Shown: in pieces, positions 1 through 64,000 of the stretch
How the letters are laid out: every line of letters begins with the position of its first letter
How positions within the stretch are numbered: position 1 is the first letter of the stretch
From: Desulfuromusa sp.
GTDB taxonomy: Bacteria > Desulfobacterota > Desulfuromonadia > Desulfuromonadales > Geopsychrobacteraceae
Assembly: GCA_016744675.1 (NCBI GenBank)
Contig: JADGDX010000005.1
Coordinates: 1-64,000, forward strand
Direction: 5' to 3'
Length of the DNA stretch: 64,000 bases
Notes under the pieces: generated by a model
What the model saw: the letters and a program-made list of their open reading frames with translations, nothing else
Told to the model about the DNA's origin: nothing
Database searches by the model: none
Translations under genes and position numbers: made by a program

Positions 1-72
1 CCCCAGGGGGATTCGAACCCCCGTCGCCGCCGTGAAAGGGCGGTGTCCTGGGCCAGGCTAGACGATAGGGAC
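1..72 (-). tRNA. tRNA-Glu (anticodon TTC), 3' end cut by window edge
   Basis: Reverse complement GTCCCTATCGTCTAGCCTGGCCCAGGACACCGCCCTTTCACGGCGG..GGTTCGAATCCCCCTGGGG; near-identical to 27977-28054. Confidence 0.95.
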
Positions 73-244
73 TTAAATTTATTAAGTCCCTGCGGGAAAC
101 GAACCCGCAGGTAAATCACAGGAGAGTTTAATACCTCAGGGCGGTGGAAACTTGCAAGAAAAAAATATCATAGCGGCAGCAAGAATCGGGTTGGAGAGTT
201 AATCAGCCAATGGTATTTTCAGGAAAATTCTAAAGGGAGACCCT

Positions 245-1117
245 ATGCCAGATGATTATCAACGCATAGCCAAAGCAATCCACTACCTGAAAGCTTCAAG
301 CCTCGACCAACCATCTCTTGATGAGGCTGCTAAGCACATCGGCTTGAGTCGTTTTCATTTTCAAAGACTTTTCCGCCGCTTTGCCGGTGTCAGTCCTAAA
401 CGCTTTGTGCAACACTTGACCAATGAACATGCTAAAACCCTACTAGACCAGTCAATGTCAATTCTTGATACCAGTTTTTCAGTTGGATTAAGCGGTCCAA
501 GTCGCCTACATGATCTACTAATCAGTGTAGACGCCGTTACGCCGGGGGAATATAAATCGGGTGGATCAGAGCTGCGCATTGAGTATGCGGTTCATTCAAC
601 CCCTTTTGGACAATGCTTTATTGCACTGACTGAACGTGGAATTTGTTGTCTCGAATTTATCGACTCAACAAACAAAGAATTCTCTATTCAGAAACTTCAA
701 AAGATGTGGCCGAAAGCCCGCATCAACGAAAACCCATCTCGGGCTGAACTTACAATTCAACAGATTTTCAATCCCCCCGATATATTTCCAAGGACGCCCC
801 TGCCCCTATTTCTTCAGGGAACAAACTTCCAGCTCAAGGTCTGGCAAGCATTGCTCAAGATTCCCGTCGGATGTGTCACATCCTATGGCTACCTTGCCGA
901 CAAGATTGGACAGCCATCAGCTAGTCGTGCCGTTGGCACTGCTATTGGCAATAATCCGATAGGATATTTGATCCCTTGTCACCGGGTCTTGCGTGGAGAT
1001 GGTCGCATTGGTGGCTATCGCTGGGGGATTGAGCGAAAACAGACAATTCTAGGAAAAGAACTTTGCGTCGCCCAAAGCTCAGACGAACAGTCCCCACACA
1101 CAGGGTTTATAGAGTGA
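245..1117 (+). CDS. AraC-type HTH fused to methylated-DNA--protein-cysteine methyltransferase (Ada-like, no Ada N-terminal Zn domain)
   Basis: HTH (LDEAAKHIGLSRFHFQRLFRR) plus MGMT active site IPCHRV. Confidence 0.9.
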   Translation: MPDDYQRIAKAIHYLKASSLDQPSLDEAAKHIGLSRFHFQRLFRRFAGVSPKRFVQHLTNEHAKTLLDQSMSILDTSFSVGLSGPSRLHDLLISVDAVTPGEYKSGGSELRIEYAVHSTPFGQCFIALTERGICCLEFIDSTNKEFSIQKLQKMWPKARINENPSRAELTIQQIFNPPDIFPRTPLPLFLQGTNFQLKVWQALLKIPVGCVTSYGYLADKIGQPSASRAVGTAIGNNPIGYLIPCHRVLRGDGRIGGYRWGIERKQTILGKELCVAQSSDEQSPHTGFIE

Positions 1118-1124
1118 ACAGAAA

Positions 1125-2882
1125 TCACTTCATTTTAGAGATCAAACGATCTTTCAAACCTCGGTCTTCGTAAGCCAGCATAAAATCATGGCGTTTCAAT
1201 AATCCCACAACTTTTTTATGGTTGTTTGGCTGAACAACGGGAAGGCAAGATGTCTTCTTCTTTTCAAACAAATGAAATGCGTCTTTCAAATCATCTTGCG
1301 TGGTCAGATACAACACATCCCTGGTCATAACTTCATCCACCACGATCAGATCCTTCAAATTTTCATATTTATCCAAAGAGTGCTGTAAATCGTTAATCGA
1401 CAGCATGCCAACCATTTCATCTTCCTGATTCAGCACAACATAATGTGGATAAGATGAATCCGCCATGCGAATCGCTATCTCAGCCAAAGTTGCCGCATTT
1501 GTAATCGATTCATAATCGTACAACATGACATCGGTCACTCGAATATCCTTCAAGCGCCCCACATCATGCCCTCTTACAATGTTAACTCCCTTGCGGATCA
1601 ACTTCATCTCATACGCAGAGTAACCAAAAAACAGTCGGACAAACATAACGCTGGTAATACATGCCACCATCAGCGGTAAAATTATTTCATAAGAATAGGT
1701 TATTTCAAACAACGTCAGCACTGCAGTAATGGGTGCCAACGTTGTCCCCGCGACAAAAGCTCCCATCCCCACCAACGCGTAACAACCTGGATTAATGGCA
1801 AATTGAGGGAAAAACTGTTCGGCTCCAATTCCGATAACTGAGCCGACTGCCGCGCCCAGAAACAGCGATGGCGCGAAAATTCCACCACTCATCCCCGACC
1901 CGATCGAAATTGACGTGGCCAACAACTTTACTCCCAAAATGACCAGCGCCACCTGTAGACCTAGACTATTGCTCAAAGCCGCGTTGACTGTTTCGTAACC
2001 CACGCCAGCGACTTGTGGGACCATCAAAATCAATCCACCCAAAATCAATCCACCTGTTGCCGGTTTTATCCAAGCGGGCATTCTAATTTTTTCAAACACA
2101 CGGTCGAATCCATAGATCATGCGAATAAATAAAATCCCTAATACCCCGGTAGATATTCCCAAAATCAGATAAATATACAACTCAGAATAACTATTAAGAA
2201 CAAATGGTGTGGAATTGAAGGTAATAAATTCTCCCCAAAATAGTTTTGAACCAACAGATGCGACAACAGCTGCAATAGTGATATGAGAAATATAGGTGAT
2301 TTCCATATCAAGAAGAATAATTTCCATCGCAAACATTGCCCCGGCAATCGGCGCGTTAAATGTTGCAGAAATCCCTGCTGCAGCCCCGGAGGCCAGGCAG
2401 ACCCGCCTTAAATCTGGGTTAAGATTAAACATTTGCGCAATCGACGAACCAACAGAAGCCCCTATCTGGACTACAGGACCCTCACGCCCCACCGACGCGC
2501 CCGTACCAATCAACAAACCAGTAATCAGCGCTTTCATAAGAGTAACTCTGTGTCGGATCCGGCTCTGCATATTGGTGACAGCAATAATCACTTCCGGAAC
2601 CCCAGGACCTTTAGCTTCGGGAACGACATATGTGATCAGAACACCTGCGACAAGTCCGCCAAACGTTGGAATCAATAGTGTTTGCCACCATGGAGCAGCC
2701 ATCACCCCGGCGAGAAAACCATCATCAACTGACCAAAATAATTGTTGAAAAAATTGGATTAACTTTCGGAAAACAATGGCACCTATTGCGGCAAGAGATC
2801 CTATGAGTAAAGAAAAAAACAGAAGGAAAAACTCAGGATTACTCAATCTGGAACGAACACGTGAAATCATATCTTTCATCAT
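1125..2882 (-). CDS. ClC-family chloride channel/antiporter with CBS domains
   Basis: GREGPVVQIG, GSGMSGGIFAPSLFLGAAVG motifs; C-terminal CBS pair. Confidence 0.93.
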   Translation of the reverse strand: MMKDMISRVRSRLSNPEFFLLFFSLLIGSLAAIGAIVFRKLIQFFQQLFWSVDDGFLAGVMAAPWWQTLLIPTFGGLVAGVLITYVVPEAKGPGVPEVIIAVTNMQSRIRHRVTLMKALITGLLIGTGASVGREGPVVQIGASVGSSIAQMFNLNPDLRRVCLASGAAAGISATFNAPIAGAMFAMEIILLDMEITYISHITIAAVVASVGSKLFWGEFITFNSTPFVLNSYSELYIYLILGISTGVLGILFIRMIYGFDRVFEKIRMPAWIKPATGGLILGGLILMVPQVAGVGYETVNAALSNSLGLQVALVILGVKLLATSISIGSGMSGGIFAPSLFLGAAVGSVIGIGAEQFFPQFAINPGCYALVGMGAFVAGTTLAPITAVLTLFEITYSYEIILPLMVACITSVMFVRLFFGYSAYEMKLIRKGVNIVRGHDVGRLKDIRVTDVMLYDYESITNAATLAEIAIRMADSSYPHYVVLNQEDEMVGMLSINDLQHSLDKYENLKDLIVVDEVMTRDVLYLTTQDDLKDAFHLFEKKKTSCLPVVQPNNHKKVVGLLKRHDFMLAYEDRGLKDRLISKMK

Positions 2883-3046
2883 TATCCCTGTTTTTTTTTT
2901 GTGGCATATCAGTAAAGCAGATATCCAAACCCGATTCGCCATTGATAATATCATTTCAACGAATCAGTTTCTCCTACTATAAAGCAATCATTATTTTCAA
3001 TCTTATTTAGGATAGACAAAGGCGGGGGAATAGTCGGTATTATCCC

Positions 3047-3400
3047 TTAGTTTGATTCTGGCACATCGAGTTCGAGTTGCTGTAGGATCATATCTTCACC
3101 AGCAATCACGTCAATATCTACTGCTTGACATTGTGGACAAAGAAAACTGACGCCCACAATCTCACCGCAGTAGCCACAGGAACAGGAAATTTCGACCTCC
3201 TGGTGAATTATGTCCAATGTTGCTTCTTCGGCAACTGTCCCTTTTTTACAGCTTTGATACGCTTCCATAAACAGACTGGGTTCAATACCCGACATGACAC
3301 CGATACTCACCGTAATTCGAGAAACTTTATCAGCGTTATGTTTGATGGCATCCTCTGAAACCAATGACATCAGTGCCGAAACAACGGAAAACTCGTGCAT
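3047..3400 (-). CDS. hypA: Hydrogenase nickel incorporation protein HypA
   Basis: MHEFSVVSALM N-terminus, two CxxC zinc motifs, operon context. Confidence 0.95.
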   Translation of the reverse strand: MHEFSVVSALMSLVSEDAIKHNADKVSRITVSIGVMSGIEPSLFMEAYQSCKKGTVAEEATLDIIHQEVEISCSCGYCGEIVGVSFLCPQCQAVDIDVIAGEDMILQQLELDVPESN

Positions 3401-4392
3401 TAACAAATCCTCGGTAAAATTTCACCTGATGGATATTCCATAAGGCGTTCAGTGCCGTAATCAGACTGTAGAATAACATGGGGGTGGGCGTGTTTCTCCA
3501 TAACGGTACCGATAAGCGCTGCATGCGGATAGCCTGCTTGGTGTAAAACTTCAAGAGTCGATTGACAATCTTGCTCAGCGACAGATAAAACAAATGTTCC
3601 TTCACAAGCCAGCGTAAAGGGGTCAATCCCGAGCATTTCACAAAAACCAGAGACTGGTGTACTGATCGGCACTTGATTCTCCACAATGTGGATAAGATGG
3701 TGACTCTGTTCTGCCCACTCGTTGAGAACGGCACTGAGACCACCACGGGTTGCATCACGCATGGCATGAATGTGTAGTTTTTTGTTGAGCAACGATTCTA
3801 TTCCTGGCCATAAGCTGCGACAGTCAGAGCGCAATCCATGGACCGAAATTTCTTCGCGCGCAGCAAAGATACAGGCACCATGTTCAGCAATCGGGCCAGA
3901 AACAATAAGTTGATCCCCAGTCTGGATATGGCTAACTGCACAATCGCAAACTAATTCCCCGATCCCTGTCGTATTGATAATAATTTTATCAACTGCTCCC
4001 TTTGGGACAACCTTTGTGTCCCCAGTAATAACCTGAACACCTATTGTTTGCAGCTCTGAGGCCATACTAGCAACAATTTTTTTGAGCAGATCAATTTCAA
4101 ACCCTTCTTCAATAATAAATGCGACCGTTAAATATAGGGGGCGCGCACCACGCATGGAAACATCATTGGTCGTTCCAGCAACGGCAAGTTTTCCTATATC
4201 GCCGCCTGAGAAAAAAAGAGGGTCAACTGTGTACGAATCGGTGCTGACAGCCAGTGTCCCTATATTGACCACAGCAGCATCGTCCATTGTCGAAAGAATA
4301 TGATTCTCAAATCCAGCGACAAAAATATCGCGGATTAAACATTGATTTTCCAAGCCTCCCGAGCCATGGGCCAATAGAATTCGGTCTGCCAT
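3400..4392 (-). CDS. hypE: Hydrogenase maturation protein HypE
   Basis: LAHGSGG, STDSYTVDPLFFSGGDIGKLAVAGTTND; C-terminal PRIC. Confidence 0.96.
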   Translation of the reverse strand: MADRILLAHGSGGLENQCLIRDIFVAGFENHILSTMDDAAVVNIGTLAVSTDSYTVDPLFFSGGDIGKLAVAGTTNDVSMRGARPLYLTVAFIIEEGFEIDLLKKIVASMASELQTIGVQVITGDTKVVPKGAVDKIIINTTGIGELVCDCAVSHIQTGDQLIVSGPIAEHGACIFAAREEISVHGLRSDCRSLWPGIESLLNKKLHIHAMRDATRGGLSAVLNEWAEQSHHLIHIVENQVPISTPVSGFCEMLGIDPFTLACEGTFVLSVAEQDCQSTLEVLHQAGYPHAALIGTVMEKHAHPHVILQSDYGTERLMEYPSGEILPRIC

Positions 4393-5516
4393 TAATATCT
4401 CCTGTAACGGTAGTAAGCAGCACAAGCTCCTTCATTGCTGACCATGCAGCTCCCCTGTGGGGACGAAGGTGTGCAACCTTTTCCAAAGAGGGCACAGTCT
4501 TTAGGCTGTGCATGGCCCATCAGGATTTGACCACATAGACAGCCAGAGGTTTTTTCCTGCGTTGCCCTTGGGCAGTAACGACTAAATTGCTGTTCAGCAT
4601 CGATCTCAACATACTCATCACGCAATTTCATAGCAGAGTTCTCAATTGTCCCGATCCCTCTCCAGATAAAATCTTCTCTTGTTTCAAAGTATTTAGAAAC
4701 CAATGCTTGTGCCTTTAAGTTTCCTTCAGGTTTTGCCGAACGAGAATAGCAATTCTCAACGATTGCTTTATTGTCACACAGTTGCAACAAGATTTTGAGG
4801 ACAGCATCTAAAACGTCAATAGGTTCAAAGCCTGAGATAACAACAGGTTTGTGGTGTTGCAATGCAAACGGCTCGTAGATTCCTGTGCCGGTTATGGTCG
4901 TTACGTGTCCCGGCCCGATGAAAGCGTCGATATGTCCGCCCTGTTGCAGAATCAATTCGATTGCTGGTGGAACAAGCACATGGTTGATGTGAAAAAACAG
5001 GTTGTTTACCTTGAGTTGTCGTGATTGCTCAATCAGTAATGCTGTCATTGGAGTTGTTGTTTCAAAGCCAATGGCAAAATAGATGACTTTTTTGTGTGGA
5101 TTCTCCGTCGCTATTTTGATGGCATCCAGCGGGGTATAAACAAATCTGACGTCTCGGCCCTCTGCCCGCGCATGTTGCAGGGAGGTGCGACTTCCGGGAA
5201 TCTTAATCATGTCACCAAGAGTGACCAAGATTGTATCCTCCATGGACGCTAACGCAATCGAGGCATCAATGCGATGCTGAGGAAGAACACAAACCGGGCA
5301 CCCCGGACCATGAATGAAACGGATTGAATCAGGGACAAGTTGATCCAGCCCGTATTTGACGATAGAAAATGTGTGGCCGCCACAGACCTCCATAATATTA
5401 ACTGGTCGGTCAAGATCCTGAGCCGCCTGATGGATTTTGTGGCTGTAGGCACGAATTATATCCGGGTTACGGTAACCGGAGTACAGTTTATCCGTCGTCA
5501 GAGGTTGACTTCCCAT
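4392..5516 (-). CDS. hypD: Hydrogenase maturation protein HypD
   Basis: MEVCGGHT, GPGCPVCV, GFETTTP; Fe-S cysteines at the C-terminus. Confidence 0.96.
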   Translation of the reverse strand: MGSQPLTTDKLYSGYRNPDIIRAYSHKIHQAAQDLDRPVNIMEVCGGHTFSIVKYGLDQLVPDSIRFIHGPGCPVCVLPQHRIDASIALASMEDTILVTLGDMIKIPGSRTSLQHARAEGRDVRFVYTPLDAIKIATENPHKKVIYFAIGFETTTPMTALLIEQSRQLKVNNLFFHINHVLVPPAIELILQQGGHIDAFIGPGHVTTITGTGIYEPFALQHHKPVVISGFEPIDVLDAVLKILLQLCDNKAIVENCYSRSAKPEGNLKAQALVSKYFETREDFIWRGIGTIENSAMKLRDEYVEIDAEQQFSRYCPRATQEKTSGCLCGQILMGHAQPKDCALFGKGCTPSSPQGSCMVSNEGACAAYYRYRRY

Positions 5517-5763
5517 CAGGGTCATTCTCCTGTATATCACTACTGAGTAGTAACTCTTCGTGTAATTCAAGGGTTCTGAGTGCTTCTTCAGCATCAATCT
5601 TACTCATAGCAATACCGATATGCACCAAAACCCAATCACCGACTTCAACGTTGTTTTCTACGAGAGCCAAATTCGCTTCACGCGAAACACCCATGGTGTC
5701 TACCGTTGCAGTACAGAATTCATGGTCAATCGACACAATTTTTGAAGGAACAGCTAAACACAT
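5488..5763 (-). CDS. hypC: Hydrogenase assembly chaperone HypC
   Basis: MCLAVPSKIVSI N-terminus, HIGIAMSKIDAEEA. Confidence 0.96.
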   Translation of the reverse strand: MCLAVPSKIVSIDHEFCTATVDTMGVSREANLALVENNVEVGDWVLVHIGIAMSKIDAEEALRTLELHEELLLSSDIQENDPDGKSTSDDG

Positions 5764-5778
5764 TTTGACCTCTTTATA

Positions 5779-6486
5779 TTATAGGAGTTCCGCATCATTT
5801 TTTTGTGCCCAGCCAAGGATCTCTTTCCACAATTCGGCAAAGCCATGTTTTGTTTTTATATCTGTCTGTAGAATTAATGCGTTTGGATTGATTTCTTTAA
5901 TCTCTCTGGTGCTGCGTTCAAGGTCAAAATCGAAGTGAGGAAGGAGATCGACTTTGGTGAAGATGACCACGTCAGCCATGCGAATCATGACCGGATATTT
6001 GACTGGTTTATCATCCCCTTCTGGGATTGAGACGGCAACAATGTTCTTATGGGTTCCCAATGCAAATTTACTGGGACAAACCAGATTACCAACATTTTCA
6101 ACAAAAAGAACTTTAATGTCATCAAGGGGAAGTTGTTCCATTGATTCAGAAACCATCGCAGCGGACAAATGACAAACACTACCCGTTGAGATTTGCTGCG
6201 CGGAAACACCTTTATTCCTGATTCTGTCGGCATCACGCTCTGTCGCCAGATCACCTTCCAAGACCCCAAGCTCAGACAGTTGACCCTGATATTGGTCAAT
6301 TAAACCTTCCAATAGAGTTGTTTTCCCACTACCGGGTGATCCCATGAGATTGATACCAAAGATTTTTCGCTCATTGAGCTTAATACGCGTCTGGTCAGCG
6401 ACCTGATCATTTTTTTTAAACAGACTGCGCATATCTTCGACTGTTTTTGTGTTGCTGTTTTCTACGGGAGTTGTTGGCTGGTTCAT
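5779..6486 (-). CDS. hypB: Hydrogenase nickel GTPase HypB
   Basis: GSPGSGKTTLL P-loop, FVENVGNLVCP; operon context. Confidence 0.95.
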   Translation of the reverse strand: MNQPTTPVENSNTKTVEDMRSLFKKNDQVADQTRIKLNERKIFGINLMGSPGSGKTTLLEGLIDQYQGQLSELGVLEGDLATERDADRIRNKGVSAQQISTGSVCHLSAAMVSESMEQLPLDDIKVLFVENVGNLVCPSKFALGTHKNIVAVSIPEGDDKPVKYPVMIRMADVVIFTKVDLLPHFDFDLERSTREIKEINPNALILQTDIKTKHGFAELWKEILGWAQKNDAELL

Positions 6487-6546
6487 AATATCTCTCACTC
6501 TATGTTTGAAGGACAAACCTCAGTGATGAGGAATGAGTTTATTAAT

Positions 6547-8856
6547 TTATTGATCATGCCTTAATGCGTAGGCCAATTGCCCCAAGCTGATGCCTCCATC
6601 GTTACAAGGAATTTTAGGTGGAAGGTAGAACGTGTATCCTCTCTTGGGTGCTATGAAAAAAAGACGCTCAACCAAGCAGGAATTTTGAAAAACACCTCCA
6701 CACAGGAGCGCTTCTTTTCGGCCTTCCGCATCCATAATGCAGCAAATGATATTGACGAGCATGTTTACAAAAGCCGTAACACCTCTCACCTGATTATTTT
6801 CCATGGACATGGCCAAAATTGCATCGGAGCAATCGATTAAGCCATTGTCAACGTTGAACTTGTAGCAAATATCTAGGTCTGGATCAAAGTACTTTTCCAT
6901 CATGAGCCCGCTTTCCCCTTCAAAGGAAAGAACCTGATAGAGGCCAAGCAGGGACGCTGCAGCATCAAATAAACGACCGATTGAGCTAGTTTTCGGCGAA
7001 TTGATTTTTTGTCTGTACATTGCCCAGAGTAAGGCTCTGTCCTCTTGTTCCCATGATGTTGTGCAAGGGTTTGAGGTCTGTATGGCGTCTTCCCCGAGCA
7101 GGTCAAACAGTAAGCCGATAGCAACACGTCTAGGTTCCTTGACAGCCTTTTCTCCTCCAAGCAAAGGAAATGGTTTCAGATGGGCGACTCTGCGATAACC
7201 ACGATAGGATGTTGTCAAAAATTCTCCACCCCAAATCGTTCCATCATCACCATATCCAGTGCCATCCCAACATATCGACAAAATTTCTGAATCAATCCCC
7301 ATACCACTGGCAACCATTCCCGAGAGAGCATGAGCATAGTGATGTTGTACACTAATGACCGGAGCTGATTGCTGATGTGCCCAGTGAGAAGTCGTATAGT
7401 TTGGATGTTTGTCACAAACAATAATGTCTGGCGTAAATTTATACAGATTGAAGAAGGTCTCAATTGTCTGCTGGTAGTATGCTTTTGCGCCTAACGTCTG
7501 CAGATCGCCCACATGAGGGCTGAGAATCGCCTGACTATTGAGTCCTAAACCAATCGTATTTTTTTGATCTGCACCGACGGCCAGAACTCTTTTATCTAGA
7601 GATTCTGGCAAATTGAAATTTGCGGGAGCATAACCACGTGCTCGACGGATCATAATTGATACGTCTCCAGCACTATTGATGACACTGTCATCGCACCCAT
7701 TCACGATGTCTCGATTAAATTCTAGGACATACTCAATAACAGAGCCGAGCCTGTTCTTCAGTGTTGTGCTGTCTGTAATAATTGGTTCGTCTGAGATGTT
7801 AGCACTGGTTGCAATGATTGGGCGATCAAGTTGATTGAACAGCAACTGTAAAAGCGGTGTGTAGGGGAGGAATAGACCAATTCGGTCAAGTCCCTTCGTG
7901 ACCTCAGCGCAGCACGCCCCTTTGTCTTGGACAATAACAATAGGCCTTTGATGACTTTGGATCAGATTTCTGGATGAGACATCAAAAACACCATATCTTT
8001 CCGCCATATCGACATCTTTGACCATGACCGCAAAAGGCTTGGTCGGTCGATTTTTTCGGCACCTCAATTCCGTGACTGCTGATGCGTTAAGAGCGTCACA
8101 AATGATATGAAAGCCGCCCACCCCTTGAATCGCAACGACACATCCCTGCTCAATTTTTTTGGCAATCCAAATGATGGGTGATTCGGTTACAATTGCCTCT
8201 CCCTCAACCGTTGACAGCATCATCTTAGGCCCACACTCGGGACAGCTGGTTGCTTCAGCGTGAAAACGTCTGTTTGAAGGGTTCTCATACTCCTGTTGAC
8301 AGCTGTGGCACAGAGGGAAGGGGCTCATCGATGTCGCCGGTCTATCGTAAGGAAGGCTACGGATGATCGTGTAACGCGGACCACAATTTGTACAATTATT
8401 CAGTGGATACTGATAACGACGATTGTTGGGATCTTGGATTTCATGGTCGCAGTCGGAGCAGATCGTGACATCAGGGGGAAGAATGGCTTCGGTCGTTTCA
8501 ACCTGCTCTGATTGAAGGATTGCAAATCCCTCGCTAGAGGTAGTCTCCGTTGCATGAACATCAACTTCATCAATGACAGCAAGCGGAGGAGCGTCGGCTC
8601 TTAATTGCTCAAGGAAATTATCGAGCTTAGACTGCCGACCTGTTGCAGTAATATGTACGCCTACGGGTGTGTTGCAAACCGATCCGGAAATACTATTTTC
8701 TAATGCAATTCGATAGACGAAGGGTCGAAAGCCAACTCCCTGCACAGTCCCTCTGACTGTTATAATACATGAGATAAGGTCTGCTGAGTGTCGAGGAGTT
8801 GATACCACTGAAATCTGCTTCCGAGTCATTATGTGAGGATGATTGTCAGCAACCAT
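6547..8856 (-). CDS. hypF: Carbamoyltransferase HypF
   Basis: Acylphosphatase motif GTVQGVGFRPFVYR, zinc fingers, VQHHYAHA. Confidence 0.96.
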   Translation of the reverse strand: MVADNHPHIMTRKQISVVSTPRHSADLISCIITVRGTVQGVGFRPFVYRIALENSISGSVCNTPVGVHITATGRQSKLDNFLEQLRADAPPLAVIDEVDVHATETTSSEGFAILQSEQVETTEAILPPDVTICSDCDHEIQDPNNRRYQYPLNNCTNCGPRYTIIRSLPYDRPATSMSPFPLCHSCQQEYENPSNRRFHAEATSCPECGPKMMLSTVEGEAIVTESPIIWIAKKIEQGCVVAIQGVGGFHIICDALNASAVTELRCRKNRPTKPFAVMVKDVDMAERYGVFDVSSRNLIQSHQRPIVIVQDKGACCAEVTKGLDRIGLFLPYTPLLQLLFNQLDRPIIATSANISDEPIITDSTTLKNRLGSVIEYVLEFNRDIVNGCDDSVINSAGDVSIMIRRARGYAPANFNLPESLDKRVLAVGADQKNTIGLGLNSQAILSPHVGDLQTLGAKAYYQQTIETFFNLYKFTPDIIVCDKHPNYTTSHWAHQQSAPVISVQHHYAHALSGMVASGMGIDSEILSICWDGTGYGDDGTIWGGEFLTTSYRGYRRVAHLKPFPLLGGEKAVKEPRRVAIGLLFDLLGEDAIQTSNPCTTSWEQEDRALLWAMYRQKINSPKTSSIGRLFDAAASLLGLYQVLSFEGESGLMMEKYFDPDLDICYKFNVDNGLIDCSDAILAMSMENNQVRGVTAFVNMLVNIICCIMDAEGRKEALLCGGVFQNSCLVERLFFIAPKRGYTFYLPPKIPCNDGGISLGQLAYALRHDQ

Positions 8857-8891
8857 CCTCGCATAATGTTTGTCTCATTTGAAGTTGATAT

Positions 8892-10502
8892 TTATGTTGT
8901 GAATTTACTCAGCTGTTCTTCCAGTTGACAGATTCGGCCAGTGATCTGTTCTGCACTAACTGCGACGGCCGTAGAAGAATGGCTTATCTCAGCTCCCGAA
9001 GCTTTCACAGATGCGGCATAGCCTGCAACCTCAGAGGATGCTGCCGCTTGTTCTTCAGTGGTTTTTGCTACGTTGTTGATATTTTCTGAAACACCTATAA
9101 TCGCTGTAACAATATTTTCCATGGTTGTCCCAATTTCCTGCACAGACATCGCACCGCGTTTGACCCCTTCAGCATTTTCCGTAGATTGCTTCATTGCCTC
9201 TTTCGTGTCATCCTGAACAGATTGAATCATTGTCGCGATTTCCTCGGCAGCTCCAGCCGATCGGGAAGCAAGGTTGCGAACCTCTTCTGCAACGACAGCA
9301 AAGCCTTTGCCTGCATTACCCGCTCTGGCCGCTTCAACTGCGGCGTTAAGGGCAAGAAGGTTCGTCTGGAAGGCAATTTCTTCAATTGTCTTGAGAATTT
9401 TTCCGATCTTTTCAGAGTTACCTTCAAGGTCAGACATCTTCTCAGTAAACGTTTGCGTATTTCCATAGATTTTATTCATACCACCGACAACTTCAGTGAC
9501 TCGATCAAGTCCATCGGAGGCGAGCTGGCGAGTATCGTGTACTTGCTGAACCACCTCGCTGTTTTCCTGAACGATTGCATCGACAGATGCACTGAGCTGC
9601 CGAGCTGTTTGTTCATTTCCTTCAGCGGCTCCCGTCAGATCAATGACCGTCTGTTTAGATTGAGACGCTGTTTGCGTAAGATCATTGGACGTGGAATGCA
9701 GTTCCCCAGCAAGCCCTTTGATTGGAACGAGAATATCAGAAATCTTTTTCATCAGCTGATTAAGCAGGGCACTGATTTCGCCAAGTTCACTCTTGTTGAC
9801 AGGGAGTCTCTTCGTTAAATCTCCATCACCAGAAACAATGTCTGCAAGACTTCTCTGTAACCTTTGGGTTGGGCGTACGAGTGAATACCAGACAAAGAGG
9901 AAAACAAGAACAAGCAAACCAATAATCGCTGCTGTTGCAATAGCAAGGTAGGTCGTGCGACTTTTTTCAATGGCTATAAACTTTGAAATATCTGAGGAAA
10001 CTTTAAAGTAGGAAGAAATTTGCCCCTCCCGACCGTTGTAGTCTTCCGCTACGACTCCATCATGACAGCGCAGACATGATGAGACGATAGGAATACCAAT
10101 GTACTCATCATAAAAATTACCATCAATTTGACTGTGAATGAGTTTGTGGTCTTTCGCCAGCGATTGGACGAGCCTGTTAGGTCCTGTTTCTGGACTTGAT
10201 TCTCCACTTTGGTAATACACTTCTCCATTGAGAGTTCCGATCAGCTTGACGCTTTTAATGGTTTCCCCCGGAGCCATTTCAAGCTGTTGCCAAAAGAGTT
10301 CCATGTTCCCTGTTGTCAAAGGAATTCCAAGGCTTCTGACGACAAGGCCGGCCTGCTCATTGAGCATGGAATCAACAGCTGGAGTGACCAACTGTTTAGA
10401 GCTATACCACCATCCGAAAAAGCCTGGAGTGGCGGCGATGGCCAAAGCGATCGATATAAAAATGAGAAATTGAAACCTGGTTTGTTGTAGAAACGTTTTC
10501 AT
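8892..10502 (-). CDS. Methyl-accepting chemotaxis protein with periplasmic CxxCH heme-binding motif
   Basis: N-terminal TM, SSCLRCHDG in periplasmic part, HAMP, MCP signalling hairpin (TIEEIAFQTNLLALNAAVEAARAGNAGKGFAVVAEEVRNLA). Confidence 0.93.
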   Translation of the reverse strand: MKTFLQQTRFQFLIFISIALAIAATPGFFGWWYSSKQLVTPAVDSMLNEQAGLVVRSLGIPLTTGNMELFWQQLEMAPGETIKSVKLIGTLNGEVYYQSGESSPETGPNRLVQSLAKDHKLIHSQIDGNFYDEYIGIPIVSSCLRCHDGVVAEDYNGREGQISSYFKVSSDISKFIAIEKSRTTYLAIATAAIIGLLVLVFLFVWYSLVRPTQRLQRSLADIVSGDGDLTKRLPVNKSELGEISALLNQLMKKISDILVPIKGLAGELHSTSNDLTQTASQSKQTVIDLTGAAEGNEQTARQLSASVDAIVQENSEVVQQVHDTRQLASDGLDRVTEVVGGMNKIYGNTQTFTEKMSDLEGNSEKIGKILKTIEEIAFQTNLLALNAAVEAARAGNAGKGFAVVAEEVRNLASRSAGAAEEIATMIQSVQDDTKEAMKQSTENAEGVKRGAMSVQEIGTTMENIVTAIIGVSENINNVAKTTEEQAAASSEVAGYAASVKASGAEISHSSTAVAVSAEQITGRICQLEEQLSKFTT

Positions 10503-10514
10503 TGGATCTCCCAT

Positions 10515-11456
10515 TTAAGACACGATGTGACGCCAGTCGACGTACTCAATATCATCCGGTGAAGTAAACATTGCTCCATCGACCCTTGCGAAATAGTCCT
10601 TGTGGGAGCATCCCTTGCAGCCAAATCTCGCTTCAACACACCAATTGGCACCATCATTCCACTTACGGCTTGGACAGATTTTCCGATGCGTAATGGTCCC
10701 TTTGCAACCAACTTCAAAGAGGCAACCATCATCTCCGGGATATTTTGCAAATTTGCGGGCTTCGTAAAGCCCTCTGAAAGGACAGTGGTCGTGAATCAAA
10801 TCTGAGTAAAAACGAATTGGAGAGAGGTCGGCATTCCGCTTGGGAACCTGCCCTGTTGCGACAATGTCCAGAACCGTCCCGACAATCTCAGCTGGGTGAA
10901 CTGAACAACCAGGAAGCGTAATGACTTTCTGTTCAATTTTTGCATCATCCCAGTGACAGTATTCTTTTAGAAATTTAGGTATCGGAGTGGCCCCAGTTGT
11001 GTTTCCGGCTGCAGCAGAAATCCCCCCAAAGGTCGCACAGGTTCCCGCACAGATAATCAATCCTGCCGATTCAAAAACTTTTTTACTAAATTCTGCAGCA
11101 GTCTGTCCAAAAGTGAGCGCAGTCATTTTGTTCTTAAGTGGGATAGATCCCTCTGTGACGATGACATGTCCCCCATCCTCAATCACTTGATCCCAGATCG
11201 CGTGATACTCTTTCCCTGATGCAAATGAGATGTTTGGATGGGCTACGACATTGACAATTTCGGTTAGAAACTGCAGTAGATCCCCTGAGTTCAAAAAGCT
11301 TGTACTGCAACCGGTACAGTCTTGGTTTTGTAGCCATGCAACTTTAGGTCTTTGGCTAGCAGGGATATTTAATAGTGCTTCAACCTGCTTGACAGGGACA
11401 GCCATGCCAGCGAGCAAAACACTTGCAACTTTTAAAAATTCTCTACGATCCATCAT
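10515..11456 (-). CDS. [NiFe] hydrogenase small subunit (Tat-exported)
   Basis: DRREFLKVASVLLAG twin-arginine signal, DCTGCSTS, LPGCSVHP, Fe-S cysteines. Confidence 0.95.
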   Translation of the reverse strand: MMDRREFLKVASVLLAGMAVPVKQVEALLNIPASQRPKVAWLQNQDCTGCSTSFLNSGDLLQFLTEIVNVVAHPNISFASGKEYHAIWDQVIEDGGHVIVTEGSIPLKNKMTALTFGQTAAEFSKKVFESAGLIICAGTCATFGGISAAAGNTTGATPIPKFLKEYCHWDDAKIEQKVITLPGCSVHPAEIVGTVLDIVATGQVPKRNADLSPIRFYSDLIHDHCPFRGLYEARKFAKYPGDDGCLFEVGCKGTITHRKICPSRKWNDGANWCVEARFGCKGCSHKDYFARVDGAMFTSPDDIEYVDWRHIVS

Positions 11457-11467
11457 CAAAGTCTCTC

Positions 11468-12901
11468 CTAGTGAATTGAACAGGCCATGCAAGGGTCAAA
11501 ACTGTGCGTTGTTCGAATGACCTCAAGATTGGTCTCTTGACCTCTGAAAGTCGTGGGAAGACCTTTCATTGCCGCTTCAGCTGGGCCACCTAAGGGTGAG
11601 AAATTCCATGTTGAAGGGACAATCAGATTGGCTTCCTGAATCTCTCCATTTTTGATGCGATAATAGTGCATAAGTGCCCCACGAGCAGCGATGCCATGCC
11701 CCCAAGATTCACCAGTGATATCTTGATTTGGATTCCATGCTTTGATGAATGGTTCGTTGATGTTTTTCAGCAGGTGATCGATAACAGATTCGCAGTATTC
11801 TAATAGATTCAAGCACTCGACTCCGCGAGCCAGAAGACGTCCCATATTAGATGACCCAAGGCGCCCCCCAAGGCTGGAAACGATATCAGCAAAGCGCTTA
11901 TCTTTGTTGACGACCAGTCTGGCGAGGGGTCCTACCTCCGCGGTATTCCCGTTGTAACGCGGCGCTTTAACAAAAGTATAGGCTCCAGGCTTGTCGGTAT
12001 CGTACTCACCACTTGAGGTGTAATAGGACTTTTCAGTCATCTCTGTGATACTGTTTTGAGATAAGGTTTGATGCCGGCCACCCATGATGACCCCGGCCTT
12101 AAACATCGGAGTTTCGTCAGGTTGGTAGCAACTGTTAACCGCCAAGAAATTACCACCTGCGTTTCCCAAATCAAAGTGTTCTGGAAAATTTTTAGCAATG
12201 GCCAGAGCATCACCAAGGAGAGTCCCTTCGACAAAACCTCTGACCTGACTGAGCGTTGATGACAGGTTAATCAGTTTTTCTGAGGTAATATCTGTTGTCA
12301 CACCCGCTGGGGTGATGGAGTGAGGATGCGGTGCTTTGCTACCACAAAGAGCGATCGCGTTGTGTGATTTCTGTATATACCCTAACGCATCGAGGTAGTG
12401 AGCAAGCAGAGTCTCGCAGGTTTTTTTATCTTCTATATAACGACCTGTTGGATACTTATGAACGATTCCAAAGGTGTTGTTTTTAACCGCATTTATTACG
12501 GACCGCACCTTGGCATTACTCCCGCTATAGTCAGCAGCTTTCATAACGTCAAACCAGTCTGGGCCGGTCAAAAAATAGGTGTGTAATATATGATCGGCAA
12601 TCATATGGGTGGCAACTGTCAATTCGCGCATCAGTCTGCCATTTGCAGTTGGAATAATTTGTGCTGTTTTTTCCAACGCCTTGTTCGCAGCCTCAGCATG
12701 AACATGCCAACAGACACCACAAACTCTCGAGACCGCAATTGTCGCATCCATCCAACGCCTACCAACGAGGAACCCTTCAAAACCACGTGCCATAGTTCCA
12801 CGAACTTTTGCATCAACAACATGACCATTTTCAACTGTGGTGATGACCTCTTGATGACCTTCAATACGCGTCACAGGGTCAATAACAATCTTCTTTCCCA
12901 T
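11468..12901 (-). CDS. [NiFe] hydrogenase large subunit
   Basis: DPVTRIEGH, SRVCGVCWHVH, C-terminal DPCMACSIH followed directly by TAG. Confidence 0.96.
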   Translation of the reverse strand: MGKKIVIDPVTRIEGHQEVITTVENGHVVDAKVRGTMARGFEGFLVGRRWMDATIAVSRVCGVCWHVHAEAANKALEKTAQIIPTANGRLMRELTVATHMIADHILHTYFLTGPDWFDVMKAADYSGSNAKVRSVINAVKNNTFGIVHKYPTGRYIEDKKTCETLLAHYLDALGYIQKSHNAIALCGSKAPHPHSITPAGVTTDITSEKLINLSSTLSQVRGFVEGTLLGDALAIAKNFPEHFDLGNAGGNFLAVNSCYQPDETPMFKAGVIMGGRHQTLSQNSITEMTEKSYYTSSGEYDTDKPGAYTFVKAPRYNGNTAEVGPLARLVVNKDKRFADIVSSLGGRLGSSNMGRLLARGVECLNLLEYCESVIDHLLKNINEPFIKAWNPNQDITGESWGHGIAARGALMHYYRIKNGEIQEANLIVPSTWNFSPLGGPAEAAMKGLPTTFRGQETNLEVIRTTHSFDPCMACSIH

Positions 12902-13550
12902 CTGCTCTCCTTTACTTAGCCTCTCCATCACACCCAGTTTTCAGAATCGAGGTAAACTCAATCTCAAAACATGGTGAAAAAAGATACATTAAATAACACC
13001 AACCTGTCAACACTCACCATCAATTTATTACTGATACATTACTATTCTTGATCTAACCATCTAAAAAATAGAACAATTTTTTATCGGTGATTGTGATGAG
13101 GATATATTTAACAGGTATTTTCATCGTGCGGGGAACGTGTGGTTGAATAAAAATTGGTATTTGAGTAATTTACATAGCATGGACATGAATACTCTTCTTA
13201 CCAATATCTATCCACTCCCACCTCCAACTCAAGCAAGTGCATTCGTCGTAATTTTACTTTTAATTTACTTTCAAACCGTGGGGCCCATCGTCACTAGAAC
13301 AGAAGAGACATTGGCCTCTCCCCAAATTCATTCACGAATAAAACTGCCCACGCAACAGCTCCGTAAATATTGCATCGATTTTTTAGAAGCCAAGAAGTCA
13401 GGTGTCGCCTTAAAATCCCGCATGCTTCGGGGGTGACTTTTATTCATCATAGGAGCTTTTTTAGCCATGGTATTTGTGAAAAATTCGCCAAAGAAAAGTA
13501 TGACTATATAAAGCCAGAATATAGCCGACCCACCAAAGAACCCATACAGA

Positions 13551-13588
13551 CAAAAAGCCTCTTCCTATTTTCCGAAAGAGACTTTTTG
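13551..13588. terminator. Hairpin terminator beside the degenerate tRNA-Lys-like sequence
   Basis: CAAAAAGcCTCTT..AAAGAGaCTTTTTG. Confidence 0.65.
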
Positions 13589-13597
13589 TTTATTTTG

Positions 13598-13672
13598 TAT
13601 CCCAAGGGGATTTCGACTCCACGACCATATGATTAAAAGTCGATTGAGACCTTTTCTAGTTCCCGTCTCACC
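13598..13672 (-). pseudogene. Degenerate tRNA-Lys-like relic
   Basis: ACGACCATaTGATTAAAAGTCgattG versus ACGACCATCTGATTAAAAGTCAGATG of intact tRNA-Lys at 28111-28186; T-arm-like TTCGACTCC. Confidence 0.6.
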
Positions 13673-13731
13673 TACAAACTCTCGTTAATAATGAGAAGTA
13701 CCGACTCAGTACGGTCGTAACTGTCGGACTC

Positions 13732-14577
13732 TCACTGAGTTTCATTGACGACAATGACTTTTCTGTGAGGAAATGGTATTTCGATATTCGCCTCATCTAG
13801 GGCTTTCTTAATTTGCTCAGGGACAGAATAACGAATAGCGAAATAATGTTGTCCATCACAGTATGGCCGAACTATAAAATCCACCGAACTGTTGTTTAAG
13901 GTTTCAACCTCCACAAAAGGAGGAGGATCACTGAGGACGTGCGGGTGTCCCTCTAGCACCTTATCGATAACCTTCCGAGCATCATCAATGCTTTCACCAT
14001 ATGCAATACCAAAGCTCATATCGACACCACGAACGGCATGGTGAGAATGGTTAACGATTTGCTCACCCCATATTTTCCCGTTTGGAATAATGATTTGCTG
14101 ATTATCAAAAGTTTGCAAAACAGTCGTAAACATATCGATTTCAGTGACCTTACCAAACTTTCCCGCCACTTCAACAAAATCATTCACCTTATAGGGCCGG
14201 AAGATCAACAGCATCACACCCGCCGCAAGATTGGTGAGCGTTCCTTGAAGCGCCAATCCGACGGCCAGACCAGCAGCGCCTAAAAGAGCGATGATAGAGG
14301 CGGTTTGCACCCCAAAGCGATTTAAGACAGCAATTCCAACAAACGCCAGAATTGTATAACGTGCGAGGCTGCCAAAGAACCTAAACAGGGTATCGTCAAG
14401 CTGTGCGTGTTTATTCGCTATCCCGACAACAGCGCGATAAACCCTACCTGCGACCCAACTCCCAATAATCAGGATAATCAGAGCCAGAAAAATGTTAGTG
14501 GCCCAATCCAGTGCGGTCGGTAAATATTGGTTTATATCAAGTTTCTCAAACAATTCTGACATGCTCCACCTCCTCAA
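13732..14577 (-). CDS. Small-conductance mechanosensitive channel (MscS family)
   Basis: GLAVGLALQGTLTNLAAGVMLLIFRPYKVNDFVEV pore/beta-domain signature. Confidence 0.92.
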   Translation of the reverse strand: MRRWSMSELFEKLDINQYLPTALDWATNIFLALIILIIGSWVAGRVYRAVVGIANKHAQLDDTLFRFFGSLARYTILAFVGIAVLNRFGVQTASIIALLGAAGLAVGLALQGTLTNLAAGVMLLIFRPYKVNDFVEVAGKFGKVTEIDMFTTVLQTFDNQQIIIPNGKIWGEQIVNHSHHAVRGVDMSFGIAYGESIDDARKVIDKVLEGHPHVLSDPPPFVEVETLNNSSVDFIVRPYCDGQHYFAIRYSVPEQIKKALDEANIEIPFPHRKVIVVNETQ

Positions 14578-14725
14578 TTAATAAACGATTAAAAGATAGT
14601 GATATCTTATCACAATCATAACAAAAGATTCTGATAACTCCTGTAAATCCGTTGATTCCTTTTCATTGCCCAACACCTCCTCATAAGCCGGTGAAATTGA
14701 ACTCCAGAAATCCCTTCCGCATTGT

Positions 14726-15934
14726 CTAGTTGTTCAGCAAAGAAAGCTCAAATGGAAAAGAAACCGACAATTGAAAGTCAGTCGCATCGCGTGTCAGACC
14801 GATAGACAGGTCTATGTCCATAGCGTAAGAATCACTCTTCGCTCTCGATAAACCGATACCAAAAGTTGATGTCGTTTGATCAGAACCATAAATATCCTGG
14901 TTGTTGATTTCCGTTTCCAAACTGTAATTAAAACTGTAATTAAAGCTCAATGACGTATCAAGATTAAGCGATAGAGCCATGCCAAGATTGCCCCCAAAAC
15001 TCTCACCGGGGCGGATAGCACCAATCGACTTATTGGATTTTGGAGTGTAGGTTGCAGACAGCCCACCAAAAACAACAATAGGATCAGCAACAGCGATACT
15101 CGTCATCGACACACCCCATGTTTCAAATCCGGTGCCAAATGATGGTTTATCAGTATCTTCTTGTCGATAAGGATCATCTCCGGAGGTGGATTTCCAATTG
15201 AGGGCAATGACGGTGTCCGGCCAAAAGGTTGACCCGTTAATCAGTTGATAACTTAGCCCTAGCGAGATATCACCCAAGCCATTTGTTTCATGAGCGACAT
15301 GAGTTCCGTCATCTCTAAAAGAGCGCTTTCTCTCATAACCGAATGGAAAAGTAAGGTCGAGTTGAGTCTCCCATGGCAAGCCCAGGCGGAAGGTATGATT
15401 ACTCGTCATGATGTCACGCCTAACCTTCTCCGCAACAATATCCCCTATGACCAGAACCGGATACACGGTAAATCCATCAACAACAATAGAATCATACGAC
15501 GCATGAGCGTAAGAAAAGCTCAAATCATAAGTAAGCCGATACGGCGCAAGAAGCATCCCCCCCTGTCTGCTTAATCTCTGTTCAAAAGCTTCCTCTATCA
15601 GTTGATAATTCTCTTCGCCCTCTTGCTGAAGTCTTAATTTTTCCTCAGCACTGGCCACAGAAAGCGTATTCTCAGAGGTTTCAATTGAAGGTTCTTCTTC
15701 ATGGGCATCAACAGCGACGGCGCGTTCCAACTGCTCAATCCGTCGAATCAGATTTTTCATCGCCAAGTCACGCACCCGATCCGCTTCTTTTAGGCGAATT
15801 ATTTCGAGTTGCCACTCCTGATAAGTTTTAACTGATACCGATTCAGGTAGCTGTCCATCATCCTGAGCCCAACTTGGGCTACAGACAAATGAAATGAGGA
15901 GAACGACGATCAGAACAATTAATCGACAGATCAT
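14726..15934 (-). CDS. Outer-membrane beta-barrel protein with N-terminal coiled coil (FapF-like position and architecture)
   Basis: Signal peptide, predicted coiled coil (EWQLEIIRLKEADRVRDLAMKNLIRRIEQLERAV), alternating beta-strand C-terminal part. Confidence 0.65.
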   Translation of the reverse strand: MICRLIVLIVVLLISFVCSPSWAQDDGQLPESVSVKTYQEWQLEIIRLKEADRVRDLAMKNLIRRIEQLERAVAVDAHEEEPSIETSENTLSVASAEEKLRLQQEGEENYQLIEEAFEQRLSRQGGMLLAPYRLTYDLSFSYAHASYDSIVVDGFTVYPVLVIGDIVAEKVRRDIMTSNHTFRLGLPWETQLDLTFPFGYERKRSFRDDGTHVAHETNGLGDISLGLSYQLINGSTFWPDTVIALNWKSTSGDDPYRQEDTDKPSFGTGFETWGVSMTSIAVADPIVVFGGLSATYTPKSNKSIGAIRPGESFGGNLGMALSLNLDTSLSFNYSFNYSLETEINNQDIYGSDQTTSTFGIGLSRAKSDSYAMDIDLSIGLTRDATDFQLSVSFPFELSLLNN

Positions 15935-15935
15935 A

Positions 15936-16691
15936 TCAAGGCGTCACTGTGGACATTCGTCTGGTAAGGGGTTGACTCGGCATACGATTGAGTATTCGGT
16001 TTCCATAGTTGTAATCCGGGATAGCCATTTCCATCATTTCTGGAGAAAGTGGACTTCTGGTCTCAGCTGAGAGCTGCTTGACCATAAGAGCTTTTTCTTT
16101 CGTCGTAACAGTATAGAAAGCGATCCGACTTTTCCACATCTTTTCAAAACGATCGGCAGATAGAGATATATTTCCAAAGGCAGGATCACCCAGCATCACA
16201 TGTCCACCAACCCGCTTTCGGAAGATAACAAAGTGATCGAAATCACCAATGCGGATAGGCAGAATCGCAGGAAGACCAAAAAGTCCCAAGTCATCAAGTG
16301 TCATATCTCCGTAACCGATCCCCTCCAAACCAACAGCGCGGACAAAACGCTTTAGGTCGTAGAGAGAAAAGCCACCGCGCTCCCTGACAAGAACAGGATC
16401 ACTGTTCTTTAGGATCGTTAAGGTCACAGCCATTTCGGAGAACTGTCGATCGTGGTGATAAATAAGAAGGGTCGATAGAGCTGCAGCGCCACAGCTCATA
16501 TCCCAGCCTTGACGCGTTAAATTCTTCCAGCGCAACTCAGCCATACTCTGAACCGTTGAGCTAAAGCGATAGCCACCGCTCCGCACGCCTATTCGACTTT
16601 CTGAATAGACCGGTGTTGTGCAAATAAAAAATAGGCTGGTCATAAACAGCAGTAAAAACAATCTATGACCTGTCGCCAAAAAAGCTATCAC
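15936..16691 (-). CDS. Secreted C39-family-like cysteine peptidase (FapD-like)
   Basis: Signal peptide; QGWDMSCGAAALSTLL Cys motif, DHFVIF His, LGDPAFGN Asp. Confidence 0.82.
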   Translation of the reverse strand: MIAFLATGHRLFLLLFMTSLFFICTTPVYSESRIGVRSGGYRFSSTVQSMAELRWKNLTRQGWDMSCGAAALSTLLIYHHDRQFSEMAVTLTILKNSDPVLVRERGGFSLYDLKRFVRAVGLEGIGYGDMTLDDLGLFGLPAILPIRIGDFDHFVIFRKRVGGHVMLGDPAFGNISLSADRFEKMWKSRIAFYTVTTKEKALMVKQLSAETRSPLSPEMMEMAIPDYNYGNRILNRMPSQPLTRRMSTVTP

Positions 16692-16699
16692 GATGAGTG

Positions 16700-17101
16700 C
16701 TAATCAGATAATAGGTGATTTAATTGATTGATACTGCCAATGCTTGAATTCACAGTCACATTTAGATTCAAAAGTATCTGTACGGGTGAATTCACCGCAT
16801 TAACATTAATCAGTGAACTCAAGTTAGACTGGGCATTGTCCATAAGTTGCAGACTTCCCTGAGTGTTATAATTAGCAATAGGGACAACGAGGATCTCACC
16901 ATCGACTTCACCATTTTTACCGCTGTAACGAAATGGAATCCGCGTCAATGCTTCCGTACTTGAAGAGCTCGCGTCAACACTACCAGCAGTGACGGCTGTG
17001 AGCTGTTGATCTGTTAACTCTGAGAAAGCCCACACATTTCCAGGGCTGACACAGGTCAAAAGAAATCCAAGAAGAATCACACCAAACTTTATTTTATTCA
17101 T
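16700..17101 (-). CDS. Small secreted protein with double-glycine-like site
   Basis: Signal peptide then FSELTDQQLTAVTAGSVD; C-terminal NAQSNLSSLINVNAVNSPVQ module. Confidence 0.6.
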   Translation of the reverse strand: MNKIKFGVILLGFLLTCVSPGNVWAFSELTDQQLTAVTAGSVDASSSSTEALTRIPFRYSGKNGEVDGEILVVPIANYNTQGSLQLMDNAQSNLSSLINVNAVNSPVQILLNLNVTVNSSIGSINQLNHLLSD

Positions 17102-17117
17102 ATGAACTCCAGACACA

Positions 17118-18680
17118 TCACATCTGCTGATTGAAACTATTCACTTGAGTTGTCGAGGTTCGTACCGATACAGGTGAAGCCCGAAAAGTCGGCATCCGAC
17201 TAATATTTAGTGCATTTGCCGCAACCGAGGAGACAGCATTAACTCCATTAATGACTTGCATATTCTTTTGCGCACTGTCGCTAAGAACGACATTGTTACT
17301 ACTATCGACCGACAGAGAACCATCACTCAGCGCAAGCAATTCGGCCTCGGCACCAGTCATCTGACCACCAGTGATGCTGCTATGGACATAAGAGTCATTG
17401 AATGAACTCTCGGCAACATCAGAAGCATCAATTATTTTTTCAGTATTATTCCCCAGGTTATGAATTTCGTTAATTGAATCATCCACGTACCCAGGAACCA
17501 TCGCAAAGGGGTCTATCTGTATATCTAACAAAGTGAAATCGATATCTAAATCGACCAGATCGACAGACTCATCCAAAAGAGTTGCTTTATCAAGATTGAG
17601 GACTGTCTTAGATAAATCAATAACCAGTTTGGTGTAAGCCGTAAGTTCGAAATCGAGATTTCCATTAACCGTGAAGTGACCGCTGTCACCAAGCGTAAGG
17701 TTACCATCACCGTTAAGAGCAAACCCGGCGCCAAGATTCAATTCATCAAGCTGAAGCCCCATGCCAGGGAGCGTAATATCTATCTGAGTTGGTACATCGC
17801 CTATCGAACCATGATCCCAATCAGGAAAGATAAGTAAATCGGTCGTTCCAAAGTCGAGCATTGGGGGAGTCAAAAGTGCTCCTAAGAGTAAATTGCCATC
17901 ATGGGAGTCCAGACTATTAATTTCTAGCCCTAAGCTCGAAAACGTTGTACCAGAATAACCTGCGAAACCAAGATATGGACCATATTGCTGTGCTTCTATT
18001 ATTTCTATCGGCAAGGCATCTGTAGCGATCATTTCGAGAGAAGTAAAATGATCGCCGACCTTAGTATAACTTTCAATGAAGTCCCTGCGCTGCAGATCAC
18101 TCCAATTCTGTTGATCAATCAGTGAATAAGCAGAATAATCATAACTCTCGCTGCCAAAATGGCTTTCGACCGTCTCTTCATAGCGGTAACCTGCTATCGA
18201 GGTCGATAGGCTTCCCTGCGCACGATGGAGTTGATTCAAATCATTCCCCTGATTAATCTCTATTTCATCGAGCGTATCACTAAGAGACAACGAACTTGCG
18301 TCAAAAATATTTTCAGTTGAGATCGCGTCGCTTGAAAGAAGGTTCTCTAAATTTAGTGTGACGGCACCTTGTTGAGACCTCCCGTGAAGAAGAAGAACCC
18401 GTTTTCGATCATGATTGATTGATCCTTGCAATATGGCAAAGAGCGACGGAGTGTTATCCATGCCATCGATAGTCTGACCGCCCTGCATAGGGTTATATAC
18501 AGAATCATTGGTTTGGGGTTGTTGCTGTTCTTGTGGTAAAGACTGCCCTTCCAAGGGCAGATCAACGCCACCACCGCTAATCCCAGCAAGAGCGGCATCA
18601 GACAGAGATATTGCTGCTCCAGCAATATTTGTATTCAAGAGCAGCAGAACAATTCCTGTTGTGAGAATAAAGCGCTTCAT
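17118..18680 (-). CDS. Large secreted protein, candidate surface/fibre subunit
   Basis: Signal peptide then ISLSDAALAGISGGGVD; C-terminal LSDSAQKNMQVINGVNAVSSVAANALNISR. Confidence 0.6.
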   Translation of the reverse strand: MKRFILTTGIVLLLLNTNIAGAAISLSDAALAGISGGGVDLPLEGQSLPQEQQQPQTNDSVYNPMQGGQTIDGMDNTPSLFAILQGSINHDRKRVLLLHGRSQQGAVTLNLENLLSSDAISTENIFDASSLSLSDTLDEIEINQGNDLNQLHRAQGSLSTSIAGYRYEETVESHFGSESYDYSAYSLIDQQNWSDLQRRDFIESYTKVGDHFTSLEMIATDALPIEIIEAQQYGPYLGFAGYSGTTFSSLGLEINSLDSHDGNLLLGALLTPPMLDFGTTDLLIFPDWDHGSIGDVPTQIDITLPGMGLQLDELNLGAGFALNGDGNLTLGDSGHFTVNGNLDFELTAYTKLVIDLSKTVLNLDKATLLDESVDLVDLDIDFTLLDIQIDPFAMVPGYVDDSINEIHNLGNNTEKIIDASDVAESSFNDSYVHSSITGGQMTGAEAELLALSDGSLSVDSSNNVVLSDSAQKNMQVINGVNAVSSVAANALNISRMPTFRASPVSVRTSTTQVNSFNQQM

Positions 18681-18740
18681 TTTATTCCAACACTTTTCAG
18701 ATCCGCACATGCCAGAGAATAACAATTATCCTGACAATGC

Positions 18741-19997
18741 TTATTGACCATGGTGGACAGCATTAAATTGATTAAGGACTAATTTGGAACCGTATCCATC
18801 AAATCCTGTAGTTCTAGAGATGTTTGTCGTATTTGCCACATTACTGCCAATCGCATTGACAATATCCATACCCTTAATATCTTTTTGGGCAGAATCGGAC
18901 AACTCAAGTTCAACATCTGAACTGAGTTCAAGCGCAGAGTTATCGATGACAATATATTCTGCAGAAGCATTTTCCAACTCAAAGGCTGATCGGTAGATAC
19001 TCGTTTGTATGTCTGAATAAGACGATTGCCCCGACTGGTGGTTTTCGACAATGTTGAGGCTCGAATTATCAGTCTTCGTACTGACAAATTCATTTGAGAC
19101 ACTGGAACTACTGCAAGAGCCCATAACCACTGCGCAACCAGTGCCATCGATATCAATTTCCATCTTCGGCAACTCAAACTGAGAAATCAGAGAAATGCTA
19201 CCAGAACCATTTATGCTGGCAGATGCTTCCGTTTCTCCAAGATTGGTCCCAAACACCGGTTCAATAAGATCCTCATCACCTATCCCGATGCCGGCATCAA
19301 CTGATATACCTCCACCGAGCACCAGAGCGATATCAGCGGAACCGCCATCTATTACGGTCTCAGAGTTACCAGCCACGGCAATACCCTGTCCGAGATTACC
19401 CTCAAAATAGAGGCTATCTCCGACGTTAAACTTGATACCGGTATCAACCTCAGAGGAACTGACGGTCGTGGCGATTCGAGTTTCTTCGAATTGATTGGTT
19501 TGACTATTGACATTAACGATCTTGTTGACGAAATCATCACTTCCAGATTTATTTGAAATGTCGGCTTGATCAGCTTCCGACCTCACATAACCTGACAACG
19601 TAGCAGAACTGAGCTGTTCCTGAGTCACCTGATTAGCCTGATTAAACTCAATTTCCGTTTGAAACTCACTTGCCCCAGAAGCAACAATTGAGTTTCCATC
19701 CCAAACATTGACGGTATTAGCAACTGCGGTTTGAGCACTATTGACAACATTAAGGCCCTGAGTCGCCTGTTGTGCTTCATCGTTCAAATTGAGACTATCT
19801 GCTCGCTTAATCACAGCGACAGAACTGTTTCCAACAATGACTCCGCCACCCTCTGTCCCATTGCCCGCAGTCACCTCGTCCATAGCGCGGTCATTAAGTG
19901 CAACGGGTGCACCTTCAGCAGGGGCAACACAACATAACAATCCGCTCCAAAGCAGAACAATGGCACTCAACACGATTTGTATATTTTTAGTTGCCAT
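18741..19997 (-). CDS. Large secreted protein, candidate surface/fibre subunit (paralogue of 20123-21388)
   Basis: Signal peptide then VALNDRAMDEVTAGNG; two SAQ/VVN/VAN modules; GTGCAVVMGSC. Confidence 0.62.
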   Translation of the reverse strand: MATKNIQIVLSAIVLLWSGLLCCVAPAEGAPVALNDRAMDEVTAGNGTEGGGVIVGNSSVAVIKRADSLNLNDEAQQATQGLNVVNSAQTAVANTVNVWDGNSIVASGASEFQTEIEFNQANQVTQEQLSSATLSGYVRSEADQADISNKSGSDDFVNKIVNVNSQTNQFEETRIATTVSSSEVDTGIKFNVGDSLYFEGNLGQGIAVAGNSETVIDGGSADIALVLGGGISVDAGIGIGDEDLIEPVFGTNLGETEASASINGSGSISLISQFELPKMEIDIDGTGCAVVMGSCSSSSVSNEFVSTKTDNSSLNIVENHQSGQSSYSDIQTSIYRSAFELENASAEYIVIDNSALELSSDVELELSDSAQKDIKGMDIVNAIGSNVANTTNISRTTGFDGYGSKLVLNQFNAVHHGQ

Positions 19998-20122
19998 AAC
20001 CACCCGCATTAATCGGTCGTCGGTAATTTCCCAACGACAAATGACAGAGTGAACAAATCCACCAGATCGTGGCTGCCCGCTTTAAAACAGGTCAGCCACG
20101 ACTGAACCGATCAACTTAAAGC

Positions 20123-21388
20123 TTAACGACTATGGCTAATAACGTTGGTCTGGCTAAGAGCCATTGCCCCACCGGCCAGTTGGCTGGTCCGAGCAACGTT
20201 GACACCATCGGCAACAGCACTACCAGTTGCATTGACAACGTTCATGCCACTAACATTACTCTGAGCACTACCTGACATCGTCAAGTTAAAGGTCGTATTA
20301 ACCGCTAGGCTGGAATCATCAACCACAATATATTCTGCTTGTGCGTCGGTGAGTTCAAAAGGTGAGCGGTAAATTTCGCTTCTATTGTCTACATATTCGC
20401 TATTTCCCGTGCTGCTACTGACTTCAGAATCCATGAGCGATTGGTCTTTTGTCTCAGTGGTCAACAAGTTTGCAGTACCACCTGACTCACAAGAGCCCAT
20501 AGCCACGCCACAACCAGCACCATTAATCTCAATGTCAATTTCGGGAAGAATTAACCGACCGTAAATGGCAAATTCACTGTCATCATTACCAATCGCCATA
20601 CCACCGTAGCTCTCAGCGGGACGACCCTCTTGTGATGCAGTAATTGTATCGGGCGCAGCGATAACAGCTCCACCTACAGCCAGGCCGATCTGCGCCTCAC
20701 CACCATCGATAAAAGTATCAACTTGACCAGCAACCGCTAAACCTTTACCAACGTTCGTATCAACGCTCACTTCAGGACTAGCGGGAAGAGAACTATCTGT
20801 AGTTGCGTTGGTCTGACCACCACCTTTAATAGTGGTATCGACTGAAGCGGTACTGGTATTTTGCGCATCACTGCTCAGCGTCTGCACGTCCAAAACATTA
20901 TTATTCCGATCCAGTTGAATATCGTGAGATTCGGACCCGGAAAGTTCGATCTCGACAGAGGTATTTGCCTCAGGACGAGAGTAGTTTGGCATTGACGCCG
21001 AACGGCGTTGTTCCTGGTTGATGATATTCGACTGTTCAACAGACATCTGTCCATTATCCGCGCCTGCTTCAGAACTAGTAACATCCCAAATATTGACACC
21101 ATTTGCCACAGTCGATTCAGAGCTATTTACCAAGTTAAGCCCCTTGGCACCCATCTGGACTTCATCACTCAGATCCACGCCGCCAGTCTGATTAATAGTT
21201 GCCTCAGAGCTATTGCCGATTATGGCCCCACCACTCCCGCCAACTTCACTTGATCCTGCAGTCACCTGGTCAAGGGTACGATCCCCCAAAGCCATCGGTG
21301 CAGCCTGAACCATCGATGCCCCCAACAACAGACAGCTCAAGACCATAAGTGATTTACCAACTTGCGGCACAAACCTCTTAATCATCAT
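20123..21388 (-). CDS. Large secreted protein, candidate surface/fibre subunit (paralogue of 18741-19997)
   Basis: RBS AGGAGG, signal peptide then MALGDRTLDQVTAGSS; two SAQ/VVN/VAN modules; GAGCGVAMGSC. Confidence 0.62.
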   Translation of the reverse strand: MMIKRFVPQVGKSLMVLSCLLLGASMVQAAPMALGDRTLDQVTAGSSEVGGSGGAIIGNSSEATINQTGGVDLSDEVQMGAKGLNLVNSSESTVANGVNIWDVTSSEAGADNGQMSVEQSNIINQEQRRSASMPNYSRPEANTSVEIELSGSESHDIQLDRNNNVLDVQTLSSDAQNTSTASVDTTIKGGGQTNATTDSSLPASPEVSVDTNVGKGLAVAGQVDTFIDGGEAQIGLAVGGAVIAAPDTITASQEGRPAESYGGMAIGNDDSEFAIYGRLILPEIDIEINGAGCGVAMGSCESGGTANLLTTETKDQSLMDSEVSSSTGNSEYVDNRSEIYRSPFELTDAQAEYIVVDDSSLAVNTTFNLTMSGSAQSNVSGMNVVNATGSAVADGVNVARTSQLAGGAMALSQTNVISHSR

Positions 21389-21888
21389 GTTTAACCTCCT
21401 TTTAAGTTTATGGATTGTTAGTAGGACAACCCTGTACAAAACAAATCAGACTCATTACTCTATTGCGCTAGATCATTTCGATTGAATTTCCGCCGCTATA
21501 ATTTATTTATTATCTAAGCAACATCTTTTCCATGCCATTGAGCACATTTCAAACGTTTATAGTCAGCGGTCAATTCAACTAAAAAGCAAGCCAGACCAGC
21601 CTAACCTTGCGCCCAAATGCTTAATAAATACAAATGAGTAGCTCCACCTAATGAATACTACTATGAACAGTTGCAAGTCTACACATCTACCCTGTCAATT
21701 TCCTTACAATCGGTCACAAACAGATATTATGATTGAATTTTAAGGTAAGCGACTACTTAGAAAAAATATTTCATCTCTGACTATCCCAATGGAAGCACAC
21801 TTTCTAGAGCCTCCCTAAAGAATAGAGTTGAAGGGATTTTCGCTTAATGATGGGGAAACTGGGGAAATCTATCTGAAACACTTTCTGC

Positions 21889-24800
21889 TTATCTATTTGC
21901 TGAGATATCAGCAATAAGTTCAGTGATTTCGTCGACGGAATAATCTTCCCCCTGAAGAACAGTTGCAAAACGAGTCAACACCTGTCGGGCCTGAATCGTC
22001 GAATTCTGGCCCTGAAGCTGAAAAAGACGCGCATAAAGCCTGTCATCAAGAGGATCATTTTTCAACGCCTTCTCGACGACCAGAATCGCCTGCGACTGAT
22101 GACCGGCATTAACCAGCAACTCACTCCAAGAACAAGCCAATATCGTCATGGTTCGAGTCAATTCACGTCGAAAAGAACTCAGTTGACTTTCACCGCTGGT
22201 CCCAGGAGAAAACCCTCCCGACCATAAAGATTCAGCGGTAGAGAAAGAATTTCCAGCCTGCCAGAATTCCTGCAATCGCAGGTGCCGCTGTCCGCGATCA
22301 ACTGAGCATAAAAACTCACACGCGTCGACCTTACAGTGAGCGAGCCAGAGCATTCCCTTTTCACGCCTTAAATAAGATTGTTCACTGCCCCTGGGCAAAA
22401 CCTTAGTAAAGACTTTCCGCAGTCGCGAGACCAAAGTATCAAACTTGGTCTGAGCACCTTCGGGAGGACTATCAGGCCAGAAATGAAGTTGAATCATCTC
22501 CTGAGGCAACTTAAATCGAGGAGCAGAAATAAGCAGACAAAGTAATTCTCGCTGAGTCGGGGTAAGATCCTCGGCCTGAAGTAAATCTTCTCCTCGATAC
22601 TGAACTTTAAAATCACCAAGCGTCTTCATAGAAAGCAACGGAATTGCTTGTCCGTCATCCGAAAAAGCCATTCCAAGACGCTCGTCAGCCAACATCTGTA
22701 CGTACTCATTTTCTATGTCATGTCTTGCAGCAAAACTGAATATTTTTATCATCGCTTCTGGTGTCCATGCCCAGAAATGATGATAACTGTTTCGACGCAT
22801 CAACTCTAACCCGGCTTCGATATCTTGCTTAGCCTGCTGAACTGCATTAAGTTCAAAATAAACCGAAGCACGGTGCAGAGTGGCACACGCTTCGATATAT
22901 TCGGTCGGCATTCGTCGGGCATCAAAGATAGCTTCGCTCAACAGTTCAATAGCCTCTTCAGAACGGCCACAATGAGACAGAACTAGCCCAACGGCTATTT
23001 TATTTTGGGCAACAAAATACACCCCCCCTGATAACTCACGCAATTTCCTCGATTGTTCCACAGTCGAAAGTGCGGCATCTGCCTGATGCAATAAGGCCTG
23101 AACAAGCGCCTTAAATTGTAGAATTTGGCTACTCAGGTGGGGACTTAAAGGAGGTTGGCGGTGCAAGGCCCTATCGGCAATATGCATTGCCTTACAAAAA
23201 TCACCTTGGTTAATAGCAATATCCATTTCCCAGACATAACAAAATGGACCGGCTATCGTTTGGGAGAAGAGCGTATCACCAACAGCTTCGACAAGCTGGC
23301 CTTTCTGCTTGAAGTAATTTTTAAAATCGCCCTCGTGAAAAAGAAAGTTAAATAGCATCATCCGGATCGATAAGCAGTTGAATGTCCCAATCTCAGGCCG
23401 ATGCAAAAAAGAAGAGGCCGACTCAAGACATGTGTAGGCTAAAGCGGTATGACCAGCAAATATCTGGTTATAGCCTATGATCATATGAATAGCCGCTTCG
23501 AAATTGACCAATCCCTCCTTCCTTGACAGATTTAGAGCCAACGAAGCAAATTTATTTGACTCATCGACATCAGCGAGAAAGATGCAATAGCCCATAGCCA
23601 GACAGCGCGCAACGAGAATTGTCATTGCACTATCAAGATCCTCACCACATTGAAAAAACAGGGACTCTGCCCTTTTCAGCAATTCCTCGCCCTCTTTATA
23701 ATGGCCAGTCGTTGTTATATGGATGGAGATGATATGCGCCAAACTGAGCAATTCACCGACTTCGTCCTGATGACTAGAAAAAACAGTCAAAGCCTTACTT
23801 AGCAATGGCAACGCTCGATCTGGAGCAGAGTCCATATGGGCTAACGCTGAATAGAAAGAAGACCAGCCATAAGAGTTGAAATGGTCCTGCGGAACCCGAT
23901 TCAAGATTCTGGTCAAAGTGACCGCTTGATTCGTGACCAAAAAAGACATGCCATATTCTTTCAGTGCACTTTCAACGGCAGGATAGTCTCCGGACTGCAA
24001 CAGATAGGCTAATGCTTGAATTGGCTTTTTGAGCTCCATGTAAAAATCACCAGCCTGATGATAAACTTTTCGAATCTCTTCAAAATCTAATTCTGCTCCA
24101 GCCTTTTCCTGAAGGAATTCGCGAAACAGGTGATGAAAACCAAAAGTCTCCTTTTCAGAATCAAGATGACGAATGAAAAGATTGCGGCGATCCAGGTCTG
24201 ATAAATCAGACCCAAAATTAGACTCTCCGGTAAGCTTTATTGCTAATTCAACTGGGATTTCATCTAGCAAAGATAAAACCATGAGTGGGCGGTGTAAACG
24301 CAGTTCCAAAGTTGTCAGAATCTCGCGGCTGAAATACTGCAAGAGCGTCTGACGGTCAGAAAAGCCAGGACAAACCAGAGGCAACTGATGCTCAGAGGCG
24401 ACCTGTTGCTCCATTTGTCGACCGAGCAATAAAACCCCCATGGTCCAACCATCAGTTGCCCTTGCAATAGACTGGATTGATTCATGGGATATGTCACGCT
24501 GTAGAACGTGCTGGAAAAAGGCGGTGATTTCAGCTTCGCTTAATGCCAAGTCCTCATCAACAAGAGACAAGAGAGACCGCTTATGAGAGCTATTTTGACG
24601 GCTTGGAAGCGCCAATGTCTCACGTGAAGATAATACAAAGTGTAAACTTGGAGGGGCTGTTTCTAGCAGATAGTTCACAATAAATAGCCCGGATTCATGC
24701 TCCATAAGGTAGTGCAAATCATCGAAAACAATGTAAAGATTGCCCTTAAGTCGGCTATCTAAGTCATTTAATAATAGATTAATCTGCTTCGGCAAATCCA

Positions 24801-25149
24801 GCTGACAAAAACCTACTCCTTCTAGAAACTGAGCAGTTTCATTTGAGGGGAAATCAGGAAGTTGCTTATTTATGCAGAGGAGGAGTGCTTGGAGAAAAAA
24901 AGCAGGATCAGCATCTTCCTGCCCAACCTGATACCAAACGGAAGATATCCCAGGACGATCTAGAAATTGCTTAATAAGAGTCGTTTTCCCCTGACCAGCC
25001 CGAGCTTCAATAATTATTGAGGGGGAGGAACCATCCTGAGCCAACGAATCTACAAGACTTTTCCGATATAAAAATTGAGGAGTATCAACCTGGGGAGGAG
25101 AGAACTTATCTGCCCGTATTTGTGCTCTAAATTCTGCAGACCGAAACAT
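21889..25149 (-). CDS. MalT/LuxR-like ATPase regulator with C-terminal winged-helix and BTAD (SARP-like) domain
   Basis: EARAGQGKTTLIKQF P-loop, IVFDDLHYL Walker B, TPR-like middle, C-terminal LGDFKVQYRGEDLLQAEDLTPTQRELLCLL..LVSRLRKVF. Confidence 0.8.
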   Translation of the reverse strand: MFRSAEFRAQIRADKFSPPQVDTPQFLYRKSLVDSLAQDGSSPSIIIEARAGQGKTTLIKQFLDRPGISSVWYQVGQEDADPAFFLQALLLCINKQLPDFPSNETAQFLEGVGFCQLDLPKQINLLLNDLDSRLKGNLYIVFDDLHYLMEHESGLFIVNYLLETAPPSLHFVLSSRETLALPSRQNSSHKRSLLSLVDEDLALSEAEITAFFQHVLQRDISHESIQSIARATDGWTMGVLLLGRQMEQQVASEHQLPLVCPGFSDRQTLLQYFSREILTTLELRLHRPLMVLSLLDEIPVELAIKLTGESNFGSDLSDLDRRNLFIRHLDSEKETFGFHHLFREFLQEKAGAELDFEEIRKVYHQAGDFYMELKKPIQALAYLLQSGDYPAVESALKEYGMSFLVTNQAVTLTRILNRVPQDHFNSYGWSSFYSALAHMDSAPDRALPLLSKALTVFSSHQDEVGELLSLAHIISIHITTTGHYKEGEELLKRAESLFFQCGEDLDSAMTILVARCLAMGYCIFLADVDESNKFASLALNLSRKEGLVNFEAAIHMIIGYNQIFAGHTALAYTCLESASSFLHRPEIGTFNCLSIRMMLFNFLFHEGDFKNYFKQKGQLVEAVGDTLFSQTIAGPFCYVWEMDIAINQGDFCKAMHIADRALHRQPPLSPHLSSQILQFKALVQALLHQADAALSTVEQSRKLRELSGGVYFVAQNKIAVGLVLSHCGRSEEAIELLSEAIFDARRMPTEYIEACATLHRASVYFELNAVQQAKQDIEAGLELMRRNSYHHFWAWTPEAMIKIFSFAARHDIENEYVQMLADERLGMAFSDDGQAIPLLSMKTLGDFKVQYRGEDLLQAEDLTPTQRELLCLLISAPRFKLPQEMIQLHFWPDSPPEGAQTKFDTLVSRLRKVFTKVLPRGSEQSYLRREKGMLWLAHCKVDACEFLCSVDRGQRHLRLQEFWQAGNSFSTAESLWSGGFSPGTSGESQLSSFRRELTRTMTILACSWSELLVNAGHQSQAILVVEKALKNDPLDDRLYARLFQLQGQNSTIQARQVLTRFATVLQGEDYSVDEITELIADISANR

Positions 25150-25562
25150 TCATTATTCCTAAGCCACTCAAATTAATAACAAAAACCAGACAAGTTACGC
25201 TAACACAACATTGCATAAAAATCCCAATTCTGAAAGAAACAAAACATAAGTGCAACAAAAAGTGAATGGTCGAGAGCAAATCTTCAAGCTTATAAAACAG
25301 CTTAATTATAAGGATGAATATTTGAAAAGACTGACGTGATAAAGAACCAAAGCGACCTGACGAACCATAACCAAATCCCCGCATGGAATATTCAACTTTT
25401 AGAGATTGAACATCTAGGTTATTTATCACCCAAAGTGTAAAATCACGTCACAAAGAAGTGGTGGCTAGCGAAATAATTTTAGCTGATAAATTTGGCACTA
25501 TCAGATAAACCTACGGTTGTTGATATTAGGTTTAAGTTGAATCATCTCAAAGGGATAAGCAA

Positions 25563-25787
25563 ATGAAAAAATCTCAGCGTGTAGAGATAAAGAAAATTCT
25601 CTTGGCACAGATTGCTTTGTCCGGGGATGGTCTGCGTTTGGGGCGCCTAAATGCATCTTTGGGACGGATTGACGCAGATAACTTTGGAGAATGCTTTAAG
25701 TGCGAACAGGACATTCCGTTTGCAGTTCTGAAAACCTGCCCTGAACGGATCATTTGCGATAAATGCCTAGATAAGGCAGAGGATTAA
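25563..25787 (+). CDS. TraR/DksA-type zinc finger protein
   Basis: CFKCEQDIPFAVLKTCPERIICDKCLD C4 zinc finger. Confidence 0.85.
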   Translation: MKKSQRVEIKKILLAQIALSGDGLRLGRLNASLGRIDADNFGECFKCEQDIPFAVLKTCPERIICDKCLDKAED

Positions 25788-25790
25788 TCA

Positions 25791-26213
25791 GTGCAAAAAG
25801 CTTGCGACTCTCATCCAGCACAGATCCTGAAACTACTTGCGCTGACTGCCTTACTTGTATTCATTCCCGGATGTAGTAACCGACATATCATTTATCATCA
25901 AACTGCTTTGAGCCGAGATTACACTTACGTTACGTTTTCCCGCGACACAGCTCCCTACGTTCACCAAGGGCAGGTCGGAGGGGAACACTCAACCTTCATT
26001 AAGGTGCTGGGTTTTCAGGGTGATTGCTTCACCATAGAAATGCAACAAAAGGGAGATGCGGGATTCACTGTATATACTGAAGGGGGTCAGATTGAACAGG
26101 GAGGATCCCTTTATAGAGTGAGCGTTAACGCATTAAGCGACCTATTTACAATAGAGATCTCTGCGCTCAATTACGGAGACTATGCCCTAACAATCACCAA
26201 GGGACACGATTAA
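25791..26213 (+). CDS. Putative lipoprotein, function unknown
   Basis: N-terminal hydrophobic stretch ending FIPGCSN lipobox-like. Confidence 0.55.
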   Translation: MQKACDSHPAQILKLLALTALLVFIPGCSNRHIIYHQTALSRDYTYVTFSRDTAPYVHQGQVGGEHSTFIKVLGFQGDCFTIEMQQKGDAGFTVYTEGGQIEQGGSLYRVSVNALSDLFTIEISALNYGDYALTITKGHD

Positions 26214-26218
26214 ATAAA

Positions 26219-26701
26219 ATGAAACATAATAATTGGCGACTAAGTGCTCTGTTGTTTTTTGCTCTTGTCATTTTGGCTATACCCAGCATAGCGACCTCAG
26301 AGTCAAAACGGATCCTCGACTATTATCTTTACGACGACTTTAGGCAATATCCAGCCAGAGAAATATACGCAGGGAACCCGGCTCCCGTTGTTTTTGGAAT
26401 TGACTCAGAAGCCAAACTTTTTCATACCCGGATCACAGAGGGGGCCAAGCACGGGCCAAACTTTGCTGGCATCTATACCGTGATTGAATGGGGTTGTGGC
26501 ACCAATTGCCAACAGATCGCAGTTGCCAATGCTCGCACAGGCCGTTTGAGTGACTGGATCACCACAGAATTGGGCTCAAGCTACCAGATAGACAGTATTC
26601 TCTTTGTTAAAAACCCAGACACAAAAAAATGTTCATTGCTAGAATGGTGCAAAACCAGTTACTACAGCTTTGAAAAGGGAAAATTCGTGTTGATTGAATA
26701 A
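26219..26701 (+). CDS. Secreted protein, function unknown
   Basis: Signal peptide; KHGPNFAGIYTVIEWGCGTNCQQIAV. Confidence 0.6.
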   Translation: MKHNNWRLSALLFFALVILAIPSIATSESKRILDYYLYDDFRQYPAREIYAGNPAPVVFGIDSEAKLFHTRITEGAKHGPNFAGIYTVIEWGCGTNCQQIAVANARTGRLSDWITTELGSSYQIDSILFVKNPDTKKCSLLEWCKTSYYSFEKGKFVLIE

Positions 26702-26836
26702 GAATTATTTAGTCTAAAACTGTGAGTACCTCTTAGCCTAAAGATAAATCATGAAGACAAACGACCTGTTTCATTTCTTATCCGTGCTGAAACACGAACT
26801 GATCGATAGAGATCACCCAACATCCATGGAGAACCA

Positions 26837-27157
26837 ATGAAAATAATAAAAACCGTACTGCTGATTGCTCTGTTTGCCTCTCTATCCACAACCTCTTTTG
26901 GCGGCAATTCGATAGAGAGTCGAGCTTATATTGAAGAAAAATTTGTCGGTGTCCTGATTGAACAGTTCGGTGTTGACTCGGAAAATATTTCCGATGAAAC
27001 ACGCTTGCGTGAGGACCTCGGTGCTGACGAGCTCGACCTTATAGAGTTATTGATGGCCCTCGAAGAGTATTTCGATATTACCGTCAGTGACGAGCAATGG
27101 GCAGGCGTCACCACAATCGAATCAGCCGTTAATTTGATATTTGGCATCAGAAACTAA
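26837..27157 (+). CDS. Acyl-carrier-protein-like protein with signal peptide; Ser site replaced by Glu
   Basis: MKIIKTVLLIALFASLSTTSFGG leader then LREDLGADELDLIELLMALEEYFDITVSDEQW. Confidence 0.75.
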   Translation: MKIIKTVLLIALFASLSTTSFGGNSIESRAYIEEKFVGVLIEQFGVDSENISDETRLREDLGADELDLIELLMALEEYFDITVSDEQWAGVTTIESAVNLIFGIRN

Positions 27158-27173
27158 ATCGTTAGTAAAAAAA

Positions 27174-27644
27174 ATGAATATCATACAAAAACTTGCAAAT
27201 TGTGATTTAGGTCGAGAGACCTATCACTCTGATGGAAAAGGACATCTTCAGGTCCAACAAGAGTCGTCCTATGGTTTTGAAACTCCAACTTCCTTGCTTG
27301 AGCAGGTAGAGCAAGAAGGGCTATGTCCAGAATTCTTCGAGATCGTCAAAACGAAAGAGGATGGGTGGATACTGCATATCACCAGACACTTCTTAACCTC
27401 CAAGCATTATTCAACAACGTGTTTTGTTGAGTTTTTGTCTATCCTATCAAGCAGAGACGCACAGATTCAGCTTATTCAAGATTCTCCAATGTGGCTATGG
27501 GATGAGAACAACCTTACGTTGATAGGCATGGTCATCGATAAAGCCGAACAACTTATCGCTTCTACCGATCAAAAATCAATCGACAGAGAAATCGACCTAT
27601 CTATACTATACTGCACAGAGTCATTCAAAGGCTTGAAACGATGA
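27174..27644 (+). CDS. Hypothetical protein
   Basis: ORF with internal ATG start (MNIIQKLANC), same strand as preceding small genes. Confidence 0.45.
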   Translation: MNIIQKLANCDLGRETYHSDGKGHLQVQQESSYGFETPTSLLEQVEQEGLCPEFFEIVKTKEDGWILHITRHFLTSKHYSTTCFVEFLSILSSRDAQIQLIQDSPMWLWDENNLTLIGMVIDKAEQLIASTDQKSIDREIDLSILYCTESFKGLKR

Positions 27645-27732
27645 GAGACAAGAACAAATAAGTCTACTTTATGTGACTGATCAATTTTTGGTGGCGGGAT
27701 ATTAGGCCATCCCCCTTCTTTGGTGTGGACCC

Positions 27733-27767
27733 AAAAAGCCTCCTCCGATTTCTCAGAAGAGGCTTTC
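27733..27767. terminator. Hairpin terminator next to tRNA-Glu 3' fragment
   Basis: AAAAAGCCTC..GAGGCTTTCT. Confidence 0.6.
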
Positions 27768-27773
27768 TCAATG

Positions 27774-27794
27774 TGGCGTCCCCAGGGGGATTCG
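27774..27794 (-). pseudogene. tRNA-Glu 3'-end fragment (21 bp exact repeat)
   Basis: TGGCGTCCCCAGGGGGATTCG identical to 27977-27997. Confidence 0.85.
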
Positions 27795-27914
27795 GTCACT
27801 ACGGCATCGCCATCACGGCAATTCCTGCGGAACCTCCCCTCCATTCGCTGACGCGACCATCCATGGCCGCTTTTCTGACATTAAGTCAGCGCTCATTTCG
27901 CTTCGAATCCCCCT
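27784..27914. repeat. 131-bp element bounded by 11-bp perfect inverted repeats resembling tRNA T-arm
   Basis: AGGGGGATTCG (27784-27794) and CGAATCCCCCT (27904-27914), with internal hairpins CTGACattaaGTCAG and CCATccATGG. Confidence 0.6.
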
Positions 27915-27930
27915 CTTTGATAACCCGTAA

Positions 27931-27976
27931 AAATAGAAAAAGCCCTCCCACTTGCGTGAAAGGGCCATTTCTATTT
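27931..27976 (-). terminator. Terminator of tRNA-Glu
   Basis: AAATAGAAAaagCCCT..AGGGccaTTTCTATTT. Confidence 0.7.
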
Positions 27977-28054
27977 TGGCGTCCCCAGGGGGATTCGAAC
28001 CCCCGTCGCCGCCGTGAAAGGGCGGTGTCCTGGGCCAGGCTAGACGATAGGGAC
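27977..28054 (-). tRNA. tRNA-Glu (TTC)
   Basis: Complete cloverleaf with encoded CCA; anticodon loop CTTTCAC. Confidence 0.97.
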
Positions 28055-28110
28055 TTAAAACTACTAAGTCCCTGCGGAAATTGAATCCGCAGGATGCTAC
28101 ATTCGTTAAA

Positions 28111-28186
28111 TGGTGAGCCGGGGGGGGATCGAACCCACGACCATCTGATTAAAAGTCAGATGCTCTACCAACTGAGCTACCGGCCC
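28111..28186 (-). tRNA. tRNA-Lys (TTT)
   Basis: GGGCCGGTAGCTCAGTTGGTAGAGCATCTGACTTTTAATCAGATGG..CCGGCTCACCA. Confidence 0.97.
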
Positions 28187-28238
28187 AAACAACGAAAGGA
28201 CGTTATACGTGAATCATTTTGGTGCGTCAACCATTTTT

Positions 28239-29558
<1,320 letters not shown>

Positions 29559-29598
29559 TTACGTCAATAACGTGATGTCACTGACTATTAAATGATAA

Positions 29599-30885
29599 CT
29601 ATAACTCAAAGTTGCTCTGATTCAATTGCTCCCAGGACATCAATTGCTGCTTCCCTGTTAGCACTGAAATCACTTCTACGTCCTGCTCTTCTCCAGCAAC
29701 AACTGCCATAAAGCGATAATTCATTATTCGCCCATACTCAAGAGCATCCTCTTGGGTTCGATCAAGTATATCCCGTGTCACAGAATAGCCTTTTTTACGT
29801 AACTGACAAGCCAATTTCTGTGCTGCTCGCAAATTTTCTCCCGTTGAGAAAACTAATAGGTCACAACTGGGGACAACGAGTTCATCTAACCCTTTATCCA
29901 AAGCGAACAACAGGTTCAACAAGCTAAAAGTAAATCCTGTGGATGGCGCTGGAAATCCGTACTTCTCTGTCAGGTTATTATAGCGGCCACCACTACAAAC
30001 AGTATGGCCTACACCGGGAAGAAACCCTTGGAAGGTAATCCCGGTATGATAGTTCAATCCGCGCAACTCACCAAGGTCTATCGTGACATGATCTAAAACA
30101 CCATAAACATCAAGAACATCCAAAACCTGATTCAAACCATCTAACGCCCTACGGGAACGTTCATTGCTAACAGTTTTTTCAGCTTTTTGTAAAACTTCTC
30201 TCCCCCCATAAAGGCGCGGCAAAGCCAGAATTTCCTCACACACACTATCTTTGAGTTCACTCTGTTCCAGCAATCCTTTCAACTCCGAACTGTCTTTGCG
30301 TAAAATTGCATCTGCAACTTGTCCTGCCAAATGATCATCCAGCGGCAAACCGTCCATAACACCGCGGAAAAACTCCACCTGGCCGATATCGATGGTGAAT
30401 TCCTGAGCACCAACTGCGGCCAGAGATTCGACAGCCATGGCAATCATTTCAGCGTCAGCCTCAGGGCTATCCAAACCAATCATCTCAACACCCGACTGGA
30501 AGATATCCCGGTCTTTTCCCGCCTGCTGTTCAGTATGACGCAAAACCCGTCCGCTATAACAAAGGCGCAATGGTAATGGGAGTTCATTCATGCGAGTCGC
30601 TGCAATACGTGCTATCTGCGGCGTCATATCGGGAGGAAAAGTTAAAAGACGGCCACTCTGACGGTCATCGAAGCGAAAGGTTCGATCTTCTAAACCTTCT
30701 CCGAAGCCCCGCCCTAAAACATCGAGATATTCAAGCTGTGGGGTAATTACTGGCCGGAAACCCCAAGCGACATAAACCTGCTGCAGTTGTTGCTGCAAAT
30801 ATTCGACTTTGGCCGCTTTGAGTGGCAAAAAATCGCGCACTCCTTTTGGCAAATCTGTCTCTAAGGGTGATTCAGAAAAACGCAT
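29599..30885 (-). CDS. hisZ: ATP phosphoribosyltransferase regulatory subunit HisZ
   Basis: HisRS-like catalytic core without anticodon domain (LPKGVRDFLP, GGRYNNL); next to purA. Confidence 0.88.
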   Translation of the reverse strand: MRFSESPLETDLPKGVRDFLPLKAAKVEYLQQQLQQVYVAWGFRPVITPQLEYLDVLGRGFGEGLEDRTFRFDDRQSGRLLTFPPDMTPQIARIAATRMNELPLPLRLCYSGRVLRHTEQQAGKDRDIFQSGVEMIGLDSPEADAEMIAMAVESLAAVGAQEFTIDIGQVEFFRGVMDGLPLDDHLAGQVADAILRKDSSELKGLLEQSELKDSVCEEILALPRLYGGREVLQKAEKTVSNERSRRALDGLNQVLDVLDVYGVLDHVTIDLGELRGLNYHTGITFQGFLPGVGHTVCSGGRYNNLTEKYGFPAPSTGFTFSLLNLLFALDKGLDELVVPSCDLLVFSTGENLRAAQKLACQLRKKGYSVTRDILDRTQEDALEYGRIMNYRFMAVVAGEEQDVEVISVLTGKQQLMSWEQLNQSNFEL

Positions 30886-31066
30886 CTATTTATCTCCACC
30901 CCGACAGAACACAAAGTCTCTTGTAGCAGGGTTACTATTCAGGTTGTTTTGCTTAATGGTTACACAGTATTTCCGGCAATTTTCTGCCCACGAAACACTA
31001 GCAACAGTCGATCACCTTGTCAAGAAATGGTCTCCTTGAAGTCCCCTTCATTCCTCGACAAACAAA

Positions 31067-32578
31067 CTACTTTGCTTCTTCGCGCAAATATTCAATAAGG
31101 ACTCGGACACCGAAACCAGTTCCCCCCTTTGGCTGCCCAGCCTTTCCTTGCTCTGCCCACGCCATACCGGCAATATCCAGATGTGCCCAACGGTATTTAT
31201 CGGCAAACTGCTGCAAGAAAGCCGCTGCTGTAATCGTCCCTGCGGCACGTCCACCAGTATTTTTCACATCGGCAAAGTCACTTTTAATCTGTTCGACATA
31301 TTCACTCCAGAGAGGCAACTGCCAGAGGCGCTCACCACTGCGCTCACCCGCCCTAAGAAGTTGTCTCGCCAATCCATCGTGATTGCCAAGCAGTGCAGCA
31401 GCATGATTCCCCAAAGCAATGATACATGCTCCCGTCAGGGTCGCCAGATCAATCACCACACGTGGCTCGAAACGACCGACATAGGCTAATGCATCGGCAA
31501 GGATGAGTCGCCCCTCGGCATCAGTATTTAAAACTTCAATGGTTTGACCTGAGAGCGAAGTTAAAATATCACCGGGGCGAATCGCTGCCCCAGAAGGCAT
31601 ATTTTCAACCGCCGGGACAATTGCAACCAGATTGATCGGTAATTTCATCTGTGCTGCAGCACGCATGGTTCCGAGAACTGCGGCAGCTCCCCCCATATCC
31701 ATCTTCATCTCGTCCATTTTTTCAGATGGTTTCAAAGAGATGCCGCCTGAATCAAAAGTCACACCCTTGCCAACCAAGGCGATAGGTTGATCAGTTTCGG
31801 CACCACCATTGTATTCGAGAACAATCAAAAAAGGATCTTGAACGCTTCCTTGAGCAACCCCAAGCAGTGCCCCAAAACCTTGTCGTTGTAGCTCGCGACG
31901 GTCCATCAAGCGTGCCTTGACTCCATTTTTCTCAGCCATAGCAACAGCTTCCATCGCCAGAAACTCAGGAGTTTTCAGATTACCCGGAGCATTCACCAGA
32001 TCACGAGCAAAGCAGACACCTGCACTAATTGATTCGGCAACAGCAACAGCAGCTTTTGCCTCGGCGGCATTCTCTTCACTGGAAATCAATAGATCAATCT
32101 TGCCTAACAGGGCTGGCCGACCGGGCTTCTCTTTTTGAAGGTATCGTTCATAACGATAATCTGCCAGAAAAAGACCCTCCGTAATCGCCTGAACTCGTTG
32201 TCCCAGATCGCTCTTTTTGACTGGGAATTCTTGCAGTGCCAGGGCAAAAGACCCCAATTGCTTTTCTACGAGCAGCTTCACAACACTGCACGTGACCTGT
32301 CGTAAAGAGTGAAGAGTAAAATCAGACTCCTTCCCTAATCCAACCAGCAAAATTCTTTCTGCTGAAGCCTGTGCACACCCGTGCAACAGGAGGGTCTCCC
32401 CCTTGCGCCCGGTCAATTCTTTGCTGCCAATTGCCCGTGCAAAAGCCTCACCAACGTGCTGGTTAATTTGTGCCAGTTGTTCTTCCTTATATTTTCCGGA
32501 GAAAACACCCCAGACGAGGCAGGGTGTTTTCTGTTCCGCAACATTTCCTTTTTTGATTGAAATCTTCATATTATCCAC
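31067..32578 (-). CDS. pepA: Leucyl aminopeptidase
   Basis: VGKGVTFDSGGISLKPS, NTDAEGRLILADAL. Confidence 0.97.
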   Translation of the reverse strand: MDNMKISIKKGNVAEQKTPCLVWGVFSGKYKEEQLAQINQHVGEAFARAIGSKELTGRKGETLLLHGCAQASAERILLVGLGKESDFTLHSLRQVTCSVVKLLVEKQLGSFALALQEFPVKKSDLGQRVQAITEGLFLADYRYERYLQKEKPGRPALLGKIDLLISSEENAAEAKAAVAVAESISAGVCFARDLVNAPGNLKTPEFLAMEAVAMAEKNGVKARLMDRRELQRQGFGALLGVAQGSVQDPFLIVLEYNGGAETDQPIALVGKGVTFDSGGISLKPSEKMDEMKMDMGGAAAVLGTMRAAAQMKLPINLVAIVPAVENMPSGAAIRPGDILTSLSGQTIEVLNTDAEGRLILADALAYVGRFEPRVVIDLATLTGACIIALGNHAAALLGNHDGLARQLLRAGERSGERLWQLPLWSEYVEQIKSDFADVKNTGGRAAGTITAAAFLQQFADKYRWAHLDIAGMAWAEQGKAGQPKGGTGFGVRVLIEYLREEAK

Positions 32579-33620
32579 CTTTATTCTCTGTTAATTTATC
32601 TAGCTGGATCGCAATTTTCTCTGTTGCAGAATTGACCGTGCCCAGTTCAACTTCAACTCTTCTCTCAGGCAAAGTATGTAGATAAAGAGGATCATAGTAG
32701 CGAATCATCAACTCGCGCACCAATTCATCCCACTTCCCCGAATCTAACAGGTCAAGAAATTCATAGACAACCTTGCTCCCCAAGCGTTCTTTCAAAGCAT
32801 TGATTGGTTTTTTAAACTGTTCACGAAGTTGATCAAGAGCAGGATAATCTTCTAGTATAATTTGAGTGCGAACATCCATTGAAGCTGTCAGCCAAAGGCT
32901 CGTTTGTACCTGCATCGCCTGGTGAAACCTTTTCGGTACCATGATCCGACCGATGTGAAGACTTTCCCCTTCTGTTACCAAATAGGATTTATCTCTCAAC
33001 TGTTCCAATCGGTCCCAAAGAAGGGCATCAAACTTTTTTTGTGATGGTTGTTGCTCTAAACCAAGAGCACCAAAAGCACTACCACGATGATTAGCCAAAC
33101 CTTCCAGATCAACAACCGGGTAATCCATTTCTTGGAGTTGATGCAATACTCGCGTTTTCCCGACACCCGTCAGCCCCCGCAAAACAAAAACTGGCGGCCA
33201 CTGTTGCTGTTCAAAATAATCGAGAACAATGCGCCGAAACCCTTTATGTCCTCCGATGAGTTGTTGCGCTGGAATCCCTGCTAGATTCATAAATGAAGTC
33301 ATCGCCAAAGAACGCATCCCGCCTCGCCAACAAAAAACGATCAAGGGTCCACCATCCTTACGACGATAACTCTCAACCTGCTCTAAAAGCTCAGGAATCT
33401 TTGGCGAAACAAGCTTAACACCAAGCTTTCGAGCGTCTTTTTTACCCTTTTGCTTAAATAGAGTCCCTACCAGTTCTCGCTCTTCATTACTAAAAATTGG
33501 AATATTAACCGCTCCGGGGATCGTTGCCTCAGCAAACTCAGCCGGAGTTCGCACATCAACCAGCAAAGCCCCCTTGCGCCTCTTCTCCAGCGCCTTTTCA
33601 AGTTCAATAGTTTCCCGCAT
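32571..33620 (-). CDS. mnmH: tRNA 2-selenouridine synthase
   Basis: Rhodanese domain VFCWRGGMRS plus P-loop GLTGVGKT. Confidence 0.95.
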   Translation of the reverse strand: MRETIELEKALEKRRKGALLVDVRTPAEFAEATIPGAVNIPIFSNEERELVGTLFKQKGKKDARKLGVKLVSPKIPELLEQVESYRRKDGGPLIVFCWRGGMRSLAMTSFMNLAGIPAQQLIGGHKGFRRIVLDYFEQQQWPPVFVLRGLTGVGKTRVLHQLQEMDYPVVDLEGLANHRGSAFGALGLEQQPSQKKFDALLWDRLEQLRDKSYLVTEGESLHIGRIMVPKRFHQAMQVQTSLWLTASMDVRTQIILEDYPALDQLREQFKKPINALKERLGSKVVYEFLDLLDSGKWDELVRELMIRYYDPLYLHTLPERRVEVELGTVNSATEKIAIQLDKLTENKGG

Positions 33621-33775
33621 TCAATCATCCCAATTTATATGTTTTATTTCGATTTTTTTCACTCGAGAGTTGATGGTTCTACACTAATCGTTATTGTTAC
33701 ACAACACTCTGCAAAAAAAAGGTCAAAAAATGGTTGACCGCAACGATTAATTCCGTTAGTGTCGGCAGCCGTTGT

Positions 33776-33852
<77 letters not shown>

Positions 33853-33861
33853 AAAAAATTC

Positions 33862-33896
33862 AGGGACTTGCATAAACATGCAGGTCCCTTTTTTTT
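33862..33896 (+). terminator. tRNA-fMet terminator
   Basis: AGGGACTTGCAT AAAC ATGCAGGTCCCT TTTTTTT. Confidence 0.9.
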
Positions 33897-33936
33897 GAGG
33901 TAGAGTCCATAAAATCCGATCCAACTCCATTGTTCT

Positions 33937-35193
33937 TTAACGCTCGGTTGAAAACGGATTTAGGAATTGGCGTTGCCACATCAGGCCTTTATCAACCGGG
34001 CTGAGCTCAACTTCCTCACATACACGATCCCAATTATCGCGGATAGCAGCCTCTGTCTTGTCAAATATTTCACATGCTTCACTGCGAGAAAGCAAAAAAA
34101 TATGTGCGGCCTCAAGACAAGTTTTGAGCTGGCTGAATTTATTGTCACCGACAATCAACATGGCTTGCACGGCTTCGTTACCTGAGCGGTTTTGTGGACA
34201 GATATCATAGGCCGGGGTCAATGTCAGCTCGCGCCCATCCCAAAACGCAGCATGGTTCCGAGCGTGATCATCTGTATTACTACACAGAACATTGAACACC
34301 AAACGGCCATATAGCTCATGAAGAGTCTGTTTTGGTTTGGCAAACCGAGCACGAATAATCTGCGCAAAATCCTCATAACTGGCATAGCGTGCAGTCATAT
34401 CACTTAATCCGAATAAAGTTAGCGCAGAGACCATGCTTTTACGTTCCCACCCTGAAGCAACTTGAACGCGATCAAAACGCTCAATTAACAAAACATCCTT
34501 GCCAGCGGCTTTTACCATTTGAGCCGGTGCGACAGCCAACCCCGCTATACTAGCTAGCCTCATAGCAACATACTCAGCCTTAACTACACTGTAAGTATCC
34601 GTGCTCGATGAAAATTTCGCGATATATTTTATTCCATGATCATTGATTAAGGCTTTGGGACGCGCCCCACCAATAGAGCTTCCATGAAATAACGCCTGAT
34701 CAAGCTCTGAGGTCAAAGGTACACCCTTTTCAACTCGATCTGCGGATTCAAGTAATTCTTTCAAACTAGCGTTTTTTGCTGACCTGGGAATGTATTCCGT
34801 AGGAGAACGTTGAAAATCTAGGGCACCAATGCGATCCGACCCGGATTCAAGCAGATAAGTTAGTTCATTTAAATCAGCGGTATCCGCACCAAATCCTCTT
34901 CTCCCCAACTGCTTATTAATAATAACGCGCCGCCCCCATGCATCGGGTGCAGCATCCCGAATACAGCTTGGAATATCCAAATCACTCAAAAGAGGAAGCA
35001 CACCAGCTTGTAGCGGCAGTTCCGGCACATAGATCGGAATGGCATCCGAGCGCTCCAGATAACTTTTGCCATAGTTAAAATAAACAAGCTCGCCATCTGC
35101 TTCTAACTTTCCAGCAACCACTGGCTCAGTTTCTCCCGATAGCCAGATCCAAACATAGGCTTCTTTGTTGTTTTGCTTAGAAGTCATCATCAA
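33937..35193 (-). CDS. hipA: HipA-like serine/threonine kinase toxin
   Basis: SSIGGARPKALI, NTDDHARNHAAFWDGRELTLTPAYDICP. Confidence 0.93.
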   Translation of the reverse strand: MMMTSKQNNKEAYVWIWLSGETEPVVAGKLEADGELVYFNYGKSYLERSDAIPIYVPELPLQAGVLPLLSDLDIPSCIRDAAPDAWGRRVIINKQLGRRGFGADTADLNELTYLLESGSDRIGALDFQRSPTEYIPRSAKNASLKELLESADRVEKGVPLTSELDQALFHGSSIGGARPKALINDHGIKYIAKFSSSTDTYSVVKAEYVAMRLASIAGLAVAPAQMVKAAGKDVLLIERFDRVQVASGWERKSMVSALTLFGLSDMTARYASYEDFAQIIRARFAKPKQTLHELYGRLVFNVLCSNTDDHARNHAAFWDGRELTLTPAYDICPQNRSGNEAVQAMLIVGDNKFSQLKTCLEAAHIFLLSRSEACEIFDKTEAAIRDNWDRVCEEVELSPVDKGLMWQRQFLNPFSTER

Positions 35194-35503
35194 CGACCCT
35201 CGTTTTTTCTCTGATCCTCTTTGGGAGAAGGGCTATTTGGCTCTGGGTTAAATCAATGGCGGCTGAAAGCCTCTGACTGTCCGGCTCAAACAAAGGCACG
35301 CCTACCAAAGCAGCAACCTCAAACACCAAGCCAATGGCTGGAGTCATCTCACCAGATTCTATTTTTCGAAGTGTTCTTCGTGAAATTCCAGCACGTTCCG
35401 CAAGATTTGCTTCAGACCATTTGCGCATCTTGCGACCAAGCCTAATTTGCTGGCCTAGCAAAAATGCTGCTTCTTTTGCATATTTTGAATAGATTCTTTT
35501 CAT
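35177..35503 (-). CDS. hipB: HipB-like XRE-family antitoxin
   Basis: HTH: WSEANLAERAGISRRTLRKIESGEMTP; overlaps hipA. Confidence 0.88.
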   Translation of the reverse strand: MKRIYSKYAKEAAFLLGQQIRLGRKMRKWSEANLAERAGISRRTLRKIESGEMTPAIGLVFEVAALVGVPLFEPDSQRLSAAIDLTQSQIALLPKRIREKTRVVDDDF

Positions 35504-35694
35504 CGCCACACCAAAATTAAAATGAACATTATAGTAAGCACAAGACCACTTAATGACTACCATAGTAGCCTTTTACAAAAAAGTCAACAGCAATACTACC
35601 GGGGTTAATAACGCGTAAACTGTCCAACTTTGTAATAGAACCTCTGTCCTGTTCGTAATTCTCCGCTAAGAAGGAGATTGAAAAAAAACAAAAA

Positions 35695-35725
35695 AAGGAC
35701 CTACATAAACATGTAAGTCCTTTTT
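35695..35725. terminator. Second copy of the fMet-type terminator hairpin
   Basis: AAGGACCTACAT AAAC ATGTAAGTCCTT TTT. Confidence 0.8.
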
Positions 35726-35778
35726 AGTTAACATATCGCCCCAGCCAGGGCGACATCGTGCTTGTTCTTTACTAATTC

Positions 35779-36798
35779 TTACATAGCTGCGTCGCGTGCT
35801 GCTTTTAGCCAGCCATTCCATTTTTCCTGATTGGCGGCGATCCACTCTTTGGCGTGTCGGTTGATATTTTTCTGCGACTTTTCGCCGTTTTGCATTTTGG
35901 TGTTCTGCTCATTGATGTCGGGCAGTGGAAGGGCGAAAAGTTCCAAAAACTTCTTCGCTGCTGGATTCTTTGCAAGAAACTCTTTATTGGCAACGACCCG
36001 GATGTCAGCAACGACGAATCCAAGCTTGACAGGATCGCTGATTGCTCCTTCGACATCAGTCACGGTCATACGCTCTTTTGCAGTTTCCTGGGAGGTGAAG
36101 GGGACGATCTCGGGCACGTTAATCCAAGTGACATCCTTACCCGGCTTCAGCTTGAAAATGGTCCAGTTTGGTGCCCAAGTGTAGAAAAAGGCCGGTTTCC
36201 CGGAATTGTAACGGGCCAGCGCATCGGCCATCCCTGCTGAATAATCGACCTTGATCGGATTGATGTGATCATCCAGACCGTAAGTTGCAAAGTGGTGAGT
36301 GATGATTTTTTCACACTGCCAACCTGCAGGGCAGGCGGTCAAGTCGGCTTTTCCATCACCATTGGCGTCGAAAGCTGCTTTGACTTCAGGACGCTTGAAG
36401 TCGTCGAGGGATTTGATGCCGAACTTATCTACTTCTGCTTTGGAAACTAGGTATCCCTGCAAACCACCAGCCTTCACAACGTAACCGATTTTTTCAGCTT
36501 TATCGTAGAAACCTTTAGGGACCTGGCCGTCATGCATCGGGAACCAACCGTTGGTCCAGTAATCGAGATCCCCCAAAGCGAGGCCTTGATAAAAAATCGG
36601 ATTTTTCAGTTCCTTCGGTTTTTTGACATTGTATCCAAGTTCCTTCAGACCAGCACTAACGATTGCTTCCTGGAAAAATCCGGTTGTCCAGGTTGCACGG
36701 GCTGGGTTGACTTTGATTCCTTTACCCGGCTTTTCATAGTCGGCAAATGCTGGAACTGTCAATGACAGCAGTAATAGAACCATCAAAATTCTTTTCAT
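35779..36798 (-). CDS. proX: Glycine betaine/proline ABC transporter substrate-binding protein
   Basis: Signal peptide; DYWTNGWFPMHDGQ, LTACPAGWQCE; adjacent to proW/proV. Confidence 0.93.
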   Translation of the reverse strand: MKRILMVLLLLSLTVPAFADYEKPGKGIKVNPARATWTTGFFQEAIVSAGLKELGYNVKKPKELKNPIFYQGLALGDLDYWTNGWFPMHDGQVPKGFYDKAEKIGYVVKAGGLQGYLVSKAEVDKFGIKSLDDFKRPEVKAAFDANGDGKADLTACPAGWQCEKIITHHFATYGLDDHINPIKVDYSAGMADALARYNSGKPAFFYTWAPNWTIFKLKPGKDVTWINVPEIVPFTSQETAKERMTVTDVEGAISDPVKLGFVVADIRVVANKEFLAKNPAAKKFLELFALPLPDINEQNTKMQNGEKSQKNINRHAKEWIAANQEKWNGWLKAARDAAM

Positions 36799-36838
36799 AC
36801 TTTTCTCCTTTTATTACATGAGTGAATGGAACAAAAAA

Positions 36839-37678
36839 CTATTTCTGGGCGATCCCCTGAGTAATTCGATCAAGGACCATCGCCAATAGAACAATTGAAA
36901 GACCACCAATTGTAGCCAAACCGATTTCCAGCGTATTCAATCCCTGGACGACTGGATTGCCCAATCCTCCGGCGCCGATCAACGCGGCGATAACAACCAT
37001 TGACAGAGCCATCATGATGGTTTGATTTAGTCCTGCCATAATCGAAGGCAACGCCAAAGGAAACTGGACTTTACGCAACACTTGCCAGGGAGTAGCACCG
37101 AAAGCGAGTGCGGCCTCGACCAGTTCAGGGTGGACCTGACGGATGCCGAGGCTGGTCAGACGGATAATTGGCGGCAAGGCAAAAACAATAGTCGCCAAAA
37201 TTCCAGAAACGGTACCGATGCTGAACAGCATAACGACCGGTATCAGATAGACGAAAGCGGGGGTAGTTTGCATGGCATCCAGAAAGGGGCGTAACCACAT
37301 TTCAAACCGGTCGCTGCGTCCAGCCATAATACCCAATGGGATGCCGGCGACAGCACAAAAAGCAACCGAGCAAAAGACCATGGCCAAGGTGGTCATCGTG
37401 TCTTCCCATAGGCCCAGATAACCGATCAGAAAAAAGGTCAATAGCGTGAAAACTGTAACCTGCTTGCCGACGTAACGCCATGCAGCATAAGCGAAGAGAG
37501 CAATAATAACCCAGGGTGGCAAGAGGAACAGAAGCCACTCTAGCCCTTCGAGGCTGATCTCGACCGGGACCTTGATGATCTGGAAAAATTCACGGTAATT
37601 TAATACCAACCAATCGACAAAGGTCTGAATCCATTCATCCAACGGGATTAGCTGCTCGTCAAAGTTAAATATACGCAT
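36839..37678 (-). CDS. proW: Glycine betaine/proline ABC transporter permease
   Basis: Multi-TM permease with EAALAFGATPWQVLRKVQFPLALPSIMAG. Confidence 0.94.
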   Translation of the reverse strand: MRIFNFDEQLIPLDEWIQTFVDWLVLNYREFFQIIKVPVEISLEGLEWLLFLLPPWVIIALFAYAAWRYVGKQVTVFTLLTFFLIGYLGLWEDTMTTLAMVFCSVAFCAVAGIPLGIMAGRSDRFEMWLRPFLDAMQTTPAFVYLIPVVMLFSIGTVSGILATIVFALPPIIRLTSLGIRQVHPELVEAALAFGATPWQVLRKVQFPLALPSIMAGLNQTIMMALSMVVIAALIGAGGLGNPVVQGLNTLEIGLATIGGLSIVLLAMVLDRITQGIAQK

Positions 37679-37681
37679 CAG

Positions 37682-38929
37682 TTACATAGCTCCGTTGCTT
37701 AGTTGTTCGGTCGCAGGCTGATCTTCTGGTTGTTCACGATGGAGAGTGCGTAAGAACAGGTTCTTTGATACGGCACCCAAATACTCTCCGGAGTCACTCA
37801 GGATCGGCAAAGCCCAAGGATGACTTGCCACCTCAGGCAGGATGTCCTGCATAGAATCAGCAATATTGGCGCATATCACCTCAACGATAAAAGCATTCTG
37901 GATTAATTGCTCCCGCGTACTATCGCCGATCAGATCACGTAACGAATCGGTAGAAACAATCCCCTTAAATAGGCGATCACTATCCAGCACGTAGCCGTAA
38001 TCTCGGTCATCCTTGATGAGTCTCTGCAAAGCCGCTCTGGGGTTTTTCCCCTCTGTTATAACAATGGTAGTTTGCTTGTCAGTGGCAATATCACCGGCGG
38101 TCAAAATATTCGTTGGATCAACACCGCGGAAAAAGGCCCGCACGTAATCGTCAGCCGGATTTTGCAGAATTTCCTCAGGCGTACCGACTTGCACAACTCG
38201 GCCACCCTCCATAATGGCGATTCGATCACCGATACGGATCGCTTCATCAAGATCGTGAGAAATGAAAACAATGGTACGTTTTGCCTTGGCCTGCAGTTTG
38301 AGTAACTCGTCCTGCATTTCGGTACGAATCAGTGGGTCGAGGGCCGAAAAAGCCTCATCCATCAGCAAAATATCAGGATCGACTGCCAGACCACGAGCCA
38401 GTCCAACCCGCTGTTGCATACCACCGGACAGTTCATCCGGCCTGCTATTCGCCCATGCATCAAGTCCAACCTGCTCAAGAGCCTCCAGTGCGCGACTTTC
38501 ACGGGTCGCGTTGTCAATGCCGTCCATTTCTAGGCCAAAAGCAGCATTTTGCAATACCGTGAGGTGCGGCATCAGGGCAAAGGATTGAAAAACCATGCTC
38601 AATTTAGCGCGTCGCAGTTTAACCAACTGAGTATCGCTCATGGCTGTGATATCCTCACCATCAATCAACACTTGCCCTGCAGTTGGTTCAATCAATCGGT
38701 TGAGCATTCGAACCATGGTCGATTTCCCTGAACCGGAAAGCCCCATAATAACGAAGATTTCTCCATGGAAAATCTCAAAGCTGGCATCTTGAACACCAAC
38801 TGTCGTTTCTGTTTTTTCGAAAATAACCTCTTTGTCCAACCCCTGCTCAAGCATTGTCATCGCTTTTTTAGGGTGTGGCCCAAAAATTTTATAGAGGTTT
38901 TTAACTTCTACCTTAACCTTCTGTTCCAT
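37682..38929 (-). CDS. proV: Glycine betaine/proline ABC transporter ATPase with CBS domains
   Basis: [28 protein letters not shown] tail. Confidence 0.95.
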
Positions 38930-39458
38930 TAACTTATCCTGTCAGTACAGCCACTTACGCGGCTTTAAGAGAAGGGCGACAATGGGAAAAATCCCATAGA
39001 TCTAAAATCGTATCAAAAGACACAGCCAAAAGAGATTTGAAGTCTACGAAGGGTATCTGCTTTCAGCAGGATTCCAGAATGAGTAGTATTTTATTTTTAT
39101 AAGGACAGAGCGACCCGCGACTCGATTTGCGGGAACCACAAAATCAAGCGCAACTCTGATTGGAAAGAAAATCTGTGAAGCAACACTCGGGGTGAAGTTC
39201 TTGACGATTTTCTTGCGGGACAAGGTCGAAACATCCTCGAGGATGCCGCCAAGTTCTTAATAAGCATACGAACATATCCTAACAATGTCAAATCTATGTA
39301 TCCGCTAATATAAAAGGGCTTACGGTCCCAGTTTTTCGATAAAAAATAACTCATCACAACCACATTTATCCAACAACATTTGCAGACTGACTATCCTTCT
39401 GCTATTTTGTTCAACGTTGTGTTAATGAGAACAGAAACTGTCGGCTACGGAGGGATAA

Positions 39459-40607
39459 ATGAGCAACAAAGATTTTATTGCAGAAACGCGCTACCAATTG
39501 GCTGCAGAACAAGGGCATGCCGAAGCCCAGTTCAATTATGCCCGAATGTGTGAAAAAGGTGATGGCGCTGTTCATAACTTCGCCAAAGCGGCCCATTGGT
39601 ATGAAGAAGCCGCCAAGCAGCATCACGTTCGTGCCCAACTTGCTTTGGGTTACCTTTATGAACAAGGCAATGGCGTTGAACAAGATGACACTAAAGCCGT
39701 CTACTGGTACACCAAAGCAGCTGAACGCGGTGATGCTAATGCCCAATATAACTTAGGAGTTATGCTCGCTTTCGGACAAGGAGTTGATGCCGACTACAGC
39801 AAAGCCCTTGCCTGGTGTCAAAGCGCGGCAGAACAAAACCATATAGATGCTCAATACACTCTTGGCATGATGTTCGCCAACGGTGAAGGGATAGAACAAG
39901 ACGAAGAGGAGGCAATCAAGTGGTATCGCCTTGCGGCTCAACAAGGAAACGCCGACGCGCAGTATAACCTAGGCGTCATGTATGCCTTTGGAATGGGGAT
40001 TGAACGAAATGCCACTCAGGCAGCCAAGTGGTGCAGGATGGCTGCAGAACAAGGCCATATAGATGCCCAGCACAATCTTGGCTTTATGTATGCCAAAGGT
40101 GAAGGCGTTGAAGTAGATCCGTTTGCGGCGGTTGAGTGGTATAGATTAGCCGCTGAGCAAGGCGATATTGACGCTCAATATAATTTGGGCAGCATGTATA
40201 TTAACGGCACCGATATTCCACAAGACTACGATGAAGCCAAGCACTGGTGGACCCTTGCAGCACAGCAAGGAAATGCCGCTGCTCAATATAATTTGGGAGT
40301 TCTACACGTTTTCGGTTACGGCGTAACAAAAAGTGATGCCGAAGCTGTGAAATGGTGGAGCAAAGCCGTTGAGCAAGGTTACACCGACGCCCAGTATAAC
40401 CTTGGGGGAATGTACGCACTCGGAAGAGGCGTTCCTAAAGACCATGTTAAAGCTTACATCTGGCTGAGTCTCCCTGCGGGGGAAGGACATAAAGATGCGC
40501 AGAAAGCTCTTGAATCGCTAGAGAACAAAATGTCTCCAGCGCAGATCGAAACTGCGCAACAAGACGCACAGAGAGTCTGCCAGAGACTCGAAAAAAATAT
40601 CGGTTAA
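39459..40607 (+). CDS. Sel1-like repeat protein
   Basis: About nine 36-aa repeats (AEQGHxxAQYNLGxMYxxGxGVxxD). Confidence 0.93.
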   Translation: MSNKDFIAETRYQLAAEQGHAEAQFNYARMCEKGDGAVHNFAKAAHWYEEAAKQHHVRAQLALGYLYEQGNGVEQDDTKAVYWYTKAAERGDANAQYNLGVMLAFGQGVDADYSKALAWCQSAAEQNHIDAQYTLGMMFANGEGIEQDEEEAIKWYRLAAQQGNADAQYNLGVMYAFGMGIERNATQAAKWCRMAAEQGHIDAQHNLGFMYAKGEGVEVDPFAAVEWYRLAAEQGDIDAQYNLGSMYINGTDIPQDYDEAKHWWTLAAQQGNAAAQYNLGVLHVFGYGVTKSDAEAVKWWSKAVEQGYTDAQYNLGGMYALGRGVPKDHVKAYIWLSLPAGEGHKDAQKALESLENKMSPAQIETAQQDAQRVCQRLEKNIG

Positions 40608-40644
40608 ACAACAAAGCCCGGCGAATAGCCAGGCTTTGTTGTTT
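40606..40644. terminator. Bidirectional terminator between convergent genes
   Basis: AAACAACAAAGCCcGG..CCaGGCTTTGTTGTTT. Confidence 0.88.
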
Positions 40645-40672
40645 ATTGATACACGAATCTGCGAGAGAAGGC

Positions 40673-41632
40673 TTACCCTTCTATATCTAGAAACTTATCC
40701 ATCATCTCAACTAGGTAGGGAATCTGAGGCTTTGTAGCATAGCCATCGGCCCCCATTTGATCACACTTTGCAGCCATTTGTTCATTAATTAGTGAAGAGA
40801 ACATGATGACCTTGATATCTTTCAAAACCGAGTCGTCCTTAACTTTTTTACACAACGTTAAGCCATCCATCTTCGGCATTTCAATGTCTGAAATAAGTAA
40901 ATTCAAATAGTCACCAAGAGGCTCTCCAGCAGCAACCTTCTCTCGGATCTCCTGAATCCGATTATAACATTGCTCGCCATCTACAAAAATCTCAAGGTTC
41001 GAGTAATTTGCCCCCTTCAAAACCTTTTCGATACCATTACGAATAAGGGCAGAATCCTCAGCCAACATCAGCTTCATTTTTTCTCGCGTATGAGGCAATT
41101 TTTCCTGCATCCGGCTCGCATGAAGTTCTGCTTCATAGTCTAGGTTAGACTCTGAATCAAACTCCGTCACAATATGTTCAAGGTCAACAATTAGAACTTC
41201 ACGCCCTTCGATATTGACACTTCCAGTAAAGCGTGGCCGGTACTGATCTATAAAGCTAGCCATTGGCTGAACATCTTCCCAAGAAACACGATGTATCTGA
41301 TTAACTCCATCAACCTTAAAACCATTGATCCGGTCATTAAATTCACAGACAAGAACCACTTGCCTGACATCACCCTCTTGATCAGCTTCTTTTTGTGCAA
41401 TATGAGATTTCAGATCAATCAAAGGAATCGTCGTTCCACGCAACAATAAAGTACCTAGCATCCCTTCACCACTGCCAGGGACAACGGTCAATGCCTCCTG
41501 ATCAAAAGTGATTATCTCCTTTAGCTTATGTACATTGATGCCAAAAGGCTGGGTTCCAAGATAGAACTCAATGATTTCCATTTCATTGGTTCCGGTCTCT
41601 AGGAGGATTTCCTGCTTCTGATATTCACTCAT
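40673..41632 (-). CDS. cheV: CheV-type chemotaxis coupling protein (CheW + receiver)
   Basis: CheW-like N-terminus, receiver domain LLISDIEMPKMDGLTL..KVIMFSSL. Confidence 0.92.
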   Translation of the reverse strand: MSEYQKQEILLETGTNEMEIIEFYLGTQPFGINVHKLKEIITFDQEALTVVPGSGEGMLGTLLLRGTTIPLIDLKSHIAQKEADQEGDVRQVVLVCEFNDRINGFKVDGVNQIHRVSWEDVQPMASFIDQYRPRFTGSVNIEGREVLIVDLEHIVTEFDSESNLDYEAELHASRMQEKLPHTREKMKLMLAEDSALIRNGIEKVLKGANYSNLEIFVDGEQCYNRIQEIREKVAAGEPLGDYLNLLISDIEMPKMDGLTLCKKVKDDSVLKDIKVIMFSSLINEQMAAKCDQMGADGYATKPQIPYLVEMMDKFLDIEG

Positions 41633-41803
41633 CGATAAACCTTTCAATAGCACAAAGTTATAACAATATTATTATTTGATCATCTTAATCATACTATGTC
41701 AATGTTTATACTGCTTTTTTCTCTGCAAAAAAAACTTTTTCGTGTATAATAGGTCATTAGATTTAATTTATGCTTGAGCGCATTTAAAACAAAGAGACTC
41801 CCG

Positions 41804-42901
41804 ATGACAGATATGGCGCAATCACATTACAAGTTAGGAATGAATTACTTCCAAGGTAAAGGGGTAGAAAAATCCTTTGCCGAAGCAATGAAGTGGTTTC
41901 GACTTGCAGCTCAACATCGTCACGCAAGAGCAATTTTCATGCTCGGGAAAATGTATGATACCGGTAAAGGCACTGCAGAGAATCCCGCTGAAGCCGCTAA
42001 ATACTATCAACAAGCAGCTGAATTGGGATACCCCAGAGCGCAAAACGTTCTCGGTCAAATATATATTAAGGGACGCGGCGTTCCAGCTGACTACGACCAA
42101 GCACTGCACTGGTTCCGCAAGGCTTCTGATCAAAATCTTTCGGATGCGCAATACAATCTTGGCCTCATGTACGCAAAAGGCCATGGTGTTCCAAAAGACT
42201 TCCTCGAAGCCAGACGTTGGTGGGGAATGGCTGCAGAACAGGGAAACCCAAAAGTTCAGTTTACCTTGGGACACATGTATCTGGTGGGAAAAGGGGTCAA
42301 AAAGAATTATTCAAAAGCGCGGCAATGGCTGCGGCAGGCAGCGGAGCAAGGGCTACCAACTGCCCAGTATCACCTTGGAATGATGTACGCCAGAGGCACC
42401 GGCGTTCTGCAGAGCTACACTGAAGCGCGGACCTGGCTGCAAAAAGCCGCCGAACAAAATTATCTTGACGCTATCTACAACCTGGGAAAACTCCTCAGTT
42501 CTGGAAGTGAAGAGGTCCGTGACCCCACCTCGGCAATTGTCTTACTGAAACAAGCAGCGACCCGAGGACACCAGCGGGCACAAGTCGCCCTTGGCCATAA
42601 CTTCATCAAAGGGATAGGAACAGAACAGGACCTACAACTTGCCTACCACTGGTGGTTGGAAGCCGCCAATGCAGGAAGTGCTGATGCTCAATACAATCTT
42701 GGGGTCATGCATCTCAACGGCAAAGGGGTGAATCAGGATGCTGTCGCTGGAAAGAAATGGCTAACCGATGCTGCCGACCAAGGGCACACCAAAGCGCAAT
42801 ACTGCCTCGGCATTATGTATTCAACAGGCAAAGGCGTCCCTCAAGATATGGACGAAGCCTTCCGCTGGAAAGAAGCAGCTGAGTTCTGGGAATCACTGTA
42901 A
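41804..42901 (+). CDS. Sel1-like repeat protein
   Basis: Multiple Sel1 repeats; no signal peptide. Confidence 0.92.
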   Translation: MTDMAQSHYKLGMNYFQGKGVEKSFAEAMKWFRLAAQHRHARAIFMLGKMYDTGKGTAENPAEAAKYYQQAAELGYPRAQNVLGQIYIKGRGVPADYDQALHWFRKASDQNLSDAQYNLGLMYAKGHGVPKDFLEARRWWGMAAEQGNPKVQFTLGHMYLVGKGVKKNYSKARQWLRQAAEQGLPTAQYHLGMMYARGTGVLQSYTEARTWLQKAAEQNYLDAIYNLGKLLSSGSEEVRDPTSAIVLLKQAATRGHQRAQVALGHNFIKGIGTEQDLQLAYHWWLEAANAGSADAQYNLGVMHLNGKGVNQDAVAGKKWLTDAADQGHTKAQYCLGIMYSTGKGVPQDMDEAFRWKEAAEFWESL

Positions 42902-42995
42902 ATCAGCCAACCCTCAGTTAAAAAGCATATCCCCTGACACGATCACGTATACCCATCAAAAAAGAGATATTCTTTCATAAATATTTATTCCATAT

Positions 42996-43021
42996 TGCAT
43001 TTCAAATGCACTTATGCATAA
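42996..43021. promoter_or_regulatory. Candidate operator at regulator start
   Basis: TGCATTTCAAATGCA (42996-43010) and TTATGCATAA (43012-43021) palindromes. Confidence 0.4.
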
Positions 43022-43028
43022 TTACTCT

Positions 43029-44753
43029 ATGAGCCCACATACACCGAACCCACAACTACAAGCACTCGCAGACGCCAGTGCGCGCGTTATGATCATCTTT
43101 GATCTGAACGGCACAACCACGCTTCTCAGCAAACTTGCTCAGGAACAACTCGAGCTAACACAAGGAGCGTCCCTCAAAAAAGAGTACCCGGGCTTTTGGA
43201 AGCAAGCGAGCAAAGTTCTTGACGGGTCACAAGTCAGCTGCGAAATTCCCCTACAGATTTCTGATCGCGAATATCTGGCCGGGGTCAACCCGTTTATCGT
43301 TGACAACCATATCTACGGAGCAGTCTGCATCCTGGTTGACGGCACACAACTCGATACGATGACACGTCGCCTCCCCTCATTCCAGACCCTTTCACGCGAG
43401 CTTGACACAATTATCGACTCATCGTCCGATGGACTCTTTGTTTGCGATTCCGACGCAAACGTGATTCGAATGAACCCCGCGTCAGAAAAAATCCACAATT
43501 TACCGGCGATAGAAATCGTTGGCCGAAACATGCGCGAACTCATTGAAACCAGCTTCATTGATCGCTCAGCAGCCCTCGAAGCAAGTATCTCAAAAGAACG
43601 CGTTACCCTTTTGCAAAACAAGGATGATCACAAACTTATATCAATCGCAACTCCAGTTTTCGACGAACAAGGAACCCTAGTCAGAATCGTTGTTAGTGAA
43701 CGCGATATTACTGAAATAGACAACCTGCAACATGAATTAGAACAGCAGGAAGCAATTAAAAACGGATTCCGCGACCAAATGCTTGCAATGCAGCAAGCAG
43801 AACTTGAATCCCAACAGATTATCGCCCGCAGCCCATCAATGGTGCGTGCGTTGCAGCAATCAATTAAAGTCGCAAAAGCAGATTCTTCGGTTCTGATTCT
43901 TGGAGAAACGGGAGTCGGCAAAGGACTGATCGCCGACTTAATCCACAAGTACTCACCAAGAACCGAACAACCGCTGATCAAAATCAACTGCGGTGCAATC
44001 CCAGAGTCACTGATTGAAGCGGAACTTTTTGGTTATGAGAAAGGGGCCTTCACAGGAGCACAAACTTCCGGCAAACCGGGTCACTTTGAGTTAGCCGATG
44101 GAGGCACACTGTTTCTTGACGAAATTGCCGAACTGCCCCTCTCATCACAAGTTAAACTACTGCGTTTCCTCGAAGATGGCCAGATCACCCGCCTTGGTGA
44201 TACCCGCAACCGAACCGTCAACGTCAGAGTTTTAGCTGCGACCCACCAAGACATCGAGCAACTCGTTGAACAGGGGCGCTTCCGCCTTGATCTCTACTAC
44301 CGTCTCAATGTCATCCCTATTCAGGTCCCTGCACTACGAGAAAGGCATGACTGCATTGTTCCACTGATAAGACACTACATTGACTCCTTTAGCTCTCAAA
44401 CGGGCTCACATAGGCGCCTGACTCGTGCTGCACTAGATGCCCTGACCACCTACACCTACCCTGGCAACGTCAGAGAACTGATGAACCTTTGTGAAAGAAT
44501 GGTTGTTATGTCAGAAACCGAATTGATCGACACGCCAGACCTCCCCGCTCAGGTTACCTCACACAACAACGAGAATAAGCTGAGCTTTCACCAGCTTCCT
44601 TCAGGTCAATCGCTGCAACACGCCCTCGACCAGGTTGAAAAAAGCCTCCTCGAAGCCGCCAGTCAGCAATACCAAAACCAATCTGAAATCGCAATTGCCC
44701 TCGGTGTCAACCAATCCACCATCGCTCGGAAACTTAAAAAACATAACCTCTAG
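43029..44753 (+). CDS. Sigma54-dependent enhancer-binding regulator with PAS domains
   Basis: [17 protein letters not shown], Fis-type HTH at C-terminus; start may alternatively be 43014. Confidence 0.94.
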
Positions 44754-44770
44754 CCTCTCAGCACACCCAC

Positions 44771-44788
44771 TTATGCACAATTGCATAA
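44771..44788. promoter_or_regulatory. Candidate enhancer (UAS) for the regulator at 43029
   Basis: TTATGCA-CAAT-TGCATAA perfect inverted repeat, about 150 bp upstream of sigma54 promoter. Confidence 0.5.
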
Positions 44789-44937
44789 AAAACAAAAAAC
44801 CCTCTCCCCCTCAAAACAAAAAATCCTCACCATCAATCAAAATTAAAAAAATAAGATTCGATAAAGACCTGTAAGAACTACAAAATCCACAGAACACTGC
44901 ATTAGATATCAGTCACTTTACTCTCTATGACATAGCT

Positions 44938-44952
44938 TGGCACCTTCCTTGC
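44938..44952 (+). promoter_or_regulatory. Sigma54 (-24/-12) promoter
   Basis: TGGCAC-CTTCC-TTGC exact consensus spacing, upstream of the gene at 45039. Confidence 0.85.
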
Positions 44953-45038
44953 GATAACTTCCGCCATGAACATGTGAACAGTCACGACGTATATATCATC
45001 CAACTTTTATAAACTCAGGACAAAGAACGGAGACAACG

Positions 45039-46688
45039 ATGAATCTTTTAAACAATGCGTCTATTAACATTCCCTTTCCACAAAATGAGCCGGTCTTTTC
45101 TTACGCCCCAGGAACACCAGAGCGGCAGAAATTGAAGCAGAAACTTGAAGAACTCAAATCGCAGAAAGTTGATGTCCCACTCATCATTGGCGGCAAAGAG
45201 ATTCGTACCGGCAACACAACCAAAATCGCCTGCCCTCATGACCACTCCATCGAACTAGGTCAGTACCACAAAGCTGGAGCCAAAGAAGTCCAGATGGCCA
45301 TCGATGCTGCCATGGCGGCAAAACCTCTCTGGGACAGCCTCCGCTGGGAAGAGCGTGCGGCGATCTTTTTAAAAGCAGCGGACCTCCTTGCTGGTCCTTA
45401 TCGCTTTCTTATTAATGCTGCAACAATGCTCAACATCAGCAAAAACCCATTTCAAGCAGAAATTGATTCCACCTGCGAACTGATTGATTTCTTGCGCTTT
45501 AATGTTTATTTCGCCTCAGAGATCTACGCCGACCAACCGATGCACTCTCCATCTCCAATTTGGAATTATGTTCAGCACCGCCCGCTCGAAGGCTTTGTCT
45601 TTGCTGTTGCACCATTTAACTTCACTGCAATTTCAGGAAACCTCCCGACTGCACCTGCAATCATGGGCAACACCGTTGTCTGGAAGCCTGCATCCTCAGC
45701 GGTTTACGCTCCTTACTTCTTGATGCAACTATTCAAGGAAGCTGGTGTTCCCGACGGTGTTCTCAACTTTGTCCCCGGATCAGGTAGCGATGTCGGAAAC
45801 GTCTGCCTGGACAGCCCTGACTTTAACGGAATCCATTTTACCGGAAGCACCCCAGTCTTCCAAGGTATGTGGAAGCAAATCGGCTGCAATATTGCAGATG
45901 ACAAGTATAAAACCTATCCACGTATCGTTGGCGAGACCGGTGGTAAAGACTTTGTCTTTGCTCACGCCTCGGCCGACGTCAAAGCTTTGGCAACAGGAAT
46001 TGTTCGTGGAGCATTTGAATACCAGGGACAAAAATGTTCCGCTGCCTCGCGCGCCTACATTCCAAAATCTCTTTGGCAACCGGTTATCGACGAGATTAAA
46101 TCTCAGGTTAGTAGAATTAAGACGGGCGACGTCTGTGACTTTGGCAACTTCTTCAATGCCGTCATCGACAAAGCTGCATTCAAAACTATCACTGAATATG
46201 TCGACTATGCTGCCGCAGCTAAGGATGCCGAAATTATCATCGGTGGAAGCTACGATGACAGCAAGGGGTTCTTTATCGAACCGACTGTCATCACAACAAC
46301 CGATCCACAATTTAAAACAATGGTAGAAGAAATTTTCGGCCCTGTCATGACCATGTATTGCTATGAAGATGCAGACTACGAAGCAACTTTAGATTTATGT
46401 GATCAGACCTCCCCATACAGCCTAACGGGTGCAATTTTTGCCCAGGATCGCCCTGCAGTTAGTCTCGCCATGGCGAAATTGGTCAATGCCTCAGGCAATT
46501 TCTACGTCAACGACAAACCGACTGGAGCTGTTGTTGGTCAACAACCTTTTGGTGGTGGTCGTGCCTCAGGAACAAATGATAAGGCCGGCAGCAAGCAGAA
46601 CCTGATGCGTTGGGCCTCTGTTCGAGCAATCAAAGAAAATTTCGTTCCACCAACATCGTTTGAATATCCATTCCTGGACGCTGAATAG
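45039..46688 (+). CDS. L-glutamate gamma-semialdehyde (1-pyrroline-5-carboxylate) dehydrogenase
   Basis: FTGSTPVFQGMW, VGETGGKDFVFAH, GAFEYQGQKCSAASRAYIP typical of P5CDH. Confidence 0.95.
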   Translation: MNLLNNASINIPFPQNEPVFSYAPGTPERQKLKQKLEELKSQKVDVPLIIGGKEIRTGNTTKIACPHDHSIELGQYHKAGAKEVQMAIDAAMAAKPLWDSLRWEERAAIFLKAADLLAGPYRFLINAATMLNISKNPFQAEIDSTCELIDFLRFNVYFASEIYADQPMHSPSPIWNYVQHRPLEGFVFAVAPFNFTAISGNLPTAPAIMGNTVVWKPASSAVYAPYFLMQLFKEAGVPDGVLNFVPGSGSDVGNVCLDSPDFNGIHFTGSTPVFQGMWKQIGCNIADDKYKTYPRIVGETGGKDFVFAHASADVKALATGIVRGAFEYQGQKCSAASRAYIPKSLWQPVIDEIKSQVSRIKTGDVCDFGNFFNAVIDKAAFKTITEYVDYAAAAKDAEIIIGGSYDDSKGFFIEPTVITTTDPQFKTMVEEIFGPVMTMYCYEDADYEATLDLCDQTSPYSLTGAIFAQDRPAVSLAMAKLVNASGNFYVNDKPTGAVVGQQPFGGGRASGTNDKAGSKQNLMRWASVRAIKENFVPPTSFEYPFLDAE

Positions 46689-46698
46689 ACAAGCAGAC

Positions 46699-46732
46699 CC
46701 CCTCTCGGACAGTTCGGCCCGAGAGGGGCTTT
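46699..46732 (+). terminator. Terminator
   Basis: CCCCTCTCGG..CCGAGAGGGG CTTT. Confidence 0.75.
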
Positions 46733-46766
46733 CCTAAAACACTCAGAAGAACAACAGGAATAGACT

Positions 46767-47675
46767 ATGTCTCTATTTAATTTTGCCGTTTCAAAAACAA
46801 TCATGCACGTCCCAAAGCCTATCGTTAGTCACTTTGCCAAAGGGTACATTGCCGGATCAACTTTGTCCGACGCCGTTCAGGTGACCCGCGATTTGAACCA
46901 GCAAAAGATGATGACAACAATCGATATCCTGGGTGAATTCATCACCCGGTTTGAGCAAGCAGTCAGTTTCAAAAACAACGCTGTTGACATTCTCCACACC
47001 ATTGATCGTGAAAAACTCGACGCCAACCTTTCGATTAAGCCAACCCAAATGGGCCTCTTACTCGATAAAGATGGGTGTTTCGATCTTATTCATGAAATCG
47101 CAGATGAAGCGAAAAAAATCAATAATTTCGTCCGAATTGACATGGAAGACATTGACACAACAGATGAGACTCTCGATTTTTTCCGACGCTTGCGTGCAGA
47201 ATATCCCGGTCATGTCGGGACAGTGCTTCAATCTTACCTGCGCCGCACCCCTGCTGACATCAGCGCTCTCCATGATGGATATCAGAACTACAGATTATGC
47301 AAAGGGATCTACGTTGAACCACGCCTTCATGCTTGGAAAAATCCTGACGCAATCAACCGAAATTTCACAGAAAGCCTCCGGCAACTCTTTGAGCAGGGAG
47401 CCTATGTCGGCATTGCTACCCATGACGAGCTCCTAATCTATGAGGCAATGAACCTTATTCACACTATGGGGCTCACCCCGGATCAGTACGAATTCCAGAT
47501 GCTCCTTGGTGTTGATGAAGAAATGCGTCAGATTATTTTGAATAACGGCCATCGCCTCCGTATCTACGTTCCCTTCGGTGAGGATTGGCTTCCCTATTCA
47601 AAGCGACGCCTCAAGGAAAATCCATCCATTGCCCAGCACGCCCTGAAACAAATGCTAGGACTAAACAAGCACTAA
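46767..47675 (+). CDS. Proline dehydrogenase (monofunctional)
   Basis: RIDMEDID, VLQSYLRRTPADI, FQMLLGV, YVPFGEDWLPYSKRRLKENP. Confidence 0.95.
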   Translation: MSLFNFAVSKTIMHVPKPIVSHFAKGYIAGSTLSDAVQVTRDLNQQKMMTTIDILGEFITRFEQAVSFKNNAVDILHTIDREKLDANLSIKPTQMGLLLDKDGCFDLIHEIADEAKKINNFVRIDMEDIDTTDETLDFFRRLRAEYPGHVGTVLQSYLRRTPADISALHDGYQNYRLCKGIYVEPRLHAWKNPDAINRNFTESLRQLFEQGAYVGIATHDELLIYEAMNLIHTMGLTPDQYEFQMLLGVDEEMRQIILNNGHRLRIYVPFGEDWLPYSKRRLKENPSIAQHALKQMLGLNKH

Positions 47676-47802
47676 ATACTTTTTTCTGTTATTTTAATGA
47701 AGGAAGGGATTCGTCGGACATTTTCGTTGACCGTTGAAAAACTGAAATGTACCCTTCCATTAATACTTTTGTTTTCTACTAATTAACTGAGGAGGAAAAA
47801 AG

Positions 47803-48933
47803 ATGAAAAAGACATTTCGTAACATCGTGCTAACTCTCTGCACCATCTCTCTGATGGCAGGCCTAGCATGGGCTGGAACTTTAAAGGTCGGAGTCCAAGC
47901 CCCAATCACTGGCAGTTATGCTAACGAGGGCCAAGGGATTGAAAACGGCGTTCGCCTATTAGCGTCCCAGATCAATGCAAAAGGTGGTGTACTGGGTCAG
48001 CAAATTGAAGTTATCGCTTGTGATGACCAAGGAACCGCTATGGCTGCTGCCATTTGCGCAAAAGATCTCGTCAATAAAGGGGTCAAGATGGTCATTGGAT
48101 CCTACACTTCAACTTGTGCTGAAGCCGCTCAGAAAACTTATTTCAAAGCTGGCGTTCTGCAAACATCTGATGGCACTGCAGACAGCTTGACTGAAAAAGG
48201 CTACTGGACATTTTTGCGCAACTCTTTCCCAAACAGCGCAGAAGCTGAATTTGTTGCCAACTATCTGGTCAACGTAAAGAAGTATAAGCGCATCGTCGTT
48301 ATTTCTGATTTTTCAACCTACGCTGATGGTCTTGCAAATGCGACCGAGGCTGCCATTAAAAAATTGGGCGGTAACGTCGTATCTCGCGACAAAATCAAAG
48401 CGGACTCACAGAACTTCACCCCCGTCTTGACCAACATCAAATCCAAAAAGCCTGATGCAATTTTCTCCGCTGGCTACTACTCCGACGGTGGTCTCCTCCG
48501 TGCTCAGCAGGTTGCTCTAGGAATCAAAGCAGACTTTTACGGTGGCGATGCCAACGACAACCCAGACTTCGCCAAGCTTGCCGGTTCTGCAGCAACAGGC
48601 GCATTTATCATCAACGTTCCTGAGCCTGCTGCTCTACCAACCCCAATTGCAAAATCTTTCATTGCTGACTACCAGCAAAAGTATGGCGAAATGCCTCCTT
48701 CAATCTGGGGCTTGATGAATATTGATGGCATGCGCGCCATCATTCATGCCATGGAACAAAACGGCAACTTCGACACCAAAAAAGCTGCGGACTATCTTCA
48801 TAACTTGAGCACACCACTGGAAGGCATCACTGGATCAATCGCCTTCGCTAAAGATGGAAACCGTATTGGTGGAGCTTACGTTGTCAAGAAGATCCAAAAA
48901 GACGGCTCTTACTACAACGAGTATGTTCAATAA
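47803..48933 (+). CDS. Branched-chain-type amino acid ABC transporter substrate-binding protein
   Basis: Signal peptide; Periplasmic-binding type I (LKVGVQAPITGSYANEGQGIENGVRL). Confidence 0.93.
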   Translation: MKKTFRNIVLTLCTISLMAGLAWAGTLKVGVQAPITGSYANEGQGIENGVRLLASQINAKGGVLGQQIEVIACDDQGTAMAAAICAKDLVNKGVKMVIGSYTSTCAEAAQKTYFKAGVLQTSDGTADSLTEKGYWTFLRNSFPNSAEAEFVANYLVNVKKYKRIVVISDFSTYADGLANATEAAIKKLGGNVVSRDKIKADSQNFTPVLTNIKSKKPDAIFSAGYYSDGGLLRAQQVALGIKADFYGGDANDNPDFAKLAGSAATGAFIINVPEPAALPTPIAKSFIADYQQKYGEMPPSIWGLMNIDGMRAIIHAMEQNGNFDTKKAADYLHNLSTPLEGITGSIAFAKDGNRIGGAYVVKKIQKDGSYYNEYVQ

Positions 48934-48951
48934 TCACACCTAAGTGATTCT

Positions 48952-48984
48952 AAAGGGCGGAGGAGATCATTCTCCGCCCTTTTT
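48952..48984 (+). terminator. Terminator/attenuator between binding protein and permease genes
   Basis: AAAGGGCGGAGgagatcattCTCCGCCCTTTTT. Confidence 0.88.
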
Positions 48985-49101
48985 ACTTCAACACGACAAA
49001 CAGCAGCTAAACACTGCCCTTCAGACGCGAGAAGAGGACAATTGAGTCCTCCTCTGGCTTCTGACAGGCGGCCCCTTTTCAGCAATACCGGAGAAAGTTT
49101 T

Positions 49102-49998
49102 ATGGACATTTTCCTACAACAGCTCGCTAACGGTCTGACCATCGGCAGCATGTTCGCCCTGGTCGCCCTCGGCTACACAATGGTCTACGGCGTCATGAAA
49201 TTGATCAACTTCGCTCATGGTGACATGGTCGCAGCATCAGCCTTCGTCGGCCTGACGATCTATACCCAAGTTATGGGTCAGGCGACCTCACTGGCAGCGG
49301 TCATCATTATCTTTCTTCTGTCCGCTCTGGTTATGGCGTGCGTCGGGGTTATCCTTGAACGAGTCGCCTACCGACCATTGCGTGAGGCTCCGCGACTTTC
49401 GGCTGTGGTGTCTGCCCTGGGTGCCTCTCTGGTTATTCAGAACGGTATCATGCTGATCTGGGGACCACGTATGCGCATCTTCCCTGAGTTGGTACCACAA
49501 GTTTACTGGGACCTAGGTGGTGTCGTTATCAGCTTGATTCAGGTCATCATTTTGGCCCTCTCACTGATCCTAATGGTTGCACTCTACCTGTTCGTTGAAA
49601 AAACCCGCATGGGAGCCGCGATTCGAGCATCCTCGATTGATCAAGATGCTGCTCGACTGATGGGGATCAATGTCAATAGTGTCATTGCCCTGATCTTTAT
49701 TATTGGATCATCCCTCGGTGCGGTTGGCGGGTTATTTATTGGTCTCTATTATCGAGGGATCACCTTTAATATGGGTTGGCAATACGGACTTTATGCCTTT
49801 ATCGCAGCGATTCTTGGTGGCATCGGTAACATTCCTGGAGCGATGCTTGGAGGGATGTTGCTCGGCCTGTTTAATGCTTTTATTGCCGGATATGTTTCAA
49901 GTACCTGGGCTGATGCTTTCACCTTTATTCTGTTAATTTTAATTCTCATCGTCCGCCCCACCGGAATTCTCGGCGAGCGGGTTGCGGAGAAAGTCTGA
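49102..49998 (+). CDS. livH: LIV-type ABC transporter permease LivH
   Basis: MDIFLQQLANGLTIGSMFALVALGYTMVYG. Confidence 0.94.
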   Translation: MDIFLQQLANGLTIGSMFALVALGYTMVYGVMKLINFAHGDMVAASAFVGLTIYTQVMGQATSLAAVIIIFLLSALVMACVGVILERVAYRPLREAPRLSAVVSALGASLVIQNGIMLIWGPRMRIFPELVPQVYWDLGGVVISLIQVIILALSLILMVALYLFVEKTRMGAAIRASSIDQDAARLMGINVNSVIALIFIIGSSLGAVGGLFIGLYYRGITFNMGWQYGLYAFIAAILGGIGNIPGAMLGGMLLGLFNAFIAGYVSSTWADAFTFILLILILIVRPTGILGERVAEKV

Positions 49999-50954
49999 TG
50001 AAAAAATACGAACGCTTCGGCCTTCCGATCTTTATTATCATGATGGCCATTTTGCCGCATATGCTCAATGACCGGTGGCAGGCAGTCGCCATTACCTTTC
50101 TGATCTTTGCTGTCGTTGCCCTATCACAGGACATCATCCTGGGGAAATGCGGCATGTTCAACATGGGACAGGCTTTGTTCTTTGGTATGGGGGCCTACAC
50201 GACAGCGATCCTCAATAACGAGTACGGATGGTCGGTCGTCGCAACAATCCCTCTGGCCATTATAATCCCTGCCCTTTTTGGAATCATCCTTGCCGGCCCG
50301 ATTGTTCACCTGCGCGGCGATTACCTTCTGGTGGTCACCATCGGATTCAACATCGTCTTCGTTCAGGTTTTGCAAAACAACTTGGGGGGAATCACGGGAG
50401 GCCCCAACGGTATCTTTGGACTCGACTCACTCAGCCTCATGGGCTACGACTTGATGAGCCAAATATCAGTTTATTATTTTGCCTTCCTCGTCCTCCTACT
50501 AACCCTCTGGGTGATGCACAATCTGGCGAACAGCAAACCTGGCCGGGCCCTCCATTACTTGCGAGAAGACCAGTTGGCTGCGGAGAGCATCGGCATTAAT
50601 ACCCGCATTTACAAAATTTTTGCTTTTGCCCTTGGCGCTGGGATCGCCGGGCTGGCTGGAACCGTCTTTGCCGTACAGTACTCAGCTGTCAGCCCCGAAG
50701 CATTTGAATTTATCCAGTCGGTGTTGTTTTTCAGTATCGTTCTGGTGGGCGGATCTTCAATCCCAGGGATTCTTCTCGGGGTCTTTGTAATGTTCGTTGT
50801 TCCAGAGATTTTCCGCGAATTCGCGACTTGGCGTTATTTCATCTTTGGTTTCGCAATGATCTTAGCGATGATCCTTCGTCCACGTGGTATTTGGCCAGCA
50901 ACTTTCGGTAAAATCCCCAAGTTTTTAATCAAGGATTCAAATCATGGCGCGTAA
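49998..50954 (+). CDS. livM: LIV-type ABC transporter permease LivM
   Basis: ALSQDIILGKCGMFNMGQALFFGMGAYT. Confidence 0.94.
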   Translation: MKKYERFGLPIFIIMMAILPHMLNDRWQAVAITFLIFAVVALSQDIILGKCGMFNMGQALFFGMGAYTTAILNNEYGWSVVATIPLAIIIPALFGIILAGPIVHLRGDYLLVVTIGFNIVFVQVLQNNLGGITGGPNGIFGLDSLSLMGYDLMSQISVYYFAFLVLLLTLWVMHNLANSKPGRALHYLREDQLAAESIGINTRIYKIFAFALGAGIAGLAGTVFAVQYSAVSPEAFEFIQSVLFFSIVLVGGSSIPGILLGVFVMFVVPEIFREFATWRYFIFGFAMILAMILRPRGIWPATFGKIPKFLIKDSNHGA

Positions 50955-51720
50955 TGAGTTGATATTAACCGATGTGACCAAGCGCTTCGGGGGACTAACC
51001 GCCGTAGACGCTTTAAGTTTCAAGGTTGAAGAGGGGCAGATCTATGGAATTATCGGCCCTAATGGAGCAGGAAAAACAACTGTTTTTAACTGCATTACCG
51101 GCATCTATAAATCAGAAGAAGGTTCTGTCAACTGGCGCGGTGAAGAAATCCGCGGGCTGACCCCTTACCAGATTGTTGATCGCGGTATCGTTCGTACTTT
51201 TCAAACAATCCGCTTATTCGGTCAGATGTCAGTCGCTGAGAACATTATGAGTGGCCGCCACATCAAGAGTATGCAGAGTTGGTGGCACGGCATCATCCCC
51301 ACTCCGGGGAAAAAACGTGATGAACTGGAGAACTGGCGTAAAGTTGAAGAGCAGCTTGAGTTTTTTAAACTCAGTGAATTTGCAGCGACTCCCGTTGGAT
51401 CCCTCCCCTATGGCATTCAGCGTCGGGTTGAAATGGCGCGAGCAATGGCTGTTGATCCGAGCCTGCTGATTCTTGATGAACCTGCAGCTGGGCTCAACGA
51501 CAAAGAGACCCTTGAGTTACTTGAAACTATTTTTAAAATTCGCGATAAAGATGTCACGGTTCTACTGATCGAACACGATATGGACATGGTCATGGAAGTC
51601 ACTGACTATTTGACGGTTATCAACTTCGGTAAAAAAATTGCTGAGGGAACTCCGTCAGACGTTCAGAAAAACCCAGCTGTTATCGAAGCCTACCTGGGAA
51701 GTGAGGATGACGATGAGTAA
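50944..51720 (+). CDS. livG: LIV-type ABC transporter ATPase LivG
   Basis: GPNGAGKTTVFNCITG, LPYGIQRRVEMARAMA. Confidence 0.95.
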   Translation: MARNELILTDVTKRFGGLTAVDALSFKVEEGQIYGIIGPNGAGKTTVFNCITGIYKSEEGSVNWRGEEIRGLTPYQIVDRGIVRTFQTIRLFGQMSVAENIMSGRHIKSMQSWWHGIIPTPGKKRDELENWRKVEEQLEFFKLSEFAATPVGSLPYGIQRRVEMARAMAVDPSLLILDEPAAGLNDKETLELLETIFKIRDKDVTVLLIEHDMDMVMEVTDYLTVINFGKKIAEGTPSDVQKNPAVIEAYLGSEDDDE

Positions 51721-52432
51721 CGATGTCCTGTTTGAAATAAAAGATCTTGAGGTTTCCTACGGGAGTATTGCCGCAATTAAAGGAATCTCCCTTCAAGTCC
51801 ATAAAGGTGAAATTGTTACTATTCTTGGTGCCAATGGTGCGGGCAAAACAACGACGATGCGCACCATCAGTCAGCTATTAAAGGCAAAATCAGGTTCAAT
51901 CACCTTTAAGGGTCAGGAACTGACTCAGCTTCCAGCCCATAAAATTGTTAAACTCGGCATCAGCCACTCACCGGAAGGTCGTCGCGTTTTTGGCATCTTA
52001 ACAGTCGAAGAAAACCTGATGCTTGGTGCCTTCAGCCGCAGCAAAATGAACAAAGAAACTCTAAAGTGGGTCTATGAACTTTTCCCACGCTTGCAAGAGC
52101 GCCGCAAACAATTAGCCGGAACCCTCTCCGGCGGTGAGCAACAAATGCTTGCTATCGGTCGTTCATTGATGAGCGATCCCGAAATGCTATTACTCGATGA
52201 GCCTTCCCTCGGTATCGCCCCCATATTGGTCAAAGCTATTTTTGAACAAATCAAAGCAATAGCGAACAAAGGGGTGACAGTTCTTCTGGTAGAACAAAAT
52301 GCCAAAGCCGCTCTAAAATTAGCCGATCGCGGCTATGTTCTTGATGTTGGCAAAATAGCATTATCAGGAACATCAGAAGAGTTACTGGCATCGGAGAAAG
52401 TCCAGGAAGCCTATCTAGGTAAAAAAGGGTAG
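51713..52432 (+). CDS. livF: LIV-type ABC transporter ATPase LivF
   Basis: GANGAGKTTTMRTIS, LSGGEQQMLAIGRSLMS; start MSNDVLFEIKDLEVSYG. Confidence 0.95.
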   Translation: MSNDVLFEIKDLEVSYGSIAAIKGISLQVHKGEIVTILGANGAGKTTTMRTISQLLKAKSGSITFKGQELTQLPAHKIVKLGISHSPEGRRVFGILTVEENLMLGAFSRSKMNKETLKWVYELFPRLQERRKQLAGTLSGGEQQMLAIGRSLMSDPEMLLLDEPSLGIAPILVKAIFEQIKAIANKGVTVLLVEQNAKAALKLADRGYVLDVGKIALSGTSEELLASEKVQEAYLGKKG

Positions 52433-52474
52433 AACACACCACAACAATTTCATCTTTCCACAAAGGGGATAAGT

Positions 52475-53284
52475 ATGAACTTAAAAGATATTCTTGTTCA
52501 TATCGATGACCGTCCAACCTGTTCATCACGGCTACAAGTTGCAATCCAGCTGGCAAAGCAGCAGGAATCCTTGCTAACAGGGATCTATGTCATCCCTCAT
52601 CCCCACTTTGTGAAACATCAGCAATCCTCCCTAGAGGGTGCTGAGGCGGCCCGGGAAAAATTCATCCAAGCAACAAAAAGTGCTGGTCTCGCTTCCGAAT
52701 GGATCTGCATTGACAGCCAAAAAAGTGGCCTCGATATCCCCAATGCACTTAACCTTCACGCCCACTACCGCGATTTGGTTGTCGTCAGTCAAACAGATGA
52801 GGAATCACCAGATCATATTATTCCAGGGAACCTTCCAGAAAAAGCCATTCTCGGTTCCGGACGTCCCGTCCTTATCGTCCCTTATGCCGGATCGTTTGAT
52901 CACACCTTCAAGCGGATTCTTATGGCCTGGCGAGGTGGCCCTGAATCATCCCGTGCTCTCCATGACGCCATGCCCATCCTACGTCAAGTCAATGAGGTCA
53001 GAGTTATTACCATCCAAGGGCGAGAAGGCGATGAAGCCTACCAATCTCACGATGCAGATATTTGCGAGCATATGTCTCGCTACCAACTCCCTCTAATCTG
53101 TGAAAAACGTGTCAGTGGCCCTCTAAGTGTTGGTGACATGCTCTTAAACCGCTGTGCCGATTCAGGGGCTGACTTACTGATCATGGGAGCGACATCTCAA
53201 TCACGGCGTGGCTATCAGACTCTTGGAGAAACAGGACAGCACCTCCTCAAGTGCATGACGGTTCCAGTTATTATGTCCCATTAA
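52475..53284 (+). CDS. Universal stress protein family protein
   Basis: Tandem Usp-like folds; DLLIMGATSQSRRGY..TVPVIMSH. Confidence 0.85.
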   Translation: MNLKDILVHIDDRPTCSSRLQVAIQLAKQQESLLTGIYVIPHPHFVKHQQSSLEGAEAAREKFIQATKSAGLASEWICIDSQKSGLDIPNALNLHAHYRDLVVVSQTDEESPDHIIPGNLPEKAILGSGRPVLIVPYAGSFDHTFKRILMAWRGGPESSRALHDAMPILRQVNEVRVITIQGREGDEAYQSHDADICEHMSRYQLPLICEKRVSGPLSVGDMLLNRCADSGADLLIMGATSQSRRGYQTLGETGQHLLKCMTVPVIMSH

Positions 53285-53307
53285 ACTTTCCATTATCGAG
53301 TCTCAAT

Positions 53308-54753
53308 ATGGACAGGACCATTCAGGAACTAACGTGGGAACACAACACAATTATTGACTCGTCATCAGACGGCCTATTTGTGTGCGACGGTCAAGGTATA
53401 ATCTTACGTGTTAATCCTGCTTCAGAGCGGATTAACCATGCGACAGCAAAAGAACTCGTAGGAAAAGATTACCTCGATGCCGCCCGAGAGGGTTTGGTTA
53501 TCCTCCCTTCAGCTGCACTCGAAGCAATTAAAAAATCAGCACAGGTCAGTCTGCTTCAGGAAAATCGCTTCGGCCGGAAATTAATTTCAACAGCGACCCC
53601 AGTTTTTGACGATCATGATCAATTGATCCGGGTCGTTGTCAGTGAACGTGATATCACTGAAATTGACCGTCTGCAGCACGAACTCGAAAAACAACAGGCC
53701 CTGGGCGATCAATTCAGGCAACAAATCCTTGAGCTACAGCCGCTACAGCGGGACAGTCTTCAGATCATTGCCGAAAGCCCCCGTATGATCAAAACAATCC
53801 GACAATCGTTGAAATTAAGCAGGGTCGACTCAACAGTCCTTATTCTCGGTGAATCCGGAGTCGGTAAAGGGCTGATTGCTGATATCATCCACGAACATTC
53901 CCCACGCGCTGAAAAACCCATCATCAAACTCAACTGCGGTGCGATTCCCGAGACTTTGATCGAAGCAGAACTCTTCGGCTATAACAAAGGAGCTTTCACT
54001 GGGGCAGCAAACAACAAGCCAGGGCTGCTAGAAATTGCTGATGGAGGGACAATCTTTCTCGATGAGATCGCCGAACTTCCTACGGCTTCACAGGTCAAAC
54101 TTTTACGCTTTATGGAAGATGGCCTCATCACTCGCTTGGGCAGTACCGAGAGTCGTCGCATCGATGTCCGTATTCTCGCTGCAACCAACCGCGACTTAGA
54201 AGAAATGCAGGAAAACGGTCAATTTCGTAGCGACCTTTACTACCGTCTCAGCGTTATTCCCCTGCAAATTCCCCCATTACGTGAACGCAAAGAATGCCTG
54301 CTGCCATTAATTCGTTTCTACATTGATCACTTTACCCCTCAGAAAGAGAAGTCTAAGCAGCTAACCAGCGCTGCGATAGATACCCTTATGGCATATCACT
54401 TTCCCGGGAATGTTCGCGAGCTGATGAATATCTGTGAACGCCTCGTTGTCATGTCCGACTCAGAGATGATCGCGATAAATGATCTGCCGCAGACCGTTAT
54501 TTCTGGTCCCACTAGTAAAGTCCTGAATGGAACGGGAAGTTGGCCACAAGAGATGAGTATGGCGCAGATTCTAGAAACAGTTGAGCGTGATGTTCTCCTG
54601 ACAGCTGCTAGACGCTACCACAGACAACAAGACATTGCTGCGGGACTAAGCTTGAGTCAGCCAACTGTAGCCCGCAAACTTCAGAAGTACGGGCTAAGTT
54701 CACAGTTTGATAAAATGTCCGCGACTGACGACGAAAACAATGAAAGAAATTGA
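53308..54753 (+). CDS. Sigma54-dependent enhancer-binding regulator with one PAS domain (paralogue of 43029-44753)
   Basis: [37 protein letters not shown]-terminal HTH. Confidence 0.94.
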   Translation: MDRTIQELTWEHNTIIDSSSDGLFVCDGQGIILRVNPASERINHATAKELVGKDYLDAAREGLVILPSAALEAIKKSAQVSLLQENRFGRKLISTATPVFDDHDQLIRVVVSERDITEIDRLQHELEKQQALGDQFRQQILELQPLQRDSLQIIAESPRMIKTIRQSLKLSRVDSTVLILGESGVGKGLIADIIHEHSPRAEKPIIKLNCGAIPETLIEAELFGYNKGAFTGAANNKPGLLEIADGGTIFLDEIAELPTASQVKLLRFMEDGLITRLGSTESRRIDVRILAATNRDLEEMQENGQFRSDLYYRLSVIPLQIPPLRERKECLLPLIRFYIDHFTPQKEKSKQLTSAAIDTLMAYHFPGNVRELMNICERLVVMSDSEMIAINDLPQTVISGPTSKVLNGTGSWPQEMSMAQILETVERDVLLTAARRYHRQQDIAAGLSLSQPTVARKLQKYGLSSQFDKMSATDDENNERN

Positions 54754-54782
54754 GAAGCTTTTAAAGCCCCCAGAAGGTTGTC

Positions 54783-55145
54783 ATGAAATCCAAAAACAAC
54801 TCGCCACTCTATCAATCTATTTATGATCTTGTCCGTCAGATCCCATCAGGCTCTGTGACAACGTATGGGGCAATCGCCAAACAAGTTCGTTGCTCTGCTC
54901 GTAGCGTGGGATTTGCCATGGCCGCCCTGCCCCCCGGCAACAATATTCCTTGGCAGCGTGTTATCAACAGTCAAGGAAGAATCAGCCAACGCAGTGATGG
55001 GGAAGGAAATATCCTTCAGCATGATCTTCTCAGTATCGAGGGAATTCAATTTAATAAGACAGGGCGAATTGACTTGAAAAACTGCAGTTGGGACATTGCG
55101 AACTATGTGGAAGCTTCAGAAAAGAAACGGGATAAACATTCTTGA
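54783..55145 (+). CDS. Alkyltransferase-like (ATL) protein
   Basis: MGMT C-domain fold with PWQRV replacing PCHRV. Confidence 0.9.
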   Translation: MKSKNNSPLYQSIYDLVRQIPSGSVTTYGAIAKQVRCSARSVGFAMAALPPGNNIPWQRVINSQGRISQRSDGEGNILQHDLLSIEGIQFNKTGRIDLKNCSWDIANYVEASEKKRDKHS

Positions 55146-55676
55146 ATTGCCCTTATAGACCCTATACTCTTCCCCCCAAAAAGCGACATTCTCACCCTCT
55201 TCGACCTTAGCTGTCAAAAAAAGGGCGAGAGAGACCAAACTCACAACAACAAGGGTCAATAAATCAATTCGCTTCAAAAATGCACCCCACGCCAATAACA
55301 ACAGAGACGTGTACATCGGATGACGGATATAGCGATATAACCCATCAACAACAAGAAATTGGGTGTTTTCAAAAAACAGATTTTCAGGAGATGATTGGCG
55401 AACACTCTGTCCACCAAAGCGGCGTAAAACGCCCAGCCCATGAATCACCAAAACCACCGAAATAAAAAGTAATAGCCAAGAAAGACATTGCCATCCAGAA
55501 AAGGGGCGTTCAAACCAAACAGGCTGATTGTACAGAACGAGGCAAGCAATACCCTCAAAAGCGAAGTAGCGATAGAATCCATGAGAGCGCGGATTACACA
55601 GCGATCGCCAAGACACAATTGTCAAGAAAATGGTAGCGATGACAAAAACAACTAAACGCAGTACAATTGAATCCAA
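55116..55676 (-). CDS. Isoprenylcysteine carboxyl methyltransferase-like integral membrane protein
   Basis: GLYRYIRHPMYTSLLLLAWG, EEYRVYKG. Confidence 0.82.
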   Translation of the reverse strand: MDSIVLRLVVFVIATIFLTIVSWRSLCNPRSHGFYRYFAFEGIACLVLYNQPVWFERPFSGWQCLSWLLLFISVVLVIHGLGVLRRFGGQSVRQSSPENLFFENTQFLVVDGLYRYIRHPMYTSLLLLAWGAFLKRIDLLTLVVVSLVSLALFLTAKVEEGENVAFWGEEYRVYKGNSRMFIPFLF

Positions 55677-55731
55677 TTTGACATTTTCTCCAGCTTAAAT
55701 CATGACGTCACAATGAGCCGTCAGCCTGACC

Positions 55732-56634
55732 TTGGATAATAACATGAATGATTCTCAGCCCGAGCAACAAAATACCCCGACTGATAACTATGAGCAGATC
55801 AACATACAGCCACAGAAAAAAAGCTTGCTGCGCAAATTAGGTCCCATTGGCCTCCTTCTATTTTATCTTTTTGGCAAACTAAAATATTTGGGAGTCATTC
55901 TGCAGATTGGCAAGTTCAAAACCTTCATTACCATGCTGATCAGCATCTGGGCTTATGCCATGTTTTGGGGTTGGCCTTTTGCGGTTGGTTTTGTCGCGCT
56001 GTTATTTATTCACGAGATGGGACATGTTGCCGCGTTACGGATGCAAGGGATCAAAGCAACAGCGCCAATGTTCATCCCCTTTATGGGAGCCTTTATCGGC
56101 ATGAAACAGATGCCAAAAGATGCTTTTGCCGAAGCGGTAATGGCCTATGGCGGTCCACTCCTTGGCACTCTGGGGGCAATTGTCTGCGCCGTTATCGGTC
56201 TACTCACGGACAATCCTTTCTGGTACGCATTGGCCATGACAGGTTTTTTACTCAACCTATTCAATCTACTGCCGATCTCCCCCCTCGACGGAGGTCGTAT
56301 CATCGGTATCATCAGCCCCAAACTTTGGATTGTTGGCTTAATCGGAGCCATTGCCCTTTTTTATTACACCTGGTCTCCAATTATTGGCCTGATTATTCTC
56401 ATGGGGAGTTTTCAGATATACTCATCGACAAAACGTTCCTCAGCAGAAAAATCACGATATTATGCGGTCAGCCCAGGAAAACGAATTGGGATGGGGTTAG
56501 CTTTTCTGGCATTGCTAGCTGTCACATCGATTGGAATGGTCGCCATGCAAATCCCTCTTAATAACTTTCAACAACATGGACATTTCACCCAGGAACCAAT
56601 AGAAGACAACAGCACACTGATCAAAATTCGCTAA
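55732..56634 (+). CDS. Site-2 protease family (M50) membrane protein
   Basis: LFIHEMGHVAAL, NLLPISPLDGGRI. Confidence 0.9.
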   Translation: MDNNMNDSQPEQQNTPTDNYEQINIQPQKKSLLRKLGPIGLLLFYLFGKLKYLGVILQIGKFKTFITMLISIWAYAMFWGWPFAVGFVALLFIHEMGHVAALRMQGIKATAPMFIPFMGAFIGMKQMPKDAFAEAVMAYGGPLLGTLGAIVCAVIGLLTDNPFWYALAMTGFLLNLFNLLPISPLDGGRIIGIISPKLWIVGLIGAIALFYYTWSPIIGLIILMGSFQIYSSTKRSSAEKSRYYAVSPGKRIGMGLAFLALLAVTSIGMVAMQIPLNNFQQHGHFTQEPIEDNSTLIKIR

Positions 56635-56761
56635 AAACTTATAGCCTAGGTGAGCTCATTCCTCAAAAGAGGATTCTCTCCATGTCCTGCCATAGATTTT
56701 CAAAATCTTTTTTGCTAATCTTCCGGCAGCACAAAATAGCCCTTAAACATAAGGACATAAA

Positions 56762-57139
56762 ATGAAATCGCAAGACAAAATACTCCTCTACGGGTTCACG
56801 GCCTTCAGTGTCATCATTTCATTCCTGTTCGTTTTTTATGCCGTCACTGTCAACTTTAGTAGCGACGCCTCTCAATGGCTGAAGACCTTCTCCTATGTCG
56901 CTGGTGGGTACGGTTTGTTTAATATTTACATCCTAAGCTGGGCATGGCGCACTCAAGCCGAATTGGCTTCTAAAATTGACCTTGTTATTGCCGCATGTTT
57001 TTTCGGAGTTTTCATCATGGATACCGTACGCGAAGGTTTTTCTGGCGGGATGACAACAATTGGCGGAATAATTGGGCTTGCGATAGTCTTGCTTATTAAC
57101 TGGTTTGCAGTCAAAAAAGCATGCCAGAGGGAGGTCTAA
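56762..57139 (+). CDS. Four-TM membrane protein, function unknown
   Basis: Hydrophobic segments; RBS region upstream. Confidence 0.6.
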   Translation: MKSQDKILLYGFTAFSVIISFLFVFYAVTVNFSSDASQWLKTFSYVAGGYGLFNIYILSWAWRTQAELASKIDLVIAACFFGVFIMDTVREGFSGGMTTIGGIIGLAIVLLINWFAVKKACQREV

Positions 57140-57152
57140 ACTTCTCCCTTAA

Positions 57153-57168
57153 TATTCATTTTTGAATA
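57153..57168. promoter_or_regulatory. Candidate UAS upstream of glycyl radical enzyme promoter
   Basis: TATTCA-TTTT-TGAATA perfect inverted repeat, about 110 bp upstream of the -24 box. Confidence 0.35.
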
Positions 57169-57279
57169 AAATATTTGTATTTGAATTTTTCTTGATCGGA
57201 CCACTCTCCGCACAACCACATGAGTAGTAGTTTTATTCATAAATTCAGCATGTTAACTATCAACTCAATTCATCCCTAT

Positions 57280-57294
57280 TGGCACTCAAATTGC
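57280..57294 (+). promoter_or_regulatory. Sigma54 (-24/-12) promoter
   Basis: TGGCAC-TCAAA-TTGC, about 60 bp upstream of the gene start. Confidence 0.85.
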
Positions 57295-57353
57295 TATTAA
57301 CTTATCAAAAGAACAGATCTCGCTCATGACTCATTTTGACAAAAGGTATTGCA

Positions 57354-59810
57354 ATGAAAAGAATTGACGACCACAAGGCCTCTCCGGAACGCGGTCCCGC
57401 ATGTGAGGGCAACTATTACCCCAAAACCAGAGCAGAAGAAACTCCGGGGATGAACATACGCATTCAACGCCTGCGTCAACTCAGCGTGGATAGCGAACCC
57501 AGCCTGTCAATCGAACGTGCTATTCACGAAACGGCCTTTTACAAAGAAAATCACGGCAAATTTTCAACTCCCGTGCTTCGTGCCATGAATTTTCATGATC
57601 ATTGCCAAAAGAAAACCCTTTATCTAGGCAACGATGAACTCATTGTCGGAGAGCGTGGCCCCAAACCCAAAGCAGTCCCAACCTTTCCTGAACTCACTTG
57701 CCACAGCGTTGAAGACTTTCATGTCCTCAACACAAGAGAGCAGCAACGCTACACAATCAGTCAGGACGACATCGGGACCTATGCCAAAGAAGTTATCCCC
57801 TACTGGCAAGGAAAAACAATTCGCGAGCGCATCTTTAGCCATGTCCCAAAAGAATGGCAAGCAGCTTACGAAGCCGGATTATTCACAGAATTCATGGAAC
57901 AGCGTGCTCCCGGACATACAGCCCTTGACGGGCAGATATACTCAAAAGGAATGGTCGATTTCAAAAAGCAGATTGCCTCTGAGATCGATTCCCTTGACTA
58001 CCTCAATGATCCGGAAGCAACTGACAAGGCGGAAGAGCTCAAAGCAATGGCGATCTCTTGTGACGCAGTGATACTTTTTGCCGAACGCCATGCTGATCAT
58101 GCAGAAATGCTAGCAAAGCACGAAAAAAAACCACAACGCATTGCAGAGCTGGAAAAGATAGCCGAAACATGTCGGTGGGTTCCAGCCCATGCCCCACGAA
58201 CCTTTCAAGAAGCCATTCAGATGTACTGGTTTGTCCATTTAGGGACAATCACTGAACTCAATGGCTGGGATGCCATGAACCCGGGGCACTTCGACCAACA
58301 TCTGGCTCCCTTCTACAATACAGAAGTCGCCGCAGGAACTCTGACTCGTGAGCAAGCCAAAGAGCTGCTGTGTTGTTTTTGGATCAAAGTCAACAACCAT
58401 CCAGCACCTCCAAAGGTTGGAATTACAGCACGGGAAAGTGGCACCTACAACGACTTTACCAATATCAATATTGGCGGCATCAACGTTGAAGGAAAAGATG
58501 CTGTCAGTGATGTCTCCTATCTCATGCTTGAGATCGTTGAGGAGCTCCACATTCTTCAACCGGGGAGCTCCGTTCACATCAGCAGCAAAACACCTGACCG
58601 CTTCCTTAATGCCGCTTGCAGTGTCATCCGTCAAGGACATGGATACCCTTCTATTTTTAACCCAGACATCTATACAGTTGAATTAATGCGGCAGGGGAAA
58701 TCACTACAAGACGCCAGAGAAGGTGGCTGCAGTGGTTGCATTGAAGTCGGCGCTTTTGGCAAAGAAGCATTTGTGTTAACGGGATACCTTAACGTGCCGA
58801 AAGTTCTTGAAATCACGTTGAACAACGGGATTGACCCTCTTAGCGGAAAAAAAGTGGGAATAGAAACAGGCGACCCTTGCGACTTTACCAGCTACCAAGA
58901 ACTCTATGAAGCATTCCACAAACAACTGAATTTCATCGTCGACACTAAAATCCGGGTCAGCAATTATATTGACCGAATGTTCGCCAAGTATGCTCCTGCA
59001 CCGTTTCTTTCCGTTGTCATAGAAGACTGCATCAGCAAAGGAAAAGATTATTATGATGCCGGTCCACGCTATAACACCAACTATATCCAATGCACCGGGC
59101 TCGGGACAGTCACAGACAGCTTAGCGGCATTAAAAAAACATGCCTTCGACAAACAAACCTTCAGCATGCAGCAGATTCTTGATGCCGTATTAAAAGATTT
59201 CGAGGGAGAAGAATTTCTCCGTCAGACCATCATCAATAAAACGCCTTTCTTTGGCAACGATGATGACTATGCCGATGACATCGCCTTGAAGATCTATCAT
59301 GACCTTCTCTCCGCCATTGATGGCAAACCCAATGTCAAAGGGGAGGCTTTTCACCTTAATATGCTCTCAACAACCTGCCACATCTATTTTGGCAAAGTGA
59401 TGGGAGCCACCCCCAACGGACGTTTTGCTGGAAAATCGATCTCTGACGGGACATCTCCCTCCCACGGAGCCGACACCCATGGCCCTTCAGCAGTGATCAG
59501 GTCATTGACTAAGCTAGATCATACCATGTCGGGTGGCACTCTCCTTAACCAGAGGTTCTTGCCAAGTCTGCTCAAGCGAGATGAAGATATTGTCAAGTTA
59601 GGACAATTAGTCCGCAGCTATTTCACCCTTGGCGGCCATCATATTCAGTTTAATATTGTCGACACAGCGACCCTGCATGCCGCCCAGGAAAACCCCGAGG
59701 ATTATAAAGACCTGCTGGTGCGTATGGCAGGATATAGCGATTATTTCAATGATATGAACAGTGATCTACAACAGGAAGTGATTGAACGAACGGAAAATGA
59801 AGCCTTCTAA
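57354..59810 (+). CDS. Glycyl radical enzyme, HypD-like (trans-4-hydroxyproline dehydratase family)
   Basis: FMEQRAPGHT, ELNGWDAMNPG, ESGTYNDFTNINIGG, SGCIEVGAFGKEAFVLTGY, C-terminal glycyl radical loop VRMAGYSDYF. Confidence 0.82.
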   Translation: MKRIDDHKASPERGPACEGNYYPKTRAEETPGMNIRIQRLRQLSVDSEPSLSIERAIHETAFYKENHGKFSTPVLRAMNFHDHCQKKTLYLGNDELIVGERGPKPKAVPTFPELTCHSVEDFHVLNTREQQRYTISQDDIGTYAKEVIPYWQGKTIRERIFSHVPKEWQAAYEAGLFTEFMEQRAPGHTALDGQIYSKGMVDFKKQIASEIDSLDYLNDPEATDKAEELKAMAISCDAVILFAERHADHAEMLAKHEKKPQRIAELEKIAETCRWVPAHAPRTFQEAIQMYWFVHLGTITELNGWDAMNPGHFDQHLAPFYNTEVAAGTLTREQAKELLCCFWIKVNNHPAPPKVGITARESGTYNDFTNINIGGINVEGKDAVSDVSYLMLEIVEELHILQPGSSVHISSKTPDRFLNAACSVIRQGHGYPSIFNPDIYTVELMRQGKSLQDAREGGCSGCIEVGAFGKEAFVLTGYLNVPKVLEITLNNGIDPLSGKKVGIETGDPCDFTSYQELYEAFHKQLNFIVDTKIRVSNYIDRMFAKYAPAPFLSVVIEDCISKGKDYYDAGPRYNTNYIQCTGLGTVTDSLAALKKHAFDKQTFSMQQILDAVLKDFEGEEFLRQTIINKTPFFGNDDDYADDIALKIYHDLLSAIDGKPNVKGEAFHLNMLSTTCHIYFGKVMGATPNGRFAGKSISDGTSPSHGADTHGPSAVIRSLTKLDHTMSGGTLLNQRFLPSLLKRDEDIVKLGQLVRSYFTLGGHHIQFNIVDTATLHAAQENPEDYKDLLVRMAGYSDYFNDMNSDLQQEVIERTENEAF

Positions 59811-59954
59811 GCCCCACTGGTGTAATTTACGCCTTTGACTGCCTCCCCCCTTTGCCAGCGCTGGAGTGGAGCAAATATTTGACGATTAAGCGAGGAATGT
59901 TTGAGCCGCAGGCGAGTTTTGCGAGCGCGTCAATTATTTACAGAACGGAAGGAA

Positions 59955-60266
59955 CCTGCCGCAGGCAGGCGGGAGCATCGGGGTCGCTTTCTTTTGGTTC
60001 CGTTTTCTTTGTCGATACAAAGAAAATGAACTCGGCTGGCGGGCCGAACCCCGCCGGTCCTGACTTTTACTTTCGTATAAAGTGAAGGATAAAGGTTGCG
60101 GGGATGCGCCCCCGCACGTCGCTTTACTCTTTTGTACACCACAAAAGAGTAAACAGAAAAAGGTGCCAGAATTCCTTGCCCTTCGGGTACCCTCCATTAC
60201 ACTGCACTTTACAGCGAAGAAAAAAACTCGCCTTTGGCTCAAACATTTTTCTTCGAATTCCTGTAA
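59955..60266. repeat. Array of at least six consecutive strong hairpins in the GRE-activase intergenic region
   Basis: CCTGCCgcaGGCAGG; TTTTCTTTGTcgatACAAAGAAAA; GGCGGGccgaacCCCGCC; TGCGGGG..CCCCGCA; TTTACTCTTTTGTacaccACAAAAGAGTAAA; TTACAGCGAAGAAAAA..TTTTTCTTCG..CTGTAA. Confidence 0.85.
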
Positions 60267-60334
60267 GGTTCCGTTTCTCTCCGGCGGCGTCACACGGGTT
60301 GGAAGAGCAACAATAAAAAAGCAAAGGACACCCC

Positions 60335-61243
60335 GTGCTACAACCTCTTATTTTCGACATCAAACGCTACGCCATTAATGATGGTCCCGGCATCCGGATC
60401 ACCATTTTCTTGAAAGGGTGCCCTCTTCATTGCATTTGGTGCCACAACCCAGAAAGCATCTCACCTAAACCACAAAAAACGTATCATGCCGACAAATGCA
60501 TCGGCTGTGGTGAATGCGCCAAAGCGTGCCCACATCAAGCCTGCATCTTAACGTCCGAAGGAATTATCACTGATCCAGAGAGATGTGATCTAGCAGGTCA
60601 CTGTGCAGAGGTTTGCCCAACCCTAGCCACAGAGATGTCCGGTTACTACAAATCAATCCCTGAACTTCTGGAAATTATCGAAAAAGAACGTCCTCTGTTT
60701 GATCAGTCGGGAGGAGGAGTGACCTTTTCAGGCGGAGAACCTCTCCTTTTTCCTAACTACTTGAATGAAATCCTTACAGCCTGCGGTGAGAAGCAGATCC
60801 ATCGGACTATTGACACCAGCGGCCAAGCCAAAACAGAAAATCTCCTAAAGATCGCCGAACAAACCGATTTATTTCTTTATGATTTAAAGCTGATGGACGC
60901 CTCCAAACACAAAGCCTATACCGGCAAAAGCAATGAACTCATTCTCTCTAATCTTGTCACCCTGGCAGAAACTGGAGTCGATATTCAAATCCGCATCCCG
61001 CTTATTAAAGGGGTTAATTCGGACCGAGAGAATATCGAAGCATCTGCCGCCTTTATCAGCAAACTTGCAGGAGAGAAAAAGAGTGTCAATCTGCTTCCCT
61101 ACCATGATATAGCCTCACATAAATATCAAAAGCTAGGAAAACCCCATCACGTCGATAACTTGCTAGAACCTGACCAAATTGACTTAAGACAGGCGATTGA
61201 CTGCTTTACAGCTCACGACCTTCTCACCATTGTTGGCGGTTAA
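60335..61243 (+). CDS. Glycyl radical enzyme activating enzyme (radical SAM)
   Basis: FLKGCPLHCIWCHNPES (CxxxCxxC), two 4Fe-4S ferredoxin motifs, GGVTFSGGEPLL. Confidence 0.94.
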   Translation: MLQPLIFDIKRYAINDGPGIRITIFLKGCPLHCIWCHNPESISPKPQKTYHADKCIGCGECAKACPHQACILTSEGIITDPERCDLAGHCAEVCPTLATEMSGYYKSIPELLEIIEKERPLFDQSGGGVTFSGGEPLLFPNYLNEILTACGEKQIHRTIDTSGQAKTENLLKIAEQTDLFLYDLKLMDASKHKAYTGKSNELILSNLVTLAETGVDIQIRIPLIKGVNSDRENIEASAAFISKLAGEKKSVNLLPYHDIASHKYQKLGKPHHVDNLLEPDQIDLRQAIDCFTAHDLLTIVGG

Positions 61244-61254
61244 AACTCAACGTC

Positions 61255-62580
61255 ATGAATCCTAAAGAGACCCTCAGCTACCAACAAATTTTTCTTTTCT
61301 GGCTTCCATTGGCCGCAACCTGGCTCATGATGTCGGTAGAGGGGCCATTTTTGGCAGCCATCATTGCCCGATTGGCTGCTGAAAAAATAAATCTCGCAGC
61401 ATATGGTGTAGCTTTTGCCTTTGCTCTGATTGCCGAATCACCAATTATTATGCTGATGAGTGCCAGCACAGCCTTGTGCCGCAGTCGGGAAAGCTACCTA
61501 AAACTTAGAACATTCTCCCTGGTCCTTAGTGTTAGCGTGACCCTCTTATTGGCGATATTTCTTGTGCCACAAATTTTCAATCTGGTGATCATCAAATTAA
61601 TTGGGCTCCCTAGCGAAATTGCAAACCTGATCCACACGGCACTGATCTTTCTACTTCCCTGGCCTGGAGCCATTGGAATCCGCCGCTTTTACCAGGGGAT
61701 TCTCATCGCCCAGCACCAGACAAAGCGGGTAGCGGTTTCCACCCTGGCACGCCTGATCAGTATGTCTGGATGTGCCTTTACCCTCTTTTTTTATAGCTCT
61801 TTTCCGGGAGCTATTATTGGTGCGATGTCTCTTTCTGCTGGGGTCATAGCAGAAGCACTGCTAACGCGATATCTGGCGCGCCAGGCCATTACAGACATCT
61901 TGCACACCGACCTGACGGCAGAAACACAACTCAGCTACCGAGAGATCTGTAGTTATTATCTCCCCCTCGCCCTAACTCCTTTTATCGGCCTATCAATTCA
62001 CCCCATGGTCACTTTCTTTCTTGGTAAAAGTCGTGACCCCCTTGAATCTCTCGCTGTCATGCCGGTCATCTATGGCTTAACTTTTGTCTTTCGGGCCATC
62101 GGCCTCTCCTATCAAGAAGTCGCCATTGCATTGCTTGGAGAAAATCAGGGCAACTACAGAAAAGTCAGAAACGTTGCTGTTATCCTCGGGATATCAACTT
62201 CGGCATGTCTCTCTCTGATCGCCTTCACACCGCTGAGTGGCTTCTGGTTTGAGAATCTTTCCGGACTCAATGAACGACTCAGTCAATTTGCTATCCTTCC
62301 ACTTCAAATTGTTGCCATTTTTCCCGCACTCACTGTCCTCATCTGTTTTCAGCGTTCGGTTTTGATAGTCACCAGAGTCACCAATCCAATTTCTCTTTCA
62401 ACCGCCATTGAAGCCACTGGAATCTTTTCTGTTTTATTACTTTCAATGTTATATTTCCCCTTACCCGGCGTTGTTGCAGCATCGATTGCATACGTAACAG
62501 GACGACTGTTGGCCATCGCAGCACTACAACGGCCCCTAAAACCACAACTAACAATTCTCACATCTAAAGGAAACACCTAA
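61255..62580 (+). CDS. MATE-like multi-TM transporter
   Basis: About 12 hydrophobic segments; MATE/MOP-like pattern; operon context. Confidence 0.6.
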   Translation: MNPKETLSYQQIFLFWLPLAATWLMMSVEGPFLAAIIARLAAEKINLAAYGVAFAFALIAESPIIMLMSASTALCRSRESYLKLRTFSLVLSVSVTLLLAIFLVPQIFNLVIIKLIGLPSEIANLIHTALIFLLPWPGAIGIRRFYQGILIAQHQTKRVAVSTLARLISMSGCAFTLFFYSSFPGAIIGAMSLSAGVIAEALLTRYLARQAITDILHTDLTAETQLSYREICSYYLPLALTPFIGLSIHPMVTFFLGKSRDPLESLAVMPVIYGLTFVFRAIGLSYQEVAIALLGENQGNYRKVRNVAVILGISTSACLSLIAFTPLSGFWFENLSGLNERLSQFAILPLQIVAIFPALTVLICFQRSVLIVTRVTNPISLSTAIEATGIFSVLLLSMLYFPLPGVVAASIAYVTGRLLAIAALQRPLKPQLTILTSKGNT

Positions 62581-62584
62581 CTCC

Positions 62585-63484
62585 ATGAGTAATCAGCAGC
62601 CCCAATCACTTAACGGACATTGGTTTGTCATCGGCGCAGCCCTTCTCTGGGGAACCACGGGAACAGCCCAAGCTTTTGCCCCAGCGGGTTTCGACCCCAG
62701 AGTCATCGGTGCATTACGGCTACTGATTGGTGGGATAGCCTTGCTTCTTCTGGCGATCAAAAGAAAAGAACTGGGCAAATTCAGTGATTGGAAACTTCGC
62801 CCGCTGTTTCTGGCAGCAGCTTTTACCGCCTGTTATCAGCTCTGCTTTTTTGCTGCAGTCGCAAAAACCGGGGTTGCCGTCGGAACCATTATTGGGATTG
62901 GTAGCGCTCCCATTGCCGGAGGCTTGCTAGGATTATTCTTTCGCGGAGAACGACCAGGAAAACGTTGGATTATTGCAACAGTGTTGGCAATTTCTGGTTG
63001 TTCTTTACTCAGTTTCAGCGGAGGAGAGGTCGCCATCGATCCCTTCGGCATCCTTCTGGCTCTTGGCGCTGGGCTCTCTTATGCCGCCTATACTCTCATG
63101 ATCAAAGGACTCCTAGAAGAACATGCCCCCAATGCGATTATGGCCATTGTTGTCTGTCTTGGTGCGGTCATGCTTTCACCTGTTCTGTTTCAGATTGACT
63201 TTAATTGGCTTCTGCAACCCCGATCCATTGGTGTTGTTCTCCACTTAGGTCTTGCAAGCATGGCACTTTCTTACTGGCTGTTTGCCAGAGGGTTGCACAC
63301 CGTACAGGTTGGAACCGCTGTCACTCTATCACTCGCAGAGCCAATGACAGCAGCGACTTTTGGAATTCTACTTCTTGGCGAGCAACTCAACGCTCAGGCA
63401 TTTTTGGGAATCAGCTTAATATTTTTTGGGTTGGTCGTGCTCGTTGTGAAAGGGCGGAAGAAACCCTCTGAGGTGAATCAATGA
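62585..63484 (+). CDS. EamA/DMT-family transporter
   Basis: ALLWGTTGTAQAF, internal duplication, SLAEPMTAATFGILLLGE. Confidence 0.88.
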   Translation: MSNQQPQSLNGHWFVIGAALLWGTTGTAQAFAPAGFDPRVIGALRLLIGGIALLLLAIKRKELGKFSDWKLRPLFLAAAFTACYQLCFFAAVAKTGVAVGTIIGIGSAPIAGGLLGLFFRGERPGKRWIIATVLAISGCSLLSFSGGEVAIDPFGILLALGAGLSYAAYTLMIKGLLEEHAPNAIMAIVVCLGAVMLSPVLFQIDFNWLLQPRSIGVVLHLGLASMALSYWLFARGLHTVQVGTAVTLSLAEPMTAATFGILLLGEQLNAQAFLGISLIFFGLVVLVVKGRKKPSEVNQ

Positions 63485-64000
63485 CAACACAACGCCGAGC
63501 TATCCTTTACGGGCTCGGTGCCGTTCTTCTCTGGTCTACAGTTGCAACTGCATTTAAATTGTCTTTGCGCCATTTCACTCCCATTGAGCTGCTTCTTTAT
63601 TCGGGTTCTTTTTCAACCCTACTCCTAGGAGCGATCCTTCTCTACCAAGGGAAATTTCGTCTTGCATTTGAATGCCAGCCCAGCGAATATTTATTATCGA
63701 TTCTACTTGGGCTGCTCAGTCCATTTCTTTATTACCTCATTCTATTCAAAGCCTACGAACTTCTTCCTGCGCAGCAAGCCCAGCCGCTGAATTATACTTG
63801 GGCCATCACCTTGTCGTTGCTGGCCGTCCCCCTATTAAAACAAAAAATTGGCTGGCAACAATGGTTGGCCCTTGTCGTTAGCTATTGTGGTGTTGTGGTG
63901 ATTTCAACAGAAGGAAAACCCTTTAGCTTACAGTTTACCGATCCCCTCGGCGTCACTTTAGCTCTTAGTAGTACGTTCATCTGGGCTCTTTATTGGATTT
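63481..64000 (+). CDS. EamA/DMT-family transporter, truncated by window end
   Basis: ATGA overlap with previous stop; MTTQRRAILYGLGAVLLWSTVATAFKLSLRHFTPIELLLYSG; no stop before the window end. Confidence 0.82.
   Translation, partial: MTTQRRAILYGLGAVLLWSTVATAFKLSLRHFTPIELLLYSGSFSTLLLGAILLYQGKFRLAFECQPSEYLLSILLGLLSPFLYYLILFKAYELLPAQQAQPLNYTWAITLSLLAVPLLKQKIGWQQWLALVVSYCGVVVISTEGKPFSLQFTDPLGVTLALSSTFIWALYWI

Follow-up and report, generated by a model that had tools for sequence, protein, structure and literature searches.

An operon related to the Fap and Fil systems in Desulfuromusa encodes repeat-bearing secreted proteins with C39-type leaders

A compact operon in a 64,000-nucleotide stretch of DNA from Desulfuromusa sp. 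(the window) probably encodes a Fap-related system for the secretion and assembly of surface fibres, in which the subunits would be tagged by a leader for a periplasmic C39 peptidase and exported through a FapF-type outer-membrane barrel. We describe here the relationships of its proteins, a leader carried by all four putative subunits, and the link between that leader and the peptidase. As far as could be tested, what is new is a family of subunits sharing a repeat that we call AQ, the conserved operon in which they are found, and the leader that ties the peptidase to its substrates.

Organisation of the operon

The operon occupies positions 14726-21388 of the minus strand, on which all features described in this and the next three sections lie. 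It comprises six co-directional ORFs of 438, 422, 535, 138, 251 and 402 aa, counted from the promoter side, each with a clear Sec-type signal peptide. After correction of the starts the intergenic gaps are about 113, 60, 16, 8 and 1 bp. The first gene encodes S1a, a secreted protein and probable fibre subunit that most likely starts at the ATG at 21388, preceded by AGGAGG, giving 421 aa (20123-21388, with the ORF extending to 21439). It is followed by its paralogue S1b (18741-20009; 422 aa, 35% identity), by S2, also secreted, of about 520 aa from the ATG at 18680 (17118-18680; ORF to 18725), and by S3, a secreted protein of about 133 aa that is the most widely conserved of the subunits (16700-17101; ORF to 17116). 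The last two genes encode a Sec-exported peptidase of 251 aa (15936-16691) and a barrel protein of 402 aa (14726-15934).

A strong RNA hairpin is predicted between S1a and S1b (20067-20101; -33.8 kcal/mol, z -3.7). In locus L212, where the operon recurs, a hairpin of unrelated sequence occupies the same position (-46.7 kcal/mol, z -5.3). The element may serve in transcript processing or attenuation, and would be consistent with the first subunit being expressed more strongly.

The peptidase and the pore

The peptidase matches the Pfam C39 family at 1.1e-12 and the NCBIfam entries FilB and FapD at 1.2e-32 and 4.5e-27, respectively, with bit scores well short of the cut-offs of the latter two (113 against 475 for FilB and 94.8 against 330 for FapD). 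Of the proteins of known structure, the best match is 6mpz, a double-glycine protease domain (9.7e-18). The catalytic residues Q61, C67, H153 and D169 are intact and invariant in the alignment, and the protein has both the C39 fold and the Gln, Cys, His and Asp of Peptidase C39. In a peptidase tree three groups are seen: Fap together with Geobacter-like sequences, Fil, and the window system together with loci that encode small proteins with leaders ending in TAG. The window peptidase thus sits in a supported clade separate from the peptidases of Fap and Fil.

The barrel protein matches NCBIfam FapF at 1.4e-32 over nearly its full length and FilC at 1.9e-23, again far under the equivalog cut-offs (bit scores of 113 against 700 and 83 against 630). 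A profile made from an alignment of window-type operon barrels only, without any Fap sequence, retrieves the FapF crystal structures at 7.6e-47. In the AlphaFold model (pLDDT 75) a signal helix is followed by an N-terminal coiled-coil helix of 43 residues (35-77), a second, plug or linker, helix (92-123) and a β-barrel (133-398); FapF accounts for all 18 of the best structural matches, with TM scores of 0.76-0.85 by target length. The COG4313 outer-membrane channels (4rl8) have the same type of barrel (TM 0.71-0.73) but take up hydrophobic molecules, and no C39 partner has been reported for them.

A preliminary description of this DNA, made by reading it without database searches, had proposed six co-directional genes, among them a signal-peptide-bearing C39-like peptidase and an outer-membrane barrel preceded by a coiled coil. 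All six ORFs are confirmed, on the minus strand. The Pfam match, the conserved catalytic residues and the PDB relatives place the peptidase in C39, and profile search and structural model, the latter with TM scores of 0.80-0.85 to FapF, alike identify the barrel as a FapF-type barrel with coiled coil, not an unrelated porin.

The secreted subunits and their repeat

None of the four subunits matches a Pfam or NCBIfam family. S1a and S1b each share segments with S2 (E about 1e-9), and all four contain a repeat of about 32 residues, the AQ repeat, with the consensus SVTLSGSAQQNLRALNNVNAAGSAVANGLNVA. There are two copies in S1a (21083-21178 and 20189-20284), two in S1b (19698-19793 and 18813-18908), one at the C-terminus of S2 (17196-17291) and one in S3 (16760-16852); relatives of S2 reveal a second copy. 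The earlier statement that the four secreted proteins are related is therefore borne out by the identity of S1a and S1b, the segments held in common with S2 and the single repeat family, although the repeats themselves, like the leader described below, had escaped the preliminary description.

The mature proteins contain much Asn/Gln and Ser/Thr and little Lys/Arg, S1 and S3 also being poor in aromatic residues, and they have long variable middles. The AlphaFold model of S1b has a pLDDT of only 40 and no structural match. Comparison of repeat profiles yields no cross matches in either direction between the window subunits and Fap repeats, in agreement with the earlier remark that obvious Pseudomonas FapC repeats are lacking. 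Homology of the AQ repeat to the FapB/C repeats, which are imperfect copies of GNxGVNxAAGxxNQQxN, was considered but is not claimed: the P of 0.0056 given by hhalign in one comparison was equalled by 8 of 200 column-permuted nulls, an empirical p of 0.04, and the resemblance is superficial.

We propose the AQ-repeat subunits, which occur in several phyla, as candidates for a new family of surface-fibre proteins in bacteria. The alternative is that they are matrix proteins or adhesins in soluble or loosely attached form, exported by the same peptidase and pore and forming no amyloid fibres. Such a role would suit the variable middles and the lack of any match to an amyloid family, as well as the quite different small TAG-leader proteins that sister loci export. 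However, the subunits are repeat-bearing, polar and low in charge, with duplicated paralogues, and their characterised relatives Fap (PMC3684753) and Fil (PMC11784438) have both been reported as surface-fibre systems. We consider matrix proteins or adhesins conceivable but unlikely, and retain the reading as fibre subunits.

Four further loci (L213, L214, L110 and L090), Aquificota and Omnitrophota contigs among them, encode long AQ-repeat proteins, in some with three or four copies, adjacent to a C39 peptidase. Their leaders end in AQ or AG, and they are possible deep branches of the AQ-repeat system.

A C39 leader behind the Sec signal

Each of the four subunits has a canonical C39 leader, L-x3-[EQ]-[LM]-x2-[VI]-x-A/G-G, immediately following its Sec signal: LGDRTLDQVTAG in S1a (-12 to -1; 21254-21289), LNDRAMDEVTAG in S1b (19863-19898), LSDAALAGISGG in S2 (18570-18605) and LTDQQLTAVTAG in S3 (16982-17017). 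Every leader has hydrophobic residues at -12, -7 and -4 and small residues at -2 and -1, as a leader substrate should. In S1 and S3 alignments spanning phyla the Ala at -2 is invariant amid generally low conservation. The geometry equals that of the solved LahT leader complex (Val-4, Leu-7, Leu-12) and matches the ComA consensus Leu(-12)-x3-Glu(-8)-Leu(-7) (PMC6363468). The window system resembles the C39 double-glycine peptidases of AMS/PCAT transporters (LahT, ComA, PCAT1) in its peptidase fold and catalytic residues, and in a leader geometry of -12/-7/-4/-2/-1. It differs in that its peptidase is stand-alone, Sec-exported and periplasmic, with no ABC transporter, and in that the predicted substrates are large Sec-exported proteins.

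The association of leader with peptidase was assessed across 79 peptidase loci. The leader is present in 55 of 169 nearby secreted ORFs and in 2 of 93 distant ones, counts that rest on simple signal-peptide calling in loci not independent of one another, and that include the window and some class-level loci in which the pattern was first noticed. Among non-redundant secreted proteins it is found in 23 of 76 near the peptidase as against 2 of 74 in the remainder of those loci; shuffling gave a mean of 1.7. When spacings were varied, x4-x2-x1 alone stood out (29/76 near, 7/74 far), those not sharing its register giving 0-7 near. Under the strict pattern 32 of the 79 loci are without a leader, partly through crude calling of ORFs and signal peptides.

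At -2, 17 of 18 Fap/Fil loci have Gly, and 25 of 26 loci in the clade containing the window system have Ala (Fisher p 5e-10, uncorrected for kinship). This residue follows the peptidase clade even among unrelated substrate proteins, which is the pattern expected of an enzyme-substrate pair. In the literature searched, which takes in only a minority of subscription journals, no paper on this leader was found.

At five loci (L106, L082, L113, L076 and L074) between three and six short secreted proteins, of about 95-180 aa and all starting LxxxQMDxVTAG, are encoded in tandem directly upstream of a periplasmic C39 peptidase. The hosts are Alphaproteobacteria, Acetobacteraceae, Methylobacter and others, and among the array proteins scanned there is no clear family match.

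What FapD may recognise

The same leader bears on a question about Fap itself. The active-site Cys of FapD is needed for secretion of FapC, the C38A mutation abolishing it, but the target of FapD was left unclear, and Fap proteins were reported to lack canonical C39 sequences; FapE was the sole Fap protein seen to be processed at the N-terminus (Rouse et al. 2017; PMC5557850). According to a 2025 review, FapD is 'thought to' process both FapE and FapF (PMC12822426). In 13 of 13 canonical Pseudomonas fap operons we find a leader in FapE (for example LKDQELAQLRGR), one FapE identity being confirmed at 1.6e-92. FapA has a similar motif (LSDSDFAGVTSG) in the 13 operons, whereas FapB and FapC have no convincing leader, so that no claim is made for all Fap proteins. 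The FapA motif, invariant in loci L159 and L196-L207, has the form [LV]xDx[DE][FIY]Ax[VI][TS]SG and lies about 70 residues from the N-terminus.

The leader suggests what FapD recognises, namely the leader on FapE first and perhaps that on FapA, and would explain the N-terminal processing of FapE. Cleavage at a leader does not account for the motif in FapA, of which published mass spectrometry saw peptides along the whole length and no processing, and the presence of a leader thus need not mean that it is cut. This could be taken to favour a second alternative, that the leader is a docking tag only and that the C39 protein acts as a chaperone, passing unfolded subunits to the pore uncut; non-catalytic C39-like domains do exist in type I systems (PMC5557850). 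We think this improbable, given the invariant catalytic Gln, Cys, His and Asp and the effect of C38A in FapD, and prefer a leader that the peptidase cleaves.

More broadly, we lean towards regarding Fap, Fil, the AQ-repeat system and many small TAG-leader proteins as one widespread secretion class, in which a periplasmic C39 leader behind the Sec signal would license export through a FapF-type pore and would itself be the target of FapD. The question of that target, open since 2017, then becomes a simple cleavage test, and the leader a sequence tag for finding the substrates of many unannotated peptidase-pore pairs.

Relationship to Fap and Fil

Judged by its sequences, the window operon is a variant of the Fap/Fil type rather than a Fap operon. 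As in Pseudomonas Fap (fapABCDEF), a periplasmic C39 peptidase accompanies a coiled-coil, trimer-type barrel, the subunits are encoded upstream in one operon and are repeat-containing and polar, and the leader geometry is that of FapE and FapA. Unlike Fap, the operon is without Fap repeats, FapA and FapE, has leaders on all subunits rather than on two proteins, and has leaders ending in TAG where those of Fap have RGR/RGG. The peptidase gene, of a clade other than that of the Fap peptidases, is directly followed by that of the pore: the two are 1 bp apart, leaving no room for a FapE gene between them, and there is no match to NCBIfam FapE. That this is nonetheless a true Fap operon, its FapA, FapB, FapC and FapE diverged past recognition, is very improbable, since the homologous peptidase and pore and the upstream position of the subunits, which it would explain, are outweighed by the separate, supported peptidase clade, the missing FapE gene, the lack of any Fap repeat match and the real Fap-repeat protein of a relative from the same order as the host.

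The last of these is found at 10766-11680 (minus strand) of locus L036, beside a FapD-like peptidase. True Fap operons thus coexist in the lineage of the host, and the lack of Fap repeats cannot be put down to the host having diverged.

The Fil system of Acinetobacter and Pseudomonas (FilA-FilF) has a homologous C39 peptidase, FilB, and barrel, FilC (1.2e-32 and 1.9e-23), and its FilA/DUF6160 proteins have a leader with TGQ. The window operon differs from it in having no FilA and no FadL-like downstream gene, unrelated subunits and a peptidase of a separate clade. With a true FilA/DUF6160 member (in L078) as score reference, no Pfam or NCBIfam match to this subunit is seen in the four window proteins. 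Two Pseudomonas loci, L078 (7338-7802) and L096 of P. aeruginosa PA7 (7319-7810), were considered as Fap operons and rejected. They are Fil-type operons, containing a FilA/DUF6160 protein with the leader MDDxALSxVTGQ, a C39 peptidase, a FapF-like barrel and a FadL-like protein. The N-terminal part of DUF6160 is apparently a signal peptide followed by a C39 leader.

The preliminary description had spoken of a distant or independent version of the Fap logic. The FapF-like barrel and the C39 peptidase sustain 'distant', but, because these proteins are homologous to FapF/FilC and FapD/FilB, the operon represents a sister lineage, and an independent origin is not supported. By analogy with Fap, it would be a sister secretion and assembly system with different subunits, probably building surface fibres. 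Its standing as an undescribed system holds in part. Paired fapD and fapF homologues outside Fap have already been noted in five further phyla (PMC6173800), so that the existence of such peptidase-pore loci is known in outline, but neither the subunits nor the leader signal was found described in the literature searched.

Proposed mechanism

All six proteins would enter the periplasm by Sec. There each of the four subunits would display, immediately after its signal peptide, a second leader of the C39 type. The periplasmic peptidase may bind this leader through the hydrophobic residues at -12, -7 and -4 and cut behind its final residue (...TA-G). The subunits, processed and unfolded, could then cross the outer membrane by the coiled-coil FapF-type barrel and be assembled outside by way of their AQ repeats; S1a and S1b would be the likely bulk subunits, and S2 and S3 minor components (anchor or nucleator). 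For cleavage, export through the barrel and the formation of fibres or amyloid, we infer this course from Fap.

Distribution

The whole operon recurs in L212, from another family of the same phylum, with all six genes in identical order and protein identities of 77% (peptidase), 64% (pore), 61% (S1a), 61% (S3), 55% (S1b) and 43% (S2). Such a recurrence in an independent genome means that the six-gene arrangement is not due to chance. The order S1-S2-S3-C39-pore is also seen in Ectothiorhodospira haloalkaliphila (L063), Marinobacter iranensis (L060) and two MAGs (L059, L062), a reduced S1-S3-C39-pore form in Edaphobacter and other Acidobacteriales (L065-L068), and the end of the operon on a Desulfobulbaceae contig (L061).

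A phylum-wide search with S3, made without reference to the peptidase, matched 4 of 396 genomes, the window's own and three others. In all four S3 adjoins a C39 peptidase and a FapF-like barrel, which answers the question, raised with the first reading of the locus, of whether the secreted family occurs apart from them. Within the window's own family S1 is found in only one of 44 genomes, and the peptidase is absent from all 13 other members of the genus searched. This patchy distribution, together with the mixing of Gammaproteobacteria and Desulfobulbaceae peptidases within one supported clade of the tree (100/99), suggests that the operon has spread horizontally. Base composition gives no sign of recent acquisition, the GC content of the operon (45.3%) being ordinary for the window. 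No empty site could be shown for comparison: in other genomes of the genus, the closest matches of the MscS-like and MalT-like neighbours of the operon share only 42% and 26% identity with them and are not clear orthologues.

L212 has no MalT/SARP-like regulator gene adjoining the operon. In the window, a 1086-aa MalT/SARP-like ATPase regulator is encoded just upstream of the operon and in the same direction (21889-25149, minus strand). Elsewhere on the minus strand are what we take, by eye, to be a gene for a HipA-like kinase beside a helix-turn-helix (HipB-like) gene (33937-35563) and, at 11468-12931, presumably the gene for a NiFe hydrogenase large subunit.
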